A DNA stretch of 64,000 bases, taken from assembly GCF_000519265.1 (NCBI RefSeq), contig NZ_KI912608.1, positions 2,141,313 through 2,205,312 of the forward strand, written 5' to 3'. Each line of letters opens with the position of its first letter. Positions within the stretch are counted from its first letter, which is position 1. This stretch comes from Desulfonatronum lacustre DSM 10312. Its GTDB lineage: Bacteria; Desulfobacterota; Desulfovibrionia; Desulfovibrionales; Desulfonatronaceae. Shown piece after piece: positions 1-64,000 of the stretch. The position numbers and the translations under genes are program-made. A model generated the notes under the pieces. It saw only the letters and a program-made list of their open reading frames with translations. It did no database searches and had not been told where the DNA came from.

Positions 1-1537
1 CCATCTGGATCGCTGTGATGCCCTCGGCGGTCCCGGCGACCTTGAAGTCCATGTCTCCGAGATGGTCCTCGGCACCAAGGATGTCCGTCAGGACCAGGTA
101 ATCCTCGCCTTCCTTGATCAGGCCCATGGCGATCCCGGCCACGGGTGCCGAAATAGGCACGCCCGCATCCATCAACGAAAGGGATGCGCCGCAGACAGTG
201 GCCATGGACGAAGAACCGTTGCTCTCCATGACCTCGGAAACGATGCGCAGAGTGAACGGGTAATCCTCGGGCTGGGGCAGGACCGGGGTCAGGGCACGCT
301 CGGCCAGTTGTCCATGGCCGATCTCCCGACGGCTGGGGCCGCGCAGCATCCGGGCCTCGCCAACACAATAGGGCGGGAAATTGTAGTGCAGCATGAACCG
401 CTTGGTGCTCCCCCCGGCCAGAGTGTCCAGGCGCTGCTCGTCCCGGGTGCTGCCCATGGTGGCCACGGCCAGAGCCTTGGTTTCACCGCGGGTAAACAGG
501 GCCGAACCGTGGGTTCTGGGCAACAGACCGACCTGGATGTCGATGGGCCGAACCGTGGTCAGATCCCGACCATCCAGGCGGATGTGCTCGCGGTGAATCC
601 GGGCGCGCATCACCTCTTTCTCCAGGACTTCCATGATTTCGTCCACCTGGGAGCCCACGGCCTGGATGTCCACGCCTTTTTCCACCAGGGCTTGGATCAC
701 TTCCTGATGCACGGCCTTCTGGGCTTCCTTACGCGCGGCCTTCACCGGAATCTGCAGAGCGGTTTCCAGTTTGCCCTGGGCCAAATCGCGGACCATGGTG
801 GTCAGGTCCGGATCAATGATGGTCAGTTTGGGCGCGATCTTGGGCTTGCCGATCGCGTCCCGCATCTCGTCCTGCAGGTCCAGCAGGGGAATGACCTGCT
901 GCTGACCCCACTCCAGGGCCTTGGCGATCAGGGATTCCGGAACAAAGGTCGCCCCGGCTTCCACCATGACCACGGCGTCGCGGGAAGCGGCCATGACCAG
1001 ATTCAAGGTGCTTTCCGTCAAATCCTTGAAGCTGGGATTCAGCACGAACTCACCGTTGATGCAGCCGACCCTGATTCCGGCGATGGGCCCCAGGAAGGGA
1101 ATCCGGGAGATGTGCAGGGCCGCGGAAGCGCCGGTGAGCGCCAGGACGTCCGGGTCGTTGTCCGGGTCTGCCGATAAAACCGTGGCGATGACCTGGATTT
1201 CCATGGGAAATTTTTTCGGGAACATGGGCCGGATGGGTCGGTCGATGACTCGGGATACCAGAGTTTCCCGGTCGCTGGGACGGCCGATCTCTCTCCGGAA
1301 AAAGTTTCCGGGGATCTGGCCCGCGGCATACGACATTTCCTGATAATTCACGGTCAAGGGCAGGAACGAAACTTCCCGGTCCAGGGCCTGGGCCACGGCC
1401 GTGACCAGCACGACGGTGTCGCCGCACTGCACCCAGACGGCGCCGTCGGCCTGATTGGCCATTCTTCCGGTTTCAATGATGAATTCCTTGCCGTTCAGGT
1501 TCGTCGACAGGCGTGTGCAGTTCATGAGATCATTCAT
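1..1537 (-). CDS. pnp: Polyribonucleotide nucleotidyltransferase (PNPase), 3' end cut by window
   Basis: PNPase degrades RNA phosphorolytically from the 3' end and is a core part of mRNA decay. About 512 codons are present; the C-terminal KH and S1 domains lie outside the window. Visible features are the first RNase PH fold (QCGDTVVLVTAVAQ, then YAAGQIPGNFFRRE), the central helical linker, and the second RNase PH fold with GRDLTTVRPI, RTHGSALFTRGET and GITAIQMD at the edge. The chosen ATG at 1537 begins MNDLMNC; a second ATG three codons later (1525) is an alternative. An AAGGA lies about 14 nt upstream, which is rather far. It follows rpsO on the same strand with a strong hairpin between, the usual rpsO-pnp arrangement. 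Family assignment is certain. Confidence 0.97.
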   Translation of the reverse strand, partial: MNDLMNCTRLSTNLNGKEFIIETGRMANQADGAVWVQCGDTVVLVTAVAQALDREVSFLPLTVNYQEMSYAAGQIPGNFFRREIGRPSDRETLVSRVIDRPIRPMFPKKFPMEIQVIATVLSADPDNDPDVLALTGASAALHISRIPFLGPIAGIRVGCINGEFVLNPSFKDLTESTLNLVMAASRDAVVMVEAGATFVPESLIAKALEWGQQQVIPLLDLQDEMRDAIGKPKIAPKLTIIDPDLTTMVRDLAQGKLETALQIPVKAARKEAQKAVHQEVIQALVEKGVDIQAVGSQVDEIMEVLEKEVMRARIHREHIRLDGRDLTTVRPIDIQVGLLPRTHGSALFTRGETKALAVATMGSTRDEQRLDTLAGGSTKRFMLHYNFPPYCVGEARMLRGPSRREIGHGQLAERALTPVLPQPEDYPFTLRIVSEVMESNGSSSMATVCGASLSLMDAGVPISAPVAGIAMGLIKEGEDYLVLTDILGAEDHLGDMDFKVAGTAEGITAIQM

Positions 1538-1574
1538 AATACGTAGACATATCCTTGGCTGAAAAGAAGTGAAC

Positions 1575-1608
1575 GGAGCCCCGGCAAGGCGATGGCCGCC
1601 GGGGCTCC
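1575..1608 (-). terminator. Intercistronic hairpin between rpsO and pnp
   Basis: The 11-nt arms 1575-1585 and 1598-1608 are perfectly complementary (GGAGCCCCGGC and its complement) with a 12-nt loop. On the transcribed (minus) strand it follows the rpsO stop; the sequence after it is T-rich (CTTCTTTTC) but not a clean T-run. In E. coli the same interval holds an attenuator and the RNase III cleavage site that lets PNPase regulate itself, so a processing or attenuation role is a reasonable inference. Confidence 0.7.
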
Positions 1609-1625
1609 AAAGGCATGCGCGAAAA

Positions 1626-1895
1626 CTACTTGCGCAGTTTGAGTCGTTCGATCAGATCGCGGTAACGCTGCACGTCCTTCTTCTTGAGGTAGTTCAGCAG
1701 TCCCCTGCGCTTCCCGACCAGCTTCAACAGCCCGGTCCGGGAGTGAAAGTCCTTTTTGTGGGTCTTGAAATGCCCGGTCAATTCGTTGATGCGGTGGGTC
1801 AACAGGGCCACCTGCACCTCGGGCGAACCAGTGTCGCCCTCCTTCAACCGGTACTCCTCGATCACTTTGGCTTTATCTTCGATACTCATGACCAC
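1626..1895 (-). CDS. rpsO: 30S ribosomal protein S15
   Basis: Small-subunit ribosomal protein S15, which binds the central domain of 16S rRNA early in assembly. It is 89 aa, the family's usual length. Conserved motifs are [30 protein letters not shown] and the C-terminal LKLRK. I chose the GTG at 1895 (protein [10 protein letters not shown]) because AAGGAGG stands 8 nt before it; an in-frame ATG two codons later (1889) is the alternative. It sits between truB (upstream) and pnp (downstream), all on the minus strand. Confidence 0.97.
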
Positions 1896-1977
1896 AGCGG
1901 ATTCCTCCTTGTTTGTTCCCTTCGGGAAATGATTCGGGTCCCGGAAAACGACTCGCGTTCGGCTCCGGGTCCTGGGG

Positions 1978-2958
1978 CTAAAACAAGCCGCGCAGGATGG
2001 TCCATTGCAACAAGCCGTCCGCTTCGCGCGACTCGACCAAGGCCAGAGGCTGTTCCCGGTCATCCAGAAACAAGGCCCTCGTGCCCGGAGCCGGAGGCTG
2101 TTCGCCCTGCGGGCCATTGCCGGAAAAATTCCAGGGCAATCTTCCGCCATGACGGACGATCCGGGCCTGCTCCGGAGAAAGGATATGTTGCGAAAAATGC
2201 GGCAAGGCATCCCGCAACGCGATCACTTTCCCCGAAAACGACTCCGGCTCCTCCAACACGGCCTGGAGGCCGTGGGCCTGGTCAAGGGCGAAGGGATGGC
2301 TGCGCTCCCGGATCAACTCTTCCAGCACGGCCCCGCAGTGCAGGCGTTTCCCCAGGCTGTGGACCAGGGAACGGATATAGGTGCCGGCGGAACACTCCAC
2401 CCGGAAGCGCACCAGGGGAAGGTCCATGGAAAGAACCTCCGCCTGAAAAATTTGAATCGGTTTTCGTTTCACCGGGACGTCCCGCCCGGATCGACTCAGG
2501 GCATACAACGGCTTGCCCTGGTGTTTGGCCGCGGAATAGGGAGGCACCTCCTGCTCGGTGAGCCGCTCCCACTCCAGAACGGCGGCGCGTATTCGCGGGG
2601 CGTCCGCCTCCGCGGGGTCAATGGAGTTCAAAACCTTTCCCAAAATGTCGTAGGTATCGGTTTCAACGCCCAAACGCAACACGCCCTGGTACAGCTTGCG
2701 ACCCTCCGTCAGATAGGAGGCGATTTTCGTGGCCTGGCCCAGAAGGACCAGCAAGACTCCCTGGGCCAACGGATCCAGGGTCCCGGCATGACCGATCTTC
2801 CGCTGCCCCAGGGTGCGCTTGATCCGTTCCAGGCACTGCGTGGACGAGGGCCCGGACGGCTTGTTCAGGACCAGCACGCCGTGGGCTTGGTCCGGTTTTC
2901 GCGTCAAGGTCTCGGAATCCATTCGTTGGACAGGTTCCATACGAGGCGGAGACGTCAC
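1978..2958 (-). CDS. truB: tRNA pseudouridine(55) synthase
   Basis: TruB converts U55 in the T-loop of most tRNAs to pseudouridine. The protein is 326 aa. The catalytic aspartate lies in [15 protein letters not shown] (about residues 57-71), followed by the family motif [31 protein letters not shown] is the usual second conserved block. The start is a GTG that overlaps the stop of the upstream nrnA gene (GTGA, 4 nt), so translation is probably coupled. ATG codons at residues 8 and 13 ([10 protein letters not shown]) could also be used. Family assignment is certain, the exact start less so. Confidence 0.95.
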
Positions 2959-3971
2959 AATGCGGCGGAAGGATTTTTATCCGCCAAGGCGAAATACTGA
3001 CGGACCATCCGCACCAGAAGTGCTTCCGCGTCCTCCAGGGGATGATGCAATTCGCCGCCGGAGGCGTTCTTGTGTCCACCACCGCCCACGGAGGAAGCGA
3101 TTTCCTCCACATCCGTGTCACCGGAGGAACGAAGGCTGAATTTGATCTTGCGGGGCTCGTCTTCGCGCAGGCTGACCGCGATTTGCACCCCCTTGACCCG
3201 CCGGATGTAGTCCACCATGTCGTCGCAATCCTCGATGGTGGCTTGTCGCTCGTCGCGAAAGGTCTTGGGAATGGAAAGCACCCCGATTCGCCCGTCATCG
3301 AACAATCTGGCCCGACTCAGGACGTCGCCCATCAGCTTCAATCGGTTTAACCGCCACTGGTTTTGCAACAGGGCGTTGAACCGTCCTGGATTCAGCCCTT
3401 GTCGGATAATGGTCGCCGCCAGCTCCAGCACCTTGGGTCCGGTATTTTCGTAGCTGAAGGATCCCGTGTCCGTGGTCAAAGCAAGGTAAACGGCTTCACC
3501 CAGAGGACCGCTCAGGGGGATGTCCAATTCCTGAGCCAGGTAACCGATCATCTCCCCTACGGAGGACCGATCCGGCTCCACCAGGTTCACCGCGCCGAAA
3601 TCCCGGTTGCTGACATGGTGGTCGATGTTGATCGTGCGCTCCAGAGGCAGGCGGCCGGCCAAGTCCTTGCCCACACGCTTGACGTCGCCGCAGTCCAGCA
3701 GAACATACCATCGCGGTTCCCAGTCCGGATAAACCTGTTGCAAGGGCTGGGAGAAGCGCAACCAGGAGAACCGATCCGGCACCGGGGACTCGTTGTACAG
3801 CCAGTACGTTTTGCCCAGTGCCTTCAGCAGCCATCCCAGGGCCACTGTGGAGCCCAGGGCATCGCCATCCGGATTGTTGTGCCCGGCCACCAGAAAATTG
3901 TCGCCTTCGCGCAACAGGCGCAACACACGGGCCCAACTGTCCGCCGTACTACCTTTCATGGTGACCGTCAT
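2955..3971 (-). CDS. nrnA: DHH-family bifunctional oligoribonuclease / pAp phosphatase
   Basis: A DHH/DHHA1 phosphoesterase of the NrnA type, which degrades very short RNA oligomers and 3'-phosphoadenosine 5'-phosphate (pAp). For a sulfate reducer pAp removal may matter less than nanoRNA turnover. Motifs: HNNPDGDALGS (metal-binding D), LLDCGD, INIDHHVSN (the DHH motif), and the C-terminal DHHA1 glycine block SVGGGGHKNASGG. It is 338 aa, normal for the family. The start ATG at 3971 lies inside the end of rbfA (23-nt overlap); an ATG four codons on (3959) is an alternative. It is in the infB-rbfA-truB operon, as in many bacteria. Confidence 0.93.
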   Translation of the reverse strand: MTVTMKGSTADSWARVLRLLREGDNFLVAGHNNPDGDALGSTVALGWLLKALGKTYWLYNESPVPDRFSWLRFSQPLQQVYPDWEPRWYVLLDCGDVKRVGKDLAGRLPLERTINIDHHVSNRDFGAVNLVEPDRSSVGEMIGYLAQELDIPLSGPLGEAVYLALTTDTGSFSYENTGPKVLELAATIIRQGLNPGRFNALLQNQWRLNRLKLMGDVLSRARLFDDGRIGVLSIPKTFRDERQATIEDCDDMVDYIRRVKGVQIAVSLREDEPRKIKFSLRSSGDTDVEEIASSVGGGGHKNASGGELHHPLEDAEALLVRMVRQYFALADKNPSAAL

Positions 3972-4290
3972 AAACCATGTCCTCCAGAAAGATGTCCCGT
4001 TCGAAGCGCAGATCCGGGGTGGAGCGCAGATTCAGGCGTTTGCCCAGCAAGGTGCGCAGATATCCCTTGGCCTTGCCCAGGGAGACGGCGATTTCCTCCA
4101 GCCGGACCGGATCATCGGTACAGGTATAGAACACCTTGGCGATGCTTAGGTCTGAGTTGAGCCGTACCCCGCTGATGGTGACCAGTTCCAGCCGGGGGTC
4201 CTGGATCTCCTCCTGGAGCAACTGAGCCAGTTCCCTCTGGATCATGTCCGCGAGGCGAATTGATCGCCGGGACGGACCGCGCATTACCAT
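3949..4290 (-). CDS. rbfA: 30S ribosome-binding factor A
   Basis: RbfA is a single KH-like domain protein that helps 16S rRNA 5'-end maturation and late 30S assembly. It is 113 aa. Recognisable features: the N-terminal helix RLADMIQRELAQLLQEEIQDPRLELVT split around the conserved DPR, then SDLSIAKVFYTC and LNLRSTPDLRFERD. Its ATG overlaps the end of the DUF503 gene by 7 nt and its own end overlaps nrnA by 23 nt, which places it firmly in the infB operon. Confidence 0.95.
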   Translation of the reverse strand: MVMRGPSRRSIRLADMIQRELAQLLQEEIQDPRLELVTISGVRLNSDLSIAKVFYTCTDDPVRLEEIAVSLGKAKGYLRTLLGKRLNLRSTPDLRFERDIFLEDMVYDGHHER

Positions 4291-4622
4291 GAGCCTCCTT
4301 CCAGCAGGTCCGCGCGGATATCTCCGGGGTCCTGCGTTGATCGAAATATTTCCGTGTTGCCCTGGACGAATTCCACCGGCGCGGCAGCCTCGGCCAGGGA
4401 CATGGCCTTGTGCAGCCGACTTTCAACCCGGGCCGCGTCGTTGGAAATCGTGACAGCCCCAAGGATCAGCCGTTCATGCTCGTCCATGGCCTCCACTTCG
4501 GACACGGCGAGATTGAACTTGTTGCGCAGCTTTTGTTTCAGACTCTGGGCCACCTTGCGCTTGCCCTTGAGGGAGTCGTTCCCATGCAGCCGGAACTCCA
4601 ACCGCAGGACGCCGATGATCAT
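4284..4622 (-). CDS. DUF503 family protein (YlxP-like)
   Basis: A small protein of the DUF503/YlxP family, commonly found between infB and rbfA; its biochemical role is not established, though the gene position suggests ribosome or translation work. From the ATG at 4622 it is 112 aa beginning MIIGVLRLEFRLHGNDSLKGKR, which is the usual family N-terminus. The frame stays open upstream to 4667, but that would overlap infB by about 30 nt and adds an unlike-family arginine-rich stretch, so I chose the shorter form. There is no clear ribosome binding site; the start is 13 nt after the infB stop. Confidence 0.88.
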   Translation of the reverse strand: MIIGVLRLEFRLHGNDSLKGKRKVAQSLKQKLRNKFNLAVSEVEAMDEHERLILGAVTISNDAARVESRLHKAMSLAEAAAPVEFVQGNTEIFRSTQDPGDIRADLLEGGSW

Positions 4623-4635
4623 GGGGCGGACATGC

Positions 4636-7620
4636 TCACAGCGTCGCCGCTTCCGAGACTTCCTCAAAAGCCTCGATCACGTCGCCGACCTTGATGTCGT
4701 TGAAGTTGGCCAGCCCCACGCCGCATTCAAAGCCCTTGAGCACTTCCTTGGCGTCTTCCTTAAAGCGCCTCAGCGAGCTGAGTTTGCCGGTGTAGATCAC
4801 CACGCCCTCGCGCAGCAGACGAATCTTGGCGTTGCGCAGCAGCTTGCCGTCCATCACCGCGCACCCGGCCACCATGCCGATCTTGGGCACGCTGAAGGTC
4901 TGGCGAACTTCGGCCTGCCCCAGGTAGGACTCCCGGATAATCGGCGAGAGCATTCCGGTCATGGCGTCACGGATGTCGTTCACCAGGTTGTAGATGATGT
5001 CGTAAAAGCGGATTTCCACGCTCTCGGACTCGGCCACTTCCTTGACCTTGGCCACGGGCCGGACGTTGAAGCCGATCACGATGGCCGAAGAGGCCGCGGC
5101 CAGCATGACGTCGGATTCGGTGATGGCCCCGGCGCCGGAGTGGACGATCCGCACCCGGACCTCGTCCGTGGACAGCTTGAGCAGGGACTCGGAGACCGCC
5201 TCGGCGGACCCCTGCACATCGGTCTTGATGACCAGATTCAGGAACTTGGCCTCGCCGGCCGCCTTGGAGGCCAGGAAGCTGTCCAGGGTGACCTTGGTGG
5301 CCTTGGCCAGGGCCTTTTCGCGCTCCTTGGTCATGCGGGACTGGGCGATCCGGCGGGCGATTTTTTCATCCGCCACCACCACGAATTCGTCCCCGGATTC
5401 CCCCAGACCGTCAAAGCCTTGCACTTCCACCGGAAAGGCCGGACCGGCTTCCTTGATCTTCTTGCCCTTGTCGTCGAACATGGCCCGGACCTTGCCCTGG
5501 TACAGGCCGCAGACAAAGACGTCGCCGTCGCGCAGGGTCCCTTCCTGGATCAACACCGTGGCCACCGGCCCGCGGCCCTTGTCCAGACGGGCTTCCACGA
5601 TCCGCCCCCGGGCTCGCTTGGTCGGATTGGCTTTGAGATCCAGAACCTCGGCCTGGAGCAGAACCATTTCCAGCAGTTCGTCCAGACCGATGCGCTGTTT
5701 GGCCGAGACGTTGGCGAAAATCGTGTCTCCGCCCCAGGCTTCGGCCAGCAGCCCCATTTCGCTCAACTCGCGGATCACCCGTTCCGGGTTGGCGTCTTCC
5801 TTGTCGATCTTGTTCACGGCCACGACGATGGGCACCCCGGCGGCCTTGGCATGGTTCACGGCTTCCTTGGTCTGTTCCATCACGCCGTCGTCCGCGGCCA
5901 CCACCAGGATGACCAGGTCCGTGACCTGAGCTCCACGGGCACGCATGGCCGTGAAGGCTTCGTGACCGGGCGTGTCCAGAAAGGTCACCGCGCCGCGATT
6001 GGTCTCCACGTGATACGCGCCGATATGCTGGGTGATCCCCCCGGCCTCGCCCTTGGTCACGTTGGACTCGCGGATGGCGTCCAACAGAGAGGTCTTGCCG
6101 TGGTCCACGTGGCCCATGATGGTCACAACCGGAGAACGCGCCACGAGATCTTCCGGCTTGTCCTCTTCACGGATGTGCGTGAACCCTTCTTCCATGAACC
6201 CGACCTGCTCCACCTCGTAGCCGAACTCCGCGGCCACCAAGGTCGCCGTATCCATGTCGATGGATTGGTTGATGGTGGTCATCACGCCCATGGAAAACAG
6301 GGTCTTGATGATCTCCTGGGCCTTGAGCCCCATCTGCTTGGCCATCTCCGAAACCCGGATGGCCTCTTCCATGCGGATTTTACGCTTGGCGGCCTTGATC
6401 GGCTGGGTTCCGGCCTGACCGGCCTGACCTTCGGCTTCGTGACGAAACTTAGGGCGCGACCGCTTGGCCCGGAACTTGCCGCCGGTCCGATCCTGAACCG
6501 GAGTGGTTTTCTTCTTTTTCCAGGACGGATCACCGCGGTCCTGTTCTCCGAGCACCGTAGGCTGGGTGATCTCCACAGTGCGTTTGCCCTTTTTCTTCTT
6601 CTTCCGATCCGAGGCGCTATCGCCCTGCGCACCGGCGTCCGCCCCGGCCCGGGCAGGCGCTTCCGCAGCGCCGGGCGTCCGAACCGGAGTGGGGGTGTAC
6701 GGCTTGCTTTCGGGCTTATAGGAAAAGTCCGGCTTGGCTTCCGGCTTGGAAATGATCCGCACCTGCGGTCCGCTCTGGATCAACGGCTCGCGCTTCCGCG
6801 GTTTCCGCTTCTTCGCCTTTTCACCGACGGCTTCCGATGCAGCCGCATCGGACTCTTCGCCGGTGGCCGCCTCGGCGGGAGCCGCGGCTTCCACGTCCTC
6901 AGTTTTTGCATCACCCGTCGCATCCTCGCCGGATACGAATCCGTCGTCGGACGTGACGCCCTCCGTCCGTGTATCCACCGTACCGGAAACATCCGACACA
7001 TCCGGCATATCCGACACATCCGGCACATCCGGCATATCCGACACATCCGGCACATCCTGCGCGGCTGGAGTATCCGACGCAACACGCGCCGCCGTCTCTT
7101 CGGAGGCAGGTGTGGAAGGGGCATCCGCCCCGACTTCTTCTGCGCCTGGTTCTTTCATGTCCGGGGCGACAGGCTCTTCGGATGTGCCGATAATCCGTGC
7201 CGGGGGAGCGTCCACGGTCTTTTTTCCAGCCCGACGCTGAGCCGGCGCAGCGGCCTCGGTCGCATCCTCAGCTTTCTCCGCCGCTCCCTTGACCGCATCC
7301 TGCTCCAAACCATCCGTTCTCTCGGGAGCCGGGACATCCTCGGGCTGATCTCCGGAGGCGTCCGAAGCTTCCTGGGCGTCCGGCTTGGCGACCTTCCGTC
7401 GCCGCCGCAAAATGACCCCGGGTTGGATCTCCCGCTGCTGAACATCGACAGGGGCGTCCTTGCGCTGCATTCTCTCTCGAACCTGGGCGGCCTCCTCTTC
7501 GGAGATGCTGCTGACATGGCTTTTCACCGGGATGTCCAGCTCGCGCAAGACTTGCAGCAATTCCTTATTGCTGACCCCAAGTTCAGAAGACAATTCCATA
7601 ATGCGTATCTTATTGGCCAT
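4636..7620 (-). CDS. infB: Translation initiation factor IF-2
   Basis: IF-2 is the GTPase that brings fMet-tRNA to the 30S subunit and promotes subunit joining. At 994 aa it is a long form. Layout: IF2_N helix at residues 1-50 ([22 protein letters not shown]), a long low-complexity acidic/alanine linker to about 400, a second N-terminal helical domain ([21 protein letters not shown]), then the G domain with GHVDHGKTS near residue 500, DTPGHEAF and NKIDKED, and the C-terminal fMet-tRNA-binding domains. Residues about 188-211 are a run of DVPDVSDMP-type triplets from a 9-nt tandem repeat. The start overlaps the end of ylxR by 11 nt. Confidence 0.97.
6988..7059 (-). repeat. 9-nt tandem repeat inside infB
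   Basis: Eight consecutive 9-nt units, mostly cacatccgg, cacatccga or catatccga on the plus strand. In frame they encode D-V-P, D-V-S and D-M-P triplets in the linker of IF-2. The reading frame is kept, as expected for a period divisible by three. Confidence 0.9.
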
Positions 7621-7933
7621 GCATTTCTCCCTTGCACCGCTTCCGACGTTTCCCTGTCGACGTCAATTTATCTAAACATAATAAATGATTGCATACATAA
7701 AACCCCCGCCCGGGCAATTGCTGGCGGAGATCAACAAGAGCCCCTTGATCCGAGTTGCGCACGAAACGGCGCAACTCGATCTTGGGAGCTTTCCGGCGGC
7801 AGACGACGCACGTCCGTAGGGGCACGTGCCCGACGCGTTTTTCCGGCTGGTCTGCCAATGGGTCTCCCAAAGATTCTCCTAAAAGTTCTCCGGAAGAGCC
7901 GTTGGCCGCCCCTTGCGACTCATTCTCGATCAC
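7610..7933 (-). CDS. ylxR: YlxR family RNA-binding protein (DUF448)
   Basis: A YlxR-type protein, typically encoded between nusA and infB. The family binds nucleic acid and has been linked to RNase P or transcription regulation in some species; the role here is inferred. The core is [19 protein letters not shown] (the conserved CxxCRR motif) and [10 protein letters not shown] start it at the GTG at 7933, which overlaps the end of nusA by 14 nt and follows GAGGCGGAGC; the protein is then 107 aa. The frame is open further upstream but only as an overlap with nusA. The first 40 residues are poorly conserved. Confidence 0.87.
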
Positions 7934-9398
7934 GCTCCGCCTCGGGATCCGCGCTTGGGTCCGTCTCCCCGACGAAAGCGACTTCAGCCCCTTCGATGAA
8001 AGCTGCTTCAGTCTCTTCGTTCGCATCAGCGGATTCATCCGCATCTTCCCCGGACTCGCCTTCGGATTCTGCCTCATCGAGATCAGGATCAGCAACCGCC
8101 TCCGAAACGGAGTCGGCGGCCTCTTCGTCGCTCTCGCGGTCCTCGCTCTCATCGTCTTCAGGACGTTCGATCAAGCCAAGGAAATTGATGGCCGAACGGA
8201 CATCGGCGACCTTGGCCTCGTCCAGTCCCTGAATCGTCAACAACTGCTCGTCGTCGGCCTCGGCCACGGCCGTGGGGCTGTTGAAGCCGGCGGCCAAAAA
8301 GGCTTCCAGAGGCACTTCGGCCACGCTGACCAATTGCTCCAGGCCCTGCCGATCCTTGTACATGGTCCCGTAGCGACTCTCCGTAAAAATATCGATCTTC
8401 CAACCCAACAGTTTGGCGGCCAACTTGACGTTCTGTCCCTTGCGCCCGATGGCCAGGGTAAGCTGATCGTCCGGGACCACGACTTCCAGGACGCCGTCCT
8501 CCTCGTCCACGGTAATCCGGGAAATCCTGGCCGGGGACAAGGCGTTCACGGCGTAGGTGGTGATCTCCGGGCTCCAGACGATGATGTCGATCCGCTCGCC
8601 GCGCAGTTCCTGGACGATATTCTGGATTCGCGAACCGCGGACCCCGACGCAGGCGCCCACCGGATCCACGTCGCGATCCGTGGACATCACCGCCACCTTG
8701 GCTCGGCTACCCGGGTCCCTGGCCACGCCCATGATCCGCACGAAGCCATCTCCCACTTCCGGCACTTCGCGATGAAACAACACGGTCAGGTAATCCGGGT
8801 GCGACCGGGAAACAATGATCTGCGGGCCGCGCCCTTCCTTGCGCACGTCGAAAAGCAGGGCCTGAATTTGATCCCCGCGCCGGAACCGCTCCTTGGGAAT
8901 CTGCTCTTCCTTGGGCAACAAGGCCTCGGTTCGGCCGAGGTTGATGATCCAGCCGGAACGATCCCGGCGCTGGATGGACCCGCTGACGATCTCCCGCTTG
9001 CGGTCCTTATATTCCTCGTAAATGATTTCCTGCTCCGCCTCACGCATCCGCTGGATGATGACCTGCTTGGCGGACTGGGCGGCGATCCGGCCCAGGTCTT
9101 CCACTTTCAGTTCAAAACCGAGTTCGTCATCCAGCTGAACATTAGGGTCGTGATGCTTGGCGTCCTCAAGCAGAATCTCGCTGACCGGATCGACGACCTC
9201 TTCCACCACCCGCTTGAACTGATAGACGTCGAAGCCGCCCTTGTCCTCGTTGAAGGAGACCTCGATATCCACATCTTCGCCCAACTTTTTGGTCACCGAG
9301 GACCGCACGGCCCGTTCCAGGGTGTCAATGAGAAGATCCTTGTGGATTCCTCTGTCTTTACTGATTTGCTCAATGGCCTTGCGCAGTTCGGCGCTCAT
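7920..9398 (-). CDS. nusA: Transcription termination/antitermination factor NusA
   Basis: NusA binds RNA polymerase and nascent RNA and modulates pausing, termination and antitermination. It is 492 aa. In order: the NusA N-terminal domain (from [20 protein letters not shown]), an S1 domain near residues 140-200 ([16 protein letters not shown]), KH1 with [23 protein letters not shown]2 with [15 protein letters not shown], a helix-hairpin-helix segment ([19 protein letters not shown]), then an acidic tail of about 70 residues rich in E, D and S. An SD-like GGAGG precedes the ATG. It lies between rimP and ylxR in the classic rimP-nusA-ylxR-infB order; 151 nt separate it from rimP. Confidence 0.97.
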
Positions 9399-9549
9399 CT
9401 CATCCTCCAGGATAATATCAGGGCCGGGGCCGTTTCGCGCCTCCGGCCGACAACAATTATCATTGTTTTCGGCAATCCTTCATATGTGTCGAAACCCTGC
9501 GCCGATTCACAAAGCCCTCTCCGTACCGGAGTCGTCCGGCGGGTTCGGG

Positions 9550-10038
9550 TCAAAACGCATGGATCAAATGAATCTTCTTTATTTGGTCCCAATCCAACGC
9601 AATCGGTGCGCCGTTTTCCACAAGCGTGACCATCGGGCCGTCCACCGCGGACAGTTCGCCGCGACAGGTTTTGCGTCCTTCCAGCGGTTCATGGAGCTGG
9701 GCCTGGACGGTCCGCCCAAGGTAGCCTTGGAGTTGCTCCGGCTTGAAGAACCGACGCTCCAGGCCGGGCGAGGAGACCTCCAGGTTAAAAGCGCCGGGAA
9801 GTCGCTCGTCGATTTCCAGAGCAGGGCCAAGCTGGCGGCTGACCATGGCGCACTGATCAATGGTCGCTCCGCTCTCCGCATCGATATAGATGCGGATCAA
9901 CGCCTTGCGGCCCAGGGGCAGATACTCCAACCCCCAAAGTTCCAGGCCGAGGCCGTGAACAACGGGCAAAACCAATAACTCCAGATGGCGAAGGATTTCT
10001 TCCGACCGAGCGCGGGAAGAAGGGGGAGAAGTCTGCAT
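9550..10038 (-). CDS. rimP: Ribosome maturation factor RimP
   Basis: RimP assists 30S subunit maturation. The protein is 162 aa. Recognisable motifs are VHGLGLELWGLEYLPLGRKALIRIYID split around the GxEL core, then GATIDQCAMVSRQLGPALE and LEVSSPGLERRFFKPEQL, which is the most conserved block, followed by an SM-like C-terminal domain ending in IKKIHLIHAF. It is the first protein gene of the nusA-infB operon and lies downstream of tRNA-Gly and a terminator, so its own promoter or read-through past that terminator must supply transcription. Confidence 0.95.
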   Translation of the reverse strand: MQTSPPSSRARSEEILRHLELLVLPVVHGLGLELWGLEYLPLGRKALIRIYIDAESGATIDQCAMVSRQLGPALEIDERLPGAFNLEVSSPGLERRFFKPEQLQGYLGRTVQAQLHEPLEGRKTCRGELSAVDGPMVTLVENGAPIALDWDQIKKIHLIHAF

Positions 10039-10055
10039 GGCTGTCTAAAAATCCC

Positions 10056-10082
10056 AAAAAAAAAGTGGACCACATGGCCCAC
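10056..10082 (-). terminator. Rho-independent terminator after tRNA-Gly
   Basis: On the minus strand the arms of GTGGGCCATGTGGTCCAC (10082-10065) pair fully with one G-T wobble and are followed at once by nine T (10064-10056). This is a textbook intrinsic terminator between tRNA-Gly and rimP. It implies that the tRNA is made as a separate transcript or that rimP expression depends on read-through. Confidence 0.85.
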
Positions 10083-10143
10083 CCCGTTCGTCGTCTCTGC
10101 TGCGCGGCCGGGCCGCTACCGATCAGGATGCTGCGAATAAAGA

Positions 10144-10219
10144 TGGAGCGGGCGACGGGAGTCGAACCCGCGACACCAAGCTTGGGAAGCTTGTACTCTA
10201 CCAGCTGAGCTACGCCCGC
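10144..10219 (-). tRNA. tRNA-Gly, anticodon CCC
   Basis: The minus strand gives a 76-nt cloverleaf with encoded CCA: acceptor GCGGGCG paired with CGCCCGC, D-arm GCTC...GAGT, anticodon stem CAAGC/GCTTG with loop TTCCCAA (anticodon CCC), T-arm GCGGG TTCGACT CCCGT, discriminator T and CCA at 10146-10144. A CCC anticodon reads GGG glycine codons. It precedes the rimP-nusA-infB operon. Confidence 0.96.
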
Positions 10220-10237
10220 CCGCGAAACGCAATCGTT

Positions 10238-10266
10238 CATATGCTCAAGGGCCCAGAACTTGTCAA
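10238..10266 (-). promoter_or_regulatory. Sigma-70-type promoter for tRNA-Gly
   Basis: On the minus strand a perfect -35 box TTGACA (10266-10261) is followed after exactly 17 nt by CATATG (10243-10238), a moderate -10 box. The predicted start is 10-15 nt before the tRNA 5' end. It is divergent from the flgF promoter, so both lie in the same 110-bp gap. Confidence 0.7.
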
Positions 10267-10285
10267 GCATCCAGACCAGAAAAAA

Positions 10286-10301
10286 TGGCTTGGAATTTGC
10301 T
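10286..10301 (+). promoter_or_regulatory. Sigma-54 (RpoN)-type promoter for the flgF operon
   Basis: The sequence TGGCTTGGAATTTGCT fits the -24/-12 consensus TGGCACG-N4-TTGCW: the GG and GC pairs are exactly 10 nt apart. It lies 26 nt before the flgF start. Class II/III flagellar genes are commonly RpoN-dependent in bacteria with polar flagella, so this is probably the start of the flgF-to-fliW operon. Confidence 0.72.
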
Positions 10302-10327
10302 TGCATCCAAAACCAGGAGGAATCGCG

Positions 10328-11104
10328 ATGCAGACCAGTATGTATAACGCCCTGTTCGGCGCCCTGACCCAGGAACACCGCTTGGCAAATACCGCCAACA
10401 ATTTGGCGAACGTGAACACCACGGGCTACAAGCGTGAAACCATGGCCTTTCGGGACGTCTTCATCCGTTTCGGCCACGGCATGCTGGACCCCATTTCCGC
10501 CATCAACGAAAAATCGCTGCTTCCTGTCCCGGACGAAATGGCCCAGAACCGGATCGCCCTGACCCACATCGACTTTGCTCAAGGATCGGCCAAGGAGACC
10601 GGCAATCCGTTGGACGCGGCGCTTCAAGGCGAAGGCTTCTTCAAAGTCCGCACCCTGGAGGGAGATTTCTACACCCGCAACGGCAACTTCCGCCTGACCC
10701 CGGGCGGCGAGTTGGTCACGGGGCAAGGCTTCCCCGTGCTCGTGGACGGCGGCCCCGTGAACCTGGAGCCCAACGCCCGGATCGTCATCGGTCCCGATGG
10801 AGCAATCCAGGCCAATGGCGAGCCCGTAGGCAATTTTGACCTGGTGACCTTTGAAAATCCACAGGTATTGGAAAAACTGGGCCAAAACATGTTCCGACTC
10901 CGTCCCGGAGTCCAGGCCGCCGAACTGCCCGCGGACAACGCCACCGTGATGCAGGGCTACCTGGAAGGGGCGAATGTGGAAGTGGTCAGCGAAATGGTCA
11001 ACATGATCGAGGCCCACCGCAGTTTCGAAGCCTACCAGAAGGTGATGCACACGGCCCAGGAAGCGGACCAGAAGGTCATCCGGGAAGTGGCTTCACCCCG
11101 ATAG
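10328..11104 (+). CDS. flgF: Flagellar basal-body rod protein FlgF
   Basis: FlgF is a proximal/distal rod subunit of the flagellar basal body, exported by the flagellar type III system. The protein is 258 aa from the ATG at 10328, which follows AGGAGG by 8 nt. The N-terminal rod signature is MYNALFGALTQEHRLANTANNLANVNTTGYK, matching the flagellar basal-body rod motif, and the C-terminal FlgG-like block is GYLEGANVEVVSEMVNMIEAHRSFEAYQKV. The open frame extends upstream to 10241, but that part lacks a start signal. It is the first gene of a plus-strand flagellar operon. Confidence 0.95.
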   Translation: MQTSMYNALFGALTQEHRLANTANNLANVNTTGYKRETMAFRDVFIRFGHGMLDPISAINEKSLLPVPDEMAQNRIALTHIDFAQGSAKETGNPLDAALQGEGFFKVRTLEGDFYTRNGNFRLTPGGELVTGQGFPVLVDGGPVNLEPNARIVIGPDGAIQANGEPVGNFDLVTFENPQVLEKLGQNMFRLRPGVQAAELPADNATVMQGYLEGANVEVVSEMVNMIEAHRSFEAYQKVMHTAQEADQKVIREVASPR

Positions 11105-11139
11105 CAATAATACACTGAAATAGATGGAGGAAAACCTCA

Positions 11140-11922
11140 ATGATGCGCTCTCTATGGACGGCGGCCTCGGGCATGATGGCCATGCAGATGAACATCGACG
11201 TCACGTCCAACAACCTGGCCAACGTCAGCACCACGGGCTTCAAAAAAAGCCGGGCCGAATTCGAAGATTTAATGTACCAGACCATGAAGATCGCCGGGGC
11301 GGCCAATGCCGCCGGAGACCGGATTCCCACCGGGCTTCAGGTGGGCATGGGGGTTCGCCCCGTGACCGTGCACAAGGAATTCACCACCGGGTCTTTCCAG
11401 AACACCGGCAACCCCTTGGATCTGGCCATTGAAGGCGACGGGTTCTTCCAGGTGGATGTGAACGGCGAGTTCGCCTACACCCGGGCCGGGGCCTTCAAAT
11501 TGACCAACGAAGGTCAGGTGGTCACGGCCAACGGCTACGCCCTCCAGCCGGAGTTCATCGTGCCCCAGGATACCCAGAACATCGTGGTCACGGAAAACGG
11601 ACGCATCGTGGCCATGGACAGATTCGGCGAGGAGTTGGCCGGTGCGGACATCCCCTTGTTCACCTTCGTCAACCCGCCCGGCCTGAACAGCATCGGTCGA
11701 AATATGTTTCTGCCCACCGAAGCATCAGGAGATCCCATTGAGGGGGTTCCCGGCGAGGAAAACGTCGGTACTATTGCCCAGGGTTTTCTGGAAGGCTCCA
11801 ACGTGGACATGGTCGAGGAGATGGTTCGGCTGATCACCGGCCAGCGGGCCTATGAAATCAACTCCAAGGCCATCCAGACCTCCGACCAGATGCTCCAGAC
11901 CGCCACGCAGCTTAAGCGGTAG
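11140..11922 (+). CDS. flgG: Flagellar basal-body distal rod protein FlgG
   Basis: FlgG forms the distal rod that passes through the P and L rings. It is 260 aa, the standard length. N-terminal MMRSLWTAASGMMAMQMNIDVTSNNLANVSTTGFKKSR and the C-terminal GFLEGSNVDMVEEMVRLITGQRAYEINSKAIQ (given in part: EEMVRLITGQRAYE) are diagnostic. GGAGG precedes the ATG; a second ATG follows immediately and could also serve. It lies 35 nt after flgF. Confidence 0.97.
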   Translation: MMRSLWTAASGMMAMQMNIDVTSNNLANVSTTGFKKSRAEFEDLMYQTMKIAGAANAAGDRIPTGLQVGMGVRPVTVHKEFTTGSFQNTGNPLDLAIEGDGFFQVDVNGEFAYTRAGAFKLTNEGQVVTANGYALQPEFIVPQDTQNIVVTENGRIVAMDRFGEELAGADIPLFTFVNPPGLNSIGRNMFLPTEASGDPIEGVPGEENVGTIAQGFLEGSNVDMVEEMVRLITGQRAYEINSKAIQTSDQMLQTATQLKR

Positions 11923-11943
11923 TTTTAGTGGGAAGGTAAACAG

Positions 11944-12942
11944 ATGAGAAGGCAGGCCATGCAAACTTCTCTCACTCGTCTCTTTCTGGCTCTTGTGCTC
12001 TTGACTGCGGCCGGCCTGAGCGTCCTTGCCGAACCCAGCGCGGCCCAGCGCGGCTACTGGCATTACATGATCCAGCCCGTGGCCGCGGTCCAGGGCGAGG
12101 TGGTCCGGTTCGGGGACATCGCCGTGCCGTTGACGGATCATGGCCGCGCCCAATGGACGAACCTCGCCGACCGGCCCATGTGGCCCGCTCCGGACAGCGG
12201 CAAAACCATGACCTTCTCCCAGGACCGACTGGCCGGAATGCTTCGGCAGTACGTCGGTCACGCCGCCGCCTCCACGCGCATTCCCGGCCAGGTCGTGATC
12301 CAGGGTGGGGGGCAGGTGGTGCTGGAGGAAGAGCTGCGGTCCCGCGTCGTCACTTTTTTGACCCCAAAAGTCCGCCAACTGGGAGAAGAAATCACCGTTC
12401 GCGACTTTCGCCTTCCGAGCCATATTTTTCTGCCCCACATCCAGGACACCCTGGAGCTGGAACTGGCCGCGGACCCGCAACCCGGACGCAACAGTCTGCG
12501 CTTTTTGGTCCGCTCCGTGGACGAGCGAATCACCCGCCGTCTCACCGGCACGGTCTTTCTGGACGTCTGGCAAACCGTGCCCACGGCAGGTCGCCCGTTG
12601 AACCGGGGAAATCCGCTGGCCCTGGACGACGTCACCTTTCAGCGCAAGAACCTGGCCTATTTGCGGGAACAGGTCTGGGACGGGACCGGCGGACCATGGC
12701 AGATTCGCTCCCCGGTGGGCATGGACCAGGTCATCTACCTGTCCGCCCTGGACCCCTTGCCCGCCGTACGCCGCGGAGAAGTGATCACGCTGGTCTATGA
12801 GGGCGAGCTGGTCCGGTTGCAGATCCAGGTCCAGGCGCTCCAGGACGGAGCCATTGGGGAAACCATCACGGTGCGGAATTTGCAGAACAACAATGAAGTC
12901 CTGGCCCGGATCCGAGATCACGAAACCGTGATGGTCAGGTAA
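11944..12942 (+). CDS. flgA: Flagellar P-ring assembly chaperone FlgA
   Basis: FlgA is the periplasmic chaperone for P-ring formation by FlgI. The protein is 332 aa. It has a Sec-type signal peptide (hydrophobic LFLALVLLTAAGLSVLA, cleavage near AQR), a middle region of low similarity, and the C-terminal SAF-type domain with NRGNPLALDDVTFQ, SPVGMDQVIYLSALDPLPAVRRGE and a final GETITVRNLQNN block, which is typical of FlgA. It is longer than the enterobacterial form of about 220 aa. It sits directly before flgH and flgI, its functional partners. Confidence 0.9.
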   Translation: MRRQAMQTSLTRLFLALVLLTAAGLSVLAEPSAAQRGYWHYMIQPVAAVQGEVVRFGDIAVPLTDHGRAQWTNLADRPMWPAPDSGKTMTFSQDRLAGMLRQYVGHAAASTRIPGQVVIQGGGQVVLEEELRSRVVTFLTPKVRQLGEEITVRDFRLPSHIFLPHIQDTLELELAADPQPGRNSLRFLVRSVDERITRRLTGTVFLDVWQTVPTAGRPLNRGNPLALDDVTFQRKNLAYLREQVWDGTGGPWQIRSPVGMDQVIYLSALDPLPAVRRGEVITLVYEGELVRLQIQVQALQDGAIGETITVRNLQNNNEVLARIRDHETVMVR

Positions 12943-13013
12943 GCCGATGCGTGACCGTGCGACGCTCCCGAGCCGAAGAACCGACCAAAGCAAGCAAACA
13001 CGAGGATAATGCG

Positions 13014-13754
13014 ATGACCGACAAAATACTCTCCATACGCCCAGCCGTAGCCGTGCTCATGCCCCTGGCAATGCTCCTCGGGCTGAGCGGGTTTGCCTGC
13101 GCCCCGGCCAGCACTCAAAGCATGCCGAGCCCGATCCTGACCCAAACCGTGGACTACCCCCAACCGGCCGAACTCAATCCCGGTTCGCTGTTCAACCCGG
13201 CCAGCGCGGAGCTGCTCTTCGCGGACAATCGGGCCAGGCGGGTGGGAGACATCGTCCGGATCAAGGTCGTGGAGGAAAGCAAGGCCACGAACAAGGCCAC
13301 CACGGACACGTCCAGAGAGTCCGACATCGGCATGGGCATTGAGCACCTTTTGGACCAGCGGCTGATCAACGCGGGACTGCCGGTCTTGGGCATTGAGCGA
13401 GGCCAGTTTGGAGAAACTCCGCTGATCAGCGCCAGGACCTCCAACTCGTTCAAAGGCGACGGGGAAACCAAACGGGAATCCACCATCACGGCCACGGTCG
13501 GCGCACGGGTGGTCAAGACGCTTCCCAACGGCCTGATGCAGGTGGAGGGCGCCCGGGAAACCCGAGTGAACAACGAAACCCAGATCGTCGTGGTTCGGGG
13601 GCTGGTCCGGTCCACGGACATTGATCCGGACAACACCATCCTCTCCACCCACATGGCCGACGCGACCATCGAATTCTACGGCATGGGTGTTCTGGCGGAC
13701 AAACAACGGCCCGGATGGCTGACCCGGATCCTGGACAATGTCTGGCCGTTTTAA
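13014..13754 (+). CDS. flgH: Flagellar L-ring protein FlgH
   Basis: FlgH is the outer-membrane lipoprotein of the L ring. It is 246 aa from the ATG at 13014, which has a GAGGATA upstream; an upstream in-frame start at 12951 lacks any signal. The N-terminal hydrophobic segment ends in LSGFAC, an imperfect lipobox. Family blocks: SLFNPASAELLFADNRARRVGDIVRIKV and the C-terminal VVVRGLVRSTDIDPDNTILSTHMADATIEFYG (shown in part: GLVRSTDIDPDN). It follows flgA; a palindromic repeat element lies between it and flgI. Confidence 0.93.
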   Translation: MTDKILSIRPAVAVLMPLAMLLGLSGFACAPASTQSMPSPILTQTVDYPQPAELNPGSLFNPASAELLFADNRARRVGDIVRIKVVEESKATNKATTDTSRESDIGMGIEHLLDQRLINAGLPVLGIERGQFGETPLISARTSNSFKGDGETKRESTITATVGARVVKTLPNGLMQVEGARETRVNNETQIVVVRGLVRSTDIDPDNTILSTHMADATIEFYGMGVLADKQRPGWLTRILDNVWPF

Positions 13755-13786
13755 GGAAAAGTATACGAAATCAGTATTTAATCGTT

Positions 13787-13876
13787 GTCGAAATCGCAAT
13801 CGAAATCGAACTAAAATATTGATTTCAACGCATTGAAATGTCTTTTTGCAACATCGATTTCGATCACGATTTCGAC
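13787..13876. repeat. Hexamer-arm palindromic element A (flgH-flgI gap)
   Basis: The left arm (13787-13810) is built of ATCGAA-type 6-nt units and is the inverted complement of the right arm (13853-13876), with only about three mismatches in 24 nt. Between them an inner 7-bp hairpin ATTTCAA (13822-13828) / TTGAAAT (13833-13839) can form. The whole would fold as a long stem capped by a smaller hairpin. It lies inside an operon, 33 nt after flgH and about 60 nt before flgI, so full termination here seems unlikely. See the related elements at 33281, 34776 and 43107. Confidence 0.85.
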
Positions 13877-13939
13877 CTGATCCCGATACGTGCGAGCAGG
13901 ACAAGACCTTTGCCCCGGCGGCAATCCGGAGGAAATAGT

Positions 13940-15061
13940 ATGTGGAAGAGGTATTTCAAGGCTTCAGCCGTGCTGGTTCTCGCCATGGGCTTCTTGTTCG
14001 CGCTGATGGGAACGAATCCGGCCCAGGCCAGCGTCCGGATCAAGGACATCGCCACCGTGGCCGGCGACCGCAGCAACCAATTGGTGGGTTACGGCCTAGT
14101 TGTCGGTCTGTCGGGTACCGGCGACCGCCGAGGCGCGGAGTTCACCATCCAGTCCATGTCCAACATGCTGGAACGGATGGGGGTGCGGGTGGATCGCTCC
14201 AGGTTGCGGGTGCGTAACGTGGCCGCGGTGATGGTCACCACCCAAATGCCGGTTTCGTCCCGGGCCGGTTCCAGCCTGGACGTGTCCGTGTCCTCGGTGG
14301 GCGACGCCACCAGTCTTCTGGGCGGCGTCCTGCTGATGACCCCGCTGCGCGGCGTGGACGGCCAGACCTACGCCCTGGCCCAGGGCCCCTTGCTCCTGGG
14401 CGGATTCAGCGCCGGCGGCGACGCGGCCCAGGCCCAGAAAAACATCACCACCGTGGGTCTGATCCCCAACGGAGCCACGGTGGAACGCTCCGTTCCCTTC
14501 CAGTTCAACCAACAGGACAACGTGGTCCTGCATCTTCAGACCAAAGACTTTTCCACCGCGGTCCAGGTTGTGGACCGGATCAACGCCAACTTCGGCACCC
14601 CTTTGGCCCGGGCCATGGATGTCTCCACCATCGAAGTGGACGTCCCGGACATGTACCAGGGCAATCTGGTTCCCTTCATCGCGGCCCTGGAGGGTCTGCC
14701 CATCACCCCGGACTCACGGGCCCGGGTCGTGGTGGATGAGAAGACCGGCACCGTGGTCGTGGGCCAGAACGTCCGTTTGTCCAAAGTCGCCGTGGCCCAC
14801 GGGAATCTGCATATCGTCGTGGCCGAACGCCCGGAAGTGGTCCAGCCTCAACCCTTCTCCCTGGGTCAGACCGCCGTGGTCCCCCGCACCGAACTGGGCA
14901 TTCGCGAGGAAGACCGCCGCCTGACTCTCCTTGAAGGGGCCACGCTGCAAGACCTGGTCAACGGCCTCAACGCCATCGGCGCGACGCCCCGCGACCTGAT
15001 CTCCATCCTGCGCACCCTGAAGTCCGCCGGAGCGCTGCACGCGGACGTGGAGGTGATCTAA
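13940..15061 (+). CDS. flgI: Flagellar P-ring protein FlgI
   Basis: FlgI builds the periplasmic P ring around the distal rod. It is 373 aa from the ATG at 13940, which follows GGAGGAAA. A signal peptide is evident ([21 protein letters not shown]). Typical FlgI blocks are [31 protein letters not shown] (in part), [25 protein letters not shown] and the C-terminal [28 protein letters not shown]. The longer upstream frame from 13838 runs into the repeat element and is rejected. Its stop is immediately followed by the ATG of flgJ. Confidence 0.96.
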
Positions 15062-16264
15062 ATGATCGGCCTGCCGGATACGAACACCCTGCTGCTCGGT
15101 CACGGGCAGAACGATGTTCACCGGCGTTTCGACGCGCTCCGGGGACTGCGCTCCGGTGAATCGACCGAAGATTCCCAACGGACCTCCCAAAAAGGCGACC
15201 CGCAAGACGCGGCGACCGCCAAGCACGAGAGCAAACTGCGGGAGGCCAGCCAGGACTTCGAGGCCATGTTTCTGCATCAGTTGATCAAGCAGATGCGGGC
15301 CACGGTCCCCCACCATGACCCCCTGCGAGGCAAAGGCGAGGAGTTCTGGCAGTCCCATTTCGACATGGAAATGGCCTCGGTTCTGGCCCGAAGCGGGGGG
15401 ATGGGTCTCGGCGACATGATCTTCGAGCAGCTCCGACAGACCCAGGTCCAGGCCACCAAGGACAGCGACCCGGTGGGCAAGCCCATGCCCTTGACCATCC
15501 TTGCCCCGCCCCAAAAACCAACTTTGGCCGCCGACGCAACCGCCTCGGAAACCGATCCGGAACCCTCCCTGTCCGCGACCTATCCCCAGGTGGCTTCACT
15601 CCAGGGGCCGTTCGCGGCTCCCGAAGCCACGGGTCGACCCCAAGGCTCTTCCTTTGACGCCGTAAGCATTCCCGGGACCACCAGCACCATGAATATGGTT
15701 CGCTCCCTGGCCCGGTCCATTGAGGAACGCGGCGGGGTGGTTCCGGAACATCCTGGGTCCGTAAACGGTCCGAGCCGAACCGGGTCCGTCGACGGCCCGA
15801 GCCTGACCGGGAACATCGATTCGCCCTCTCCGATCCTGCCCCCCATGCACTGGCCCCTTGAAGGCCGGGTCAGCTCCGGGTTCGGCTGGCGTCAGGACCC
15901 GTTCACCGGGGAGCAAGCCTGGCACTCCGGCGTGGACATGGCCGCCTCCAAGGGGACGCCCATCGGCGCGGCCTGGGACGGTCGGGTGGTCTTCGTGGGT
16001 CAACGCGGCGGCTACGGAAATATGGTGGTTCTGGAGCATGCCGGAGGATGGCGCTCTTACTACGCCCACAACGACCGGAACACGGTCAAGGTTGGAGACA
16101 AAATCCAGGCTGGGCAGCAGATCGCCACGGTGGGCTCCACCGGTCGCTCCACCGGCCCCCACCTGCATTTCGAAGTCCGCCAGGGCACCACGGCCTGGAA
16201 TCCGAAACAAATCCAGGACCGCCTGGAAGCCGGATTGCACATCGGTAAGCAGGACTCGGCCTAG
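15062..16264 (+). CDS. flgJ: FlgJ-type rod scaffold fused to an M23 (LytM) peptidase
   Basis: Residues 55-130 are a FlgJ rod-binding domain (KLREASQDFEAMFLHQLIKQM, then GGMGLGDMIFEQL), which caps or scaffolds the growing rod. After a proline/serine/threonine-rich linker with a short repeated PGSVNGPSRTGSVDGPS pattern, residues about 265-390 form an M23 zinc metallopeptidase: GFGWRQDP, HSGVDMAA (first His and Asp ligands) and HLHFEV (HxH). In gamma-proteobacteria the enzymatic half is a glucosaminidase; here an endopeptidase would cut peptide cross-links to let the rod through the wall. The ATG directly follows the flgI stop. No signal peptide is needed since FlgJ is exported by the flagellar system. 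Confidence 0.9.
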   Translation: MIGLPDTNTLLLGHGQNDVHRRFDALRGLRSGESTEDSQRTSQKGDPQDAATAKHESKLREASQDFEAMFLHQLIKQMRATVPHHDPLRGKGEEFWQSHFDMEMASVLARSGGMGLGDMIFEQLRQTQVQATKDSDPVGKPMPLTILAPPQKPTLAADATASETDPEPSLSATYPQVASLQGPFAAPEATGRPQGSSFDAVSIPGTTSTMNMVRSLARSIEERGGVVPEHPGSVNGPSRTGSVDGPSLTGNIDSPSPILPPMHWPLEGRVSSGFGWRQDPFTGEQAWHSGVDMAASKGTPIGAAWDGRVVFVGQRGGYGNMVVLEHAGGWRSYYAHNDRNTVKVGDKIQAGQQIATVGSTGRSTGPHLHFEVRQGTTAWNPKQIQDRLEAGLHIGKQDSA

Positions 16265-16332
16265 TTTTTGAATATGTCGACAGTATGCCGGACACCCCGG
16301 AAAAATTTGCATCCAACCCCGCGAGGTCGATC

Positions 16333-16812
16333 ATGTCCCGAGCCATACTGCAAAATCTGCATCGTCAAAAACAAGCGCTTTTTCTCCTGTCCCACCTCCT
16401 GGACGAGGAGTTCCAACACCTGAGCAAGAGCGATCCCCAAGCCGTAGCCTCGGTGGAATTTTCCATTCAGGAACTGCTGCGCCAGATCGCCGAGGAACGC
16501 CGGGGACTCAAGAGCGCCATCCACCAGATCGACCCCGCCCTGCCGGGCATTCGCGACCTACCGTTGATTCTGGATGAGTCCACCCGAGACCAGGTCCGGG
16601 ACACCCTTCGTCAAATCGACGTTCAGGAACAGGACTGCGCCCGGAAAGCCGCCCAGAACGCCGTGATCACCCGCGGCCTGATGGACCAGAACCAGGCCCT
16701 CCTGGATTACCTGACCAACGAAATCCGGCCCAAAAACGGACACACCTACTCCCAACGCGGCAGATGGCTGCACCCCGGCGACACGGGTGCCCTGCTCAAA
16801 GGCAGACTGTAG
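16333..16812 (+). CDS. flgN: FlgN-like flagellar export chaperone
   Basis: A mainly helical protein of 159 aa between flgJ and flgK, the normal place for FlgN, the cytoplasmic chaperone of the hook-filament junction proteins FlgK and FlgL. The sequence (RAILQNLHRQKQALFLLSHLLDEEF, then FSIQELLRQIAEERRGL) has the length and heptad-like pattern of the FlgN family, but similarity is weak, so the call rests partly on position. I prefer the ATG at 16333, preceded by GAGG at 6 nt, to the one at 16285, which has no ribosome binding site. Confidence 0.72.
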   Translation: MSRAILQNLHRQKQALFLLSHLLDEEFQHLSKSDPQAVASVEFSIQELLRQIAEERRGLKSAIHQIDPALPGIRDLPLILDESTRDQVRDTLRQIDVQEQDCARKAAQNAVITRGLMDQNQALLDYLTNEIRPKNGHTYSQRGRWLHPGDTGALLKGRL

Positions 16813-16821
16813 GATATTCCC

Positions 16822-18921
16822 ATGACCGTCGGCGTAAACTCCCTCCTGAACACCGGCAAGGGCGCGCTCCTGGCCTTCCAGTCCGCCATTCACGTCACCG
16901 GCGAGAACATCGCCAACGTGAATACTCCGGGTTACAGTCGGCGCTCCGTCCGTCTGGAGGAAAACCCGAGCATCGATTATCGCCCAGGGCAAATCGGAAC
17001 GGGCGTGACCGCCAAGGAAGTCATCCGCCATTACGACTACTTTATTGAGCGCCAGTACCTGGACAAGTCCTCCACCATGCACCGCTGGGATTCCCTGCAC
17101 ACGAACCTGCGTCAGGTGGAACTGCTGTTCAATGAGTCCATCGGCGACGGCCTGAACGACGTGATGGCCAAGTTCTGGGCGGACTGGCAGAACGTCTCCC
17201 TGCGCCCGGACGACATGGCCTCTCGTGGCCAGCTCACCAGCACGGCTCAAAACATGACCCAGATCATCAATCAGTTGGAACGCGATCTGGGTCTATTTCA
17301 GCGCCAGATGGACGACTTCATCCGTCAGGACGTGAACCGGGCCAATGAATTGCTCCGGGAAATCGCCGAAATCAACAGCAGGATCACGGTCCACGACATC
17401 CCCGGACAGAACAACGCCAACGCCCTCCTGGACAAACGCGACTCCATGGTCCGCGAACTCGCCGGCCTCCTGGACATCCAGACCCAGGACAAGGGCAACG
17501 GCGAATTCTTCGTCATGACCACGGCGGGTCATACGCTGGTGGACGGGCAGAATTTCTTTGCGTTGAAGTTTGAGGGGGCGCAAGCATTTCAATCTCTTGC
17601 GGCAGGTTCAACGAGTAGTATTAATTTTTCTGGTACATCAGAACGGGAGTACCTTGTCGAAGTGCTGACGGATGGTCACGCAAATGGCAGTTTGCCTGGG
17701 GCGGCGACCTATCGGGTGTCATTGGATGGCGGTGTCACTTGGCTCAAGGATGACAATGGAGGTCAACGCGAGTTCATCACCCAGTTGCAAGATAACAAGG
17801 TAACGATCGAAGGTCTTGATATCTGGTTTGATGCCGGAAATTTAACCGCGGGGGACAAGTTCACCATCGTGCCCAAAAGCGGGCTGTATTGGTACGAAAA
17901 TACGTCTTCAAAAATGAACATCACTCCCCAGATCCATTTTAACGGGGAGGACAACCGCCGAAGAATCACCGGCGGCTCTCTGACCGGCTATTTCAACTTC
18001 CGAGACGACTATATCGGCAACTTCCGGGAAAAACTGGACTCGCTCGCCTCGACCATGGCCTGGGAAGTAAACCGGATTCATAGCCAAGGGGCGGGGCTTG
18101 AAAAATTTGGCCAAGTTCTGGGAACGTATGGTGTTGCTGATAACGACGAGCCACTGAGCAGTTTGTCTTCTGGTTTGTTCTATGGGGATAAGTTGCAAGA
18201 CGGAAGCTTGACGATTTGGGTATTTGGTTCTGGAAGTTCAGGTACTGCCTACAACATCGATTTTTCATCCATCAACCCTCCAGGCCTGACGAATTTTGAT
18301 CCAACACAGCATACTCTTCAGGATGTCCAAAGTGCCATTAACAACAGCTTGACAGGAACTGGCGTAAATGCATCAATTGTCGATAATCGCTTACAGCTTA
18401 CGGCTGCTACCCCCCCCGGCAACACTTTTGCCTTCGGCTCCGACTCCACCGGCCTCCTGGCGGCCTTGGGCATTAACACGTTCTTCGACGGTACGGACGC
18501 GCGCGGCTTAAGCATAAACCAGGATGTTTTCAACAATCTTTCGCTGATCAATGTCGGGCACGTCAATGGAGCCGGCGAAATCAACACCGGGGACAATGAA
18601 ACGGCCAAGGCCGTCGCGGCCCTTCAATACGAAAAAGTCAATTTCAGAACAAGCTTCCAGGGAAAAACCTCGCAAACCCTGCAAAGCTTTTACGGTTCCC
18701 TGGTCGGCGACGTCGGGGCGGCCACGAGCAACGCCAATTTCAACCATAGTTTCAACAAGGCCCTGGCCGACGATCTGCGAAACCGCCAGGAAGAAATTTC
18801 CGGCGTGAACCTGGACGAGGAAATGAGCAGCCTGATCAAGTTCCAACATTCCTACAGCGCCGCAGCCAAGCTCATTTCCACGGCGGACCAGATGTTTCAG
18901 ACCATCTTGGCCATGAAATAG
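16822..18921 (+). CDS. flgK: Flagellar hook-associated protein 1 (FlgK)
   Basis: FlgK is the first junction protein between hook and filament. It is 699 aa, longer than the enterobacterial 550 aa. The N-terminal NSLLNTGKGALLAFQSAIHVTGENIANVNTPGYSRRSV (in part GENIANVNTPGYSRR) and the C-terminal SGVNLDEEMSSLIKFQHSYSAAAKLISTADQMFQTIL (in part) are diagnostic. Residues about 250-540 are inserted, variable surface domains; this stretch (about 17575-18420) is visibly richer in A and T than the ends. It includes a module YRVSLDGGVTWLKDDNGG that resembles two modules in FlgL. An AGGATAT lies before the ATG. Confidence 0.96.
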   Translation: MTVGVNSLLNTGKGALLAFQSAIHVTGENIANVNTPGYSRRSVRLEENPSIDYRPGQIGTGVTAKEVIRHYDYFIERQYLDKSSTMHRWDSLHTNLRQVELLFNESIGDGLNDVMAKFWADWQNVSLRPDDMASRGQLTSTAQNMTQIINQLERDLGLFQRQMDDFIRQDVNRANELLREIAEINSRITVHDIPGQNNANALLDKRDSMVRELAGLLDIQTQDKGNGEFFVMTTAGHTLVDGQNFFALKFEGAQAFQSLAAGSTSSINFSGTSEREYLVEVLTDGHANGSLPGAATYRVSLDGGVTWLKDDNGGQREFITQLQDNKVTIEGLDIWFDAGNLTAGDKFTIVPKSGLYWYENTSSKMNITPQIHFNGEDNRRRITGGSLTGYFNFRDDYIGNFREKLDSLASTMAWEVNRIHSQGAGLEKFGQVLGTYGVADNDEPLSSLSSGLFYGDKLQDGSLTIWVFGSGSSGTAYNIDFSSINPPGLTNFDPTQHTLQDVQSAINNSLTGTGVNASIVDNRLQLTAATPPGNTFAFGSDSTGLLAALGINTFFDGTDARGLSINQDVFNNLSLINVGHVNGAGEINTGDNETAKAVAALQYEKVNFRTSFQGKTSQTLQSFYGSLVGDVGAATSNANFNHSFNKALADDLRNRQEEISGVNLDEEMSSLIKFQHSYSAAAKLISTADQMFQTILAMK

Positions 18922-18949
18922 GCGCAACGTCGGCAAGGAGCGACTCCCC

Positions 18950-20455
18950 ATGCGTGTCAGCCATCGAAATATCTACGCAAACGTCCTCAGTTACATGAAC
19001 CGGTCGCTTTCGGGCTTGGTCGAGTTGAACCTGCAGGCATCCAGCCAGAAAAAGATCAACCGACCCTCGGATGACCCCATCGGCATGTCCCGTGTGCTCT
19101 CCTACCGGGATTCCATGGCCTCCATGGCCCAGTATCGGAAGAACATCGATACGGCCCAGGGCTGGAACGGCCTGGCCGACGAAAACCTGATTCAGGTCAA
19201 CGTGGTCATTAGCCGACTCAAGGAGCTTGCCCAACAAGCCGCGACGGGCACGTTGTCGGGGGACAATCGGGAACAGATCTCCTTTGAGGCCCGCCAGCTT
19301 TACAGCCAGCTGATCACCCTTTCCAACGCATCATATGAAGGCAAATACATCTACTCCGGCCATAAAACCGACACGCTGGCGTTTCGGGAGGCTTTGTTCG
19401 CTCAGAGCAATGATGGCAGTATCGCATCAAATCACATTCGCGAAATCGCTGGTGGATCAACCTCAACAGTTCTGGTGCAATTCCTTGATGACGGAACAGT
19501 TGGAGCAGCCGATCTCGATTACCGATACTCCAAAGATGGCGGGAAAACTTGGCTTGAAGGCACCCTCCCTCAGTCTGTAGCCCCAGGTGACGCAGTTGTG
19601 ATGGATCTTGGCGGTGTCCAGGTGACGTTAACCCCCGGCTCTGTGGTGACGGGCACGGCCCCAGACAATCCGAACGACACCAACGGCACTTGGCTGTGGG
19701 TCCGGCCGACCGCCGTTTACCAGGGAGATGACGAAAACAGCATCGCGGTGGAACACTTCGGCCCCACGGCAACGGCAGACCTTGATCCTGAGGCAACCGG
19801 TGTTTTCAAGAAAAACGTCAATGTCCGGGTTGACTCCGTTGCCGGTGGCAACGTCAATTATTCCTACAGCACGGACGGCGGACGCAGTTGGGTGGAGGGG
19901 AATACGGCTCCTGCGAACGGTAGCCCATCCCTCCCGGTTCCCGGTGGTTTTCTGAACCTTGACGACGATCCGACTGGAGGCGACCAATTCGTCATCCGCC
20001 CCAACCGTGCCTTGATGCATGTCGAAATATCCCAGAACGAAACCATCCAGATCAACAACATCGGCATGGATGTCTTCGGCGGGCTGTACAACGGTCAGCC
20101 GGTGGAGCTGCGCGGCAAGATGTCCAGCAATCTTTTTGAAACCGTCGGGAAACTGGTTGGATATCTGGAGACGAACACCCAGCAGGGTGCTCAGGAAGCC
20201 CTGGACGATCTGACCGACGTACAGAGTCACATCTCCACCTATCTGGCCGGAGTGGGAGCGCGGCGGAATCGGTTGGATATCACGGACAACATTTTGTACG
20301 GATTGCAGTTGAATGCATCCGAGCGCAAAAGCAGCATCGAAGACGTGGACGTGGCCGAGTTGATGACCCAGATGCACATGCAACAGATCACCTACGAAGC
20401 CGTGTTGAAATCCTCCACCACCATCATGCGCATGAGCCTGGTCAACATGATGTAA
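18950..20455 (+). CDS. flgL: Flagellar hook-associated protein 3 (FlgL)
   Basis: FlgL is the second junction protein, between FlgK and the filament. At 501 aa it is much longer than the enterobacterial form (about 317 aa). The N-terminal coiled coil is flagellin-like ([29 protein letters not shown] in part), and the C-terminus [25 protein letters not shown] is typical. The middle, residues about 150-360, is an expanded surface region containing two related modules ([14 protein letters not shown] and [14 protein letters not shown]). AAGGAG precedes the ATG. The gene is followed by csrA 25 nt later. Confidence 0.95.
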
Positions 20456-20480
20456 CCACCATGGCACGGATCAACGAACC

Positions 20481-20720
20481 ATGCTTATTTTGACCCGAAA
20501 AGCGGGGGAAAGCCTGTACCTGGGCGACGACATCAAGGTCACCGTGCTCAGGGTCCAGGGCAATCAGGTCAAGCTGGGGTTCGACATCCCCAGGGATCTG
20601 ACCGTGCATCGGGAGGAGGTCTATTTGCGGATCAAGGAAGAAAATCTGATGGCCGCGCGGGCCACGGAGCAAGACTTTTTCATGGCGACGGAATTATGGT
20701 CCAGAAAAAAGAAAGAGTAA
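20481..20720 (+). CDS. csrA: Carbon storage regulator CsrA
   Basis: CsrA is a small dimeric RNA-binding protein that represses or stabilises mRNAs through GGA motifs; in flagellated bacteria it controls flagellin translation. It is 79 aa with the standard N-terminus [25 protein letters not shown] and the RNA-contact block [19 protein letters not shown]. No strong SD is visible. It overlaps fliW by 25 nt, so the two proteins, an effector and its antagonist, are made together. Confidence 0.97.
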
Positions 20721-21175
20721 TTCATTCCCGGGTCGGGCCGCTGCATGTAGAGCAGGATCGCCTGATCCTGTTCCCGAAGGGGTTGGTGGGTTTTGAAGCG
20801 CAACGGGATTTCGCCCTGGTCCGATTGCGGGAGGACTCGGCCTTCTTTTTGTTGCAGAGCTGTACGGATCCGCAACTGGGCTTGATGGTCGCCGACCCCT
20901 ACGTGTACGTGCCGGATTACCGGATCAAGATCAGCACGGTGGAGCAAGAACTGTTGCGGTTGAGGAACATTCGCGAGGCCGTGGTCCTGGTCACGGTGAC
21001 CATCCCGCCGGGCAAGCCGGAAGACGCGATCTTGAACCTGGTCGGCCCCTTGGTCATCAACATTCGCCTCCGCCGGGGGATGCAGGTCCCGCAGAACCAG
21101 TTGCGGCACCCTCCGAGGCTGCATCTGGCCGGCGGCGGTCAAACAGGCGAAGGACCGCCATGCGAACCTTCATAA
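20696..21175 (+). CDS. fliW: Flagellar assembly factor FliW
   Basis: FliW binds flagellin and, when free, binds and inhibits CsrA, giving a three-way switch that matches flagellin synthesis to export. The protein is 159 aa. Family motifs: [30 protein letters not shown] (in part FPKGLVGFE), [18 protein letters not shown], and [16 protein letters not shown]. The start at 20696 lies inside the 3' end of csrA. The last 20 residues ([10 protein letters not shown]) are a non-conserved tail. It is the last gene of the flagellar operon and converges on flgM with only 10 nt between the stops. Confidence 0.95.
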
Positions 21176-21185
21176 GCGTCAGGCG

Positions 21186-21491
21186 TCAAACCGACCGTTC
21201 CCAGAGGCCGCTTTCCTGTTCCACCAGTTTTTCGGCGGTCCTGCGACTGTTCATCTCGTAGGTATTGGTCTCCACCTGATGCCTGAGCTGCTCGACCCGC
21301 TCCGTGCGCACCCCGGAACCGGCTTGGGCAGCGGTCATCGCGGCGCGTAGGGTCTGGGCACCGGCGGAGAGGGTGACCCGGTCGCTCTGCTGAGTCGAGG
21401 CTCCCGAAGCAGGCCCGCCACGGGTTGGCTTGTTGCCGACATCCCGATTTTCCGCGGGACGAAAGGTATCAATGAGATTTTTGATTTGCAT
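21186..21491 (-). CDS. flgM: Anti-sigma-28 factor FlgM
   Basis: FlgM holds FliA (sigma-28) inactive until the hook is complete, when it is exported. It is 101 aa. The N-terminus MQIKNLIDTF is typical of the Desulfovibrio-like form; the C-terminal FliA-binding part is RTERVEQLRHQVETNTYEMNSRRTAEKLVEQ (in part), which matches the usual RxxKVxxLKxxIxxGxYxVxxxxIAxKLL pattern loosely. AAGGAGG lies upstream. A sigma-28 promoter precedes it, giving feedback control. Confidence 0.92.
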   Translation of the reverse strand: MQIKNLIDTFRPAENRDVGNKPTRGGPASGASTQQSDRVTLSAGAQTLRAAMTAAQAGSGVRTERVEQLRHQVETNTYEMNSRRTAEKLVEQESGLWERSV

Positions 21492-21517
21492 TTTTTGCCT
21501 CCTTGCTCTCTAACCGT

Positions 21518-21544
21518 ATATCGGCAAAATCCTGTCGGACTTTA
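21518..21544 (-). promoter_or_regulatory. Sigma-28 (FliA) promoter of flgM
   Basis: On the minus strand TAAAGTCC, then 11 nt, then GCCGATAT; the FliA consensus is TAAAGTTT-N11-GCCGATAA. The spacing is exact and 13 of 16 consensus bases match. It lies 27 nt before the flgM start. Confidence 0.88.
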
Positions 21545-21568
21545 GGCGCGGGCATCGGTCAGGGCCCA

Positions 21569-21985
21569 CTACAGCATCGTCTCGCTGACTTTGTCCAGGG
21601 TAATGCGCCAGAAGCGTTCAAGAATAGTGGTTTTTTCCTCACCGGTGACCTCGACCCGTTCTTCACCGTTCTTGCGCAGAATCTGCATTTCGGGCTCCAG
21701 AGGAAGATACCGAAACTCCATGTCAAAGCCGAACTCCCGTTGCAGATCCCGTTTGATGTCCAGGACTACGGGATTGTTGCTCCCGGAGACCATCAGGCTG
21801 TCCATGATCTCGGTGGCGATCTTCTCCACCAACTGCTTGCGACGGGCATCCTGGGACAAATTGATCACGTCCCCCGGCGAAGCCCGCTGGAGCAGCATGC
21901 GATATCGCGCCATTCGCCGCCCCTGGTCCAGGTGCTGGTCGTAGACGCGAAGCATGTTTTGAACTTGGAACGGCCGAATGGTCAC
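21569..21985 (-). CDS. Uncharacterised flagellar-regulon protein
   Basis: A 138-aa cytoplasmic protein with no signal peptide or membrane segment that I do not recognise as a named family. The sequence is mostly helical and charged (MTIRPFQVQNMLRVYDQHLDQGRRMARYRML, in part), with LSQDARRKQLVEKIATEIMDSLM and a strand-rich centre FGFDMEFRYLPLEPEMQILRK. A similar gene next to flgM is, as I remember, present in Desulfovibrio. It starts with GTG at 21985, preceded by GAGGAG. A perfect FliA promoter lies 22 nt upstream, so it should be a late flagellar gene; a regulatory or chaperone role is only a guess. Confidence 0.85.
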   Translation of the reverse strand: MTIRPFQVQNMLRVYDQHLDQGRRMARYRMLLQRASPGDVINLSQDARRKQLVEKIATEIMDSLMVSGSNNPVVLDIKRDLQREFGFDMEFRYLPLEPEMQILRKNGEERVEVTGEEKTTILERFWRITLDKVSETML

Positions 21986-22007
21986 AATGGATTACTCCTC
22001 ATGACTC

Positions 22008-22034
22008 TTATCGGCGGACTTCTGAAAAACTTTA
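22008..22034 (-). promoter_or_regulatory. Perfect sigma-28 (FliA) promoter
   Basis: On the minus strand TAAAGTTT (22034-22027), an 11-nt spacer, and GCCGATAA (22015-22008) match the FliA consensus at every position. It drives the uncharacterised gene at 21569-21985 and possibly flgM by read-through. Confidence 0.93.
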
Positions 22035-22082
22035 TATCTAGAAGCACCTGAAATATTTTGAATTGCGAAACTCAATCCCTGC

Positions 22083-23351
22083 TCAGTACGTTCCTTCGTA
22101 GATGATGCGCCACTGGCCGTCGGCTTCGTGCCTCCAAAACTGACGTTTGCGGGAAGAGGACTGAAAATTATCGCTCCAATAATCCTGGAAAAAAGTGGCC
22201 ACCATGACTCCAGGAGCTTCAGGGTATTCAAAGAGGTTGACGTTGGTCAGATGGACCCGAATTTCGCTTTTTCCGGCGTTGACCCTCCGCTTGTGTCGCG
22301 CCCAGGCGGCATGGTTCTGGGACCCGCTTCGAAAATCCCGTGAGTAATGCGTCAAATAAGCGTCGGTATTCAGACTTTCCCAATCTGAACGCCACGCTTC
22401 CAGCATGTCCAGCATTTCCTCGCGGGTCATGTCCAAGTCCCCCGGATCAGCCCAGGACACTCGCCGGGCGATGACCACGGGGACATTACCGTGCTTGAGC
22501 AACGGAGCCAGGGCTTCCAGGTCCTTGTTGTGCATGGTCACGCACCCGTCGCTGTCCTGGGGCGGACGACTGAACGTCCCAGTGGGATTTCCGTGCAGCC
22601 AAATTCCGTGCCCGGTCTTACCCAATCGACGGTCCAGCGGATTGGGATAATCCAGAGTGAAGGCCCCCCAGCCATACAAATTGGGAAGACGGCTTCCTGG
22701 AATATGCTCCTGAATGAAATACACGCCCAAAGGCGTCCGTCGGTCGCCTTCCCGGTGCTTCTCCGGGCCCTCCTTGCCTCCGGACACGTAATAGTCGTCC
22801 ACAATGCGCAACCCGTCGCCTATATTCGCCAAGACGTACATCCGGGACAGTTCCAGATCCACGACCAAGGCGTACGGCTCGCTCTCACCCAGGGCGACCA
22901 GGTTGGACGGCAACAGCGCGCCGTTATTCGGCCGTTGCTGGTAGTACAGCCATCGCCGACGGACTTCATCCGCCAGCCCGGCCAGTTCCTCGTCAGGAAC
23001 AACCCCCGCTCCGAGCCCGCGCAACGCCCCGGCCCGAGCCGCCAAAACATCGGCATAGACCAGTTGGGCCAGACGGAAGTCCGGATTGTCCCGAATCAGG
23101 TCCTCCAGCAGGACCTGGGCCTGGTCCAGGCGCTCACGCTGCACGTTCTCCAAGGCGTTGAGCAGAAACACCTCTGGTTCTCGGGTAATGCTCAACCCAT
23201 GCCCCTTGGCCAGAAGTTCCTCCACGTTCGCCTCGGCCGGCCGACTTGGAAGGAATAGCAAGCAACAGGTCAGAGCCAGGAGCGCAACCCCGAGGGAAAC
23301 GACTCGGCGTGCAAGCTCATGAACGACGAAGGCGGATCCTTGCAAGGCCAT
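22083..23351 (-). CDS. L,D-transpeptidase (YkuD) with C-terminal NTF2-like (Cds6-type) domain
   Basis: A 422-aa exported murein cross-linking or protein-anchoring enzyme. A signal sequence is present (VVSLGVALLALTCCLLFLPSRPAEA). Residues about 45-130 look helical and TPR-like; the YkuD catalytic domain spans about 160-300, with YALVVDLELSRMYVL, GIWLHGNP and the active-site SDGCVTMHN (catalytic Cys near residue 267 and His near 254). The C-terminal 110 residues (LEAWRSDWESLNTDAYLTHYSRDF in part, ending GQWRIIYEGTY) form an NTF2-like domain as in Cds6-type L,D-transpeptidases. The neighbouring gene at 23481 appears to carry the same domain. It may act in cell-wall remodelling. Confidence 0.9.
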   Translation of the reverse strand: MALQGSAFVVHELARRVVSLGVALLALTCCLLFLPSRPAEANVEELLAKGHGLSITREPEVFLLNALENVQRERLDQAQVLLEDLIRDNPDFRLAQLVYADVLAARAGALRGLGAGVVPDEELAGLADEVRRRWLYYQQRPNNGALLPSNLVALGESEPYALVVDLELSRMYVLANIGDGLRIVDDYYVSGGKEGPEKHREGDRRTPLGVYFIQEHIPGSRLPNLYGWGAFTLDYPNPLDRRLGKTGHGIWLHGNPTGTFSRPPQDSDGCVTMHNKDLEALAPLLKHGNVPVVIARRVSWADPGDLDMTREEMLDMLEAWRSDWESLNTDAYLTHYSRDFRSGSQNHAAWARHKRRVNAGKSEIRVHLTNVNLFEYPEAPGVMVATFFQDYWSDNFQSSSRKRQFWRHEADGQWRIIYEGTY

Positions 23352-23408
23352 GGTTTCTTATCCGTAAGTGAAGGTTTAACATGAGCAGTCTGTGCCTTGG
23401 AGAGCAAA

Positions 23409-23454
23409 CTCACGCGAAGCCGCGAAGAATGATTACATCTCTCCTTCGCGTGAG
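23409..23454. repeat. Intergenic inverted repeat with CGCGAAG units
   Basis: The 11-nt arms CTCACGCGAAG (23409-23419) and CTTCGCGTGAG (23444-23454) are exact inverted complements with a 24-nt loop that repeats CCGCGAAG. On the minus strand the hairpin follows the stop of the TPR/Cds6 gene and is followed by TTTGCTCT, so it may end that transcript. Sequences of this CTCACGCnAAG type occur between genes in many bacteria. Confidence 0.8.
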
Positions 23455-23480
23455 ATACTTTACCGTACTACCTCACGATA

Positions 23481-24803
23481 TCATGATCGCGGCAGCAGGC
23501 GCTCCCTGGTGATCCGCCACTGGCCGCCTTCCTTGCGCAATTGCAATTCCTTGGACACCTCATCGTTGATCACGTTGGATCGGTAGCGTTGGGCAAAGCG
23601 AACCTGAGCCGCGTTCTCGTCCAGAATGGTGACGACGATATTGGAAAGGGTCACATTGATAAAGGGCGGAGCAGCCACCCGTGTCCGGCGCTGTTCTCGC
23701 CATTGCGCCAGACTGAGCCCGCGTTCGGGCTGAAAATTTCCGCTGTAAAAAGACAGGTATGCTTCTACGTTCTGGCTCGCCCAGGCATTAGCCCAGTTCA
23801 GCACCACGTCGGTGATGGCCGCCTTGACGGTATCGGGGCTGGGACGCGGCGCGGGGGCTTCAGAGGCCGGTGGCGCGGGAGGGGTTACGGACGGAGGAGC
23901 TGGGGCCGTCGGAGCCGGGACGGGTTCAGGTGCCGGAACGATCACCTGCTCCGGAGTCGCCGGCCGGGGTGCGACGGGTTCGGGAGCCGGTTCGACAACA
24001 GGTTCGCTGACCGGCTCAGGTACGGGCTCAAGTACAGGCTCAGTGCTCGGCTCGGGAGCCTCAGGGACAACGAATTCGGCTGCCGACGCAGGGCTGGACT
24101 GTGGACTGGTGGTCGGCGTGATTTCCGGGGTGGCTTCTGGTGCGGCTTCCGACGCGGCTTTTGGCGCGGCCGCGATTGGCTCCGGGGAAGGTCCAGGGGC
24201 CGCCGGAGAGGGGAGAAGTGGTGGAGACTCCACCACTGATGCGGGACCATGAGGGGCGACTGAGGCCACGTAAAGGGTCGCCGCGGGCAGCGGCATGTCC
24301 GGGGTACCGGACAGTTCTTCCAACGGGTCGAGACGCACGAGAATCCTTTCGTCGTCCTTGCCCAGGACCCGGCGGTACGCGCTGCTGGCCATGGCCGAAT
24401 AAATCCGGCTCAGATTTTGATGAGCCGTGGCATAGCTGGGATGCGTCTCCAGGGCCCGTTGCAGGGTGTCCTTGGCCTCCTCGAACCGCCCCGCGGCCGC
24501 CAGCAGACCAGCCAAATTGTTGTAGGGCTCGGGCAGTTCCGGATGACGTTCAATCAGATCGTGGTAGACCTCCATGGCTTCGGAGAACCGCCCCAGGCGT
24601 TCTAGAATGACACCTTTCAAAAACAATCCTTGAGTATCCTTAGGATGGCGTTGGAGGTGGCCCTGGATGGCCTGGTAGGCGTCGGCGACTCGCTCTTCGG
24701 CAAAAAATTCCTGGGCCGTTTCCAGACCGGAAGGAGCCGAGAACAGGGGAGTGGCACTCCAAAACAGAACACATAACGCGGCCAGACAGGAAATATACTT
24801 CAT
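23481..24803 (-). CDS. TPR protein with proline/glutamate-rich linker and C-terminal NTF2-like (Cds6-type) domain
   Basis: A 440-aa probably periplasmic protein. The ATG at 24803 overlaps the malQ stop (TGATG) and is followed by a clear signal peptide, MKYISCLAALCVLFWSATPLFSA. Residues about 25-145 contain tandem TPR units (LFLKGVILERLGRFSEAMEVYHDLIERHP, in part; NNLAGLLAAAGRFEEAKDTLQRALETHP, in part). A 150-residue linker of EPVPEPV-type repeats follows. The last 110 residues (WANAWASQNVEAYLSFYSGNF, ending GGQWRITRERLLPRS) match the C-terminal domain of the adjacent L,D-transpeptidase. No catalytic motif is visible; a scaffold or partner of the transpeptidase is an inference. Confidence 0.83.
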   Translation of the reverse strand: MKYISCLAALCVLFWSATPLFSAPSGLETAQEFFAEERVADAYQAIQGHLQRHPKDTQGLFLKGVILERLGRFSEAMEVYHDLIERHPELPEPYNNLAGLLAAAGRFEEAKDTLQRALETHPSYATAHQNLSRIYSAMASSAYRRVLGKDDERILVRLDPLEELSGTPDMPLPAATLYVASVAPHGPASVVESPPLLPSPAAPGPSPEPIAAAPKAASEAAPEATPEITPTTSPQSSPASAAEFVVPEAPEPSTEPVLEPVPEPVSEPVVEPAPEPVAPRPATPEQVIVPAPEPVPAPTAPAPPSVTPPAPPASEAPAPRPSPDTVKAAITDVVLNWANAWASQNVEAYLSFYSGNFQPERGLSLAQWREQRRTRVAAPPFINVTLSNIVVTILDENAAQVRFAQRYRSNVINDEVSKELQLRKEGGQWRITRERLLPRS

Positions 24804-26323
24804 CAGGATTCGGAGCCTCTTCCATACAAGGTCGTCATGTCCAGGAGCTTTTTGCGAACCCCGCCTTCCAAGTCGCTCAACACCTCCGGGGGCATCCGCC
24901 AGGACCAGTTGCCGTTGGCTACGCCGGGCACGTTCATTTTTGACGCTGCTCCCAAACCCAGAATGTCTTGCAGTGGAAAGATGGCCACGTCCGCCACGGA
25001 CTGCATGCCCATGCGCACGAAGGCGGTGGCCACGATTTCCGAGGTACAGGAAGCGCCGAGATAGGCGTCCACACGGGCCAGGGTCTCCGCATCGGCCTCT
25101 TCCTCGAACCAACCGCGCACCGTGTTGTTGTCGTGGGTACCGGTATAGACGTAACAGTTTTGAACGTGGTTGTGCGGAGCATACGGATTCGTGGGCAGGT
25201 CCGGACCAAAGGCGAAGAGCAGGATCTTCATCCCCGGCAGCTTAAATTCCCGCATCACGTCGCGCACCGCGTCGTCGATGGTTCCCAAATCCTCGGCAAT
25301 CAGCGGCAAAGGATCAAAGGCTTCGGCAAGGGTCCGGAAAAAAGCCTGGGCCGGAACCTCGGCCCACTGGCCGTGCATGGCGGTCTCGTGTCCGGCCGGA
25401 ACCTCCCAGCAGGCCACGAAGCCCCGAAAATGGTCCAGACGAACCAAGTCGAACAACTCCACGTTGCGCCGGATGCGCCGCACCCACCAGGCGAAATCGC
25501 CCCGCTCCATCCGCTGCCAATCATAGACCGGATTGCCCCAGAGCTGACCGGTCTCGCTGAAGTAGTCCGGAGGCACCCCGGCCAGAACACGGGGCCGAAG
25601 CTGATCATCAAGCTTGAACAGCTCCGGATTGGCCCAGACGTCCACGCTGTCCTCGTTCACATAGATGGGCACGTCGCCGATCAGTTCCACGCATCTGTCG
25701 CGGCATGATGCCCGCAAGGCCCGCCACTGCTGAAAGAAAACGAACTGCTGGAAACAGATCAGGTCTATCTCGTTTTGAAGCGTGTTGCGGTAGCCGTCCA
25801 ATGCCAAGGCATCTCGTCGCCGCGCATCCTCCGGCCATTCCGTCCAGGGGCGACCCTGGAAGTGGGCTTTCAAGGCTCGAAACAGAGCGAAATCCTCCAA
25901 CCAGACACCCTGTTCGGCGCGAAATGCCGCAACGGCCCGTTGGATTTCGGGTCGCACGCCCGCATCGGCAAACGCCTTGGCCAGCAACACCTCCCGAATT
26001 TCACGGGCCGTGGCGTACTTGACCCGGTCCACGGGAATCTCGGCGATGTTTCGAAGATCGTCCGGGCGAAGCAAGCCGTCCCGGACCATGTCCTCCGGGC
26101 TGATCAGCAGAGGGTTTCCGGCAAAGGCCGAGTCGCTGCTGTAAGGAGAGTTGCCGTGCACCGGAGACGTGGGGTTCAAGGGCAGCATCTGCCAGTAGCG
26201 CTGTCCGGAGGCCGCCAGAAAGTCCGCGAAATTCCTGGCCTCCGGCCCCAAGTCGCCCACGCCGTACCGCGAAGGCAGAGACGTAACGTGCAGCAGGATG
26301 CCGCTGGATCGGTTTCGGATCAT
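24803..26323 (-). CDS. malQ: 4-alpha-glucanotransferase (amylomaltase)
   Basis: MalQ (GH77) transfers alpha-1,4-glucan segments between maltodextrins. It is 506 aa, normal for the bacterial type. Motifs: GILLHVTSLPSRYGVGDLGPEA at the N-terminus, GDVPIYVNEDSVDVWANPELF (with substrate-contacting residues), VRLDHFRGF (catalytic Asp nucleophile), and IAEDLGTI (acid/base Glu). ACTGTHDNNTV-like YTGTHDNNTVRGW holds the third Asp. The start lies 4 nt after the glgB stop, and its stop overlaps the next gene by 1 nt, so it is the third enzyme of a treS-glgB-malQ operon for glycogen and trehalose metabolism. Confidence 0.96.
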   Translation of the reverse strand: MIRNRSSGILLHVTSLPSRYGVGDLGPEARNFADFLAASGQRYWQMLPLNPTSPVHGNSPYSSDSAFAGNPLLISPEDMVRDGLLRPDDLRNIAEIPVDRVKYATAREIREVLLAKAFADAGVRPEIQRAVAAFRAEQGVWLEDFALFRALKAHFQGRPWTEWPEDARRRDALALDGYRNTLQNEIDLICFQQFVFFQQWRALRASCRDRCVELIGDVPIYVNEDSVDVWANPELFKLDDQLRPRVLAGVPPDYFSETGQLWGNPVYDWQRMERGDFAWWVRRIRRNVELFDLVRLDHFRGFVACWEVPAGHETAMHGQWAEVPAQAFFRTLAEAFDPLPLIAEDLGTIDDAVRDVMREFKLPGMKILLFAFGPDLPTNPYAPHNHVQNCYVYTGTHDNNTVRGWFEEEADAETLARVDAYLGASCTSEIVATAFVRMGMQSVADVAIFPLQDILGLGAASKMNVPGVANGNWSWRMPPEVLSDLEGGVRKKLLDMTTLYGRGSES

Positions 26324-26327
26324 CTGG

Positions 26328-28330
<2,003 letters not shown>

Positions 28331-28334
<4 letters not shown>

Positions 28335-31300
28335 GTCGGCACCTCCATGAGGTTTTTCAAGCCCTTGAGCGGGAGATCCACCCAGTCCAGGCGATTGTTC
28401 AGTTCGTAGCCCAATTCGTAGACCGCCTTGTCCAGGACGAAGATCTCCAGCAGGCTTTTGATCTCTTCGTCCTTGTCCGGCAGAAAAACGTGTCCCCGGG
28501 CCAGTTCCAGGTAGCTTTTCAGGAACATCCCGGAAACCGCCGAAGACCAGGCGTCGATCCACGGGGCCAACACGGCCGCGTCGGTCTTGCGCAGGGAGAT
28601 CTGGTCGCGCAGGACCATTTGGGCCAGATAATCGAACGAGCGCAACATCCCGGCCACGTCCCGCAGGGCCGAGCGCTTCAAACGTCGCTCACTCAAGGCC
28701 CGGGCCGGTTCGCCCTCAAAGTCGATGATCACGAAGTCCTTGCCGGTGTACAGGGCCTGGGCCAGGTGATAGTCCCCGTGAATCCGGATTTTTGAGGCTT
28801 GAATCTTATGCCGGTGAATGGTCCTGAACCGCTCCAGGACGGCCTTCTCCGTTTCCAGAACCTCACGGGCCAAAACGCTCTGCTCTTCATCAAGCCGCTT
28901 TAAATTCTTGCGCAGCAAGCCAAAGACCGTTTTCAGCTGATTCTGCAGGCTCTGAAACACCGAGCGTTGATACAGATAGGAAAACGGTTCCGGGGCGAAG
29001 GCCGGATCATCGGCCCGCGAGGCCAGGGCGATGTGCAGTTCCGCGGTACGCCGGCCCAGCAGAGCGGTCATTTCCAGATAGGGACCGATCAAATCGGTCA
29101 CCGCTTCCGGAGTGCTGCCATGGGCCGCATCCCAGTACCCGCACGGACACTCAGGGGCCGCCGACTCTGCGCCTAGAGACAATACCGCCTCCACGTACCG
29201 TTCCAGAGCGTCCTGACTGTACTTCCAGGCGTCGCCATGGCTGGGAACGAACTGCTGAAGCACGCCCAAAACGGAATCCTCGTGCCCGTTTTGATGATAC
29301 GTCAAAGATCCGACATACAGCGGAATATTTCGGAACGATGTCCGTTCCGTGAGAAACCGACACAACTCCAGCTCCGGCTGGGGCCCGCGCTCCAAGCGAC
29401 GATAAATTTTGAGGATCAGTTCGGAGCCGTAGATCATGGAGGAATTGCTCTGCTCGGATCGAGACAGTTGCGGTTCCAAACGCAAAATGTCGCGCTGGCG
29501 CAAATCCCGACCAGGCCAGGCATGCAGTTCGCCCCGGCGGCCCCGAAGGTGTTGGCGTTTGCTCAGAAACTTGATTAATCGTTTGCCAAAATCCGGAGCG
29601 TACACGGCCTCGAACAGCACGCCCTGCTCTTCTCCCTGCCGGGTTGTCCTGACGATCCGGCTGAGCACGTGGGCCGTCTCTTCGGCCGCGATGTCCCGCG
29701 CGTTGTCGCCCCAGGCCATGGTCAAGGGCAGCACGTACCGTTCCTCCGACCCTTCCACGTAGTCCACGGTCAGAATCAGAATCAGGGACACCTGGTCCGA
29801 ATTGTTGAACTCCAGGACGTCGTCGATGGCGACTTGCTGGATCGTACGCGCCTTGCCTCGGAACCAACGGCGCTTGGGCAAAAACCTGGGTAGGATGTCC
29901 TTTTCCAGGCGCTCCCCCACCTCGCCGTTCCAGATGTCCTGTTCCACGGAGCGGATGGTCAGCTGAGGCAGATCCCGGACCTCTCCGCCCAGGCCGGGCT
30001 GCTCGGCCCGGATCATCTGGAAGAAGTAGTAGCCGTAGGATCCCAGGGTCAGCGTATAGCCGCCCTCCCCGACCGGACGGAAGCGGTTGCGGCTGAAGAC
30101 CTCCTCGGGAATCCAGTCCGCATAGCCACCCAGGTCCAGATCCACGGACTGACAATGCCGGGAAAGGTTGGCCACGACCAGGAGATGTTCGTCCTCATGG
30201 CGGCGTAAAAAAGCCAGGACCTTGGGATTTTCCGGGCGCAGAAACTCCATGTCCCCCCGCCCGAAGGCCCGGAAACGCTTGTACATGGAGATAAACCGCT
30301 TGTTCCACCACAGCAGCGAGGCTTGGTTCTGGGCCTGGGTCTCCACGTTGATGGCCTCGAAATGATACTCCGGGTCGATGACCACCGGCAGGTAGAGACG
30401 CTGCGGGTTGGCCCGGGAAAAGCCGGCGTTGCGGTCCGAACTCCACTGCATGGGCGTGCGCACCCCGTCCCGATCCCCCAAGTAGTAGTTGTCGCCCATG
30501 CCCAGCTCGTCTCCGTAATAGAGAACGACGGAGCCGGGCATGGCGAAGAGAATCGCGTTGAGCAGATTGATCTTCTTGCGGTCGTTCTCCAGCAGCGGAG
30601 CCAGTCGACGACGGATGCCCAGGTTGATCCGCGCCCGGGGATCACGGGCATACATCCGGTACATGTAGTCCCGCTCCTCGTCGGTAACCATTTCCAGGGT
30701 CAACTCGTCATGATTGCGCAGGAAAAAGGCCCATTGACAGTTGTCCGGGATGTCCGGGGTCTGCTCGAAAATATCGATGATCGGATGGGACTCCTCCATG
30801 TGCAGGGCCATGAACAGCCGGGGCATCAATGGGAAGTGGAAGGCCATCTGACAGGAATCGCCGTCGCCGAAATAGGCGCAGGCGTCCTCGGGCCACTGAT
30901 TGGCCTCGGCCAGGAGCATCCGGTTCGGATACTTGGCGTCGATGTGCGCCCGCAGGTCCTTCAAATACTGATGCGTTTCAGGCAAATTCTCGCAGTTGGT
31001 CCCTTCGCGCTCGAACAGATAGGGCACGGCATCCAGCCGCATCCCGTCCACGCCCATCTTCAGCCAGTAGTCGATCACCCGGAACAGGGCCTTGCCCACC
31101 TGGGGGTTGTCGAAATTTAAGTCCGGCTGGTGAGAGTAGAAGCGGTGCCAGTAGTAGGATTTGGCCACCGGGTCCCAGGACCAGTTGGACGTCTCGAAAT
31201 CCTTGAAGATGATCCGGGCGTCCTGGTACTTGTCCGGCGTATCGCTCCAGACGTAAAAATTGCGCCAAGAGGACCCGGGCGGAGCATTGCGTGCCCGCTG

Positions 31301-31663
31301 GAACCAGGGATGCTGATCCGAAGTGTGGTTAAGCACCAACTCGGTGATCACCCGCAGGCCACGCTTGTGCGCCTCGCGCAAAAAGACCTTGAAATCCTTG
31401 ATGGTCCCGTACTGGGGGTGAACGCTGAAATAGTCGGCGATGTCGTAGCCGTCGTCGCGCAACGGAGAGGGATAAAAGGGCAGCAGCCAGATGGCCGTGA
31501 TTCCCAAATCAGCCAGATAGTCCAGCTTCTGGGTCAATCCCGGCAAGTCGCCGATCCCGTCCGAGTTGCTGTCGAAAAACGCCTTGATGTGGACTTCGTA
31601 GATAATGGCGTCCTTATACCAGAGGGGATCGTCGACCAGTTTGGCCTGCTTGATTTGGGGCAT
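28331..31663 (-). CDS. treS: Trehalose synthase fused to maltokinase
   Basis: A 1110-aa two-domain enzyme. Residues 1-550 are a GH13 trehalose synthase that interconverts maltose and trehalose: [25 protein letters not shown] (in part), [33 protein letters not shown] (nucleophile Asp), LLAEANQWP (Glu), [13 protein letters not shown] (Asp). Residues about 570-1110 are a maltokinase (Mak/Pep2) with a kinase core near the end: [16 protein letters not shown] and [10 protein letters not shown]. Together they turn trehalose into maltose 1-phosphate, the donor of the GlgE route. GlgE is not in the window. GGAGG precedes the ATG. It heads the operon. Confidence 0.95.
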
Positions 31664-31912
31664 GGGAAACCTCCGCGCGAATATGCCGGGAAGAATTAAA
31701 GAGGAAAACGAATCGTGACGAACCGGGAGATCACGACGTCGTCCATCAGCCGCGATTCTGGCTGTCAGACTCCATCATAAATACCGAAAAAGCATCCTCT
31801 TTTCCAGAAGAGATTCATCACACTGAAATCAATCAACTTTACGGCTGATCTTCGAAAAAAGACAGGACATCGGAAAAGAAGAGCAGAGGAAAGGATGACG
31901 GCTTGTGACCGC
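31664..31912. other. Intergenic region upstream of treS
   Basis: No gene is evident. On the minus strand it should hold the end of the upstream TPR/SPOR transcript and the treS promoter. A weak hairpin CTCTT/AAGAG with GATGCTTTTT after it (near 31795-31815) may be a terminator; no convincing promoter is visible. Confidence 0.4.
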
Positions 31913-33187
31913 TCAAGGCGCGTCCAGCGGCAGATATCGCCCCATGCCGACGCGGGTCACCACGGCGTCGACGTTTTCCAGGCTCAAAAACTCCCGCGAC
32001 CGGCGTTGCGCCGCATCCAGATCAAGAAATGCGTCAATGTACACCAAAACCCATTGGCGACCCGCGTGCGCCACTTCGACGATACCAGCCGGATACCCCT
32101 TGGCCGCGTAACCGTCGCGCAACGCTTTTGCCTTGTCTTGGTCAAGAAACCCACCAACTTGGACGATGTACATCGAGTCCGCGAGTGTTTCCGGGGAGAT
32201 GGCCGAAGGCGTCGCCGAAGTTGAAGGTGAGCTTGGGGCGGGCGTTGGAGACGTCGGAGACGTCGTCAATTCCGTCGTTGAGTCGGCTATTTCCGTGCCT
32301 CGCCCTTCTTGACCGCCGTCATCCTCAAGTCCGTGCCCGGTCATCCTTCCCAGAGACCGCAGGTAGCCTTCGGCCGTTTTCGCTTCCGGACCGTCCGGAG
32401 CGGCCTCGATCACCAGCAGCAGCCATTTATCGGCTTCCTGGTCGCGACCGGCGAGCAGCAGATATTCAGCCAGGGTCAGGATCATCCGGACATTGGCCGT
32501 ATCCGCTTCAACGCCCCGCCGCAAAAGATCGACGGCTGCTTCCAGGTTCCCTTGCCCCACCTCGATCTCCGCGGCCAGAAGATAAGCTCGACCAAAGCGC
32601 CAGTTCAGATCCATGGCCCTGTCGGCGTACCGCCTGGCCGCGATCGGATCGTCACGTTCCAGATGCAGCAACGCCAGGTTCAGGGCCGCGATTTCCGGAG
32701 TCTGGTAGGTGGGTATTTCAAGTGCGCGAAGAAAGGCGAACTCCGCTGCCGTAAAATCGTCCTGGGCAAGATGCGCCAAGCCCAGGTTGTTCCACCCCTC
32801 GGCATGGTTGGGGTCCAGAGCCACGGTCCGTTCCAGGGCCTCCACCGCGGCGGGCCAATTTCCCAGCATGAACTGGGTGTATCCCAGGGTGAACTGGTAG
32901 CGGGGAGAGTCCGAGGCGGCCCGCTGGATTCGCAGCAACTCCCGCAGACTCATCCGAGGCTCGTCGCTGCGCAAATAGGCGTCGGCCAGGTCCAGGCGAA
33001 TCCGGATTTCGCGGGGGCTGAGCCCACGCCCTTCTTCGCCTTGGGAGGGTGCAGAAGTCCCGGTACCGGCGCAGCCCGACACCATCAGGCCCAGGCAAAT
33101 GATAAAAAAGACGCACGCCCATTTCCACGTCAACAATACCCATCGCCGTGGCGATGGAGTAGGAAAGGACGTGCGCCGTTTATTCAC
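31913..33187 (-). CDS. Lipoprotein with TPR repeats and C-terminal SPOR domain
   Basis: A 424-aa envelope lipoprotein. The GTG start is preceded by GGGAG. After basic residues, WACVFFIICLGLMVSGC is a signal peptide ending in the lipobox VSGC. Residues 60-260 contain TPR units (EGWNNLGLAHLAQDDFTAAEFAFLRALE in part; NLEAAVDLLRRGVEADTANVRM), resembling the PilF/PilW type. A serine/threonine/proline linker follows, then a SPOR domain (MYIVQVGGFLDQDKAKALRDGYAAKG in part), which binds denuded peptidoglycan strands at division sites. The architecture suggests a cell-wall-associated scaffold, in pilus assembly or division; which one cannot be told. Confidence 0.86.
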   Translation of the reverse strand: MNKRRTSFPTPSPRRWVLLTWKWACVFFIICLGLMVSGCAGTGTSAPSQGEEGRGLSPREIRIRLDLADAYLRSDEPRMSLRELLRIQRAASDSPRYQFTLGYTQFMLGNWPAAVEALERTVALDPNHAEGWNNLGLAHLAQDDFTAAEFAFLRALEIPTYQTPEIAALNLALLHLERDDPIAARRYADRAMDLNWRFGRAYLLAAEIEVGQGNLEAAVDLLRRGVEADTANVRMILTLAEYLLLAGRDQEADKWLLLVIEAAPDGPEAKTAEGYLRSLGRMTGHGLEDDGGQEGRGTEIADSTTELTTSPTSPTPAPSSPSTSATPSAISPETLADSMYIVQVGGFLDQDKAKALRDGYAAKGYPAGIVEVAHAGRQWVLVYIDAFLDLDAAQRRSREFLSLENVDAVVTRVGMGRYLPLDAP

Positions 33188-33280
33188 GATACTTCTCCCG
33201 GGGTTCCCGGCTGATAACGGAAAGAAGATCTTAAACCAATTCCACTTCGGTAATGCGTTATTCGTTTGAGAAAAACAGTT

Positions 33281-33380
33281 ATCGGTGTCGGCGCTTCGCT
33301 ATCGGTATCGGTATCGAATTCAGAATGTTAGTGACCAAACCGTATCGATCCCGATCCCGATTCCGACACCGAAAGCGAAT
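33281..33380. repeat. Hexamer-arm palindromic element B (hisG 3' flank)
   Basis: The left part (33281-33319) is made of ATCGGT-type 6-nt units starting ATCGGTGTCGG; the right part (33341-33380) is its imperfect inverted complement. The 28 nt at 33345-33372 are identical, in the same orientation, to 34845-34872 in element C. It lies between the hisG stop and the start of the TPR/SPOR gene, all minus strand. Confidence 0.85.
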
Positions 33381-33399
33381 CATTGAGTTGGAAACGGTC

Positions 33400-34284
33400 T
33401 TAGATCACCTTGTTCAAGGAATACTCGATAATCCCTTCCGCGCCTCGCTGGACCAGGTCCGGGATCAGGTCGCGGACCACGTTTTCCTCGACCACGATTT
33501 CCACGGACATCCAGTCGCTGTTCAGCAGATGAGCCACGGTGGGCGAGGTCAGGCTGGGCAGCACGGACATGATATCGTCAACCCGGGCCTGGGGCACGTT
33601 CATCTTCAGACCCACCAGCTTCTCGGCCCGCAACGCGCCCTTGAGCAGCATGTCGATCTGCTCGATTTTGGCCCGCTTGACCGGATTGGCCCAGGCGGCC
33701 TTGTTGGCGATGAGCTGGGTGTTGGTCTGCATCATTTCGGCGATGATCCGCAGCCCGTGGGCCTTGATGGTCGAGCCGGTCTCGGTGACCTCCACGATGG
33801 CGTCCGCCAGGCCCTCGACGACCTTGGCCTCGGTGGCCCCCCAGGAAAATTCCACCTCCACCGGAATGCCGGCGGCCTGAAAGTAGCGCTTGGTGAAATT
33901 CACCAGTTCCGTGGAAATCTTCTTCCCGGCCAGATCTTCGGGCCGACGATAGGGGGAGTCCCCGGCCACGGCCAGAATCCAGCGGGCCGGGCGGGAGCTG
34001 ACCTTGGAGTAGACCAGATCCGAAACCACATGCACGTCGGACTCGTACTCCATGACCCAGTCCTTGCCGGTCAATCCGGCGTCCAGGGTTCCGGCCTCCA
34101 CGTAGCGGGCCATTTCCTGGGCTCGGCAGATGCTGCAATTGATGGCCGGATCATTGATCTCCGGAAAGTAGTTCCGGGAGTGCAGATGAATTTTCCATCC
34201 GGATCGGGCGAACAGACTGATGGTGGCGTCCTGCAGGGAGCCCTTGGGGATGCCCAGCTTGAGTTGGTCGTTGGGTGTCGTCAT
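33400..34284 (-). CDS. hisG: ATP phosphoribosyltransferase (long form)
   Basis: HisG catalyses the first step of histidine synthesis, joining ATP and PRPP. At 294 aa it is the long form with its own C-terminal ACT-like regulatory domain (from about residue 215, [30 protein letters not shown] in part), so it does not need HisZ. Motifs: [22 protein letters not shown] at the N-terminus and [29 protein letters not shown] is the PRPP-binding loop. The ATG follows the hisI stop with no gap; GGAGG lies 13 nt upstream. Together with hisI it is flanked by two copies of the same palindromic element. Confidence 0.95.
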
Positions 34285-34656
34285 TTATTTATATACCTCC
34301 TTGGGATCGAAAATCAGCGGCGCGCAGGTCGTCCACGCGCCGTTCTCCATGGTCCGGTAAAAGCAGGTTCGATAGCCCTCGTGACAGGCCGCCCCGCCCA
34401 CCTGCTCCACCAGAAGCAGGATCGTGTCCGCATCGCAGTCGATCCGAACGGACCGGACTTTCTGCACGTGTCCGGACGTCCCGCCCTTGTGCCACAACTT
34501 TCTCCGGGACCGGCTGTAAAAATGGGCCTCCCCGGTGGCCAGGGTTTGCTCCCAGGCCTCTTCGTTCATGTACGCCACCATCAGGACTTCCAAGCTCGCG
34601 GCGTCCTGGACAATGGTCGGCACAAGCCCGTCGCACTTCGCAAAATCAGGTTTCAC
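34285..34656 (-). CDS. hisI: Phosphoribosyl-AMP cyclohydrolase
   Basis: HisI opens the adenine ring of PR-AMP, the third step of histidine synthesis. It is 123 aa from the GTG at 34656, which has GGAGGAG 7 nt upstream; the frame is open to 34743 but without a signal. Motifs: [30 protein letters not shown] and the zinc/magnesium site [29 protein letters not shown] (in part). No HisE (pyrophosphohydrolase) domain is fused. The stop directly abuts hisG. Confidence 0.95.
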
Positions 34657-34775
34657 AGGGCAACTCCTCCGCAATTGTCCGAATAATGAAAAAGGTGTGG
34701 AATGCTGAAACTCGCGGCATAATTTGAAAAAAGTTGTAACCACTCAGTACATTTTATGTCCGATCTTGCACCGCC

Positions 34776-34873
34776 AATCGGTGTCGGGGTCGGTATCGGA
34801 GTCGGAATCGAAACAGGAAGAATTGAGAACGCATCCCAGCGTTTTCGATCCCGATCCCGATTCCGACACCGAC
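34776..34873. repeat. Hexamer-arm palindromic element C (hisI 5' flank)
   Basis: The left part (34776-34814) starts with ATCGGTGTCGG and continues in 6-nt TCGGxA units; the right part (34841-34873) is its imperfect inverted complement. An inner hairpin AACGC (34828-34832) / GCGTT (34839-34843) lies between. The 28 nt 34845-34872 are identical to part of element B, exactly 1500 bp away. It lies between the rlmN stop and hisI. Confidence 0.87.
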
Positions 34874-34928
34874 AACAGAATTTCTCTGTGCTGTGTAGTT
34901 GCAAAAAGTATAAGACTTTTTTCAACCG

Positions 34929-36056
34929 TCATTCCAGGGCGGCGACATCCGCCCGCAACTGGCCACAAGCGGCAGAAATATCTTGCCCCTTGCTTTTACG
35001 CAAGGTTGCGGGGAGGCCCTTGGATTTGAGGAGGTTTTCGAAGGCCAGGACACGATTCATGTCCGGGGCGGCGTAGGGCAGTTCCGACGAGGGATGAAAG
35101 GGGATCAGATTGACCTTGGCCTTGACCTTGTTCAGCAGCCGAACCAGTTCCCGAGCATGGCCCAGGTCGTCGTTCACCCCTCCCAGCAGGACGTACTCAA
35201 TGGTGATTTTCTGTCTGGGTTGCAGCGGGTAAGCCGCCAGCTCGGCAATCAGGTCGTCCAGGACAAACCGCGCGGCCCTGGGCATGATCCGGGCCCGCAG
35301 ATCCTGGGTCGGAGCATGCAGGGACACGGCCAGGGAAGCCAGCCCAGAGGCCCCAAACTCCGAAAGCATGCCCGGCACCCCCACCGTGGACACGGTAATC
35401 CGCCGCTTGGAAAAATCCAGCCCCAGGGGATGATGCAGCGATTCCAGAGCCCGACGCAGATTCTCCCAGTTCAGCAGCGGCTCGCCCATGCCCATGAACA
35501 CGAGATTGCGCAGCGCCAAGCCCTGGGTCTGGCCCAGGATCTGGCCTGTGGCCAATTCCTGGGTCTGGTCCGGGGTCTGGTCCTGGGTCTGGCCCTGGGT
35601 CTGGCCCTGGGTCAGCCCGGCGACATGCTCCCGGGCCACGAGGATCTGGCCCAGGATTTCCGCCATGGTCAGGTTGCGGACCAATCCCATCCGGCCGGTG
35701 GCGCAAAAGGTACAGCCCAATGCGCAACCGACCTGGGTGGAGAGACACAAAGTGAAGTGGTCCTTCTCCGGGATCAGGACGGTTTCAATGTGTTGGCCAT
35801 CCGCCAGGGCCAGCAAAAACTTGGTCGTCCCATCCCTGCTGGCTTGGACGTGAACCACCTCCGGCCAAAGCACGTCCGCCGTCTGGCCAAGACGCTCACG
35901 CAGTTCCTTGGAGATATTGGTCATCCGACCAAAATCCCGCTCCCGCTTCTGCCACAGCCACTGCCAAAGCTGCCGCGCCCGAAACGGAGCCTCTCCCAAA
36001 CCGGAACAAAACTGTTCAAGTTCGGAGTACGTGAAGTCGAGAAGATTGAGTTTCAA
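34929..36056 (-). CDS. rlmN: Dual-specificity RNA methyltransferase RlmN with a repeat insertion
   Basis: RlmN is a radical SAM enzyme that methylates C2 of A2503 in 23S rRNA and A37 in some tRNAs. It is 375 aa. The N-terminus NLLDFTYSELEQFCSGLGEAPFRARQLWQWLW (in part) fits the family; the [4Fe-4S] motif is CALGCTFCATG; MGMGEPLLN binds SAM; the C-terminal KGQDISAACGQL carries the methyl-carrying Cys region. Residues about 146-179 are an insertion of TQGQ/TQDQ repeats before RNLVFMGMGEPL that the family does not have. The start is TTG at 36056, overlapping the DUF2283 stop (TTGA), so it is probably translated by coupling. Confidence 0.93.
   Translation of the reverse strand: MKLNLLDFTYSELEQFCSGLGEAPFRARQLWQWLWQKRERDFGRMTNISKELRERLGQTADVLWPEVVHVQASRDGTTKFLLALADGQHIETVLIPEKDHFTLCLSTQVGCALGCTFCATGRMGLVRNLTMAEILGQILVAREHVAGLTQGQTQGQTQDQTPDQTQELATGQILGQTQGLALRNLVFMGMGEPLLNWENLRRALESLHHPLGLDFSKRRITVSTVGVPGMLSEFGASGLASLAVSLHAPTQDLRARIMPRAARFVLDDLIAELAAYPLQPRQKITIEYVLLGGVNDDLGHARELVRLLNKVKAKVNLIPFHPSSELPYAAPDMNRVLAFENLLKSKGLPATLRKSKGQDISAACGQLRADVAALE
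35518..35618 (-). repeat. 12-nt tandem repeat inside rlmN
   Basis: On the minus strand the unit CAGACCCAGGGC is repeated with variation about seven times, encoding QTQG/QTQD/QTPD and related residues between the iron-sulfur motif and the GMGEP motif of RlmN. The frame is preserved. Confidence 0.88.
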
Positions 36057-36253
36057 TGGACAGGAGCCAGCTGAAAGGAAAACTCGTTCACATTGGTTTG
36101 CTGCTTGGCATGTTCCACCGTCATGCTGACGATATTGCCCACTGCGTCGATTTCAACCAAAGTATTTTCATTGAGATCATAAGATTCCACGATTTCACTA
36201 CTGCTGAAAATCAACAGCAGGGTGTCCGTATCCGGAAAGTATTTCGCCTGCAT
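36053..36253 (-). CDS. DUF2283 family small protein (antitoxin-like)
   Basis: A 66-aa protein, MQAKYFPDTDTLLLIFSSSE at the N-terminus, with the DUF2283 pattern (Y-x2-D-x-D-x-L-x-I-x-F, then VEIDAVGNIVSMTVEHA). Function is not established; such genes often pair with a short gene like the one just upstream, and a toxin-antitoxin role has been suggested by this pairing. It starts 5 nt after that gene and overlaps rlmN by 4 nt. Confidence 0.78.
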   Translation of the reverse strand: MQAKYFPDTDTLLLIFSSSEIVESYDLNENTLVEIDAVGNIVSMTVEHAKQQTNVNEFSFQLAPVH

Positions 36254-36258
36254 GGTGT

Positions 36259-36513
36259 TTATCCCTGAAACCTGCGGTCAAAAAATGCGTTGTGAATCGT
36301 CACCCCATCCTCAAGGAGAATGACACGGAGAAACCGACCTTCCGCTTCTGGAATTCGTTTCCATCTCCGAATTCGGCCATCTTGTTGAACCACTTCGGCG
36401 TCCGGATTCGCAACCGTTTCAAAAATCCAATCCAGATTGATACAACAACGATCAGGACGGTTTCGCGTGTAAAGAAAATATTGGGTGAACCGAGCCTCCA
36501 GCATATCGGTCAC
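36259..36513 (-). CDS. Small DUF4258-like protein, partner of the DUF2283 gene
   Basis: An 84-aa basic protein with the core YTRNRPDRCCINLDWIFETVANPD followed by DGRIRRWKRI and LEDGVTIHNAFFDRRF. The pattern of a helix, then 'DGRIRxW', then two strands resembles DUF4258-type or RelE-like toxins, but this is judged by eye. The GTG start at 36513 overlaps the stop of the HD-protein gene (GTGA); an ATG three codons later is an alternative. With the DUF2283 gene it forms a coupled pair inside a housekeeping operon. Confidence 0.7.
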   Translation of the reverse strand: MTDMLEARFTQYFLYTRNRPDRCCINLDWIFETVANPDAEVVQQDGRIRRWKRIPEAEGRFLRVILLEDGVTIHNAFFDRRFQG

Positions 36514-37841
36514 TGCAACTTTTCCTTCTCCCGGTAATTGCGCACGAACTCCACGGCTTCCGGAACCGAGGTCACCTCGCCGGAAATCTGGGCCTGGAGC
36601 AGGGCTTCTCGGATCACGCCCACGGCGGGTCCCGGCTTGATCTCGGCGAAGTCCATGATCTCGTGGCCATTGAGCAGGGGTTCCAGAGCTTCTTCCGGAA
36701 TTTCCGCCCGCTCCAGCATTTTCATGTTGTGGTTGAACTCCTTGTACGCGCCGTTACGGGCCTTGACGTCCGCCCTGGCGATTTCAATCAACCGCGGATA
36801 GTCGTCCACGGCGGTGAACCGGCGGATGCCCTTGTCCGTGAGCATGAAATGGAACCGCATGTGGTTGCGTACCAGGTGGCAGATCTTGTCAATCTCCTCG
36901 GGAGAAAACCGCAATCGATTAAGAATCTTGCGGGCCACCTTGGCCCCCACCCGATGATGCTGGTAGAATGTCCACTGACCGCCCACGTATTCCGCCGTGT
37001 ACAGCTTGCCCACGTCGTGAAACAAGCACCCCATGGTTCCATACCAGTCGTAGGGCAACTCTTCCGGGTATCGGCGCATCAGTTCAATGGTGTGATCCAG
37101 AACGACTTCCTCGCCCTCCTCCGGATTCTTGATCTGCTTGACCCGGCTCAAGGCCGCGATTTCCGGAATCAGGCCGTGCAGGATGGTGCTTTCGTAGAGC
37201 AGCTTCACGAAGTGCCACATGTTCTCCGCTTCCACCTTGCGCCACTCGTCCATGATGTCCGAAACCGAAACATAGTCCAGAATGCGTCGGGCGGACCGGA
37301 CGATGGTCATCCAGGAGTTGGGCTCAATGGGTAGATGAAAGTTGGCCGCGAAGCGCAACGCGCGCACGCCGCGCAGATAGTTCTGTTTCAGCGTCTCGTC
37401 CGGGATGCCCTGGAACCGGATTTCACCGACTCCGATGTCCGCGAAGCCGTCATACAGCTCCTTGGCCTTGGGCATGTACGGACAGGCCAATTGCAGCGGC
37501 AGGCCGCCCTCGGTCTTCTCCAGGGCCTTGATCATCCCCGGAGTGAACCGGGCCACGCATTCTTCGGGATAGGACCCGTCCTCGACATCCGCGGGATAAA
37601 CACGGATCAGGACGTCGCCCTCCTTCAAGGTTCCGGTGACGTCCGGGGTCGTACCGGGTTCGAAAAGAGGGAACAGCTTATTCAGATCCTCGAAGTCCGC
37701 GTCCGTGCTGATGTCGATCTCCCGTTCCGCCTCGCCTTCCAGTATCTTTTCCTGCAACCGGGCATTGATCACGTAGGCGTCAAACCCGTTGCGCATGATG
37801 GTTTTGCAGATGCCAACGGCATCTTTCAGTGGTTGCGCCAT
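36510..37841 (-). CDS. HD-domain protein related to tRNA nucleotidyltransferase, degenerate head
   Basis: A 443-aa protein with the layout of the class II CCA-adding/poly(A) polymerase family. The head region (residues 20-50) reads AYVINARLQEKILEGEAEREIDISTDADF; family members have a GG motif and DxD, but here the glycines are gone and the first Asp is Glu (EID), so nucleotidyl transfer is doubtful. The neck is present (LRGVRALRFAANFHLPIEP). An intact HD phosphohydrolase motif follows: LDHTIELM, LFHDVGKL and HHRVGAKVARKIL. It may act as a phosphodiesterase. AAGGAG precedes the ATG. It lies between pyrC and the small gene pair. Confidence 0.8.
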   Translation of the reverse strand: MAQPLKDAVGICKTIMRNGFDAYVINARLQEKILEGEAEREIDISTDADFEDLNKLFPLFEPGTTPDVTGTLKEGDVLIRVYPADVEDGSYPEECVARFTPGMIKALEKTEGGLPLQLACPYMPKAKELYDGFADIGVGEIRFQGIPDETLKQNYLRGVRALRFAANFHLPIEPNSWMTIVRSARRILDYVSVSDIMDEWRKVEAENMWHFVKLLYESTILHGLIPEIAALSRVKQIKNPEEGEEVVLDHTIELMRRYPEELPYDWYGTMGCLFHDVGKLYTAEYVGGQWTFYQHHRVGAKVARKILNRLRFSPEEIDKICHLVRNHMRFHFMLTDKGIRRFTAVDDYPRLIEIARADVKARNGAYKEFNHNMKMLERAEIPEEALEPLLNGHEIMDFAEIKPGPAVGVIREALLQAQISGEVTSVPEAVEFVRNYREKEKLQ

Positions 37842-37866
37842 ATCAACTCCTTACGATGCATCGACG

Positions 37867-39135
37867 TCATGAAAACAAAATTTTGCCGGCAATCCCGTGC
37901 GCCACGACTCGCCCCGGCAGTGTTTGCCCGAGGCATGGGGTGTTTTTGCCCTTGGAGCGCAGCGTTTCCGGGGTGACCGTCCATTCCAGGTCCGGGTTGA
38001 AGAGAATGAAGTCCGCGGGATCGCCGGGTTGAAAACGGTTCACCGGCAGGGAAAACAGCGCTCCGGGTCGCGCGGACCATAGCGCGCAAAGGTCTTGCGG
38101 CGACAACACGCCTTCGCGAACCAGCTTCCAACTCAGGGACAGAGCCGTATCCAGCCCGCTGATCCCGTTGGGAGCCTCGTCCATGGGGACTTCCTTCTCG
38201 TGGTCCGCGTGGGGCGCGTGGTCCGTGACCAGGATGTCGATCACCCCTTCCCTCACGGCCTGGCGCAGGGTCAGCACGTCGTCGTCGGTGCGCAGGGGGG
38301 GATTGACCTTGGCCAGTGTATTGTACCCCTGGACCATTTCCTCGGTCCAGAGAAGGTAATGCGGGCAGGTCTCGGCGCTGACCCGCACCCCGCGGACCTT
38401 GGCCCAGCGGATCAGCTCCACGGATTGCCGACAACTGATATGGGCCAGATGGATCGGCAGGTCCAGGTATTCGGCCAGCAGGATGTCCCGGGCCACCTGC
38501 ATGCTCTCGGCCACCACCGGTTGCCCCTTGAGGCCCAGCAGGCCGCTGAACCGGCCTTCGTTCATACTCGCCCCTTCGGCCAGGACCGGGTCTTCGCAGT
38601 GATCGATCACCACCAGCCCCAGATCCGACGCGTACTCCATGGCCCGACGAAACAGGTCCGGATTGGCCACCGGCATGCCGTCGTTGGAAAAGGCCACGCA
38701 TCCGGCCTCGGCCAGTTCCGCCAGCGGGGCCAGTTCCAGTCCGGCCAAACCTTTGGTCAACGCTCCGACGGGATGCAGGCGTGGTCCCAATGGATGGGCC
38801 GCGGCGGCCCTGTCGCGCATGAATGAAGTAACCGCCGCGGAGTCGTTGACCGGGCTGGTGTTGGCCATGGCCAACACGGCGGAAAACCCGCCTCGGACAG
38901 CGGCCTCCAGGCCGGAAGCGATGTCTTCCTTGTATTCGAACCCGGGCTCGCGCAGATGGACATGGGCGTCGATCAGTCCGGGCAGAAGCAGCGCTCCGCC
39001 GCCATGCAGCTGTTCGCCTTCCGAGGACGGTTCGTCCGGCGGCGCCAGGCGTTGTATCACGCCTTGTCCGATCCACAGGCTGACCAGTTCGTCCTGCCAG
39101 AGCACATTGCGCACGATGAGATCCGGTCCGGGCAT
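37867..39135 (-). CDS. pyrC: Dihydroorotase
   Basis: PyrC closes carbamoyl-aspartate to dihydroorotate in pyrimidine synthesis. It is 422 aa, a type I (PyrC-allantoinase-like) enzyme. Metal-site motifs: PGLIDAHVHLREPGFEYKED (HxH), DHCED, HLAHIS, and DHAPH near residue 300 (catalytic Asp). GGAGG lies before the ATG, inside the end of the upstream gene region; pyrB ends only 3 nt upstream, giving a pyrB-pyrC pair, which in many bacteria forms a complex. Confidence 0.96.
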   Translation of the reverse strand: MPGPDLIVRNVLWQDELVSLWIGQGVIQRLAPPDEPSSEGEQLHGGGALLLPGLIDAHVHLREPGFEYKEDIASGLEAAVRGGFSAVLAMANTSPVNDSAAVTSFMRDRAAAAHPLGPRLHPVGALTKGLAGLELAPLAELAEAGCVAFSNDGMPVANPDLFRRAMEYASDLGLVVIDHCEDPVLAEGASMNEGRFSGLLGLKGQPVVAESMQVARDILLAEYLDLPIHLAHISCRQSVELIRWAKVRGVRVSAETCPHYLLWTEEMVQGYNTLAKVNPPLRTDDDVLTLRQAVREGVIDILVTDHAPHADHEKEVPMDEAPNGISGLDTALSLSWKLVREGVLSPQDLCALWSARPGALFSLPVNRFQPGDPADFILFNPDLEWTVTPETLRSKGKNTPCLGQTLPGRVVAHGIAGKILFS

Positions 39136-39138
39136 GGC

Positions 39139-40140
39139 CTAGTCCTCCTGAAGCAACGGGGATTGAGGTTGACGGGATTCGGTCTGGTCGCTGCGCACGT
39201 CTCCCTGGTCCGGAGCGTCTTTGCGGGTCAGAAAGAGAAACAATAGGGCCATGCGGGTGGCCACGCCGGCGGAGACCTGATCCAGAATCAAACTGTTTTC
39301 CGCGTCCGCCAGGGCCGCGTCGATTTCCACTCCCCGGTTCATGGGGCCGGGATGCATCACCAGCACTCCGGGATTGGCCTTGTTCAGATGCCCTGCTCCC
39401 AGGCCGTAAGTCCTGGCATACTCGCGCAAATCGGGCAAAAGCCCGGCCTTCTGGCGCTCCAGCTGCAACCGCAGACAGATGACCGCGTCCACGCCCTTGC
39501 ACGCCTCGGTCAGATCTGCGAACACCTCCACCGGCCACTGGCGAACCCCGGCGGGCAACAGGGTCCGTGGAGCGCAGATCCGAACCCGGGCTCCCAGGGC
39601 CGTGAACAGCAGCACGTCGGACCGGGCCACGCGACTGTGAGCAATGTCCCCGACGATGAGCACGGTCTTCCCGGTCATGTCGTCCCCCCAGACCTCGCTC
39701 AGGGTGAACCCGTCCAGCAGAGCTTGCGTGGGATGGGCATGCCAGCCGTCACCGGCGTTGATCACCGAGCAGGACAGCCGCCGGGCCAGAAATTCACCGG
39801 CCCCGCTTTGATGGTGCCGCAGGACCAGGGCGTCCGGATGCATGGCCTGGAGGGTCAGGGCCGAATCCTTGAGGTTCTCGCCCTTGCGCAGGCTGCTGGA
39901 CGAAGCGGCCAGGGAATAAGTGTCCGCGGAGAGTCGTTTTCCCGCGATGTCGAAGGAGGTTTTGGTCCGCGTGCTCGGTTCGACGAAAAACAGGATGACG
40001 CTCTTGCCCTTGAGCGTCGGCACTTTTTTCACCGGACGGGTATTGATCTCGGCGAAACGGCGGGCCATCTGAAACACGTAGAGGATTTCAGCCGCGGTCA
40101 ATTGCGAAATGCAGAGCAGGTCCTTGTGGGGCCAAAGCAT
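39139..40140 (-). CDS. pyrB: Aspartate carbamoyltransferase catalytic subunit
   Basis: PyrB condenses carbamoyl phosphate and aspartate. From the ATG at 40140 it is 333 aa. Motifs: [20 protein letters not shown] (carbamoyl phosphate site, STRT), [54 protein letters not shown] and [13 protein letters not shown]. No regulatory PyrI is adjacent. The last 25 residues are a polar tail. There is no good SD before this ATG; an AGGAGGGGG lies about 70 nt further upstream, so a TTG or other start between them cannot be excluded. Confidence 0.92.
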
Positions 40141-40222
40141 GGGTGCACCGTTGGTGGAGATGTGTTTGGCGGGATGAAGAAAAGCCGGCAACCCCGATCG
40201 GTCGCCCGCGTCGATCCCCCTC

Positions 40223-40282
40223 CTAGCGGAAAACGGCTTCGGCTTCCAGTACATTTTTCGGCATTTCATCTTCCAGGCCCAT
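40223..40282 (-). CDS. Possible 19-aa leader peptide upstream of pyrB
   Basis: A short frame [19 protein letters not shown] with a strong ribosome binding site (TGAGGAG, 7 nt before its ATG). Its TAG stop runs into AGGAGGGGG, which could serve the following gene. A translated leader could couple or attenuate pyrB, but there is no run of regulatory codons. The frame is too short for coding statistics, so this is a suggestion only. Confidence 0.35.
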
Positions 40283-40442
40283 TCTTTTCGCTCCTCAAGC
40301 CTTGCGGACCATGGCTGTTGTCATTCTCGCGGTTCCGGCGTAAAAAATTCATGTTTAGGAGTTCCGCAACCGGCGCCTCCACGTTTCCCCTCATTATATT
40401 CCTTCACCTCTTTCCTCCTCCAGTGAGAGACGGACACATTCC

Positions 40443-43067
40443 ATGCCTTCCTTGCTTGACCAGTTGATCGCCAAAAGCAAAATCACCATGCGCATCGCAC
40501 CGGAAGAATTGGCTTTTCAACGCAAATACCTGTTCTTCAAAAAGCTGCTCGGCCACAACAACAAGTCCCTGCAGTTGATCAACGCCCTGGAGAATCTGCT
40601 CTACGACTCCCAGCCCTTCACCTTCGACGAGGTCCTCTGCCAGTGCGAGGAACTGGTGGGCGTGGTCTACGAGCTGGCCGAGGATCTGAACGCACTTTCC
40701 GGCGGCAAATATTCGGAACTGTTCAGCGCGGCTGAGCGGATCGGCATCCAGGTCCTGCGGGGATTGACCAGGCAGCGCAAGCTGGAAAAAACCTGTCTCG
40801 TGCTTCCGCTGGTCAGGCTGAGCCACGAAAATGTGGGGCAGGTCGGCGGCAAGGCGGCCAACCTGGGCGAAGTGTCCAACCGTGTCGGGTTGCCCACGCC
40901 CAAGGGGTTCGCGGTCTCGGCCTATGCCTGTCACGATTTTTTCCGCTCCGCGGGGCTGTACGAGGCCATCCGCGGCGAACTGAAAGGCGTGGACATCCAG
41001 GACACCACGCAACTCACCAAAGCCTGCTCCGCGGTGCAGCAGCTGATCATGGCCGCCCCGCTGCCCGAGGACCTGGAATGTCGCATCTTCTACGAGGCCA
41101 AGGAGCTGTTTCAGGAGTTCGGACCGCAAACCCGCCTCGCCATGCGCAGCAGCGCCACGGGCGAGGACTCGGAATCCTCCTTCGCCGGTCAGCACTCCAC
41201 GATCCTCAACGTCACCCAGGACACCATTCTCGGTGCCTACAAGGAAGTCGTGGCCAGCATGTACAATCCCCGCGCGGTCTTTTACCGCCGCAGCGTGGGC
41301 TACCGGGACCAGGACATGGTCATGTGCGTGCTCTGCCTGAACATGGTCGACGCCCGTGTCAGCGGGGTGATGTACACCCAGGACCCCAACGAACCGGAAA
41401 GCCAAAACCTGATCATCAGCGCGGCTTGGGGCCTGGGCGTGAGCGTGGTGGACGGCTCCATGCCCACGGATTTGTGGCGGGTGAATTCTCAGGTGAATTC
41501 TCAGGTGAACTCTCAGGTGAACTCTCGGGTGAATTCCGAGGAGGGTGAGCCGGAATACGTCGGGGCGCACAAGGCCAGGCGCATCGCCATGAACCCCGAA
41601 GGTGGAATCCATGACGTCCCGGTGGAAGAGCATCTTCAAGGCCAACCCTGCCTGAGCGGCGACGAGGTTCACGCTTTGGCCGAGTACGGGCGAATGCTGG
41701 AAAAGCACTATAAACGCCCCTTGGACATCGAATGGGCCATGGACCAGGCCGGCAAACTCTTCATTCTGCAGGCCCGGCCCCTGAACCTGATGCTGCCGGA
41801 GCAGGACCCTCGCGCCTGTGCCAAGGAGGCGGCCGCGGCCCTGGAAGGGCACGACGTCCTGCTGTGCGGCGGCACCACGGCCTCCGCCGGCACGGCTGGC
41901 GGTCCGGCCTTTGTTCTGAAGACAGAGCACAGCCTGACCGCCGTACCCGAAGGAGCGATTCTGGTCACCCCACAGACTTCAACCCTGTACGTGCCGCTGA
42001 TGGGCAAAATCCGGGGAATCATCACCGACGTGGGCAGCGTCACCGGGCACATGGCCTCCGTGGCCCGGGAGTTCGGCGTTCCGACCCTGGTGGGCACGGA
42101 CAACGCCACCAGCGTCATTCCCCACGGCGAGGAAATTACCTTGGACGCCTCCCGCCGGACCGTCTACGCCGGGCGGGTCATGACCCTGATCCAGGCCAGG
42201 CCGCGCACCAACCTGATGAAAGGCAGTCCGCTGTTCCGGCTGGTCAAGGACACGTTGAAAAAAATCGTCCCCTTGAATCTGATCGATCCCAAGCGCGACG
42301 ACTTCCGCCCCGACGGCTGCCTGACCCTGCACGATGTGGTCCGCTTCGCCCACGAAAAGGCCATGGTGGAAATGTTCCGCATCGACGACGAGATCCGGGA
42401 AGACACCCATCTCGCGGTCAAATTGAAGACGTCCTTGCCGCTGAACACCTACATCCTCGACCTGGGCGGCGGATTCAAAGCCCCGCCCGAGGGCGGAGCC
42501 GTGGACCGGGAGAACATCGCGTCCAGGCCGTTCCTGGCCCTGCTCCGGGGCATGGAGCATCCCGGCGTGCATTGGGTGGGACCGGCGGGAGTCCAGCTCT
42601 CCGGATTCGCCGCGCTCATCGCCGAGACGATCCTGAACGACCCGGACCACGGAAGCCCGAGGGGAGGGCCGAACTACGCCATCATTTCCGACGACTACCT
42701 GCACTACAACGCCCGCCTGGGCTACCATTTCGTGACCATCGACACCTACTGCGGCCAGCAGGTCAACGACAATTACATCACCTTCTCGTTCAAGGGCGGA
42801 GCCGCGGACGTGTCGCGCCGAACCAAGCGCGCGATGCTGATCGCGGCCATCCTGAAGCGCCTGGGGCTGCGGGTCGAACAGACGGGGGACATGGTGCGCG
42901 GGGAAATCAAAAAATACGATCATCCCCGGATGGAGGAAAAACTGGATTTTCTCGGACGACTCCTGGGCTCGGTCCGTCTCCTGGACATGGTCCTCTCCGA
43001 CGAGGCCCAGATTCCCTGGTACGTGGAGCAGTTCTTCAAGGGAAATTATTCCTTCGAGCAGTGTTGA
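40443..43067 (+). CDS. PEP-synthase/PPDK-like protein with ATP-grasp and phosphohistidine domains but no PEP barrel
   Basis: An 874-aa protein. After about 100 helical residues of unknown role, residues about 120-440 are the ATP-binding PPDK domain (VGQVGGKAANLGEVSNRVGLPTPKGFAVS in part; RLAMRSSATGEDSESSFAGQH; LDIEWAMDQAGKLFILQARPL). The swivelling domain has GIITDVGSVTGHMASVAREFGVP (in part) with the phosphorylated His near 537. The last 270 residues, where PEP synthase would have its TIM barrel, are of no family I recognise. Residues 347-366 are five near-copies of QVNS from a 12-nt repeat. It may transfer phosphate to another acceptor. Divergent from pyrB. Confidence 0.82.
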   Translation: MPSLLDQLIAKSKITMRIAPEELAFQRKYLFFKKLLGHNNKSLQLINALENLLYDSQPFTFDEVLCQCEELVGVVYELAEDLNALSGGKYSELFSAAERIGIQVLRGLTRQRKLEKTCLVLPLVRLSHENVGQVGGKAANLGEVSNRVGLPTPKGFAVSAYACHDFFRSAGLYEAIRGELKGVDIQDTTQLTKACSAVQQLIMAAPLPEDLECRIFYEAKELFQEFGPQTRLAMRSSATGEDSESSFAGQHSTILNVTQDTILGAYKEVVASMYNPRAVFYRRSVGYRDQDMVMCVLCLNMVDARVSGVMYTQDPNEPESQNLIISAAWGLGVSVVDGSMPTDLWRVNSQVNSQVNSQVNSRVNSEEGEPEYVGAHKARRIAMNPEGGIHDVPVEEHLQGQPCLSGDEVHALAEYGRMLEKHYKRPLDIEWAMDQAGKLFILQARPLNLMLPEQDPRACAKEAAAALEGHDVLLCGGTTASAGTAGGPAFVLKTEHSLTAVPEGAILVTPQTSTLYVPLMGKIRGIITDVGSVTGHMASVAREFGVPTLVGTDNATSVIPHGEEITLDASRRTVYAGRVMTLIQARPRTNLMKGSPLFRLVKDTLKKIVPLNLIDPKRDDFRPDGCLTLHDVVRFAHEKAMVEMFRIDDEIREDTHLAVKLKTSLPLNTYILDLGGGFKAPPEGGAVDRENIASRPFLALLRGMEHPGVHWVGPAGVQLSGFAALIAETILNDPDHGSPRGGPNYAIISDDYLHYNARLGYHFVTIDTYCGQQVNDNYITFSFKGGAADVSRRTKRAMLIAAILKRLGLRVEQTGDMVRGEIKKYDHPRMEEKLDFLGRLLGSVRLLDMVLSDEAQIPWYVEQFFKGNYSFEQC
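41481..41540 (+). repeat. 12-nt tandem repeat inside the PEP-synthase-like gene
   Basis: Five consecutive units of GTGAATTCTCAG with one to three changes, encoding VNSQ repeats within the ATP-binding domain. The repeat keeps frame and probably forms a surface loop. Confidence 0.92.
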
Positions 43068-43106
43068 CGGTCTTCGGACCGTCTCCATCATACCTTTATC
43101 TCTTCA

Positions 43107-43226
43107 AAATCGAGATCGAAATCGAAATCGAAATCGAAAAACACCGATCATCACTCCGTGATCACGCCATCTTCTTTGATATGGCGTTCGATTTCGATGA
43201 CGATTTCGATTTCGATTTCGATTCGG
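43107..43226. repeat. Hexamer-arm palindromic element D (convergent gene gap)
   Basis: The left arm (43107-43140) and right arm (43188-43226) are tandem ATCGAA units in inverted orientation. Two further hairpins lie between them: GATCA (43146-43150)/TGATC (43159-43163) and CGCCAT (43165-43170)/ATGGCG (43181-43186), so the whole could fold as a four-way junction. It fills the gap between two convergent genes and could end both transcripts. Confidence 0.9.
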
Positions 43227-43268
43227 ACAGCACGTGAGGATCGAGAACAAATCCGTCTTCGGACCGCC

Positions 43269-44180
43269 TCACGCCCGCAACGCACCCCGAAACTCCTCCC
43301 ACGACGTCACGCCCAGGTCGTCCAGCAGTTTCGGCAGGTCGGCCGCGATGCGGAAGGCCGTGTCCGGACGCAGGAAATTGGCCGTGCCGATCTGTACGGC
43401 CCACGCCCCCACCAGGATGTACTCCAGCACGTCCTCGGCCGAGGCGATCCCCCCCAAGCCGATGATCGGCAGGTCCACGGCCCGGCTGACCTGATGCACG
43501 CAGCGCAGCCCCACGGGCTTGATCGCCGGTCCGGACAGGCCGCCGATGACGTTGGCCAGTCGGGGCATGCGGGTGCGGACGTCCACGGCCATGCCCGAGA
43601 GGGTGTTGATCAGGGCCAGGATGTCCGCCCCTCCGTCCGCCGCGGCCTTGGCAACGGACGTGATGTCCGTGACATTGGGCGAGAGCTTGACGATCACCGG
43701 CTTGGTCCCGGCCTTCTCCTTGACCGCCCGGGTTACCCTGGCCGCCTGCCCCGGGTCCTGGCCGAAAAGTATCCCGCCGGCCTGGACGTTGGGGCAGGAG
43801 ATGTTCACCTCCAGGGCCGCGACGCCCTCCTGTCCGGCCAGGTATTCCGCCAGCCGGGCGAAGTCCTCGACGTCGCAGGCGTACAGATTGGCGATGACCG
43901 GCACTTCGGCCCAGGGCAGCAGAGGCAGTTTTTCGGCCACGAAACGGTGCGCCCCGATATTCTGCAAACCGATGGCGTTGAGCATGCCGCAGGGCGTTTC
44001 AGCGATCCGGGGCATGGGATTGCCCGCACGGGGCTCCCAGGAAAGGCCCTTGACCACGATCCCGCCCAGTTCGGTCAGGTCGCCGTAGGGCGCGAACTCC
44101 ACGCCGTACCCGAAGGTTCCGGACGCGGTCAGCACCGGATTCTTCAACCGCAGCCCGGCCAGTTCCACCGCGGGGTTCAT
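43269..44180 (-). CDS. pyrD: Dihydroorotate dehydrogenase B catalytic subunit
   Basis: PyrD type 1B oxidises dihydroorotate to orotate with FMN and passes electrons to PyrK and NAD. It is 303 aa. Motifs: LKNPVLTASGTFGYG, EVNISCPNVQAGGILFGQDP, catalytic Cys in NISCP, KLSPNVTDI, ALINTLSGMAVDVRT, GLSGPAIKPVGLRCVHQV and IIGLGGIASAEDVLEYILVGA. The ATG overlaps the pyrK stop (ATGA), in keeping with a heterotetramer made from one message. The gene ends next to element D. Confidence 0.96.
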   Translation of the reverse strand: MNPAVELAGLRLKNPVLTASGTFGYGVEFAPYGDLTELGGIVVKGLSWEPRAGNPMPRIAETPCGMLNAIGLQNIGAHRFVAEKLPLLPWAEVPVIANLYACDVEDFARLAEYLAGQEGVAALEVNISCPNVQAGGILFGQDPGQAARVTRAVKEKAGTKPVIVKLSPNVTDITSVAKAAADGGADILALINTLSGMAVDVRTRMPRLANVIGGLSGPAIKPVGLRCVHQVSRAVDLPIIGLGGIASAEDVLEYILVGAWAVQIGTANFLRPDTAFRIAADLPKLLDDLGVTSWEEFRGALRA

Positions 44181-45082
44181 ACCTTCCCTCCAAGGTCTGC
44201 TTGGTTACCGCCCAGGTCCACGCCCAGACGCAGTTCATGGGCCCAGAACACCGGCCCCTGGGTGCAGACCTTCACGGGCAAGGCCTGATTCGTCGTCTCG
44301 GTCACGCACCCCAAACACGCCCCCACCCCGCAGGCCATGCGGTTTTCCAGAGAAAGTTGGGCCCTGGCCCGGTGCTTCACGGCCAGGGACTGGACGGCTT
44401 GCAGAAACGGATGCGGCCCGCAAGCCAGAATCAGCCCGTCCGTTCCGGCATATTCCGCGATCCGGCGCTCCAGGTCGCCCACAAAGCAGGCCAACTCCTC
44501 GGCGCAGGTCTGGCGCGAAGCCTCCACGGCCATTCCCTGCGGCAACAAGTCCAGGGGATATTCGCCGACCTCCGGTCGATGGCCGAAAAAAAGCCGCAGC
44601 GTATCCGGCCGGGGATGACGCCGGGCGTAGCCGATGAACGGCGCCAGTCCGATGCCTCCGGCCAACAGCAATGTGGGCGTCTCCGGCTCCACGACGAATC
44701 CCCGGCCCAGCGGCCCCCAGACCACGATCCGGTCCCCGCGGCGCAAGACGCTCATGGCCCTGGTCCCCCGGCCGACCACCTGGAAAAAAATGCGCAGCAC
44801 GCCCCGCTCCAGCATGCAGATGGAAAAGGGCCGGGCCCACAAAGGCTCGAAGGCCCAGGAAACCGGCCGCAGCATCACGAACTGCCCGGGCGTCCATCCA
44901 CCCTCACCGGGAAAATCCGCCGGCGGCTCCAAGTCCAGCAACCAGTGCGAATGATCCGGTCCATCTTTCGAAGGTGATGCGAGGTCGGCCTTCAAACCGG
45001 TTCGGCGCAGCTCCAAAACCGTGAACTCGCGGCAAACCGGGGAAGAGGCGGCGTCCGCCGCCATGAGTGTGTCGTCTGGCAT
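44177..45082 (-). CDS. pyrK: Dihydroorotate dehydrogenase B electron-transfer subunit
   Basis: PyrK carries FAD and a [2Fe-2S] cluster and links PyrD to NAD. From the ATG at 45082 it is 301 aa. FAD-binding RPFSICMLE and NAD-binding LLLAGGIGLAPFIGYAR are visible; the cluster ligands are in the C-terminal MACGVGACLGCVTET and a later VCTQGPVF. No clear SD precedes this start; an ATG 18 nt downstream and the open frame up to 45178 leave the start uncertain. The first 40 residues are not conserved. Confidence 0.92.
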   Translation of the reverse strand: MPDDTLMAADAASSPVCREFTVLELRRTGLKADLASPSKDGPDHSHWLLDLEPPADFPGEGGWTPGQFVMLRPVSWAFEPLWARPFSICMLERGVLRIFFQVVGRGTRAMSVLRRGDRIVVWGPLGRGFVVEPETPTLLLAGGIGLAPFIGYARRHPRPDTLRLFFGHRPEVGEYPLDLLPQGMAVEASRQTCAEELACFVGDLERRIAEYAGTDGLILACGPHPFLQAVQSLAVKHRARAQLSLENRMACGVGACLGCVTETTNQALPVKVCTQGPVFWAHELRLGVDLGGNQADLGGKV

Positions 45083-45187
45083 AGTATACTGACTCGAAGT
45101 TGAACGTTGCTGGGGTATGAGAAAGATAAAGCTGATGCGCTGGAGAAACAACTCCGTTCCAAGCACGAGCAAACTCATCGCGGGCCA

Positions 45188-45199
45188 TTATAGCTATAA
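45188..45199. repeat. 12-bp perfect palindrome upstream of pyrK
   Basis: TTATAGCTATAA is self-complementary and lies about 110 nt before pyrK and next to the heptamer repeat tract. It could be a protein-binding site, or chance in an AT-rich patch. Confidence 0.35.
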
Positions 45200-45209
45200 C
45201 TCTCTCCCG

Positions 45210-45265
45210 TCCCCTGACTCCCGCCTCCCGCCTCCTGACTTCTGAATCCTGACTCCTGACTTCTC
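45210..45265. repeat. Heptamer tandem repeat tract
   Basis: About eight consecutive 7-nt units of the form CTCCTGA, CTCCCGC, CTTCTGA or ATCCTGA between pyrK and the DUF493 gene. One strand is nearly purine-free in G-poor blocks (C/T-rich). Such TCCTGAC heptamer tracts recur between genes in unrelated bacteria; no coding potential. Confidence 0.88.
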
Positions 45266-45268
45266 TCC

Positions 45269-45529
45269 CTACAGCGCGATGATCCCCTCAATCCCCGCCA
45301 CGGCCTCGTATACAGCGATCACCATGTCACTGGAGGACATGACCATGTTCGCCGTGACGCTCAGATAACTGCCCCGGCTCGATTCCCGAACCGAAACCTC
45401 CGGGCAGGAGCTGAAAACGGCCAGCAGTTCCTCCGCCCTGGCCTTGGGGACGATGAATTTAAAGGTATACACCGAGGGCCATTGGCACTGCTCGTCCAAC
45501 AGTTTCTGGAATTGTACGAAATCCTTCAT
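45269..45529 (-). CDS. DUF493 family protein (YbeD-like)
   Basis: An 86-aa alpha/beta protein: FQKLLDEQCQWPSVYTFKFIVPK at the start, SSCPEVSVRESSRGSYLSVTANMVM in the middle and VIAVYEAVAGIEGIIAL at the end. This is the DUF493/YbeD pattern (an ACT-like fold) with no settled function. The heptamer repeat begins right after its stop. Confidence 0.85.
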   Translation of the reverse strand: MKDFVQFQKLLDEQCQWPSVYTFKFIVPKARAEELLAVFSSCPEVSVRESSRGSYLSVTANMVMSSSDMVIAVYEAVAGIEGIIAL

Positions 45530-46036
45530 TGCTGCTCACGGGTTGAGTGGGATGTAGTCTACACCGTGCATGGAAGTGGCTCGCCACGAGGCACGCCGCT
45601 CGGCACGTAGCCAGTCATAGTTTTTCCGGCCCTGAGAAGCAATTGTGTCTTCGCCTGCGCAAAAGCTGCCCGTCCCACTTGGAAGCCTGCTGGGACAGTT
45701 GCCACGGCTTTTTCCCATGCCCGAAGCCTTCCATCCCGGTGATGCGCAGGGGGTTGGAAGAAGTTGTTTTGGACATCAGGTTGACAAATAATGGATGTTC
45801 GGCTTAGCGGAGCCGAGCACGACGAGCCAAAGATTACAAGGGGTTCTGACTATATCCCGATTCGAATAACTCCATGAACAATCGCCAATCCCATCGACGA
45901 CTCCGACCAAAACCGGATACATCGAACGCCCATTGATTAAAACATACGGTGATTCAGAGTGGGTGTATGGCCATACACCGTATGTGCTGGGCAGTTGCAA
46001 ATCACAACACTTGAACCACAACCTCGGAGGAAAGAA
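45530..46036. other. 507-nt intergenic region before the TRAP operon
   Basis: No gene is supported. A 60-codon minus-strand frame at 45536-45718 has no ribosome binding site and no recognisable family. A TTGACA stands at about 45780 with a poor -10 partner (TTAGCG at 17 nt). The nested palindrome at 45942-45985 is the clearest signal; GGAGG before 46037 is the dctP ribosome binding site. Confidence 0.6.
45942..45985. promoter_or_regulatory. Nested palindromic operator upstream of dctP
   Basis: GGTGTATGGCCATACACC (45962-45979) is an 18-bp perfect palindrome. It is nested in a wider inverted repeat, ACATACGGTG (45942-45951) and CACCGTATGT (45976-45985). The site lies about 52 nt before the dctP start and looks like a binding site for a dimeric regulator. 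Which regulator cannot be said; none is encoded in the neighbourhood. Confidence 0.72.
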
Positions 46037-47029
46037 ATGAAAAGATTTTTTTTCGGACTGCTGATCATCGCCCTGTTGCTGGGCGGCGGACTCGGAATCG
46101 GCGGCGACGCCCAGGCGGCCCAGAAGATGAACATCCGTCTGGCCCACGTGGTCAACGAGCAGGACGGGTTTCACATCGCGGCCCTGAAGTTCAAGGAAAT
46201 CGTGGAGGAGCGCACCGGCGGCAACGTCACCGTGGCCCTGTTCCCCAACGCCCAGCTCGGAGACGAGCGGACCCTTCTGGAAGGAATGCAGATGGGAACC
46301 GTGGACATGGGCATCATCACCAACGGTCCGGTGGCCAACTTCGTCGAGGAAATCGCGGTCTTTGAGCTGCCTTTTCTGTTTCCCTCCCCGGAAGCGGCTT
46401 ACGGTGTGCTGGACGGGCCCATCGGCCGGGAACTGTTGGACAAGCTGGAACGGGTCAACCTGAAGGGTTTGGCCTATGCCGAGCGCGGTTTCCGCAACCT
46501 GACTAATTCCGTCCGCCCGGTAACCACCCCCGATGATATGGCGGGCTTGAAGATCCGGGTCATGGAGAACCCGGTCTACATCGACACCTTCACCACCCTG
46601 GGGGCCAACGCCGTGCCCATGGCCTGGACCGAAGCCCTGACCGCCATGCGTCAGCGGACCATCGACGGCCAGGAAAACCCGGTCAACGTGATCCATTCCT
46701 TCAAGCTCAACGAGCAACAGACCCACCTGTCCATGACCCGCCACACCTATGCCCCGGCAATTTTCGTCATGGGCCTGGCCAAATGGCGCGGCCTGAGTCC
46801 TGAGGTCCAGGAAATCTTCCTGGAGGCCGCCCAGACCGCCGCGGAACATGAGCGCCGGGTGAACGCGGAAATGGAAGCCGGTCAGCTCCAGGAACTGGCC
46901 GACGCGGGCATGCAGATCGTCATGGAGCCGGACACCGCCGCCTTCCAGGCCAAGGTTGAACCGGTTTACACCAAGTACGGCGAGCGGTTCGGCGCATACC
47001 TGCAGCGCATACTGGATGCCATCCAATAA
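46037..47029 (+). CDS. dctP: TRAP transporter substrate-binding protein (DctP family)
   Basis: The periplasmic receptor of a tripartite ATP-independent transporter. From the ATG at 46037 (GGAGGAAAGAA just before it) the protein is 330 aa with a signal peptide FFFGLLIIALLLGGGLGIGGDAQA (in part). Mature features: IRLAHVVNEQDGFHIAALKF, MQMGTVDMGIITNGPV, ELPFLFPS, GFRNLTNSVRPVTTPDDMAGLKIRVMENP (in part) and MRQRTIDGQENPVNVI; the Arg in KIRVM normally binds the carboxylate of the substrate. The ligand is therefore probably an organic acid. A glycerate kinase lies downstream, suggesting glycerate or a related hydroxy acid. Confidence 0.94.
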   Translation: MKRFFFGLLIIALLLGGGLGIGGDAQAAQKMNIRLAHVVNEQDGFHIAALKFKEIVEERTGGNVTVALFPNAQLGDERTLLEGMQMGTVDMGIITNGPVANFVEEIAVFELPFLFPSPEAAYGVLDGPIGRELLDKLERVNLKGLAYAERGFRNLTNSVRPVTTPDDMAGLKIRVMENPVYIDTFTTLGANAVPMAWTEALTAMRQRTIDGQENPVNVIHSFKLNEQQTHLSMTRHTYAPAIFVMGLAKWRGLSPEVQEIFLEAAQTAAEHERRVNAEMEAGQLQELADAGMQIVMEPDTAAFQAKVEPVYTKYGERFGAYLQRILDAIQ

Positions 47030-47675
47030 CCATTCCGGACGGATACCTCCGTCCCTGATTCCAGAAAAACTGGTCCACGGCGTCGGCAGGGCCTCAAGCC
47101 TGGTCGACGCCGTGGTCGGCGTCCTGGCTTTCAGCGCCATGGCGACCATGCTGGTGGTGATCACCCTGCAGATCGTCTTCCGGGTCTTTTTCCAGGCCCT
47201 GCCCTGGTCCGAGGAGCTTTCCCGGTATTTGCTGGTCTGGACCACCTTTCTCGGGGCCACCATGGCCTACCGCCGCGGCGTGCATATCGCCGTGACCTTC
47301 CTGGTGAATTCCCTGCCCGCGCTTCTGGGCAGGATGGTGCGTATCGTCGGCATTCTGGCCTCCCTGATCTTTTTCGGGACGGCCCTGTTCTACGCGGTGC
47401 GCTACATGCAGCTGCAATCCTTTCAGGTCACGGCCTCCCTGCGCCTGCCCATGCCCTATGTCTACGCCGTGATGCCCGCGGCCTTCGGGGTGATGATCCT
47501 CCACGGCCTGCACGCCCTGCTTCTGGAAATGTTCCCGGAACATCGCCCGCCCACCGTGACGCCGGTCGTGGACGTGACCATCCGTCATGAACCAAACCCG
47601 GTGATTCCTCCGGCCGAGCCTTCCGCCCCGGCCACCAAACGGACTTCCGGCTCCTGCCGCGGGTGCGGCGACTGA
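47019..47675 (+). CDS. dctQ: TRAP transporter small permease (DctQ family)
   Basis: The four-helix membrane subunit that links to the large permease. From the ATG at 47019, which overlaps the dctP end by 11 nt, it is 218 aa. Membrane segments: VVGVLAFSAMATMLVVITLQIVF, YLLVWTTFLGATMAY, MVRIVGILASLIFFGTALFYA and PYVYAVMPAAFGVMILHGL. PWSEELSRYLLVW with ARRGVH-like YRRGVHIAV is the family signature. The 45-residue proline-rich C-terminal tail (RPPTVTPVVDV) is extra. The start is uncertain. Confidence 0.92.
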   Translation, partial: PSNNHSGRIPPSLIPEKLVHGVGRASSLVDAVVGVLAFSAMATMLVVITLQIVFRVFFQALPWSEELSRYLLVWTTFLGATMAYRRGVHIAVTFLVNSLPALLGRMVRIVGILASLIFFGTALFYAVRYMQLQSFQVTASLRLPMPYVYAVMPAAFGVMILHGLHALLLEMFPEHRPPTVTPVVDVTIRHEPNPVIPPAEPSAPATKRTSGSCRGCGD

Positions 47676-47677
47676 CC

Positions 47678-48937
47678 ATGGGCCTGCTGCTCTTCGGCTC
47701 GTTCCTGGCCCTGCTGTTCCTCGGCGTGCCCGTGGCCATCGCCATTGCCCTGGCCTCAATGTTCGTCCTGATCCAGGACGGCATCCCCCTGATGCTCATC
47801 GTCCAGCGCATGTTCGCCGGGACGGACAGCTTCCCGCTGGTGGCCGTGCCCTTCTTCATCCTGGCCGGAGACATCATGGCCAAGGGCCAGGTCTCGGCCC
47901 GGCTGGTGGATTTCGCCGACGCCCTGCTGGGATTCGTCCGGGGCGGGCTGTCCATCGTCGCGGTGCTGGCCGGGATGTTCTTCGCGGCCATTTCCGGTTC
48001 CGGGGCCGCCACCACCGCGGCCATCGGTTCCACCCTGGTCCCGGAACTCAAGCGCAAGGGCTACGACACGGCCTGCTCCGCCTCGCTCATCGCCGCCGCG
48101 GGAACCATCGGCGTGGTCATTCCGCCCTCCGTGCCCATGATCCTCTACGCGGTCATGGCCCAGGAGTCCGTGAGCCGGCTGTTCCTGAACGGCTTCCTGC
48201 CCGGGGTGCTCATGGGTGGGGTGCTCATCGCCATCGCCGTGCGCCAGGCCTGTGCCCGTTCCTATCCGCACGGAGCGCCCTTTTCCGCGCGCAACATCCT
48301 GCGGACCTTTTTTCGCGCCGTCTGGGGGCTGATCACCCCGGTGATCATTCTCGGCGGGATATTTTCCGGGCTGTTCACCCCGTCCGAGGCCGCGGTGGTG
48401 GCCGTGAACTACGCCCTGTTCGCCTCCCTGGTGATCTATCGGGATCTGTCCCTGAAGGACGTCTACCGGATCATGTGCCGGTCGATCATGACCACCGGGG
48501 TGATCATGTTCCTCATCGCCACCTCCGCGATCATGAGCTGGGTCCTGGCCAACTACGGCATCCCGGCCCTGATCGCCGAAACCGTGCTGGGCCTGTCCAC
48601 GAATCTCTACGTGATCCTGTTCCTGATCACCCTGGTCATCCTGCTGACCGGAATTTTCGTGGAAACCGCCTCAGCCCTGATCATCCTCACCCCGGTCTTT
48701 CTGCCCCTGATCCGCCAGTTGGAGGTCAGCCTGATCCACTTCGGCCTGATCATGGTCATGGGCCTGGCCATCGGGATGATCACCCCGCCCGTGGCCATCA
48801 ATCTCTACGTGGCCTCGTCCATCACCGGCCTGTCCATGGAACGGATCACCCGCTCCATCATCCCCTACATGCTCGGCCTGCTCGCTGTGCTCTGGCTGGT
48901 GGTCTACCTGCCGCTGTTCCTGCCCGTGCTGTTCTGA
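47678..48937 (+). CDS. dctM: TRAP transporter large permease (DctM family)
   Basis: The 12-helix ion-coupled permease that moves the substrate. It is 419 aa from the ATG at 47678, 2 nt after dctQ; an in-frame GTG at 47663 would give 424 aa. Motifs: LFLGVPVAIAIALASM, FPLVAVPFFILAGDIMAKG, GMFFAAISGSGAATTAAIGSTLVPEL (in part), IPPSVPMILYAVMAQESV and MITPPVAINLYVASSIT. Normal length for the family. Sodium- or proton-driven uptake is known for the family. Confidence 0.95.
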   Translation: MGLLLFGSFLALLFLGVPVAIAIALASMFVLIQDGIPLMLIVQRMFAGTDSFPLVAVPFFILAGDIMAKGQVSARLVDFADALLGFVRGGLSIVAVLAGMFFAAISGSGAATTAAIGSTLVPELKRKGYDTACSASLIAAAGTIGVVIPPSVPMILYAVMAQESVSRLFLNGFLPGVLMGGVLIAIAVRQACARSYPHGAPFSARNILRTFFRAVWGLITPVIILGGIFSGLFTPSEAAVVAVNYALFASLVIYRDLSLKDVYRIMCRSIMTTGVIMFLIATSAIMSWVLANYGIPALIAETVLGLSTNLYVILFLITLVILLTGIFVETASALIILTPVFLPLIRQLEVSLIHFGLIMVMGLAIGMITPPVAINLYVASSITGLSMERITRSIIPYMLGLLAVLWLVVYLPLFLPVLF

Positions 48938-49030
48938 GGAAGGCTTTCCACAGGCAGGAAAGACATCCCCGAACGTCAACCGTTCACGGGTCAATCAAAT
49001 CCCCCGTGACGTTTCCCTCCAGGAGTCTCC

Positions 49031-50164
49031 ATGAAAATCGTCGTCGCTCCCAACGCCTTCAAAGGCTGTTTGTCCGGAACCGAGGCCGCGGAAGCGATCA
49101 TCGCGGGCATCAAGCGGGTGCCCAAACCGTATCGCATCGCGAAAATGCCCATTGCCGACGGAGGGGACGGCCTTTTGGACGTCCTTTCCCAGCGACTCCC
49201 CGGAGCCATGGAAACCATGGACGTCCACGACCCGTTGTTTCGAAGCGCCCGGTCCGACTTCTTTTGGTCCCCCGGCGGACGGACCGCCCTGATCGAAATG
49301 GCCAAGGCCTCGGGCCTGGCCATGGTGGCCGAGAAGGAACGCGATCCGGACAAGACCACGTCCTACGGAACCGGGGAATTGATCCGCCGAGCTTTGGACC
49401 TGGGGGCCGAGACCATCTACCTGGGCATCGGCGGCAGCGCCACCGTGGACGGAGGCATGGGCATCGCCGCCGCGCTGGGAGTGCGGTTTCTCGATCAGGA
49501 TCAAAAGGAACTGCCCCCGGTCGGCGCGTCCCTGGCCCGGATTCGGACCATTGACCGTTCCCGGACCGACCCGCGTCTGGAGCAGGTCCGGATTGAAATC
49601 ATCTGCGATGTGGACAACCCCCTGCTCGGCCCCAACGGGGCCGCCCTGGTCTACGGCCCGCAAAAAGGCGCCACCCCCGAACAGGCTCTGGCCCTGGACG
49701 CCGGAATGGCCAACCTGGCCGACATCGTCGAGCGGGACGCGGGCAAGGACGTCAGGGCCGTTTCGGGCGCCGGAGCAGCGGGCGGAGTCGGCGGAGCCAT
49801 GTACGGACTGTTCGACGCGAAAATCCGTCCCGGCATCGACGTGGTCCTGGACCTTCTGGACATGGAATCCCATGTCCAAGAGGCCAAGTTGGTCATCACC
49901 GGGGAAGGGCAAATCGATTACCAGACGGCCTACGGCAAGGCCCCCGCCGGCATCGCCAAACTGGCGAAAAAACACGGCGTCCCCTGTGTCGCCCTGGCCG
50001 GAAGCATCGGCAAGGTCACGGACGAACTCTACGACGCGGGCATTACCGCGATCATTTCCATCTGCTGCGGACCGGTCTCCCTTCACGACGCCATGTGCAA
50101 CGGCAAGACCCTCCTGGCGGACTCGGCGGAACAAGTCATGCGCATTTACGCCGACTTCATCTGA
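49031..50164 (+). CDS. Glycerate kinase
   Basis: A 377-aa kinase of the GarK/GlxK type that phosphorylates glycerate, usually to 2-phosphoglycerate. Motifs: KIVVAPNAFKGCLSGTEAAEAI at the N-terminus, PIADGGDGLLDVL (catalytic Asp region), TSYGTGELIRRALDLGAETIYLGIGGSATVDGGMG (in part), GAGAAGGVGGAMY and LVITGEGQIDYQTAYGKAP. The ATG follows CAGGAG. It lies 93 nt after dctM, so import and first phosphorylation of glycerate are probably coupled. Confidence 0.93.
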   Translation: MKIVVAPNAFKGCLSGTEAAEAIIAGIKRVPKPYRIAKMPIADGGDGLLDVLSQRLPGAMETMDVHDPLFRSARSDFFWSPGGRTALIEMAKASGLAMVAEKERDPDKTTSYGTGELIRRALDLGAETIYLGIGGSATVDGGMGIAAALGVRFLDQDQKELPPVGASLARIRTIDRSRTDPRLEQVRIEIICDVDNPLLGPNGAALVYGPQKGATPEQALALDAGMANLADIVERDAGKDVRAVSGAGAAGGVGGAMYGLFDAKIRPGIDVVLDLLDMESHVQEAKLVITGEGQIDYQTAYGKAPAGIAKLAKKHGVPCVALAGSIGKVTDELYDAGITAIISICCGPVSLHDAMCNGKTLLADSAEQVMRIYADFI

Positions 50165-50311
50165 TAGAGTTGACGGACTTGGCGGCCTTCATCTCAGCCC
50201 ACGAGCCGCCCGAGCGACTTGCCTTTTCTCGTTTCTTTAGCGAATAAGGCGGAAGAGCGGAAGGAAAACCACACTCCCGCGTCACGGACAAAACTCGCAA
50301 GGAGCAATCAC

Positions 50312-52138
50312 ATGAGCTTGATGCATCTCAACCGATCCCGGGGTCATTTTGAAATCGACCACCGCGACGAACCCGAATTGTTTCGGGACATCTACCCTTA
50401 CAAAAATATCTGCCGGACCAGCTTCGACGATTCTTTTTCCATGCCCCGCCCGGCGGACCCGATGTATATTACCGACACCACCTTCCGCGACGGGCAGCAG
50501 GCCAGGCCACCCTACACCCTGGAGCAGATCAGCCATATTTTTGATTTGCTGCACAAGCTGGGCGGGCACAGCGGGCTGATCCGCCAAAGCGAGTTCTTTT
50601 TGTACTCGGAAAAAGACCGCAAGGCCGTGGAACAATGCCTGGCCAAGGGCTATCGATATCCCGAGATCACCGGCTGGATCCGGGCCAACGAGGACGACCT
50701 GAAGTTGGTCAAGGACATGGGGCTCAAGGAAACCGGCATGCTGACCTCGGTTTCGGACTACCACATTTTTCTGAAGCTGGGCAAAGACCGAAAAAAGACG
50801 GCCGAGGACTACCTCCGTGTCGTGGAAAAGGCCTTGGAATGGGGGATCATTCCCCGTTGCCACTTTGAAGATATCACCCGGGCGGACATCTACGGCTTCT
50901 GCATCCCCCTGGCCCAGAAACTGATGGCCCTGTCCAAGGACAGCGGCCTGCCGGTAAAGATCCGGCTCTGCGACACCATGGGGTATGCCGTGCCTTACCC
51001 GGGCGCATCCCTGCCCCGCTGCACGGCCAAAATCGTCCGGGCCTTCACCGACGATGCAGAGGTTCCGGGCCACTGGCTGGAGTGGCACGGGCACAACGAT
51101 TTCCACAAGGCCCTGGTGAACACGGTCACGGCCTGGCTCTACGGCTGCTCCGGGGCCAACGCCACCCTGCTCGGCTTCGGGGAGCGCACCGGCAACGCCC
51201 CGGTGGAGGCCCTGGCCATTGAGTACATTTCCCTGACCGGCGAGGACGACGCCGCGGCCACCCAGACCATCGCCGAGATCGCGGACTATTTTGAGAACGT
51301 CCTGGGCTACGCCATCCCGGACAACTACCCCTTCGTGGGCAAGGACTTCAACGCCACCAAGGCCGGGGTGCACGTGGACGGTCTGCTCAAGAACGAGGAA
51401 ATCTACAACATTTTCGACACCCGCCAGATCCTGGGCAAGCCGGTCTCCATCATCATCACGGACAAGTCCGGCCGAGCCGGAGTAGCCTACTGGATCAACA
51501 ACCGCTTCGGGCTGAGCGGCGCCCAGCAGGTGGACAAGCGTCATCCGGCCGTGGGCAAGATCCACAACCGGATCGTCAAGGCCTACGAGGACGGCCGGAC
51601 CACCTCCTTTTCCAACCAGGAGATGTGGAACCTGGTCAAGCGCCACCTGCCGCAACTGTTCTCCTCCGAATTCGACCAGCTCAAGAAGACGGCCCATACC
51701 CTGTCCTCCAGGATCATGCGCAAGCTGTCGGAGAACAAGGAAATCCAGTCTCTGGACTCCAAACGCGTCCGGGCCGCCATCGACACCGTGCTGGAGAAAT
51801 ATCCTTTTATTCAGTACCTCTACATAGTGGACACCAAAGGCCGCCTGATCACCGGCAGCATCGCCCACATGGAGGACAAAGCCAAATACAAGGCCTACGA
51901 CCCGGGCAAGGACCTCTCGGACCGGGAATGGTTCATCGCCCCGGTGCAGACCGGGAAGCTCAACATCACAGACTTTTATCGGTCATTCATTACCGGCAAA
52001 CTCTGCCTGACCGTCTCCATGCCGGTATTTGACGCCAACGACGACATCCAAGCCATCCTGGGCGCGGACATCCGCTTCGAGGAACTGCTCAAACGCCGAA
52101 CTGAATTGGAAGAGGAAGAAGGGGATGCACCAGTCTGA
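50312..52138 (+). CDS. LeuA/NifV-like DRE-TIM metallolyase fused to a Cache-like sensor domain
   Basis: A 608-aa protein from the ATG at 50312 (AAGGAG 8 nt before). Residues about 50-340 are a DRE-TIM barrel: DTTFRDGQQARPPYTLEQI (metal-binding Asp and the RDGxQ motif), LCDTMGYAVPYPG, WHGHNDFHKALVNT (HxH metal ligands) and GFGERTGNAPVEAL, as in isopropylmalate and homocitrate synthases; NATKAGVHVDG is LeuA-like. Residues about 490-595 look like a Cache/PDC sensor (YLYIVDTKGRLITGS, SDREWFIAPVQTGKLNITDFY, CLTVSMPVFD, GADIRFEELL). There is no signal peptide or membrane helix, so the sensor domain would be cytoplasmic. Substrate and product are unknown; the neighbours suggest a hydroxy- or keto-acid. 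Confidence 0.85.
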   Translation: MSLMHLNRSRGHFEIDHRDEPELFRDIYPYKNICRTSFDDSFSMPRPADPMYITDTTFRDGQQARPPYTLEQISHIFDLLHKLGGHSGLIRQSEFFLYSEKDRKAVEQCLAKGYRYPEITGWIRANEDDLKLVKDMGLKETGMLTSVSDYHIFLKLGKDRKKTAEDYLRVVEKALEWGIIPRCHFEDITRADIYGFCIPLAQKLMALSKDSGLPVKIRLCDTMGYAVPYPGASLPRCTAKIVRAFTDDAEVPGHWLEWHGHNDFHKALVNTVTAWLYGCSGANATLLGFGERTGNAPVEALAIEYISLTGEDDAAATQTIAEIADYFENVLGYAIPDNYPFVGKDFNATKAGVHVDGLLKNEEIYNIFDTRQILGKPVSIIITDKSGRAGVAYWINNRFGLSGAQQVDKRHPAVGKIHNRIVKAYEDGRTTSFSNQEMWNLVKRHLPQLFSSEFDQLKKTAHTLSSRIMRKLSENKEIQSLDSKRVRAAIDTVLEKYPFIQYLYIVDTKGRLITGSIAHMEDKAKYKAYDPGKDLSDREWFIAPVQTGKLNITDFYRSFITGKLCLTVSMPVFDANDDIQAILGADIRFEELLKRRTELEEEEGDAPV

Positions 52139-53021
52139 TTTTCTCCCTGCTTGTCCGTCGGTCGCCCCGGAAGGGTCGACCGACGTTGCCGTGGGCGTTG
52201 CCTTGGGACGGGTTCGTGCCCCATGGCTGGGAACAGCCCGAGACGTGCCCCGGACGATGCATTGGATGATGTTGGGGATGGTGCTCGGGATTCTGCTGGG
52301 GATGGTGCTACTGGTCGGGTGTGCATCCACGTCATCTCCACCCCATGGTGAGCCGCGCCCTGCGGTCAGTCGTCCAACCTCGCCCCAGGTCCCAACTCCA
52401 CCCCAGACCCCAGCTCCGCCCACGGCCAGACCCTACACCGTGCTCGGCCAGACCTATCACCCCCTGACCTCGGCGGACGGGTTCTCGGAAGAGGGCGTCG
52501 CCTCCTGGTACGGGCCGCAGTTTCACGCCAAGCGCACTGCCAGCGGCGAGGTCTACAATATGTACGACCTCACGGCGGCGCACCGAATTTTGCCCATGCA
52601 GACCAAGATTCGGGTCACCAATCTGGAAAACGGGAAGACCATTGTCTTACGGGTCAACGATCGCGGACCTTTTGTCGGGAACCGAATCGTAGACCTCTCT
52701 TACAAGGCGGCACAGGAATTGGACGTGATCCGTCCGGGAACGGCCAAGGTACGGGTGGAGGCTTTGGGCAGGTGGCCGGGCGGAATTCCCGGCAGGTTCT
52801 TCGTGCAGGTCGGGTCGTTCAGCCAGCGGGAAAACGCCGCCCGCCTGATGCAGGAAATGCGCGGCAGGGGATACTCGGGCAGCAGAGTGGTCCAGGCCGA
52901 GATTGAGGGCCAGACCTTCTGGCGGGTTCAGGTGGGCGAATTCGGCAACCTGGATAAGGCCGAAGCCGCCAGGAGCCAAATCGCCCGCCAAACACCGGGA
53001 GCGTTCGTTATTGCGGATTGA
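52125..53021 (+). CDS. rlpA: RlpA-like lipoprotein with SPOR domain
   Basis: A septal-ring lipoprotein with a double-psi beta barrel that acts as a lytic transglycosylase on naked glycan in some species. Hydrophobic LGMVLGILLGMVLLVGCAS ends in a lipobox (LVGC). The RlpA barrel has GVASWYGPQFHAKRTASGEVYNMYDLTAAH (in part; catalytic-type Asp and His in this block) and RVNDRGPFVGNRIVDLS. A SPOR domain follows (FFVQVGSFSQRENAARLMQEM). Several starts are possible; the ATG at 52125 overlaps the preceding gene and gives 298 aa, but one near 52245-52257 would place the signal peptide at the very N-terminus. Confidence 0.88.
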   Translation: MHQSDFLPACPSVAPEGSTDVAVGVALGRVRAPWLGTARDVPRTMHWMMLGMVLGILLGMVLLVGCASTSSPPHGEPRPAVSRPTSPQVPTPPQTPAPPTARPYTVLGQTYHPLTSADGFSEEGVASWYGPQFHAKRTASGEVYNMYDLTAAHRILPMQTKIRVTNLENGKTIVLRVNDRGPFVGNRIVDLSYKAAQELDVIRPGTAKVRVEALGRWPGGIPGRFFVQVGSFSQRENAARLMQEMRGRGYSGSRVVQAEIEGQTFWRVQVGEFGNLDKAEAARSQIARQTPGAFVIAD

Positions 53022-53298
53022 TTTCGGCGCGGAACTTCTTGGAAAGCCGAAAAACAACCACCTTGCGCGGGTCCAGGGTAATGGTCTCGCTGGTTTGCGG
53101 GTTGCGTCCCTTGCGGGCCTTTTTCGGGTAGGCCTCGAACTTGCCGAAGCCGCTGATCAGCAACGCATGATCCCGCTTCACGGCGGTCTTCATGATCGAC
53201 AGCAGGGACTCCACCACTTTTTTCACTTCGCCCCGGCTTCGATCCACCTTGTCGTAAATGGTGTCCACGATTTCCGCTTTGGTCAGTGTTCTGCTCAT
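53008..53298 (-). CDS. HU/IHF-type DNA-binding protein (IhfA-like)
   Basis: A 96-aa histone-like protein that bends DNA. MSRTLTKAEIVDTIYDKVDRS at the start, LISGFGKFEAYPKKARKGRNPQTSETITLDPRKVVVFR (in part GFGKFE and RKGRNPQT) with the beta-arm proline that intercalates DNA; the sequence is nearer to IHF-alpha than to HU. It converges on rlpA, and the two coding regions overlap by 14 nt on opposite strands. Confidence 0.93.
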   Translation of the reverse strand: MSRTLTKAEIVDTIYDKVDRSRGEVKKVVESLLSIMKTAVKRDHALLISGFGKFEAYPKKARKGRNPQTSETITLDPRKVVVFRLSKKFRAEINPQ

Positions 53299-53416
53299 GG
53301 TTGCTCTCCGGTGGTTCTCATCTTGGTTGCAGGGTTAATGGAATATTCGGGTTCGCCGTGCCTACTTGGCCGGCGTGGCCGATCAGCGCTGAAGATCACG
53401 CCGCATGGATCAACGT

Positions 53417-53833
53417 TTACCTGGCCAACGCCGCCCGAATGGACGCGGCGGCGGACTGCATCGCTTCCGGACTGGGGTACGCAGCTTGCGGCCAAAGCTG
53501 CAAACCGTCGCCCTCATACCGGGGGATCAAATGGAAGTGGGCATGGTCCACCAGCTGTCCGGCGGCCCGGTAGTTGTTCATCATCACGTTCAGGCCGTCG
53601 GCGTTCATGGCCGCGCGGATCGCTCCGGCAACCGTCTGCATCGCCTCCAGCAACTCATTGCCCAAATCCGAAGGCAGATCCCACAGCGTGGCGTGATGCG
53701 CCTTGGGTATAATCAGGGCATGGCCTGGATGAACCGGGGAAATATCCAGAAAGGCCATGGTGTTCGGCGTGGTGAGGATCGTCGCGGAAGGAATCGCGCC
53801 CCGGACGATCTCGCAAAAGATGCATGTGGACAT
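53417..53833 (-). CDS. HIT family nucleotide hydrolase
   Basis: A 138-aa histidine-triad protein. CIFCEIVRGAIPSATI carries the zinc-binding cysteines, and HAHFHLIPRYEGDG is the HIT active site (His-x-His-x-His). These enzymes hydrolyse purine phosphoramidates or dinucleoside polyphosphates; the exact substrate is not predictable. It has an SD-poor start and stands alone on the minus strand. Confidence 0.94.
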   Translation of the reverse strand: MSTCIFCEIVRGAIPSATILTTPNTMAFLDISPVHPGHALIIPKAHHATLWDLPSDLGNELLEAMQTVAGAIRAAMNADGLNVMMNNYRAAGQLVDHAHFHLIPRYEGDGLQLWPQAAYPSPEAMQSAAASIRAALAR

Positions 53834-54038
53834 GTCGGGCCCTCAGTTTTGGGTTGCGCGGCAAGCGGTTTCAAGAGCGCCTGGCCGGTGTCCGGGAGGT
53901 TCCCACAGGACTGCCCGAGGCAGGTCTTTCCGCCTCGCGAAAAAAAATCACGGCCATCGGGCATGACCGAAGCCGCTCCTGATCTACCTGAGACCGTTTA
54001 CTTTTTCAACTCCTTTCCAATCTATCCCCGACAAAACA

Positions 54039-55106
54039 ATGAACAGGCTGCGCCTTTTCCATCCGGAACCCGTCCGAAGACGTCCTCGGATCATCCCGGT
54101 TTTCCTGCCTTACCACGGCTGTCCGCATCGCTGCCTCTACTGCGCTCAGCACCTGCAGACCGGCATGAGCAACGGCGTGGAAACCGCCACAGGAGAGCCT
54201 GCACTGACAGAAATCCACGCCAAAATGCGCCAAAGCCTGGAACTCCTGACGGCAGGCGGTACAAAAGATCAAGGCGTTGCCTTTTACGGAGGGACGTTCA
54301 CGGCCCTTCCCGTGATCTGGCAGGAGCGATTCCTGAAGACCGTGCAGCCGCATCAAGCAGCCGGGACCATCACCCATGTCCGCTGTTCCACCCGTCCGGA
54401 CAGCATCAATGCGAAGCACCTGCTTTGGCTGCGCGAAATCGGCCTGGACATGGTGGAACTGGGAGTTCAAAGCTTCGAGCCGGACGTCCTGCGCCAATCC
54501 CGACGAGGCTATAGCGCCGAAACCGCCGTGGAGGCCTGCCTCACGGTTCGCAAGTCCGGCTTGGAGATGGGCGTCCAACTGATGCCCGGCCTGCCTGGTT
54601 CGACCATTTCCGGCTGGTTCCGGGACGTCGATCAAACCCGCGCTTTGGCCCCCGACGCCGTCCGCATTTATCCCTGCCTCGTGCTGCGCGGCACCCCGCT
54701 CAGCCAAGCCCACCGCGCGGGCTCCTATCGCCCCTGGTCCTTGTCCCGGACGGTCTGGGCCGTGAGCCGGGCCCTGAATTCCTTCTGGAGACAGGGCATC
54801 TCGGTGATCCGAATCGGGCTCGCCCCGGAGGGGGCGCTGACCCCGGCCATTCAGGGCGGCCCCTGGCATCCGGCAATGGGGCACATGGCCAAATCCCACG
54901 CCCTGCGGTCATGGCTCATCCAAGCCCTGACCGCACTGCCCGGAGCCCCACGGCAAATATACATTCCAAGACGTTTCGCCGCCGAATTCTGGGGGCACGG
55001 ACGGGAACACGCCCGCACATGGCAACGCCTGGGCTTGCCCCCGTCCAATGTCCGGACGTGGAATCGTCCATATTTTCTGGTTGCATCCCTCGCGGACCGC
55101 CCTTAG
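54039..55106 (+). CDS. Radical SAM protein of the Elp3-like class
   Basis: A 355-aa radical SAM protein. IIPVFLPYHGCPHRCLYCAQH holds the CxxxCxxC iron-sulfur motif (C-P-H-R-C-L-Y-C), GVAFYGGTFTALP is the SAM-binding GGT motif, and HVRCSTRPDSINAKHLLWL, MVELGVQSFEPDVL and GVQLMPGLPGST are typical of the Elp3/HemN-like class with a shortened C-terminus. No acetyltransferase domain is present, so it is not a full Elp3. Function is unknown; such proteins often sit next to ribosome or RNA genes. The ATG has no clear SD. Confidence 0.88.
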   Translation: MNRLRLFHPEPVRRRPRIIPVFLPYHGCPHRCLYCAQHLQTGMSNGVETATGEPALTEIHAKMRQSLELLTAGGTKDQGVAFYGGTFTALPVIWQERFLKTVQPHQAAGTITHVRCSTRPDSINAKHLLWLREIGLDMVELGVQSFEPDVLRQSRRGYSAETAVEACLTVRKSGLEMGVQLMPGLPGSTISGWFRDVDQTRALAPDAVRIYPCLVLRGTPLSQAHRAGSYRPWSLSRTVWAVSRALNSFWRQGISVIRIGLAPEGALTPAIQGGPWHPAMGHMAKSHALRSWLIQALTALPGAPRQIYIPRRFAAEFWGHGREHARTWQRLGLPPSNVRTWNRPYFLVASLADRP

Positions 55107-55274
55107 AAGTAATTCCGGCTTTTCCTGCTTGCCGACCAATGCCTTGACTCCACGGACGCCTCTTTGTAAGGAGTCGAATTCGACAGTTGACGACGTGCGT
55201 CGCAATTTCGGATGGAAGCATGAGACTGCTCGGCATCCGACGTACCGGCTCGGCCTAGCCTCCGAAATATTCGA

Positions 55275-55318
55275 CGAGATACTGGCGAGATATTGGCGAG
55301 ATACCGACGAGATTCCGG
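55275..55318. repeat. Four 11-nt tandem repeats upstream of rpmH
   Basis: CGAGATACTGG, CGAGATATTGG, CGAGATACCGA and CGAGATTCCGG follow one another without gaps. The 11-nt period is close to one helical turn, so a protein could bind on one face. They lie about 75 nt upstream of a possible rpmH promoter. Confidence 0.75.
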
Positions 55319-55351
55319 GCCTGACTCGAGGACGGCACGATCTTTCTCGTT

Positions 55352-55380
55352 TTGATCACGACGCAGTTCAAAGCTACTTA
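55352..55380 (+). promoter_or_regulatory. Possible sigma-70 promoter for rpmH/rnpA
   Basis: TTGATC (55352-55357), a 17-nt spacer, and TACTTA (55375-55380). If used, transcription would begin near 55387, a few nucleotides before the ATG at 55391, which would make rnpA translation nearly leaderless. Boxes are only moderate matches. Confidence 0.45.
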
Positions 55381-55390
55381 TTTGCATCCC

Positions 55391-55921
55391 ATGCAGGACG
55401 AAGGAGAGTACCATGAAACGGACATATCAGCCGAGCAATACCCGGCGCAAGCGCACCCACGGTTTTCTGACGCGCATGAAGACGAAAAACGGCCGAGCCA
55501 TTATCCGCCGCCGTCGCGCCAAAGGCCGCCAACGCTTGGGCGTTTAACGCTCAGGCCCGCGGATAAGCTCAGGGTACGCGCGGAATTCACGCAATGTTAC
55601 ACCAAAGGCAGGAAATACCACTCCCGGTATTTCCTCCTTTTTTTTCTGCCGGACACCGCGCCTTGTCCCGCCCGGGGGCCGCGACTGGGCATCGCCGCGA
55701 GCCGTAAAATCGGCACGGCGGTTCGCCGAAATCGGATCAAACGTTTGATTCGCGAAGCCTTCCGCCTTGGGCGTGAACAGTTCCCGGACAATACTGATGT
55801 CGTCGTGGTCGTGAAACGAGGCATCGACATTCCCCGGCTCAAGCTTGCCGATATCCAGAAGGACTTCCGAGGCGTCATGCAACGGGTTCGTCGGGAAACC
55901 GGCGTTCCTCCGCGGGAATGA
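55391..55921 (+). CDS. rnpA: RNase P protein component, frame containing all of rpmH
   Basis: RnpA is the protein subunit of RNase P, which matures tRNA 5' ends. The conserved core starts at about residue 55 ([19 protein letters not shown]) and contains [30 protein letters not shown] (in part), the RNR RNA-binding motif. Between the ATG at 55391 and this core there is no ATG, GTG, TTG or CTG in frame, so the only ordinary starts are 55391 (176 aa) or a TTG at 55352. Either makes rpmH wholly nested within rnpA, as is known in Thermus. No SD precedes 55391. A rare start codon after rpmH is the alternative explanation. Confidence 0.85.
55413..55547 (+). CDS. rpmH: 50S ribosomal protein L34
   Basis: A 44-aa protein [20 protein letters not shown]... 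ending [13 protein letters not shown], the standard L34 sequence and length. AAGGAG lies 6 nt before its ATG (55401-55406). It overlaps rnpA in a different frame over its entire length. L34 followed by rnpA, yidD, yidC, jag and mnmE is the usual bacterial order; dnaA, which often precedes it, is not present here. Confidence 0.97.
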
Positions 55922-55979
55922 GCCCCGCCCTGGACGGCCCTCAGGGTCACGCCCCAACCTCGACCTCGCGTTCGTCACC

Positions 55980-56267
55980 ATGCGTTACTTGCTGATTCTG
56001 CTGATCCGAGGGTATCAACTCATCGTCTCCCCTCTTTTCCCTCCCAGCTGCCGCTTTATTCCCTCGTGTTCGGAATACGCCAAGCAAGCGCTGGAAACGC
56101 ACGGCCTTGTGCGGGGGACCATGCTCAGCGCATGGCGCCTGCTGCGCTGCCAGCCCTTTTGCGCCGGCGGGCTGGACCCGGTTCCTGAACCCCGGTCCAC
56201 CACATCCAGACCCGCCGCTGCTCCGTTCCCGGCGGCCGCCGCCAACCTCAACCCCCCCAATTCCTGA
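55980..56267 (+). CDS. yidD: Membrane protein insertion efficiency factor YidD
   Basis: YidD is a small membrane-associated protein that helps YidC. The 95-aa sequence begins [20 protein letters not shown] and contains [21 protein letters not shown] and [19 protein letters not shown], the conserved cysteine-rich signature. The C-terminal 25 residues are an alanine/proline tail. No clear SD; the ATG at 55980 is the only reasonable start. It ends 3 nt before yidC. Confidence 0.93.
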
Positions 56268-56270
56268 ATC

Positions 56271-57965
56271 ATGGATCACAAAAGAGCTTTCCTGGCAATC
56301 ACCGTTTCCTTGTTGTTTCTGGTCCTCTGGAGCTGGATGTTCTCTCCGCCTCCCCAACAGCCCACGCCGCAGCAGGAATCCACCGAATCCCGTCCTGAAA
56401 CCAGACCGGTCCCGGAAATCCAGCCCATCGACCCGGCCCTGGCTCCTCAAACCATCGCCCCGCAAGACCAAACTGGTGAGCGATTGGAAGCAGGACCGGA
56501 TGTCCGATCCGAAACTCCGCTGGATCCAGGATTCATTGCCTCCCCGGCGACCCGAGGACAGCGGATCACGGTTCGCAGCCCGCTGTTCGAAGCGGTCTTC
56601 AACTCCGAGGGCGGGGTGCTGGAACAGTTCAAGCTGCGTCAGTACCGCCAGACCATAGAGCCGAACGCCCCGTTCGTGGATTTGGTCGATTCTCCTGATC
56701 CGCGCAAACGCCCCCTTGGTTTGCTCTGGAACGACCAGCCCACATGGATGCAGGGGGAGTGGACCGTCACGGGAGACAACCTGAATCTTGCCCATGGCGA
56801 GCGCGGCTCCCTGTCGTTTACCGGCCGCTTCGGGCAACTGGAACTGGTCCGCACCTTCAGCTTCACCGGAGACACCTACCTGATTGAGGAGCATCTCCAG
56901 GTCCGCAACCACTCACCAAATCAGATCGGTGCCACCCTGGGCTTTACCATGGCCAGCGAACCCTTGAGCGCCATCCAGGACCGCTACACCCCGACCCAGG
57001 TTATGTATTACGACATCAACGGGTTGGAAAAAGAGCGCAAGGACAAGAACCTGCTGCCGGGCGTCCGTTCCGACACGGGCGTCCTCTGGGGCGCGGTCCA
57101 GAGCAATTACTTTTTAGCTGCCGTGATCCCCGGCTTTTCCGACCCGGTGTTCAAGGCGCGTCTTGAAGACGGCATGCACCGCCTAGTCATGGAAACCAGA
57201 AACTTTTTTCTGGACTCCCAACTGGAAATGCAGTTTCGGTCCACCTACTACTTCGGTCCGCGGGAACGGGAAGCCCTCTCCGTGGCCCCGGCCAATCTGC
57301 TTGAAGCTCTGCATTACGGCTGGTTCGACCTCATCGCCAGCCCGTTGATCCAGGTACTGAACTTCTTCCACGGGTACGTCCACAACTACGGTCTGGCCAT
57401 CATCCTGCTGACACTGGTCATCAAACTGATTTTCTTCCCGTTGTCCCAGAAGAGCTACAAGTCCATGCAGCAGATGAAGAAGCTGCAACCCATGATGCTC
57501 AAGCTGCGCGAGAAGCATAAAGATGATCGCCAGAAGATGAACGAAGAGATGATGCAGCTCTACAAGACCTACAAGGTCAACCCCCTGGGAGGCTGTCTGC
57601 CCATAGCCGTGCAGATTCCGGTGTTTATCGCTCTGTATCAGGCCCTGATGGGGGCCATCGAGTTGCGCCACGCTCCGTTCATCACCCATGTTCCGTTCAC
57701 GGACATCATCTGGCTGGCCGACCTTTCGGCCCGTGACCCCTACTACGTCACCCCGATCATCATGGGGGCGACCATGTTCCTGCAACAAAAGCTGACCCCC
57801 GCCCCCGGGGACCCCATGCAGGCCAAGATCATGCTGTTTTTGCCGATCATTTTTACCTTTTTGTTCTTAACTTTCCCGTCGGGTTTGGTCCTCTACTGGC
57901 TGGTAAACAACGTCCTCTCCATCGCCCAGCAGTGGTGGGTGATGCGCGAACCCGCCAAGTCGTAG
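56271..57965 (+). CDS. yidC: Membrane protein insertase YidC
   Basis: YidC inserts and folds inner-membrane proteins alone or with Sec. It is 564 aa with the Gram-negative layout: an N-terminal membrane anchor (AFLAITVSLLFLVLWSWMF), a proline/glutamine-rich linker, a large periplasmic beta domain (ITVRSPLFEAVFNSEGGVLEQFKL in part), and the conserved C-terminal 5-helix core (NYGLAIILLTLVIKLIFFPLSQKSYKSMQQM in part, MNEEMMQLYKTYKVNPLGGCLPI in part, FLFLTFPSGLVLYWLVNN in part). Confidence 0.97.
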   Translation: MDHKRAFLAITVSLLFLVLWSWMFSPPPQQPTPQQESTESRPETRPVPEIQPIDPALAPQTIAPQDQTGERLEAGPDVRSETPLDPGFIASPATRGQRITVRSPLFEAVFNSEGGVLEQFKLRQYRQTIEPNAPFVDLVDSPDPRKRPLGLLWNDQPTWMQGEWTVTGDNLNLAHGERGSLSFTGRFGQLELVRTFSFTGDTYLIEEHLQVRNHSPNQIGATLGFTMASEPLSAIQDRYTPTQVMYYDINGLEKERKDKNLLPGVRSDTGVLWGAVQSNYFLAAVIPGFSDPVFKARLEDGMHRLVMETRNFFLDSQLEMQFRSTYYFGPREREALSVAPANLLEALHYGWFDLIASPLIQVLNFFHGYVHNYGLAIILLTLVIKLIFFPLSQKSYKSMQQMKKLQPMMLKLREKHKDDRQKMNEEMMQLYKTYKVNPLGGCLPIAVQIPVFIALYQALMGAIELRHAPFITHVPFTDIIWLADLSARDPYYVTPIIMGATMFLQQKLTPAPGDPMQAKIMLFLPIIFTFLFLTFPSGLVLYWLVNNVLSIAQQWWVMREPAKS

Positions 57966-58040
57966 ACCGCAAACCGTCGCCGGTTCGTCCATCGGTCGCG
58001 GCCCAGCCGTCCACCGATGATGAAGGAGACCAACGTCAAC

Positions 58041-58730
58041 ATGAGTGAACCAAAGGAATTTCAAAGCAAAAGTGTCGATGAGGCCATTGAGGAGGCTTGT
58101 TCGTTTTTTTCCTGTGTCCGGGATGAATTGGAAATAACGATATTGGAAGGCGGTTCAGCCGGCATCTTCGGCTTGGTGGGCGCAAAAAAGGCCCGGATCA
58201 AAGCCCAGCCGCGGGTCCGGCTGTCGGAGCTGGAAACCATGATCCGCGCGATCACGGAACGGATCACCGCCGCCATCGTGGACAACCCTCGGGTCGTGGT
58301 GGAGCATCAGTCCGATCTAATTAAGGCCACCATTCAAACCTCCGACGACATGGACCGGCTCTTGGGACGCGACGGGCAGGTGCTCGGAGCGGTGGAATAC
58401 GTCGTCAACCGGATCGTCGCCCGCCGCTGGCCCAGCGCCGTACGGATCATGCTGGACGCCGACGGATTCCGGGAGCGCCAGGACCAAGAACTCAGCGCCC
58501 TGGCCGTGACCTTGGCCGAAAAAGCCAAGTCCACGCAATCGCCGCAAAGCACCAAGCCATTGCCCTCTTACCAGCGCCGCATCGTCCACGTGGCCCTGCA
58601 AGCGGTCACGGACATCCAGACAAAAAGCAAGGGCGATGGACCGTTGAAACGCGTCCTGATTATTCCCAAGGCCCCTCCTTCCCAGGACGAAGTCGCCAAC
58701 GCCGAGACCCCGCCTCCACAAAATTCATGA
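58041..58730 (+). CDS. jag: Jag/KhpB RNA-binding protein
   Basis: A Jag_N-KH-R3H protein that binds RNA and influences cell division and envelope genes in Gram-positives. From the ATG at 58041 it is 229 aa: Jag_N (KEFQSKSVDEAIEEACSFF with the KGxGxxE-like tail GGSAGIFGLVGAKKARI), KH (DMDRLLGRDGQVLGAVEYVVNRIV in part) and R3H (YQRRIVHVALQ). An AAGGAG is 12 nt upstream; a second ATG at 58017 is a less likely start. Its stop overlaps mnmE (ATGA). Confidence 0.92.
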   Translation: MSEPKEFQSKSVDEAIEEACSFFSCVRDELEITILEGGSAGIFGLVGAKKARIKAQPRVRLSELETMIRAITERITAAIVDNPRVVVEHQSDLIKATIQTSDDMDRLLGRDGQVLGAVEYVVNRIVARRWPSAVRIMLDADGFRERQDQELSALAVTLAEKAKSTQSPQSTKPLPSYQRRIVHVALQAVTDIQTKSKGDGPLKRVLIIPKAPPSQDEVANAETPPPQNS

Positions 58731-60205
58731 CCGCTTCGGCCCAGGAGGCCACGTCCACCATCGCCGCCGTGGCCACGCCTCCGGGCCACGGCGCGGTGGG
58801 CATCATCCGCGTCAGCGGCCCCCGAGCCAAGGCAGCGGTCCTGACCCGCTTCGCATCGACCCGTCCGAAGTTCACCGACTTTCGCCCCTATCGCCTGCAC
58901 CACGGCCACATTCTGGGCGAGGACGGACGTATCCTGGACGAGGTCCTGGCGGCATTCATGCCCGGTCCGGGATCGTTTACCGGTGAGGACGTGGTGGAGA
59001 TTCACTGCCATGGGGCTCCGGTAGTGCTGCAAAACGTCCTGGAGTCCATCCTGGCTCAGGGAGTCCTTCCCGCCGGTCCGGGCGAATTCACCCAACGCGC
59101 TTTCCTCAACGGCCGCATGGACCTGACCCAGGCCGAAGCCGTGGCCGAAATCATCGCCGCCACGTCTCCATCGGCCTCCCTCCTGGCCCAAACCAAGCTT
59201 TCCGGAGCCCTGAGCGCCTGGCTCCACGGCTTGCGATCCAGTTTGGAGGAACTCCGAGCCCAACTGTGTCTTGCGGTGGATTTTCCGGAAGAGGACCTGG
59301 AATGCCTCGCGCCGGAAGATTTTTCTCGCGCCGTGGAGCACATCCAAGACCAAATCCGCGCCGTCCTGGACAACTGCCGACGCAACCGCATCTGGAACGA
59401 CGGAGCCCTCTGCGTTCTTTCCGGGGCCGTGAACGCGGGCAAATCCAGCCTGCTCAACCTGCTTCTGGGCCGGGAGCGGGCTCTTGTCAGCGCCACCCCC
59501 GGAACGACCCGGGACTATCTTGAGGAACGCCTTTTCCTTCAGGGGCTTGAGGTTCGGCTGGTGGACACCGCCGGCGCGCGCCACGACGCCGACGACGTGG
59601 AGCGAGCAGGTTTGTCCTTGGCACGCGGACTTCAGAAGACGGCGGACCTGATCCTTTTTGTGGTGGACAACGCGACTCCGGGAGAGGAGCCCGCCGCGGG
59701 CTCCCAGGCCGCTTTCCACTCGGAGTCGAGTTTGATGCGGCACCCGACATCCGGCCCAAAGCGAACACCAACCGGAGACGAACCGATCCTCGAAACCTTC
59801 CCCGTCGCCAAGACCCTGGTTGTGGCCAACAAGGCCGACCTTCCCCGACCAGACCCTGAACCCGTCGTCTCGCTGGCCGAACTCGGCTATCTCGTGGTAC
59901 ACATCTCGGCCAAGACCGGCCAAGGACTGGACGCGCTGCAGGACGCCATGCGCTCCATGCTCACGAGCAAAGCCCCGACGCCTCGGCCGGACACCCTGAC
60001 TCCAAATCTGCGCCAGTCGTCGGCCTTGGAACAGGCGGACCGGGAACTGGCGCTCCTTCGAGCCGACATCCATGCGGGACTGCCCTACGACCTGCTCGGG
60101 GTACGGCTGGAATCCGTCAGCGTCATCCTCGCTGAAATAACCGGAGAAATCACCTCATCGGATGTCCTGGACTCCATCTTCAGCAAATTCTGCATCGGAA
60201 AGTGA
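58727..60205 (+). CDS. mnmE: tRNA uridine-5-carboxymethylaminomethyl modification GTPase MnmE
   Basis: MnmE with MnmG modifies the wobble uridine of several tRNAs. It is 492 aa. The N-terminal domain (STIAAVATPPGHGAVGIIRVSGP and ISGxDA-like GEDVVEIHCHGAPVV) binds the folate; the G domain carries GAVNAGKSSLLNLLLGRERALVSATPGTTRDY (in part; P-loop near residue 233), VDTAG and NKAD. A non-conserved insertion of about 40 residues lies between the switch region and NKAD (SGPKRTPTGDEP). It ends FCIGK, with the C-terminal Cys of the CIGK motif intact. Confidence 0.96.
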   Translation: MTASAQEATSTIAAVATPPGHGAVGIIRVSGPRAKAAVLTRFASTRPKFTDFRPYRLHHGHILGEDGRILDEVLAAFMPGPGSFTGEDVVEIHCHGAPVVLQNVLESILAQGVLPAGPGEFTQRAFLNGRMDLTQAEAVAEIIAATSPSASLLAQTKLSGALSAWLHGLRSSLEELRAQLCLAVDFPEEDLECLAPEDFSRAVEHIQDQIRAVLDNCRRNRIWNDGALCVLSGAVNAGKSSLLNLLLGRERALVSATPGTTRDYLEERLFLQGLEVRLVDTAGARHDADDVERAGLSLARGLQKTADLILFVVDNATPGEEPAAGSQAAFHSESSLMRHPTSGPKRTPTGDEPILETFPVAKTLVVANKADLPRPDPEPVVSLAELGYLVVHISAKTGQGLDALQDAMRSMLTSKAPTPRPDTLTPNLRQSSALEQADRELALLRADIHAGLPYDLLGVRLESVSVILAEITGEITSSDVLDSIFSKFCIGK

Positions 60206-60677
60206 CGCCGTCTCGAAAGCGCGTCGCCCCTGCGCGGGACGCTCCGGAATCGTCCTCTCTCGACAAGGCCGGATGGCTCGGGTTCAGATGCGTGAATCAC
60301 GGGGTTGCGCCGCCTGCACCTGCTCCAATCCCCATGTTCAGGGCCATCCCTCTTCAACGAGAACCTTGACCGTCGCCAACATCGTCGACGCCGACGTCGG
60401 TCGGCATGTCCGTGTCGTCGACTCGCCCCAAGCCGCCGTGGCCGCTCCCGCCGTTTTATTCGGCATCCCCTTGCTGGGCGTGCTCTGCGGCGCTCTCGGA
60501 GCGTATTGGGTCGCACCGTTTCCCACAGAGGATCTCAACGCCCTGATCGGGGCCGCGGCCGGATTGGCTTTTGGAATCGCCGCGGCCCGGATAGCCGCGA
60601 GCTCCAGGTTTGCCGGCCCTGACCACTTTCCTCAGGCCGTCGAGATCCTTTCCGATCTCACGAATCCCTCTCTCTGA
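60162..60677 (+). CDS. RseC/MucC-like membrane protein
   Basis: A 171-aa protein resembling the RseC/SoxR-reducing-complex family. The core reads GIVLSRQGRMARVQMRESRGCAACTCSNPH (in part), with cysteines C-x2-C-x-C like the family cluster motif, then two membrane helices (VAAPAVLFGIPLLGVLCGALGAYWV and LIGAAAGLAFGIAAARIA). RseC is linked to the sigma-E response and to reducing SoxR through Rnf in other bacteria. The ATG at 60162 lies inside the end of mnmE (44-nt overlap); no other in-frame start precedes the core, so its N-terminus is odd. Confidence 0.78.
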   Translation: MSWTPSSANSASESDAVSKARRPCAGRSGIVLSRQGRMARVQMRESRGCAACTCSNPHVQGHPSSTRTLTVANIVDADVGRHVRVVDSPQAAVAAPAVLFGIPLLGVLCGALGAYWVAPFPTEDLNALIGAAAGLAFGIAAARIAASSRFAGPDHFPQAVEILSDLTNPSL

Positions 60678-60867
60678 CCCAATCCCGCCTACCAGCCCAT
60701 CTCGGGGTTACAAGCCCCGCGCCCAAGCCAGAAGGTCTGGCCTCGCCGCCCGTTGCAACGAAGGACAACCAAAGGCGACCCTGAAAGCTGCCTTTAATTG
60801 ATAAAGAAAATCATACATATAGACATTGAATTCTTACGCTCTATTTTTCACAATCCGCTCCCACGCC

Positions 60868-61092
60868 TTGACAACACGCCCCGGCTCATCTAGCAAGTCC
60901 TACTTAAAAACCCGCCTTTCAGAGAGGTTTTTCGGGTATCCGAAGCCACCCCCGTGTTCACCTGCAAGCTGTCCAACCTCCACACGGGCGGTTCACATGG
61001 AACGCGATGAATACGGCGGGGAGGCCGGGGGAGCCGTTGCTCATAATTTTATTGTCGAAATCCCCTCAAACCGGGAGGGGTTTTTGTCTTTT
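60868..61092 (+). ncRNA. Candidate small RNA of unknown type
   Basis: A -35 box TTGACA (60868-60873) is followed at 17 nt by a weak TAGCAA, and 170 nt later by an intrinsic terminator. Between them are self-complementary segments, for example CCCGTGT with ACACGGG (about 60951-60957 and 60980-60986). No ordinary reading frame fits. It does not match SRP RNA, tmRNA or RNase P RNA by eye; 6S RNA could not be ruled in or out. Confidence 0.35.
61062..61092 (+). terminator. Rho-independent terminator upstream of hmcA
   Basis: CCCCTC (61062-61067) pairs with GAGGGG (61075-61080) and is followed by TTTTTGTCTTTTT. Stem and T-run are typical. It has no protein gene directly before it, so it either ends the mnmE-rseC transcript or an RNA gene. 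Confidence 0.78.
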
Positions 61093-61288
61093 TCGGCCCA
61101 AGGGGTTCAGAACCTCGTTCCGCTGATTCCGGCTCGAGGAGCGGCGTTATTCACGGCAAAGGAGCGTACATGTGAAACAGTGAACATAAACATCAAACAT
61201 ATTAAAGTACCCGTCATCCGGCAAAGGCGTTTTTTTCACCACCGCAAGCAACTCCGCTCGATAAATTGAGAAAAAGGGAGCGATTTTC

Positions 61289-63046
61289 ATGGCATACAGG
61301 AAACTAGTACTGGGCTTGTCCGGGTGCCTGTTCGTTTTAGTTTGCGTGCTTTTTCTACAGGCCGACGTGATGAGCATGATCAGCTCTTCCGGAAAGGATT
61401 CCGGCAGGGCCGATCTGATCATGATCCAGGCCACAGCCAAGCAGACCACGAAGCAGGCCTCCGCCGTTCAGTTTTTACACGATGCGCATACCGAAGCCCT
61501 GGCGGAACAGGACAAGGATTGCGCGGCCTGTCACATCAAGGACGACGAAGGCACGATCTCCTACAAGTATATGCGCTTCGAGGACCCCGCCGCGAATCAA
61601 TTGAAAGACCTGTATCACGACAACTGTACGGCCTGTCACGCGGAGAACGCCAAGGCGCGAATGGCCAATCCCGGCCCCCAGATCGGCGAATGCCGCAAGT
61701 GCCACGTGGAACCCGCGGCCCACACCCAGGCTTGGGTTTCCGGCAGCATGGACAACATGCTGCACTATATCCACTGGGACTCGAACCTGATCGCCAAGGA
61801 CGAAGGCAAGGACACCAACTGTGGACAATGTCACCACGAATATGACGAGGACAAACAAGAACTCGTCTACATCCAGTTCGCCGAGGAAGGGTGCCGTTCC
61901 TGCCACACCGCCGAACCCAAGGAGCCCGTCAAGGCCAATCTTTCCGAAGCCTTCCACGGCCAGTGCGTGACCTGTCACCTGGAAAACAAGGAAGCTCAAG
62001 CCGAGCGTAACGGCCCCCTGGACTGCGCCTCCTGTCACGGCGGGCCGCAGCGCCTGGAAATGCAGGCCAAATTCGCCGACAAACTGGAAGAGCTGGACGG
62101 TGTGTTGCCCCGCCTGCCCCGCAATCAGCCCGACGCCGTGCTGCTGGCGGCCAAGCTGCCCGAATTGCCCGAGGACGCCACCCGGCCGACCTTGATGTAT
62201 CCCGTGCCCTTCAACCATGAACTGCACGAACAGGCCACGGACGCCTGCCGGGACTGCCACCATGAAACCCTGAAGAGTTCCTGCACGGATTGTCATACCC
62301 TGCAAGGCTCTGAGGAGGGCGGCTACATCACCCTGGAGCGGGCCATGCACGCCCCGGACAGCAAGTCCAGCTGCGTGGGCTGCCATAACGAAATGAAGCA
62401 GGATCCCACCTGCGCCGGCTGCCACACCGCCATGCCTCGCGGCGCCGAGCCCCCGGCTTCCAGTTGCGCCCTGTGTCACGTCAACCCGGACGTCCTCGCC
62501 CAGCGTCCCGCCGGGCATCAGTCAACGGATTACGCGGACTACACCGAAATGCTCATTCCGGCCCAAGCCGACGGCAGACAGCCCGCCGGAGAGCCGGTGA
62601 TCGTTCCCGAGGACAAGGAAGGCCGCGCCGCTCTGGCTCAACAACTCATCGACCAGCGTCCCAAGGAAGCCCTGCTCATCGCCGAGGAAGACATTCCAGA
62701 CGTGGTCAAGATCGACGTCCTGGCCGACGAGTACCAGCCGGCGGAGCTGCCTCACCGTAAGATCGTCATGAGCATGATGGAGAGGATGAAGGACGACTCC
62801 CTGGCCACCACCTTTCACGCGACGCCGGTGACCATGTGTCAGGGCTGCCACCACAACAGCCCTCTCTCCAAGACCCCGCCGAGCTGCCAATCCTGCCACG
62901 ACCAGCGGTCCCAGGAAGGACGTCTTGGCCGACCGGGACTTTTGGCCGCCTACCACATCCAGTGCATGTCCTGCCACGCGGAGATGGGCCTGGAAAAGCC
63001 GGCGGCCACGGACTGCGCCTCCTGCCACAAACAGAAAGAGAACTGA
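61289..63046 (+). CDS. hmcA: High-molecular-weight cytochrome c, 16 haems (HmcA)
   Basis: HmcA is the periplasmic cytochrome of the Hmc transmembrane complex that links periplasmic electrons to cytoplasmic sulfate reduction. It is 585 aa with an N-terminal signal peptide (LVLGLSGCLFVLVCVLFLQA). Sixteen CxxCH motifs are present: CAACH, CTACH, CRKCH, CGQCH, CRSCH, CVTCH, CASCH, CRDCH, CTDCH, CVGCH, CAGCH, CALCH, CQGCH, CQSCH, CMSCH and a last CASCH, which fits the 16-haem HmcA exactly. GGGAG precedes the ATG. hmcB follows 23 nt later. Confidence 0.95.
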   Translation: MAYRKLVLGLSGCLFVLVCVLFLQADVMSMISSSGKDSGRADLIMIQATAKQTTKQASAVQFLHDAHTEALAEQDKDCAACHIKDDEGTISYKYMRFEDPAANQLKDLYHDNCTACHAENAKARMANPGPQIGECRKCHVEPAAHTQAWVSGSMDNMLHYIHWDSNLIAKDEGKDTNCGQCHHEYDEDKQELVYIQFAEEGCRSCHTAEPKEPVKANLSEAFHGQCVTCHLENKEAQAERNGPLDCASCHGGPQRLEMQAKFADKLEELDGVLPRLPRNQPDAVLLAAKLPELPEDATRPTLMYPVPFNHELHEQATDACRDCHHETLKSSCTDCHTLQGSEEGGYITLERAMHAPDSKSSCVGCHNEMKQDPTCAGCHTAMPRGAEPPASSCALCHVNPDVLAQRPAGHQSTDYADYTEMLIPAQADGRQPAGEPVIVPEDKEGRAALAQQLIDQRPKEALLIAEEDIPDVVKIDVLADEYQPAELPHRKIVMSMMERMKDDSLATTFHATPVTMCQGCHHNSPLSKTPPSCQSCHDQRSQEGRLGRPGLLAAYHIQCMSCHAEMGLEKPAATDCASCHKQKEN

Positions 63047-63069
63047 CAGCTCGTAAGGAGAACCGACAT

Positions 63070-64000
63070 ATGAAACGCAGATCATTCCTCGGATTGATGG
63101 GCGCGGCCGGGGCCGGGCTGGCGGCTCCGGCCGTCGCTCCGGTCGCCGCCCGGGCCGCGGCCAAGGATTTCAGAGGCTATCACGACACCCCGGGCGTGCT
63201 GTTCGACGGGACGCGGTGCATCGGCTGCCGCAAGTGCGAATTAGCCTGCAACCAGGTCAACAACCTTCCCGAACCGGAAGTGCCCTTCGACAACCTGGAA
63301 ATCCTGAACACCCGCCGACGCACGGACTCGGCCACCTTCACCGTGGTCAACAAGTTCGACACCCCAGGCGGTCCCGTGTATCGGAAGAACCAGTGCAACC
63401 ACTGTCTGGAACCGGCCTGCGCCTCCTCGTGCTTTGTCAGCGCGTTCCAGAAAAAATCAGACAGCGCAGTGGACTACGACGAAACCGTCTGCGTCGGCTG
63501 CCGGTACTGCATGATCGCCTGCCCCTTTGAAATTCCGACCTACGAATACCACAAGGCCTTCACCCCCCGGGTGATGAAGTGCACGCTGTGCGGTCCGCAG
63601 ATGCGCTCCGGCGAACTGCGCCTGCCGGGTTGCGTGCAGGCTTGTCCCATGGAGGCCATGATCTACGGCCCCCGCCATGAACTGATCAACCTGGCCCGCC
63701 GTCGATTCGCCGCCTTCCCGGGCCGCTATGTGGAGCAGATATACGGGGAGCATGAAATGGGCGGCACCAGCTGGATGTACATCTCCGGAGTGCCCTTCAC
63801 CCAGGTCGGCTTGCGCGAGGACCTGGGCACCAAGTCCGCTCCGGAACTCACCGCCGGCGCCCTGGCCGCGGTCCCCGTGGTGGTGGGCGTCTGGCCCGTG
63901 CTGCTTGGCGGAATCTACGCCATCAACAAGCGCAAGGAAAAAATCGCGGCCCAGGAACAGCAAGAGGCCGTGGCCGCCGCCCTGGCCAAAGCCAAGGCCG
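63070..64000 (+). CDS. hmcB: Hmc complex iron-sulfur protein HmcB, cut by window
   Basis: A periplasmic-side four-cluster ferredoxin subunit of the Hmc complex; 310 codons are present. It begins MKRRSFLGLMGAAGAGLAAPA, a Tat signal (RRSFLG). Cysteine motifs: CIGCRKCELAC, CNHCLEPACASSC, CVGCRYCMIACP and CTLCGP...CVQACP, matching four [4Fe-4S] clusters. A membrane helix near the C-terminus (AALAAVPVVVGVWPVLLGGIYAI, approximately) separates HmcB from soluble relatives such as QrcC. TAAGGAG precedes the ATG. The next Hmc genes should lie just outside the window. Confidence 0.93.
   Translation, partial: MKRRSFLGLMGAAGAGLAAPAVAPVAARAAAKDFRGYHDTPGVLFDGTRCIGCRKCELACNQVNNLPEPEVPFDNLEILNTRRRTDSATFTVVNKFDTPGGPVYRKNQCNHCLEPACASSCFVSAFQKKSDSAVDYDETVCVGCRYCMIACPFEIPTYEYHKAFTPRVMKCTLCGPQMRSGELRLPGCVQACPMEAMIYGPRHELINLARRRFAAFPGRYVEQIYGEHEMGGTSWMYISGVPFTQVGLREDLGTKSAPELTAGALAAVPVVVGVWPVLLGGIYAINKRKEKIAAQEQQEAVAAALAKAKA

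Follow-up and report, generated by a model that had tools for sequence, protein, structure and literature searches.

Element A, the palindrome located between flgH and flgI in the flagellar operon of Desulfonatronum lacustre, is best explained as a decaying non-autonomous mobile element, i.e., a palindromic insertion of the MITE type with slipping arms and no sign of selection, a reading to which we assign a probability of roughly 0.7. According to this reading, A would be a member of a loosely defined class, ~200 elements strong in this genome, in which transposon-type ends surround a palindromic core with (TCGNNA)n arms. Two or more families of the class would have been mobilized by a DDE transposase that acted on their ends in trans, and for family I its source is absent from the present genome. 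A itself would have entered the flgH-flgI gap when the lineage had already separated from the congener G003 but not yet from G005, its arms would afterwards have lengthened and shortened independently by slippage, and it would now be transcribed within the flg operon as a hairpin leader of flgI on which selection has left no sign.

All positions refer to the window, which is the whole 64,000-nucleotide stretch of DNA analyzed here. Element A occupies 13757-13902 (~146 bp), contains no gene of its own, and is flanked by flgH (12951-13754, + strand; PF02107, 5e-58) and flgI (13940-15061, + strand; PF02119, 6e-139), both identified by Pfam. Its surroundings form a flagellar cluster, and the close relatives of this flgI are from Desulfonatronum (order Desulfovibrionales). 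The first-pass annotation had described a palindrome between these two genes with 24-nt arms of ATCGAA units and an inner 7-bp hairpin, which the arms, the fold, and the Pfam assignments all confirm, except that the hexamer arms measure 23 nt and their unit is more exactly TCGNNR. The left arm GTCGAAATCGCAATCGAAATCGA (13787-13809, + strand) and the right arm TCGATTTCGATCACGATTTCGAC (13854-13876, - strand) are 91% complementary and 44 nt apart, while the inner hairpin ATTTCAA cgca TTGAAAT (13822-13839, + strand; halves 13822-13828 and 13833-13839) lies within the loop and is found in the predicted RNA fold as well. The stem contains a 2x2 mismatch, with CA opposite CA, and is lengthened by a pair of outer repeats, GTATACGAAATCAG (13761-13774, + strand) and CTGATCCCGATAC (13877-13889, - strand), which pair imperfectly and may be terminal inverted repeats of A. 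As RNA (129 nt), A has a predicted folding energy of -39.3 kcal/mol (z -5.28), with 0/200 shuffles as good. An Rfam search over the window yielded only a tRNA and no match to A. The window contains 11 occurrences of TCGAAATCG vs 0.87 expected.

Comparison with the congeners reveals both an empty and a filled site for A. In G003, whose FlgI is 92% identical, the flgH-flgI gap reads TTTTAGGAAGACTTACACCCCGGCGGC, passing from the flgH stop and GG into AAGACTTACACCCCGGCGGC with the element missing, whereas G005 (FlgI 96% identical) carries a diverged orthologue of A with another loop and a damaged right arm. The combination of an empty site in G003 and a filled site in G005 indicates that A entered after the G003 split, and these alignments show that it was inserted as a unit. 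In G006, G002, and G004, the flgH-flgI gap is a different short sequence, also devoid of the element. The flanks of A, AGGAAAAG and AGGACAAG, match at 7/8 positions, which may be an 8-bp target duplication or due to chance. The only kin sharing its right end are L111 and L112, which are a single orthologous locus pair elsewhere; around 1410-1520, these two represent a second palindrome locus common to G007 and the window genome (G000), in which the flanks are conserved and the core is strongly diverged. Intergenic heptamer tandem repeats (GGTGAAG, GGTTCAAC-type) were also observed in the flgH-flgI gap of G007 (L016:1-25) and around position 8280 of L061.

A had been listed as one of four related elements, and four hexamer-arm palindromes do exist in the window (13787, 33296, 34778, and 43104), but their loops and ends are unlike one another. 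The second element (33207-33391, core 33296-33378) belongs to family III as defined below. The third (34736-34902, core 34778-34872) is a family I MITE with the ends GTAACCACTCAGTACA and TGTGCTGTGTAGTTGC and is flanked by the near-duplicate AAAAAGTT/AAAAAGTA (7/8). The fourth (43065-43258, core 43104-43223) belongs to family IV, has TCTTCGGACC repeats on both flanks, and is missing from both G005 and G003. The nearest relative, G005, is without counterparts of all three, although alignment quality declines from 43104 (good) through 34778 (weaker) to 33296 (poor), where the alignment breaks at 33207-33391. As these three elements have no G005 counterpart, transposition went on more recently than the entry of A. 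It should be noted that the window also contains other short tandem repeats at 6989-7057 (27-nt unit, within a long ORF), 41480-41536 (GGTGAATTCTCA x4.8), and 45213-45261 (CCTGACT x7).

The first-pass annotation had also named a lack of further copies in the genome as grounds for refutation, but these fail, since the pattern TCGAAATCGNNATCGAAATCG with ≤3 mismatches has 502 forward and 515 reverse matches in the 3.76-Mb chromosome, vs 0 and 1 matches for the reversed control pattern. A sample of 864 kb was examined, made up of the window and 40 further 20-kb stretches (partly picked on pattern hits), and it yielded 95 palindromes whose two arms both contain hexamer arrays. Scaled by pattern hits, this corresponds to ~214 hexamer-arm palindromes genome-wide, with the caveat that such scaling corrects the hit-biased sampling only roughly and the counts are therefore estimates. 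All eight Desulfonatronum genomes except G002 contain pattern matches, while the distribution across the order is patchy. It is similarly patchy in a sample of the phylum, where exact matches are present in 9/395 genomes. Among the outside loci that were read, most arrays again form opposed arms around a loop, with differing loops and flanks.

The hexamer-arm palindromes comprise several families rather than one, having in common only the (TCGNNA)n arms around a loop. Because single-linkage clustering of the masked copies lumped nearly everything together through residual repeats, we defined families by their ends and loops. Family I, which includes the window element at 34736-34902, has the ends GTAWCTACTCAGCAC and ~100 copies by end count, in which the distance between paired ends is almost always 150-240 bp. 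The ends of families II and IV are CAGGGCARATTTGTTCTC (46+53 ends), and family III, represented by 33207-33391, has ends similar to TWATACCAATTC. The remaining copies, A among them, were placed in none of these families. For 30 family I end pairs, flank identity is 0.77 at exactly 8 bp vs ~0.3-0.43 at other lengths, and 13/30 pairs have a perfect 8-bp flank duplication. For 15 family II/IV pairs, it is 0.74 at exactly 10 bp vs 0.2-0.41 at other lengths. These 8-bp and 10-bp peaks reflect target duplications left by two distinct transposition systems, and both families (I and II/IV) are proven transposon-type insertions (MITEs). The ends of A match neither of them, with GTAWCTACTCAGCAC ends being absent from 13757-13902, and A was presumably transposed by the same kind of machinery. 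In 4/30 pairs, family I ends enclose other, non-hexamer palindromes, e.g. ATTCCCGCCTTCGCGGGAATGACG (L068:645-824, L068:1016-1180, L064:6730-6883, and L043:18800-19024), indicating that ends and cores are separable. The unusual feature of this genome is that the same hexamer-arm core lies within transposons of unrelated ends.

With regard to the responsible transposases, families II/IV combine CAGGG ends with their 10-bp duplications, and we take CAGGG ends to be a mark of ISAs1, which is the basis of our ISAs1-type label for these families. The ISAs1-associated domain PF13808 had no match in the window genome. IS66 elements are known to produce 8-bp target duplications (PMC3281130). An IS66 transposase remnant of the congener G001 runs into GTAACTACTCAGCAT, which is a family I end and contains its last codons, and this remnant, a transposase C-terminus, matches Pfam DDE_Tnp_IS66 barely above the cut-off; the IS66 match for family I thus concerns a remnant in G001 and one end only. 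Directly upstream of the remnant, and apparently inserted into it, is an ORF encoding a 478-aa IS1634/IS4-like transposase (L156:10-1740, on G001:C27). Neither an IS66 transposase nor an autonomous partner carrying these ends was found in the window genome.

The first-pass annotation had proposed that the 6-nt repeats grew within pre-existing arms, and this is supported in outline, as it fits the independent variation in arm length. Arm lengths are uncorrelated between the two sides of a palindrome (rho 0.10, p 0.36) and equal in only 19/95, and single arms reach 15-16 units. L045:5644-5825, L042:17417-17583, and L060:7722-7839 each have one arm of 11-16 hexamers opposite an arm of still 4-6. 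To compare arm sequences, agreement was scored at three variable positions per hexamer. In loop-oriented family I copies, agreement was 0.590 for the two arms of one copy vs 0.584 ± 0.014 for arms swapped between copies, and the other groups, pooled and unoriented, gave the same outcome, although this ungapped, anchored scoring could miss weak covariation. No compensatory changes between arms were detected among the copies. Since same-copy arms agree no better than swapped ones, and since the two arms vary in length without correlation, they resemble microsatellites that slip independently of each other more than a pairing structure kept by conservation, and slippage would be the probable cause of their variation. 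With no covariation within copies, the second ground for refutation given in the first-pass annotation, arms that are not conserved as complementary, largely applies, and the complementarity of the arms of A derives from the common hexamer framework, not from compensatory change.

That A instead acts within the flg transcript as a functional hairpin, either stabilizing the flgH side or damping flgI translation, is improbable. It does form a strong hairpin within an operon gap (z -5.28) and its outer repeats are able to pair in both G000 and G005, but the element is missing in G003, G004, G006, and G002, the fold of its G005 orthologue is weak (z -1.07, with 24/200 shuffles as good), arm covariation among copies is lacking, and the architecture is alike in divergent, tandem, and convergent gaps. 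The empty sites, the weak G005 fold, and the lack of arm covariation equally speak against the role in mRNA stability, differential expression, or DNA binding that had been suggested for A. It is barely credible that the palindromes are transcription terminators or 3'-end elements, even though they do reside in intergenic DNA. A has no U-run after its stem and received no terminator call, in agreement with the earlier view that it is not simply a strong terminator. Furthermore, among 82 intergenic copies with both neighboring genes called, 25 are in --, 21 in ++, 23 in divergent, and 13 in convergent gaps; with the proviso that the gene calls are crude, this mix is near the background of gaps ≥60 bp and convergent gaps are not enriched (13/82 vs ~20% expected), which argues for no preference for gene ends. 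The simplest reading is that A is neutral or mildly tolerated in the flg operon, with neutrality here being what we infer from these patterns, and A may have a local effect on flgI expression.

Two further explanations concern how the palindromes spread. It is highly doubtful that they are REP-type palindromes mobilized by a RAYT (Y1 HUH) transposase. They are intergenic and of high copy number, and two clusters in the genome (G000:C1:2080209-2082760 and 2812731-2825841) together contain five Y1_Tnp (RAYT/IS200-like) genes, yet the 40 kb around these genes (L051 and L052) contain no hexamer array, and two families have terminal inverted repeats together with 8-bp or 10-bp target duplications, which single-strand HUH transposition is not known to make. 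For families I and II/IV, the end repeats and target duplications largely refute such an origin. An unlikely alternative treats the hexamer-arm core as a module in its own right, which moves or is copied among transposons whose ends differ or has been recruited for a function, e.g. as a transposition enhancer. Similar (TCGNNA)n cores do occur in families whose ends and loops are unrelated, family I ends also hold non-hexamer palindromes, and the pattern recurs patchily in the phylum, but no bare core bearing an insertion signature of its own was found, and short arms that slipped convergently would give an identical picture. Were there such a module, it might have been repeatedly acquired by transposons whose ends are unrelated (IS66-like, ISAs1-like, and others) and spread by unrelated transposases, possibly aiding mobilization or host tolerance, a scenario that we likewise hold to be unlikely. 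The recurrence of hexamer arms could reflect either convergent slippage or core exchange.

With A read as a decaying mobile element, a suspected regulatory hairpin of the flagellar operon becomes a dated insertion, located in a genome where the same palindrome with microsatellite arms occurs between two or more types of transposon end. Should the core be a shared module, the genome would offer a natural setting in which to test why palindromic cores are retained by mobile elements. Should it not, the complementarity of the long arms would come from repeat slippage rather than selection, which would advise caution in calling structured RNAs from palindromes.

Several known systems share some of these features. 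REP/BIME sequences with their RAYT (PMC2817692, PMC3733652) are similarly high-copy intergenic palindromes, whereas the elements described here have no link to Y1 genes and two of their families exhibit target duplications and terminal inverted repeats. Like RUP, Correia, RPE, and BOX (reviewed in PMC10969869), they are short, non-coding, intergenic, stem-loop elements mobilized in trans; in the literature searched, we found no description of hexamer-period arms among these or other prokaryotic MITEs. IS66-derived MITEs are comparable to family I in its GTAA-type ends, its 8-bp duplications, and the end held in common with the congener IS66 remnant. Unlike such MITEs, family I has a hexamer-arm palindrome as its core with no recognized IS66 internal sequence, the window genome is without an IS66 transposase, and A has other ends. 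BrickBuilt of Porphyromonas gingivalis, a MITE carrying a minisatellite with a 23-nt direct repeat in one array (PMC4596501), also combines a tandem repeat of variable copy number with enclosing inverted-repeat ends, but the repeats described here are 6 nt long, are arranged as two opposed arms of a palindrome, and occur within several end families.

Follow-up and report, generated by a model that had tools for sequence, protein, structure and literature searches.

Results

The window analysed here is a 64,000-nucleotide stretch of the Desulfonatronum lacustre DSM 10312 genome. It contains, on the minus strand, a gene for a 138-residue protein followed by flgM. The features of the locus, in window coordinates, are as follows.

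22034..22008, minus strand: sigma-28 (FliA) promoter, exact TAAAGTTT-N11-GCCGATAA, conserved in homologues
21569..21985, minus strand: DVU0524-family gene, 138 residues, GTG start, stop codon at 21569-21571
21794..21982, minus strand: N-terminal domain, residues 2-64, matched by the NF041863 model
21572..21790, minus strand: C-terminal FlaG-like domain, residues 66-138, from profile comparison; predicted alpha-beta-beta-beta-alpha
21519..21545, minus strand: second sigma-28-like site, before flgM, TAAAGTCC-N11-GCCGATAT, 13/16
21186..21491, minus strand: flgM, anti-sigma-28 factor, 101 residues (Pfam FlgM, 1e-13; TIGR03824, 8e-13)
20696..21175, plus strand: fliW, convergent neighbour (Pfam FliW, 8.5e-32)
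20481..20720, plus strand: csrA, convergent neighbour (Pfam CsrA, 3.6e-24)

flgM lies 77 bp downstream of the 138-residue gene in the same orientation, and we found no terminator-like site between the two. The 138-residue reading frame is under strong purifying selection, with Nei-Gojobori dN/dS ratios of about 0.18 and 0.09 relative to its homologues in two close relatives, at loci L031 and L032, respectively. The sequence-only reading that preceded this analysis had described an exact sigma-28 consensus in front of a reading frame adjoining flgM, and both statements were borne out. It had also credited flgM with a near-perfect copy of the promoter; this second site is weaker, and its score of 13/16 makes it good rather than near-perfect. 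Elsewhere in the window, the minus-strand gene at 22083-23351 encodes a YkuD L,D-transpeptidase with a Cds6 C-terminal NTF2-like domain (Pfam), and its C-terminal end looks by eye like that of the minus-strand product of 23481-25112, taken from the list of open reading frames.

The promoter of the 138-residue gene matches all 16 bases of the sigma-28 consensus and is the only such match in the 64-kb window; 100 dinucleotide shuffles of the window gave none. Its first base is 49 bp from the start codon. The GTG lies 22 bp past the -10 element, with AGGAG in front of it. Across all 3.76 Mb of the genome, the pattern TAAAG-N14-GCCGATA[AT] occurs at six sites, and the same pattern read backwards at none. 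Two of the six are at this locus, before the 138-residue gene and flgM; the others precede flaG, two chemoreceptor-like proteins, and a small lipoprotein-like protein, the chemoreceptor and lipoprotein labels being assigned by eye (contig C1, positions 154912, 2485539, and 3627303; loci L163, L167, and L168). Since these six sites fit an expected sigma-28 regulon, the site before the 138-residue gene is very probably a real promoter.

The protein had been described as belonging to no known family. Pfam indeed has no model for it: no family matched at E ≤ 10, which places the protein below the gathering score of PF03646 (FlaG). It is nevertheless a member of NCBIfam NF041863, the 'DVU0524 family FlgM-associated protein', scoring 83.6 bits where the cut-off is 40 (E 8.7e-24; 85.6 bits at the genome locus). 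The model spans only residues 2-64. The earlier reading missed the existing family name and also the FlaG-like C-terminal domain described below, which points to the flagellar export gate. We found no function for the DVU0524 family in the open-access literature, to which the search was confined. The NF041863 model probably does not reach all members of the family: a 79-residue reading frame about 2.5 kb from flaG in genome G119 (contig C18, 461712-461804), a genome absent from the NF041863 matches, is matched by our N-domain profile with E 0.0017.

Among 395 genomes of the phylum, the NF041863 domain has 128 matches in 125 genomes, while FlgM is found in 266 and flagellin in 243. Of the 125 genomes with the domain, 117 also have FlgM and 115 have flagellin; flagellin is present in 128 of the 270 genomes without the domain. 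We assembled 103 loci, comprising 100 fetched regions, the window's own copy, L031, and L032; the 27 NF041863 matches outside this set are among the weaker ones. A same-strand flgM lies downstream of the family gene in 74 of the 103 loci, codirectional in 74 of 74, the median gap being 17 bp. A sigma-28 site scoring at least 12/16 is present within 250 bp upstream of the family gene in 92 of 103 loci, compared with 17 of 515 mononucleotide shuffles; the threshold was picked after the distribution had been seen, and the loci are akin to each other, so that shuffles and Fisher tests overstate independence. Control regions upstream of csrA (0/24), fliW (0/24), and flgL (0/36) contain no site of this quality. 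These data are direct observations of the promoter, of the operon order, and of the conservation of both. As flgM has its own site of at least 12/16 in only 17 of the 74 loci, it would usually be read through the family gene, as judged from the distribution of sites. The general plan appears to be one sigma-28 promoter, then the family gene, then flgM, with the second site in the window as an exception, and the two genes are probably co-transcribed.

Retention of the sigma-28 site mostly goes with the presence of flagellin. In genomes with flagellin, 88 of 95 loci have a site of at least 12/16 (seven fall below); in genomes without flagellin, two of six fetched loci keep one (four fall below). 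The suggestion that the 138-residue protein is a late flagellar factor is therefore well supported, both by the retention of the sigma-28 site across the phylum and by the co-occurrence of the gene with flagellin. In four genomes of the same genus (G282, G053, G196, and G321), the family gene is present and neither FlgM nor flagellin was matched, as if the gene had outlived the flagellum; the copy in G282 (L127:2752-3183) has no discernible sigma-28 site, the best scoring 9/16.

The sequence-only reading had also proposed that the protein might act with FlgM, CsrA, or FliW. For FlgM, the support given by the conserved, always codirectional gene pair extends to genetic linkage and probable co-transcription, short of physical interaction. 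CsrA and FliW, with 24 reading frames each in the flanks of the 103 loci, are merely convergent neighbours in a subset, and no result points to an action on them.

The tightest conserved feature of the family is its adjacency to flgM, which raises the question of whether the protein is a FlgM accessory, binding FlgM or the FlgM-sigma-28 complex and either shielding FlgM or handing it to the export gate. On this view the N-terminal domain would hold the core function, with the FlaG-like part as an addition found in some lineages. It fits this idea that N-domain-only versions of about 70-85 residues still precede flgM in several loci (e.g. L044, L045, L051, and L052). Yet the linkage is one of expression only, and 29 of the 103 loci have no flgM nearby. 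For 12 of these 29 the reading frames were listed, and ten neighbouring proteins were scanned from L077, L120, L126, L128, and L129. In L120, fliD, fliS, and an unassigned gene are followed by the N-domain gene and two response regulators; in L129, the N-domain gene stands between a FliT-like gene (E 4e-4) and a response regulator; fliS is close by in L077 and flaG in L126. A position between fliD-fliS-fliT-like genes and response regulators, often seen in the flgM-less loci inspected, is unexpected for a dedicated FlgM partner, and we consider the accessory role rather unlikely. The context was flagellar in the family loci looked at, and the neighbours just listed show that the short N-domain turns up repeatedly beside late flagellar genes, and not beside flgM alone.

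The protein is shorter than 118 residues, consisting of the N-terminal domain alone, in 46 of 101 typed genomes. With so many lineages having only this domain, what the family does cannot be explained by the FlaG part alone. N-domain-only versions directly precede response-regulator-like genes in L077, L118, L120, L122, L128, L129, and L131 (around position 3000), and several of them follow fliD, fliS, or FliT-like genes, as confirmed by Pfam for the scanned proteins of L120, L129, and L077. It is possible that the small N-domain is tied to two-component control of flagella. Another set of versions, of 112-113 residues, has a different C-terminus (L091:2854-3192, L095, L096, L099, L101, L102, and L117); these are possibly intermediates between the DVU0524 family and FlgM.

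The N-domain has the consensus M-x-I-x-x-Y-x-V-Q-N-x-L-R-x-Y, a linker, and D-x-V-x-[IL]-S-x-E-A-[RK]-R. It is collinear with the N-terminal half of FlgM, from M1 to the D-x-V-x-LS motif: both proteins, encoded by adjacent genes, begin with M-x-I and continue through a polar linker to D-x-V-x-[LI]-S-x-x-[SA]-[KR]. An hhalign comparison of the N-domain with FlgM gave 57% (E 1e-4); controls reached at most 0.5% and permuted decoys at most 1.3%, one permutation value in the decoy set being a repeat of the previous one. When the N-domain profile was run with HMMER over 31 genomes, all selected for having a FlaG match, FlgM genes appeared at the noise level (E 0.17 and 0.34). Neither FlgM model (PF04316, TIGR03824) matched the 138-residue protein at E ≤ 1. 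Of ten further family members, TIGR03824 weakly matches one (L091, residues 15-84, E 0.007), and Pfam FlgM gave sub-threshold matches in two (E 0.03 and 0.11). An iterated FlgM profile matched eight of the 103 family members and was discounted, as the curated FlgM models gave little support.

A distant FlgM-type N-terminus in the first 64 or so residues is therefore suggestive only; because the independent HMMER test failed, it stays a suggestion. The same evidence bears on whether the protein could be a divergent FlgM paralogue, in which the D-x-V-x-[IL]-S segment contacts sigma-28 and which tunes sigma-28 directly, whether by competing with FlgM or as an anti-sigma factor of weak or partial effect. 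The hhalign score above controls and decoys, together with the weak matches in L091 and two other members, speaks for such a relationship. Against it stand the noise-level result over the 31 genomes, the lack of any FlgM model match to the 138-residue protein itself, and the absence from it of any trace of the remainder of the FlgM domain, where most of the contacts with sigma-28 lie. A paralogue acting on sigma-28 seems to us very unlikely.

Long family members carry about 70 extra residues after the N-domain. Pfam FlaG was matched by five of 46 full-length or long members, with a best E-value of 3.6e-4. In an hhalign comparison with 30 FlaG proteins from relatives and the same genome, the C-domain scored 92% (E 7e-7); controls (CsrA, FliW, FlgL, and FlgK) gave at most 0.5%, and the best of 150 column-permuted FlaG decoys gave 1.6%. 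A C-domain profile built from 35 sequences was run over 31 genomes chosen for having a FlaG match: all seven non-family matches at E < 0.003 were FlaG genes, and at E ≤ 1 the profile recovered FlaG in 15 of these 31 genomes. By these profile comparisons, the C-domain is a remote homologue of FlaG. About 60 C-terminal residues align by profile with FlaG proteins (PF03646), which include C. jejuni FlaG, B. subtilis YvyC, and the H. pylori FlaG of known structure (6jsx).

The C-domain modelled alone by AF2 has a mean pLDDT of 82 and an alpha-beta-beta-beta-alpha topology, a predicted likeness to FlaG. The predicted fold matches the solved FlaG only weakly: Foldseek placed 6jsx_A at rank 19, with E 1.1 and a TM-score of 0.30, and sequence profiles reach 6jsx only at E 0.4-0.64. 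In a VIA fold search with the C-domain model, FlaG was absent among the 50 matches listed, and neither Foldseek nor the VIA matches listed contained a convincing structural match. A full-length model built from three close sequences was poor, with a pLDDT of 53, and searching for folds with it yielded no usable match. Taken at the level of the family, it is well supported by the profile comparisons that the C-terminal 70 or so residues are a divergent relative of FlaG; the link is a family-level one because the 138-residue protein itself reaches no Pfam model.

The D. lacustre genome also contains a canonical flaG with its own sigma-28 site. The site is a feature that the two genes share, while the presence of a canonical flaG means that the role of the 138-residue protein is not simply that of FlaG. 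Unlike FlaG, the protein has a family-specific N-terminal domain, is encoded with flgM, and remains below the Pfam threshold. We considered a strict replacement of FlaG by the long form and rejected it, as 33 of 50 flagellin-positive long-form genomes also have a FlaG match, a search that may count a few family C-domains, since several genomes show two matches. In one genus (g3 of family f2), a single lineage, all ten flagellin-positive genomes carry the long form while lacking a FlaG match (G076, G109, G138, G165, G190, G256, G317, G335, G353, and G372).

Discussion

The gene described here stands next to the sigma-28 promoter that probably drives a conserved flgM operon. As the family name says, the 138-residue protein adjoins flgM; the name gives no hint of a FlaG-like domain at the C-terminus, of a sigma-28 promoter kept in homologues, or of contexts without flgM. 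As far as our searches show, neither the FlaG-like domain nor the phylum-wide order of sigma-28 promoter, family gene, and flgM has been described.

A guide to function comes from C. jejuni FlaG. As described in PMC12445086, C. jejuni FlaG binds FlhA, where it and FliS, the flagellin chaperone, work against one another from neighbouring sites; FlaG lowers flagellin delivery, its loss results in longer filaments, and it is itself secreted. By analogy, we propose as the likeliest reading, tentatively and at a little short of even confidence, that the 138-residue protein acts in the manner of FlaG on the flagellar type III export gate, as a late modulator made with FlgM. The release of sigma-28 would start its synthesis along with that of FlgM. 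Through the FlaG-like domain it would then dock on FlhA in the export gate, or else on the gate's chaperone-substrate complexes, and docking would slow the passage of late substrates, namely flagellin and perhaps FlgM. Slowed export would in turn determine how long the filament grows and dampen the output of sigma-28. The protein may itself be exported. The expression and domain parts of this proposal are well supported; the mechanism we infer, including docking on the gate, export, and the direction in which the protein acts.

That the protein is instead exported as a minor building block of the filament or the cell surface, without a regulatory role, is also very unlikely: its apparent sigma-28-dependent late expression, the secretion of FlaG in C. 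jejuni, and the PDB title of 6jsx, which names HpFlaG a flagellin protein, would fit, but a placement by flgM, and elsewhere by fliD, fliS, and fliT-like genes and response regulators, looks regulatory.

Export-gate modulation could be taken one step further. The protein might be a dedicated governor coupling the growth of the filament to the output of sigma-28, combining a FlgM-derived N-terminus with a FlaG-derived gate-docking domain and competing with flagellin and FlgM for export. We regard this extension as distinctly unlikely. If it were true, each round of late export would feed back on filament length and on the sigma-28/FlgM balance.

The order of genes reported here is found in many sulphate-reducing and related bacteria. 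Since flgM seems to be transcribed behind the family gene in many members of the phylum, accounts of sigma-28 feedback in these organisms should include the family gene. For a named family without a function, the FlaG-type domain provides a concrete hypothesis, with FlhA binding and filament length as its subjects. Filament-length control and the sigma-28/FlgM checkpoint are normally treated apart; a FlaG-type domain encoded in the flgM operon is a testable link between the two.
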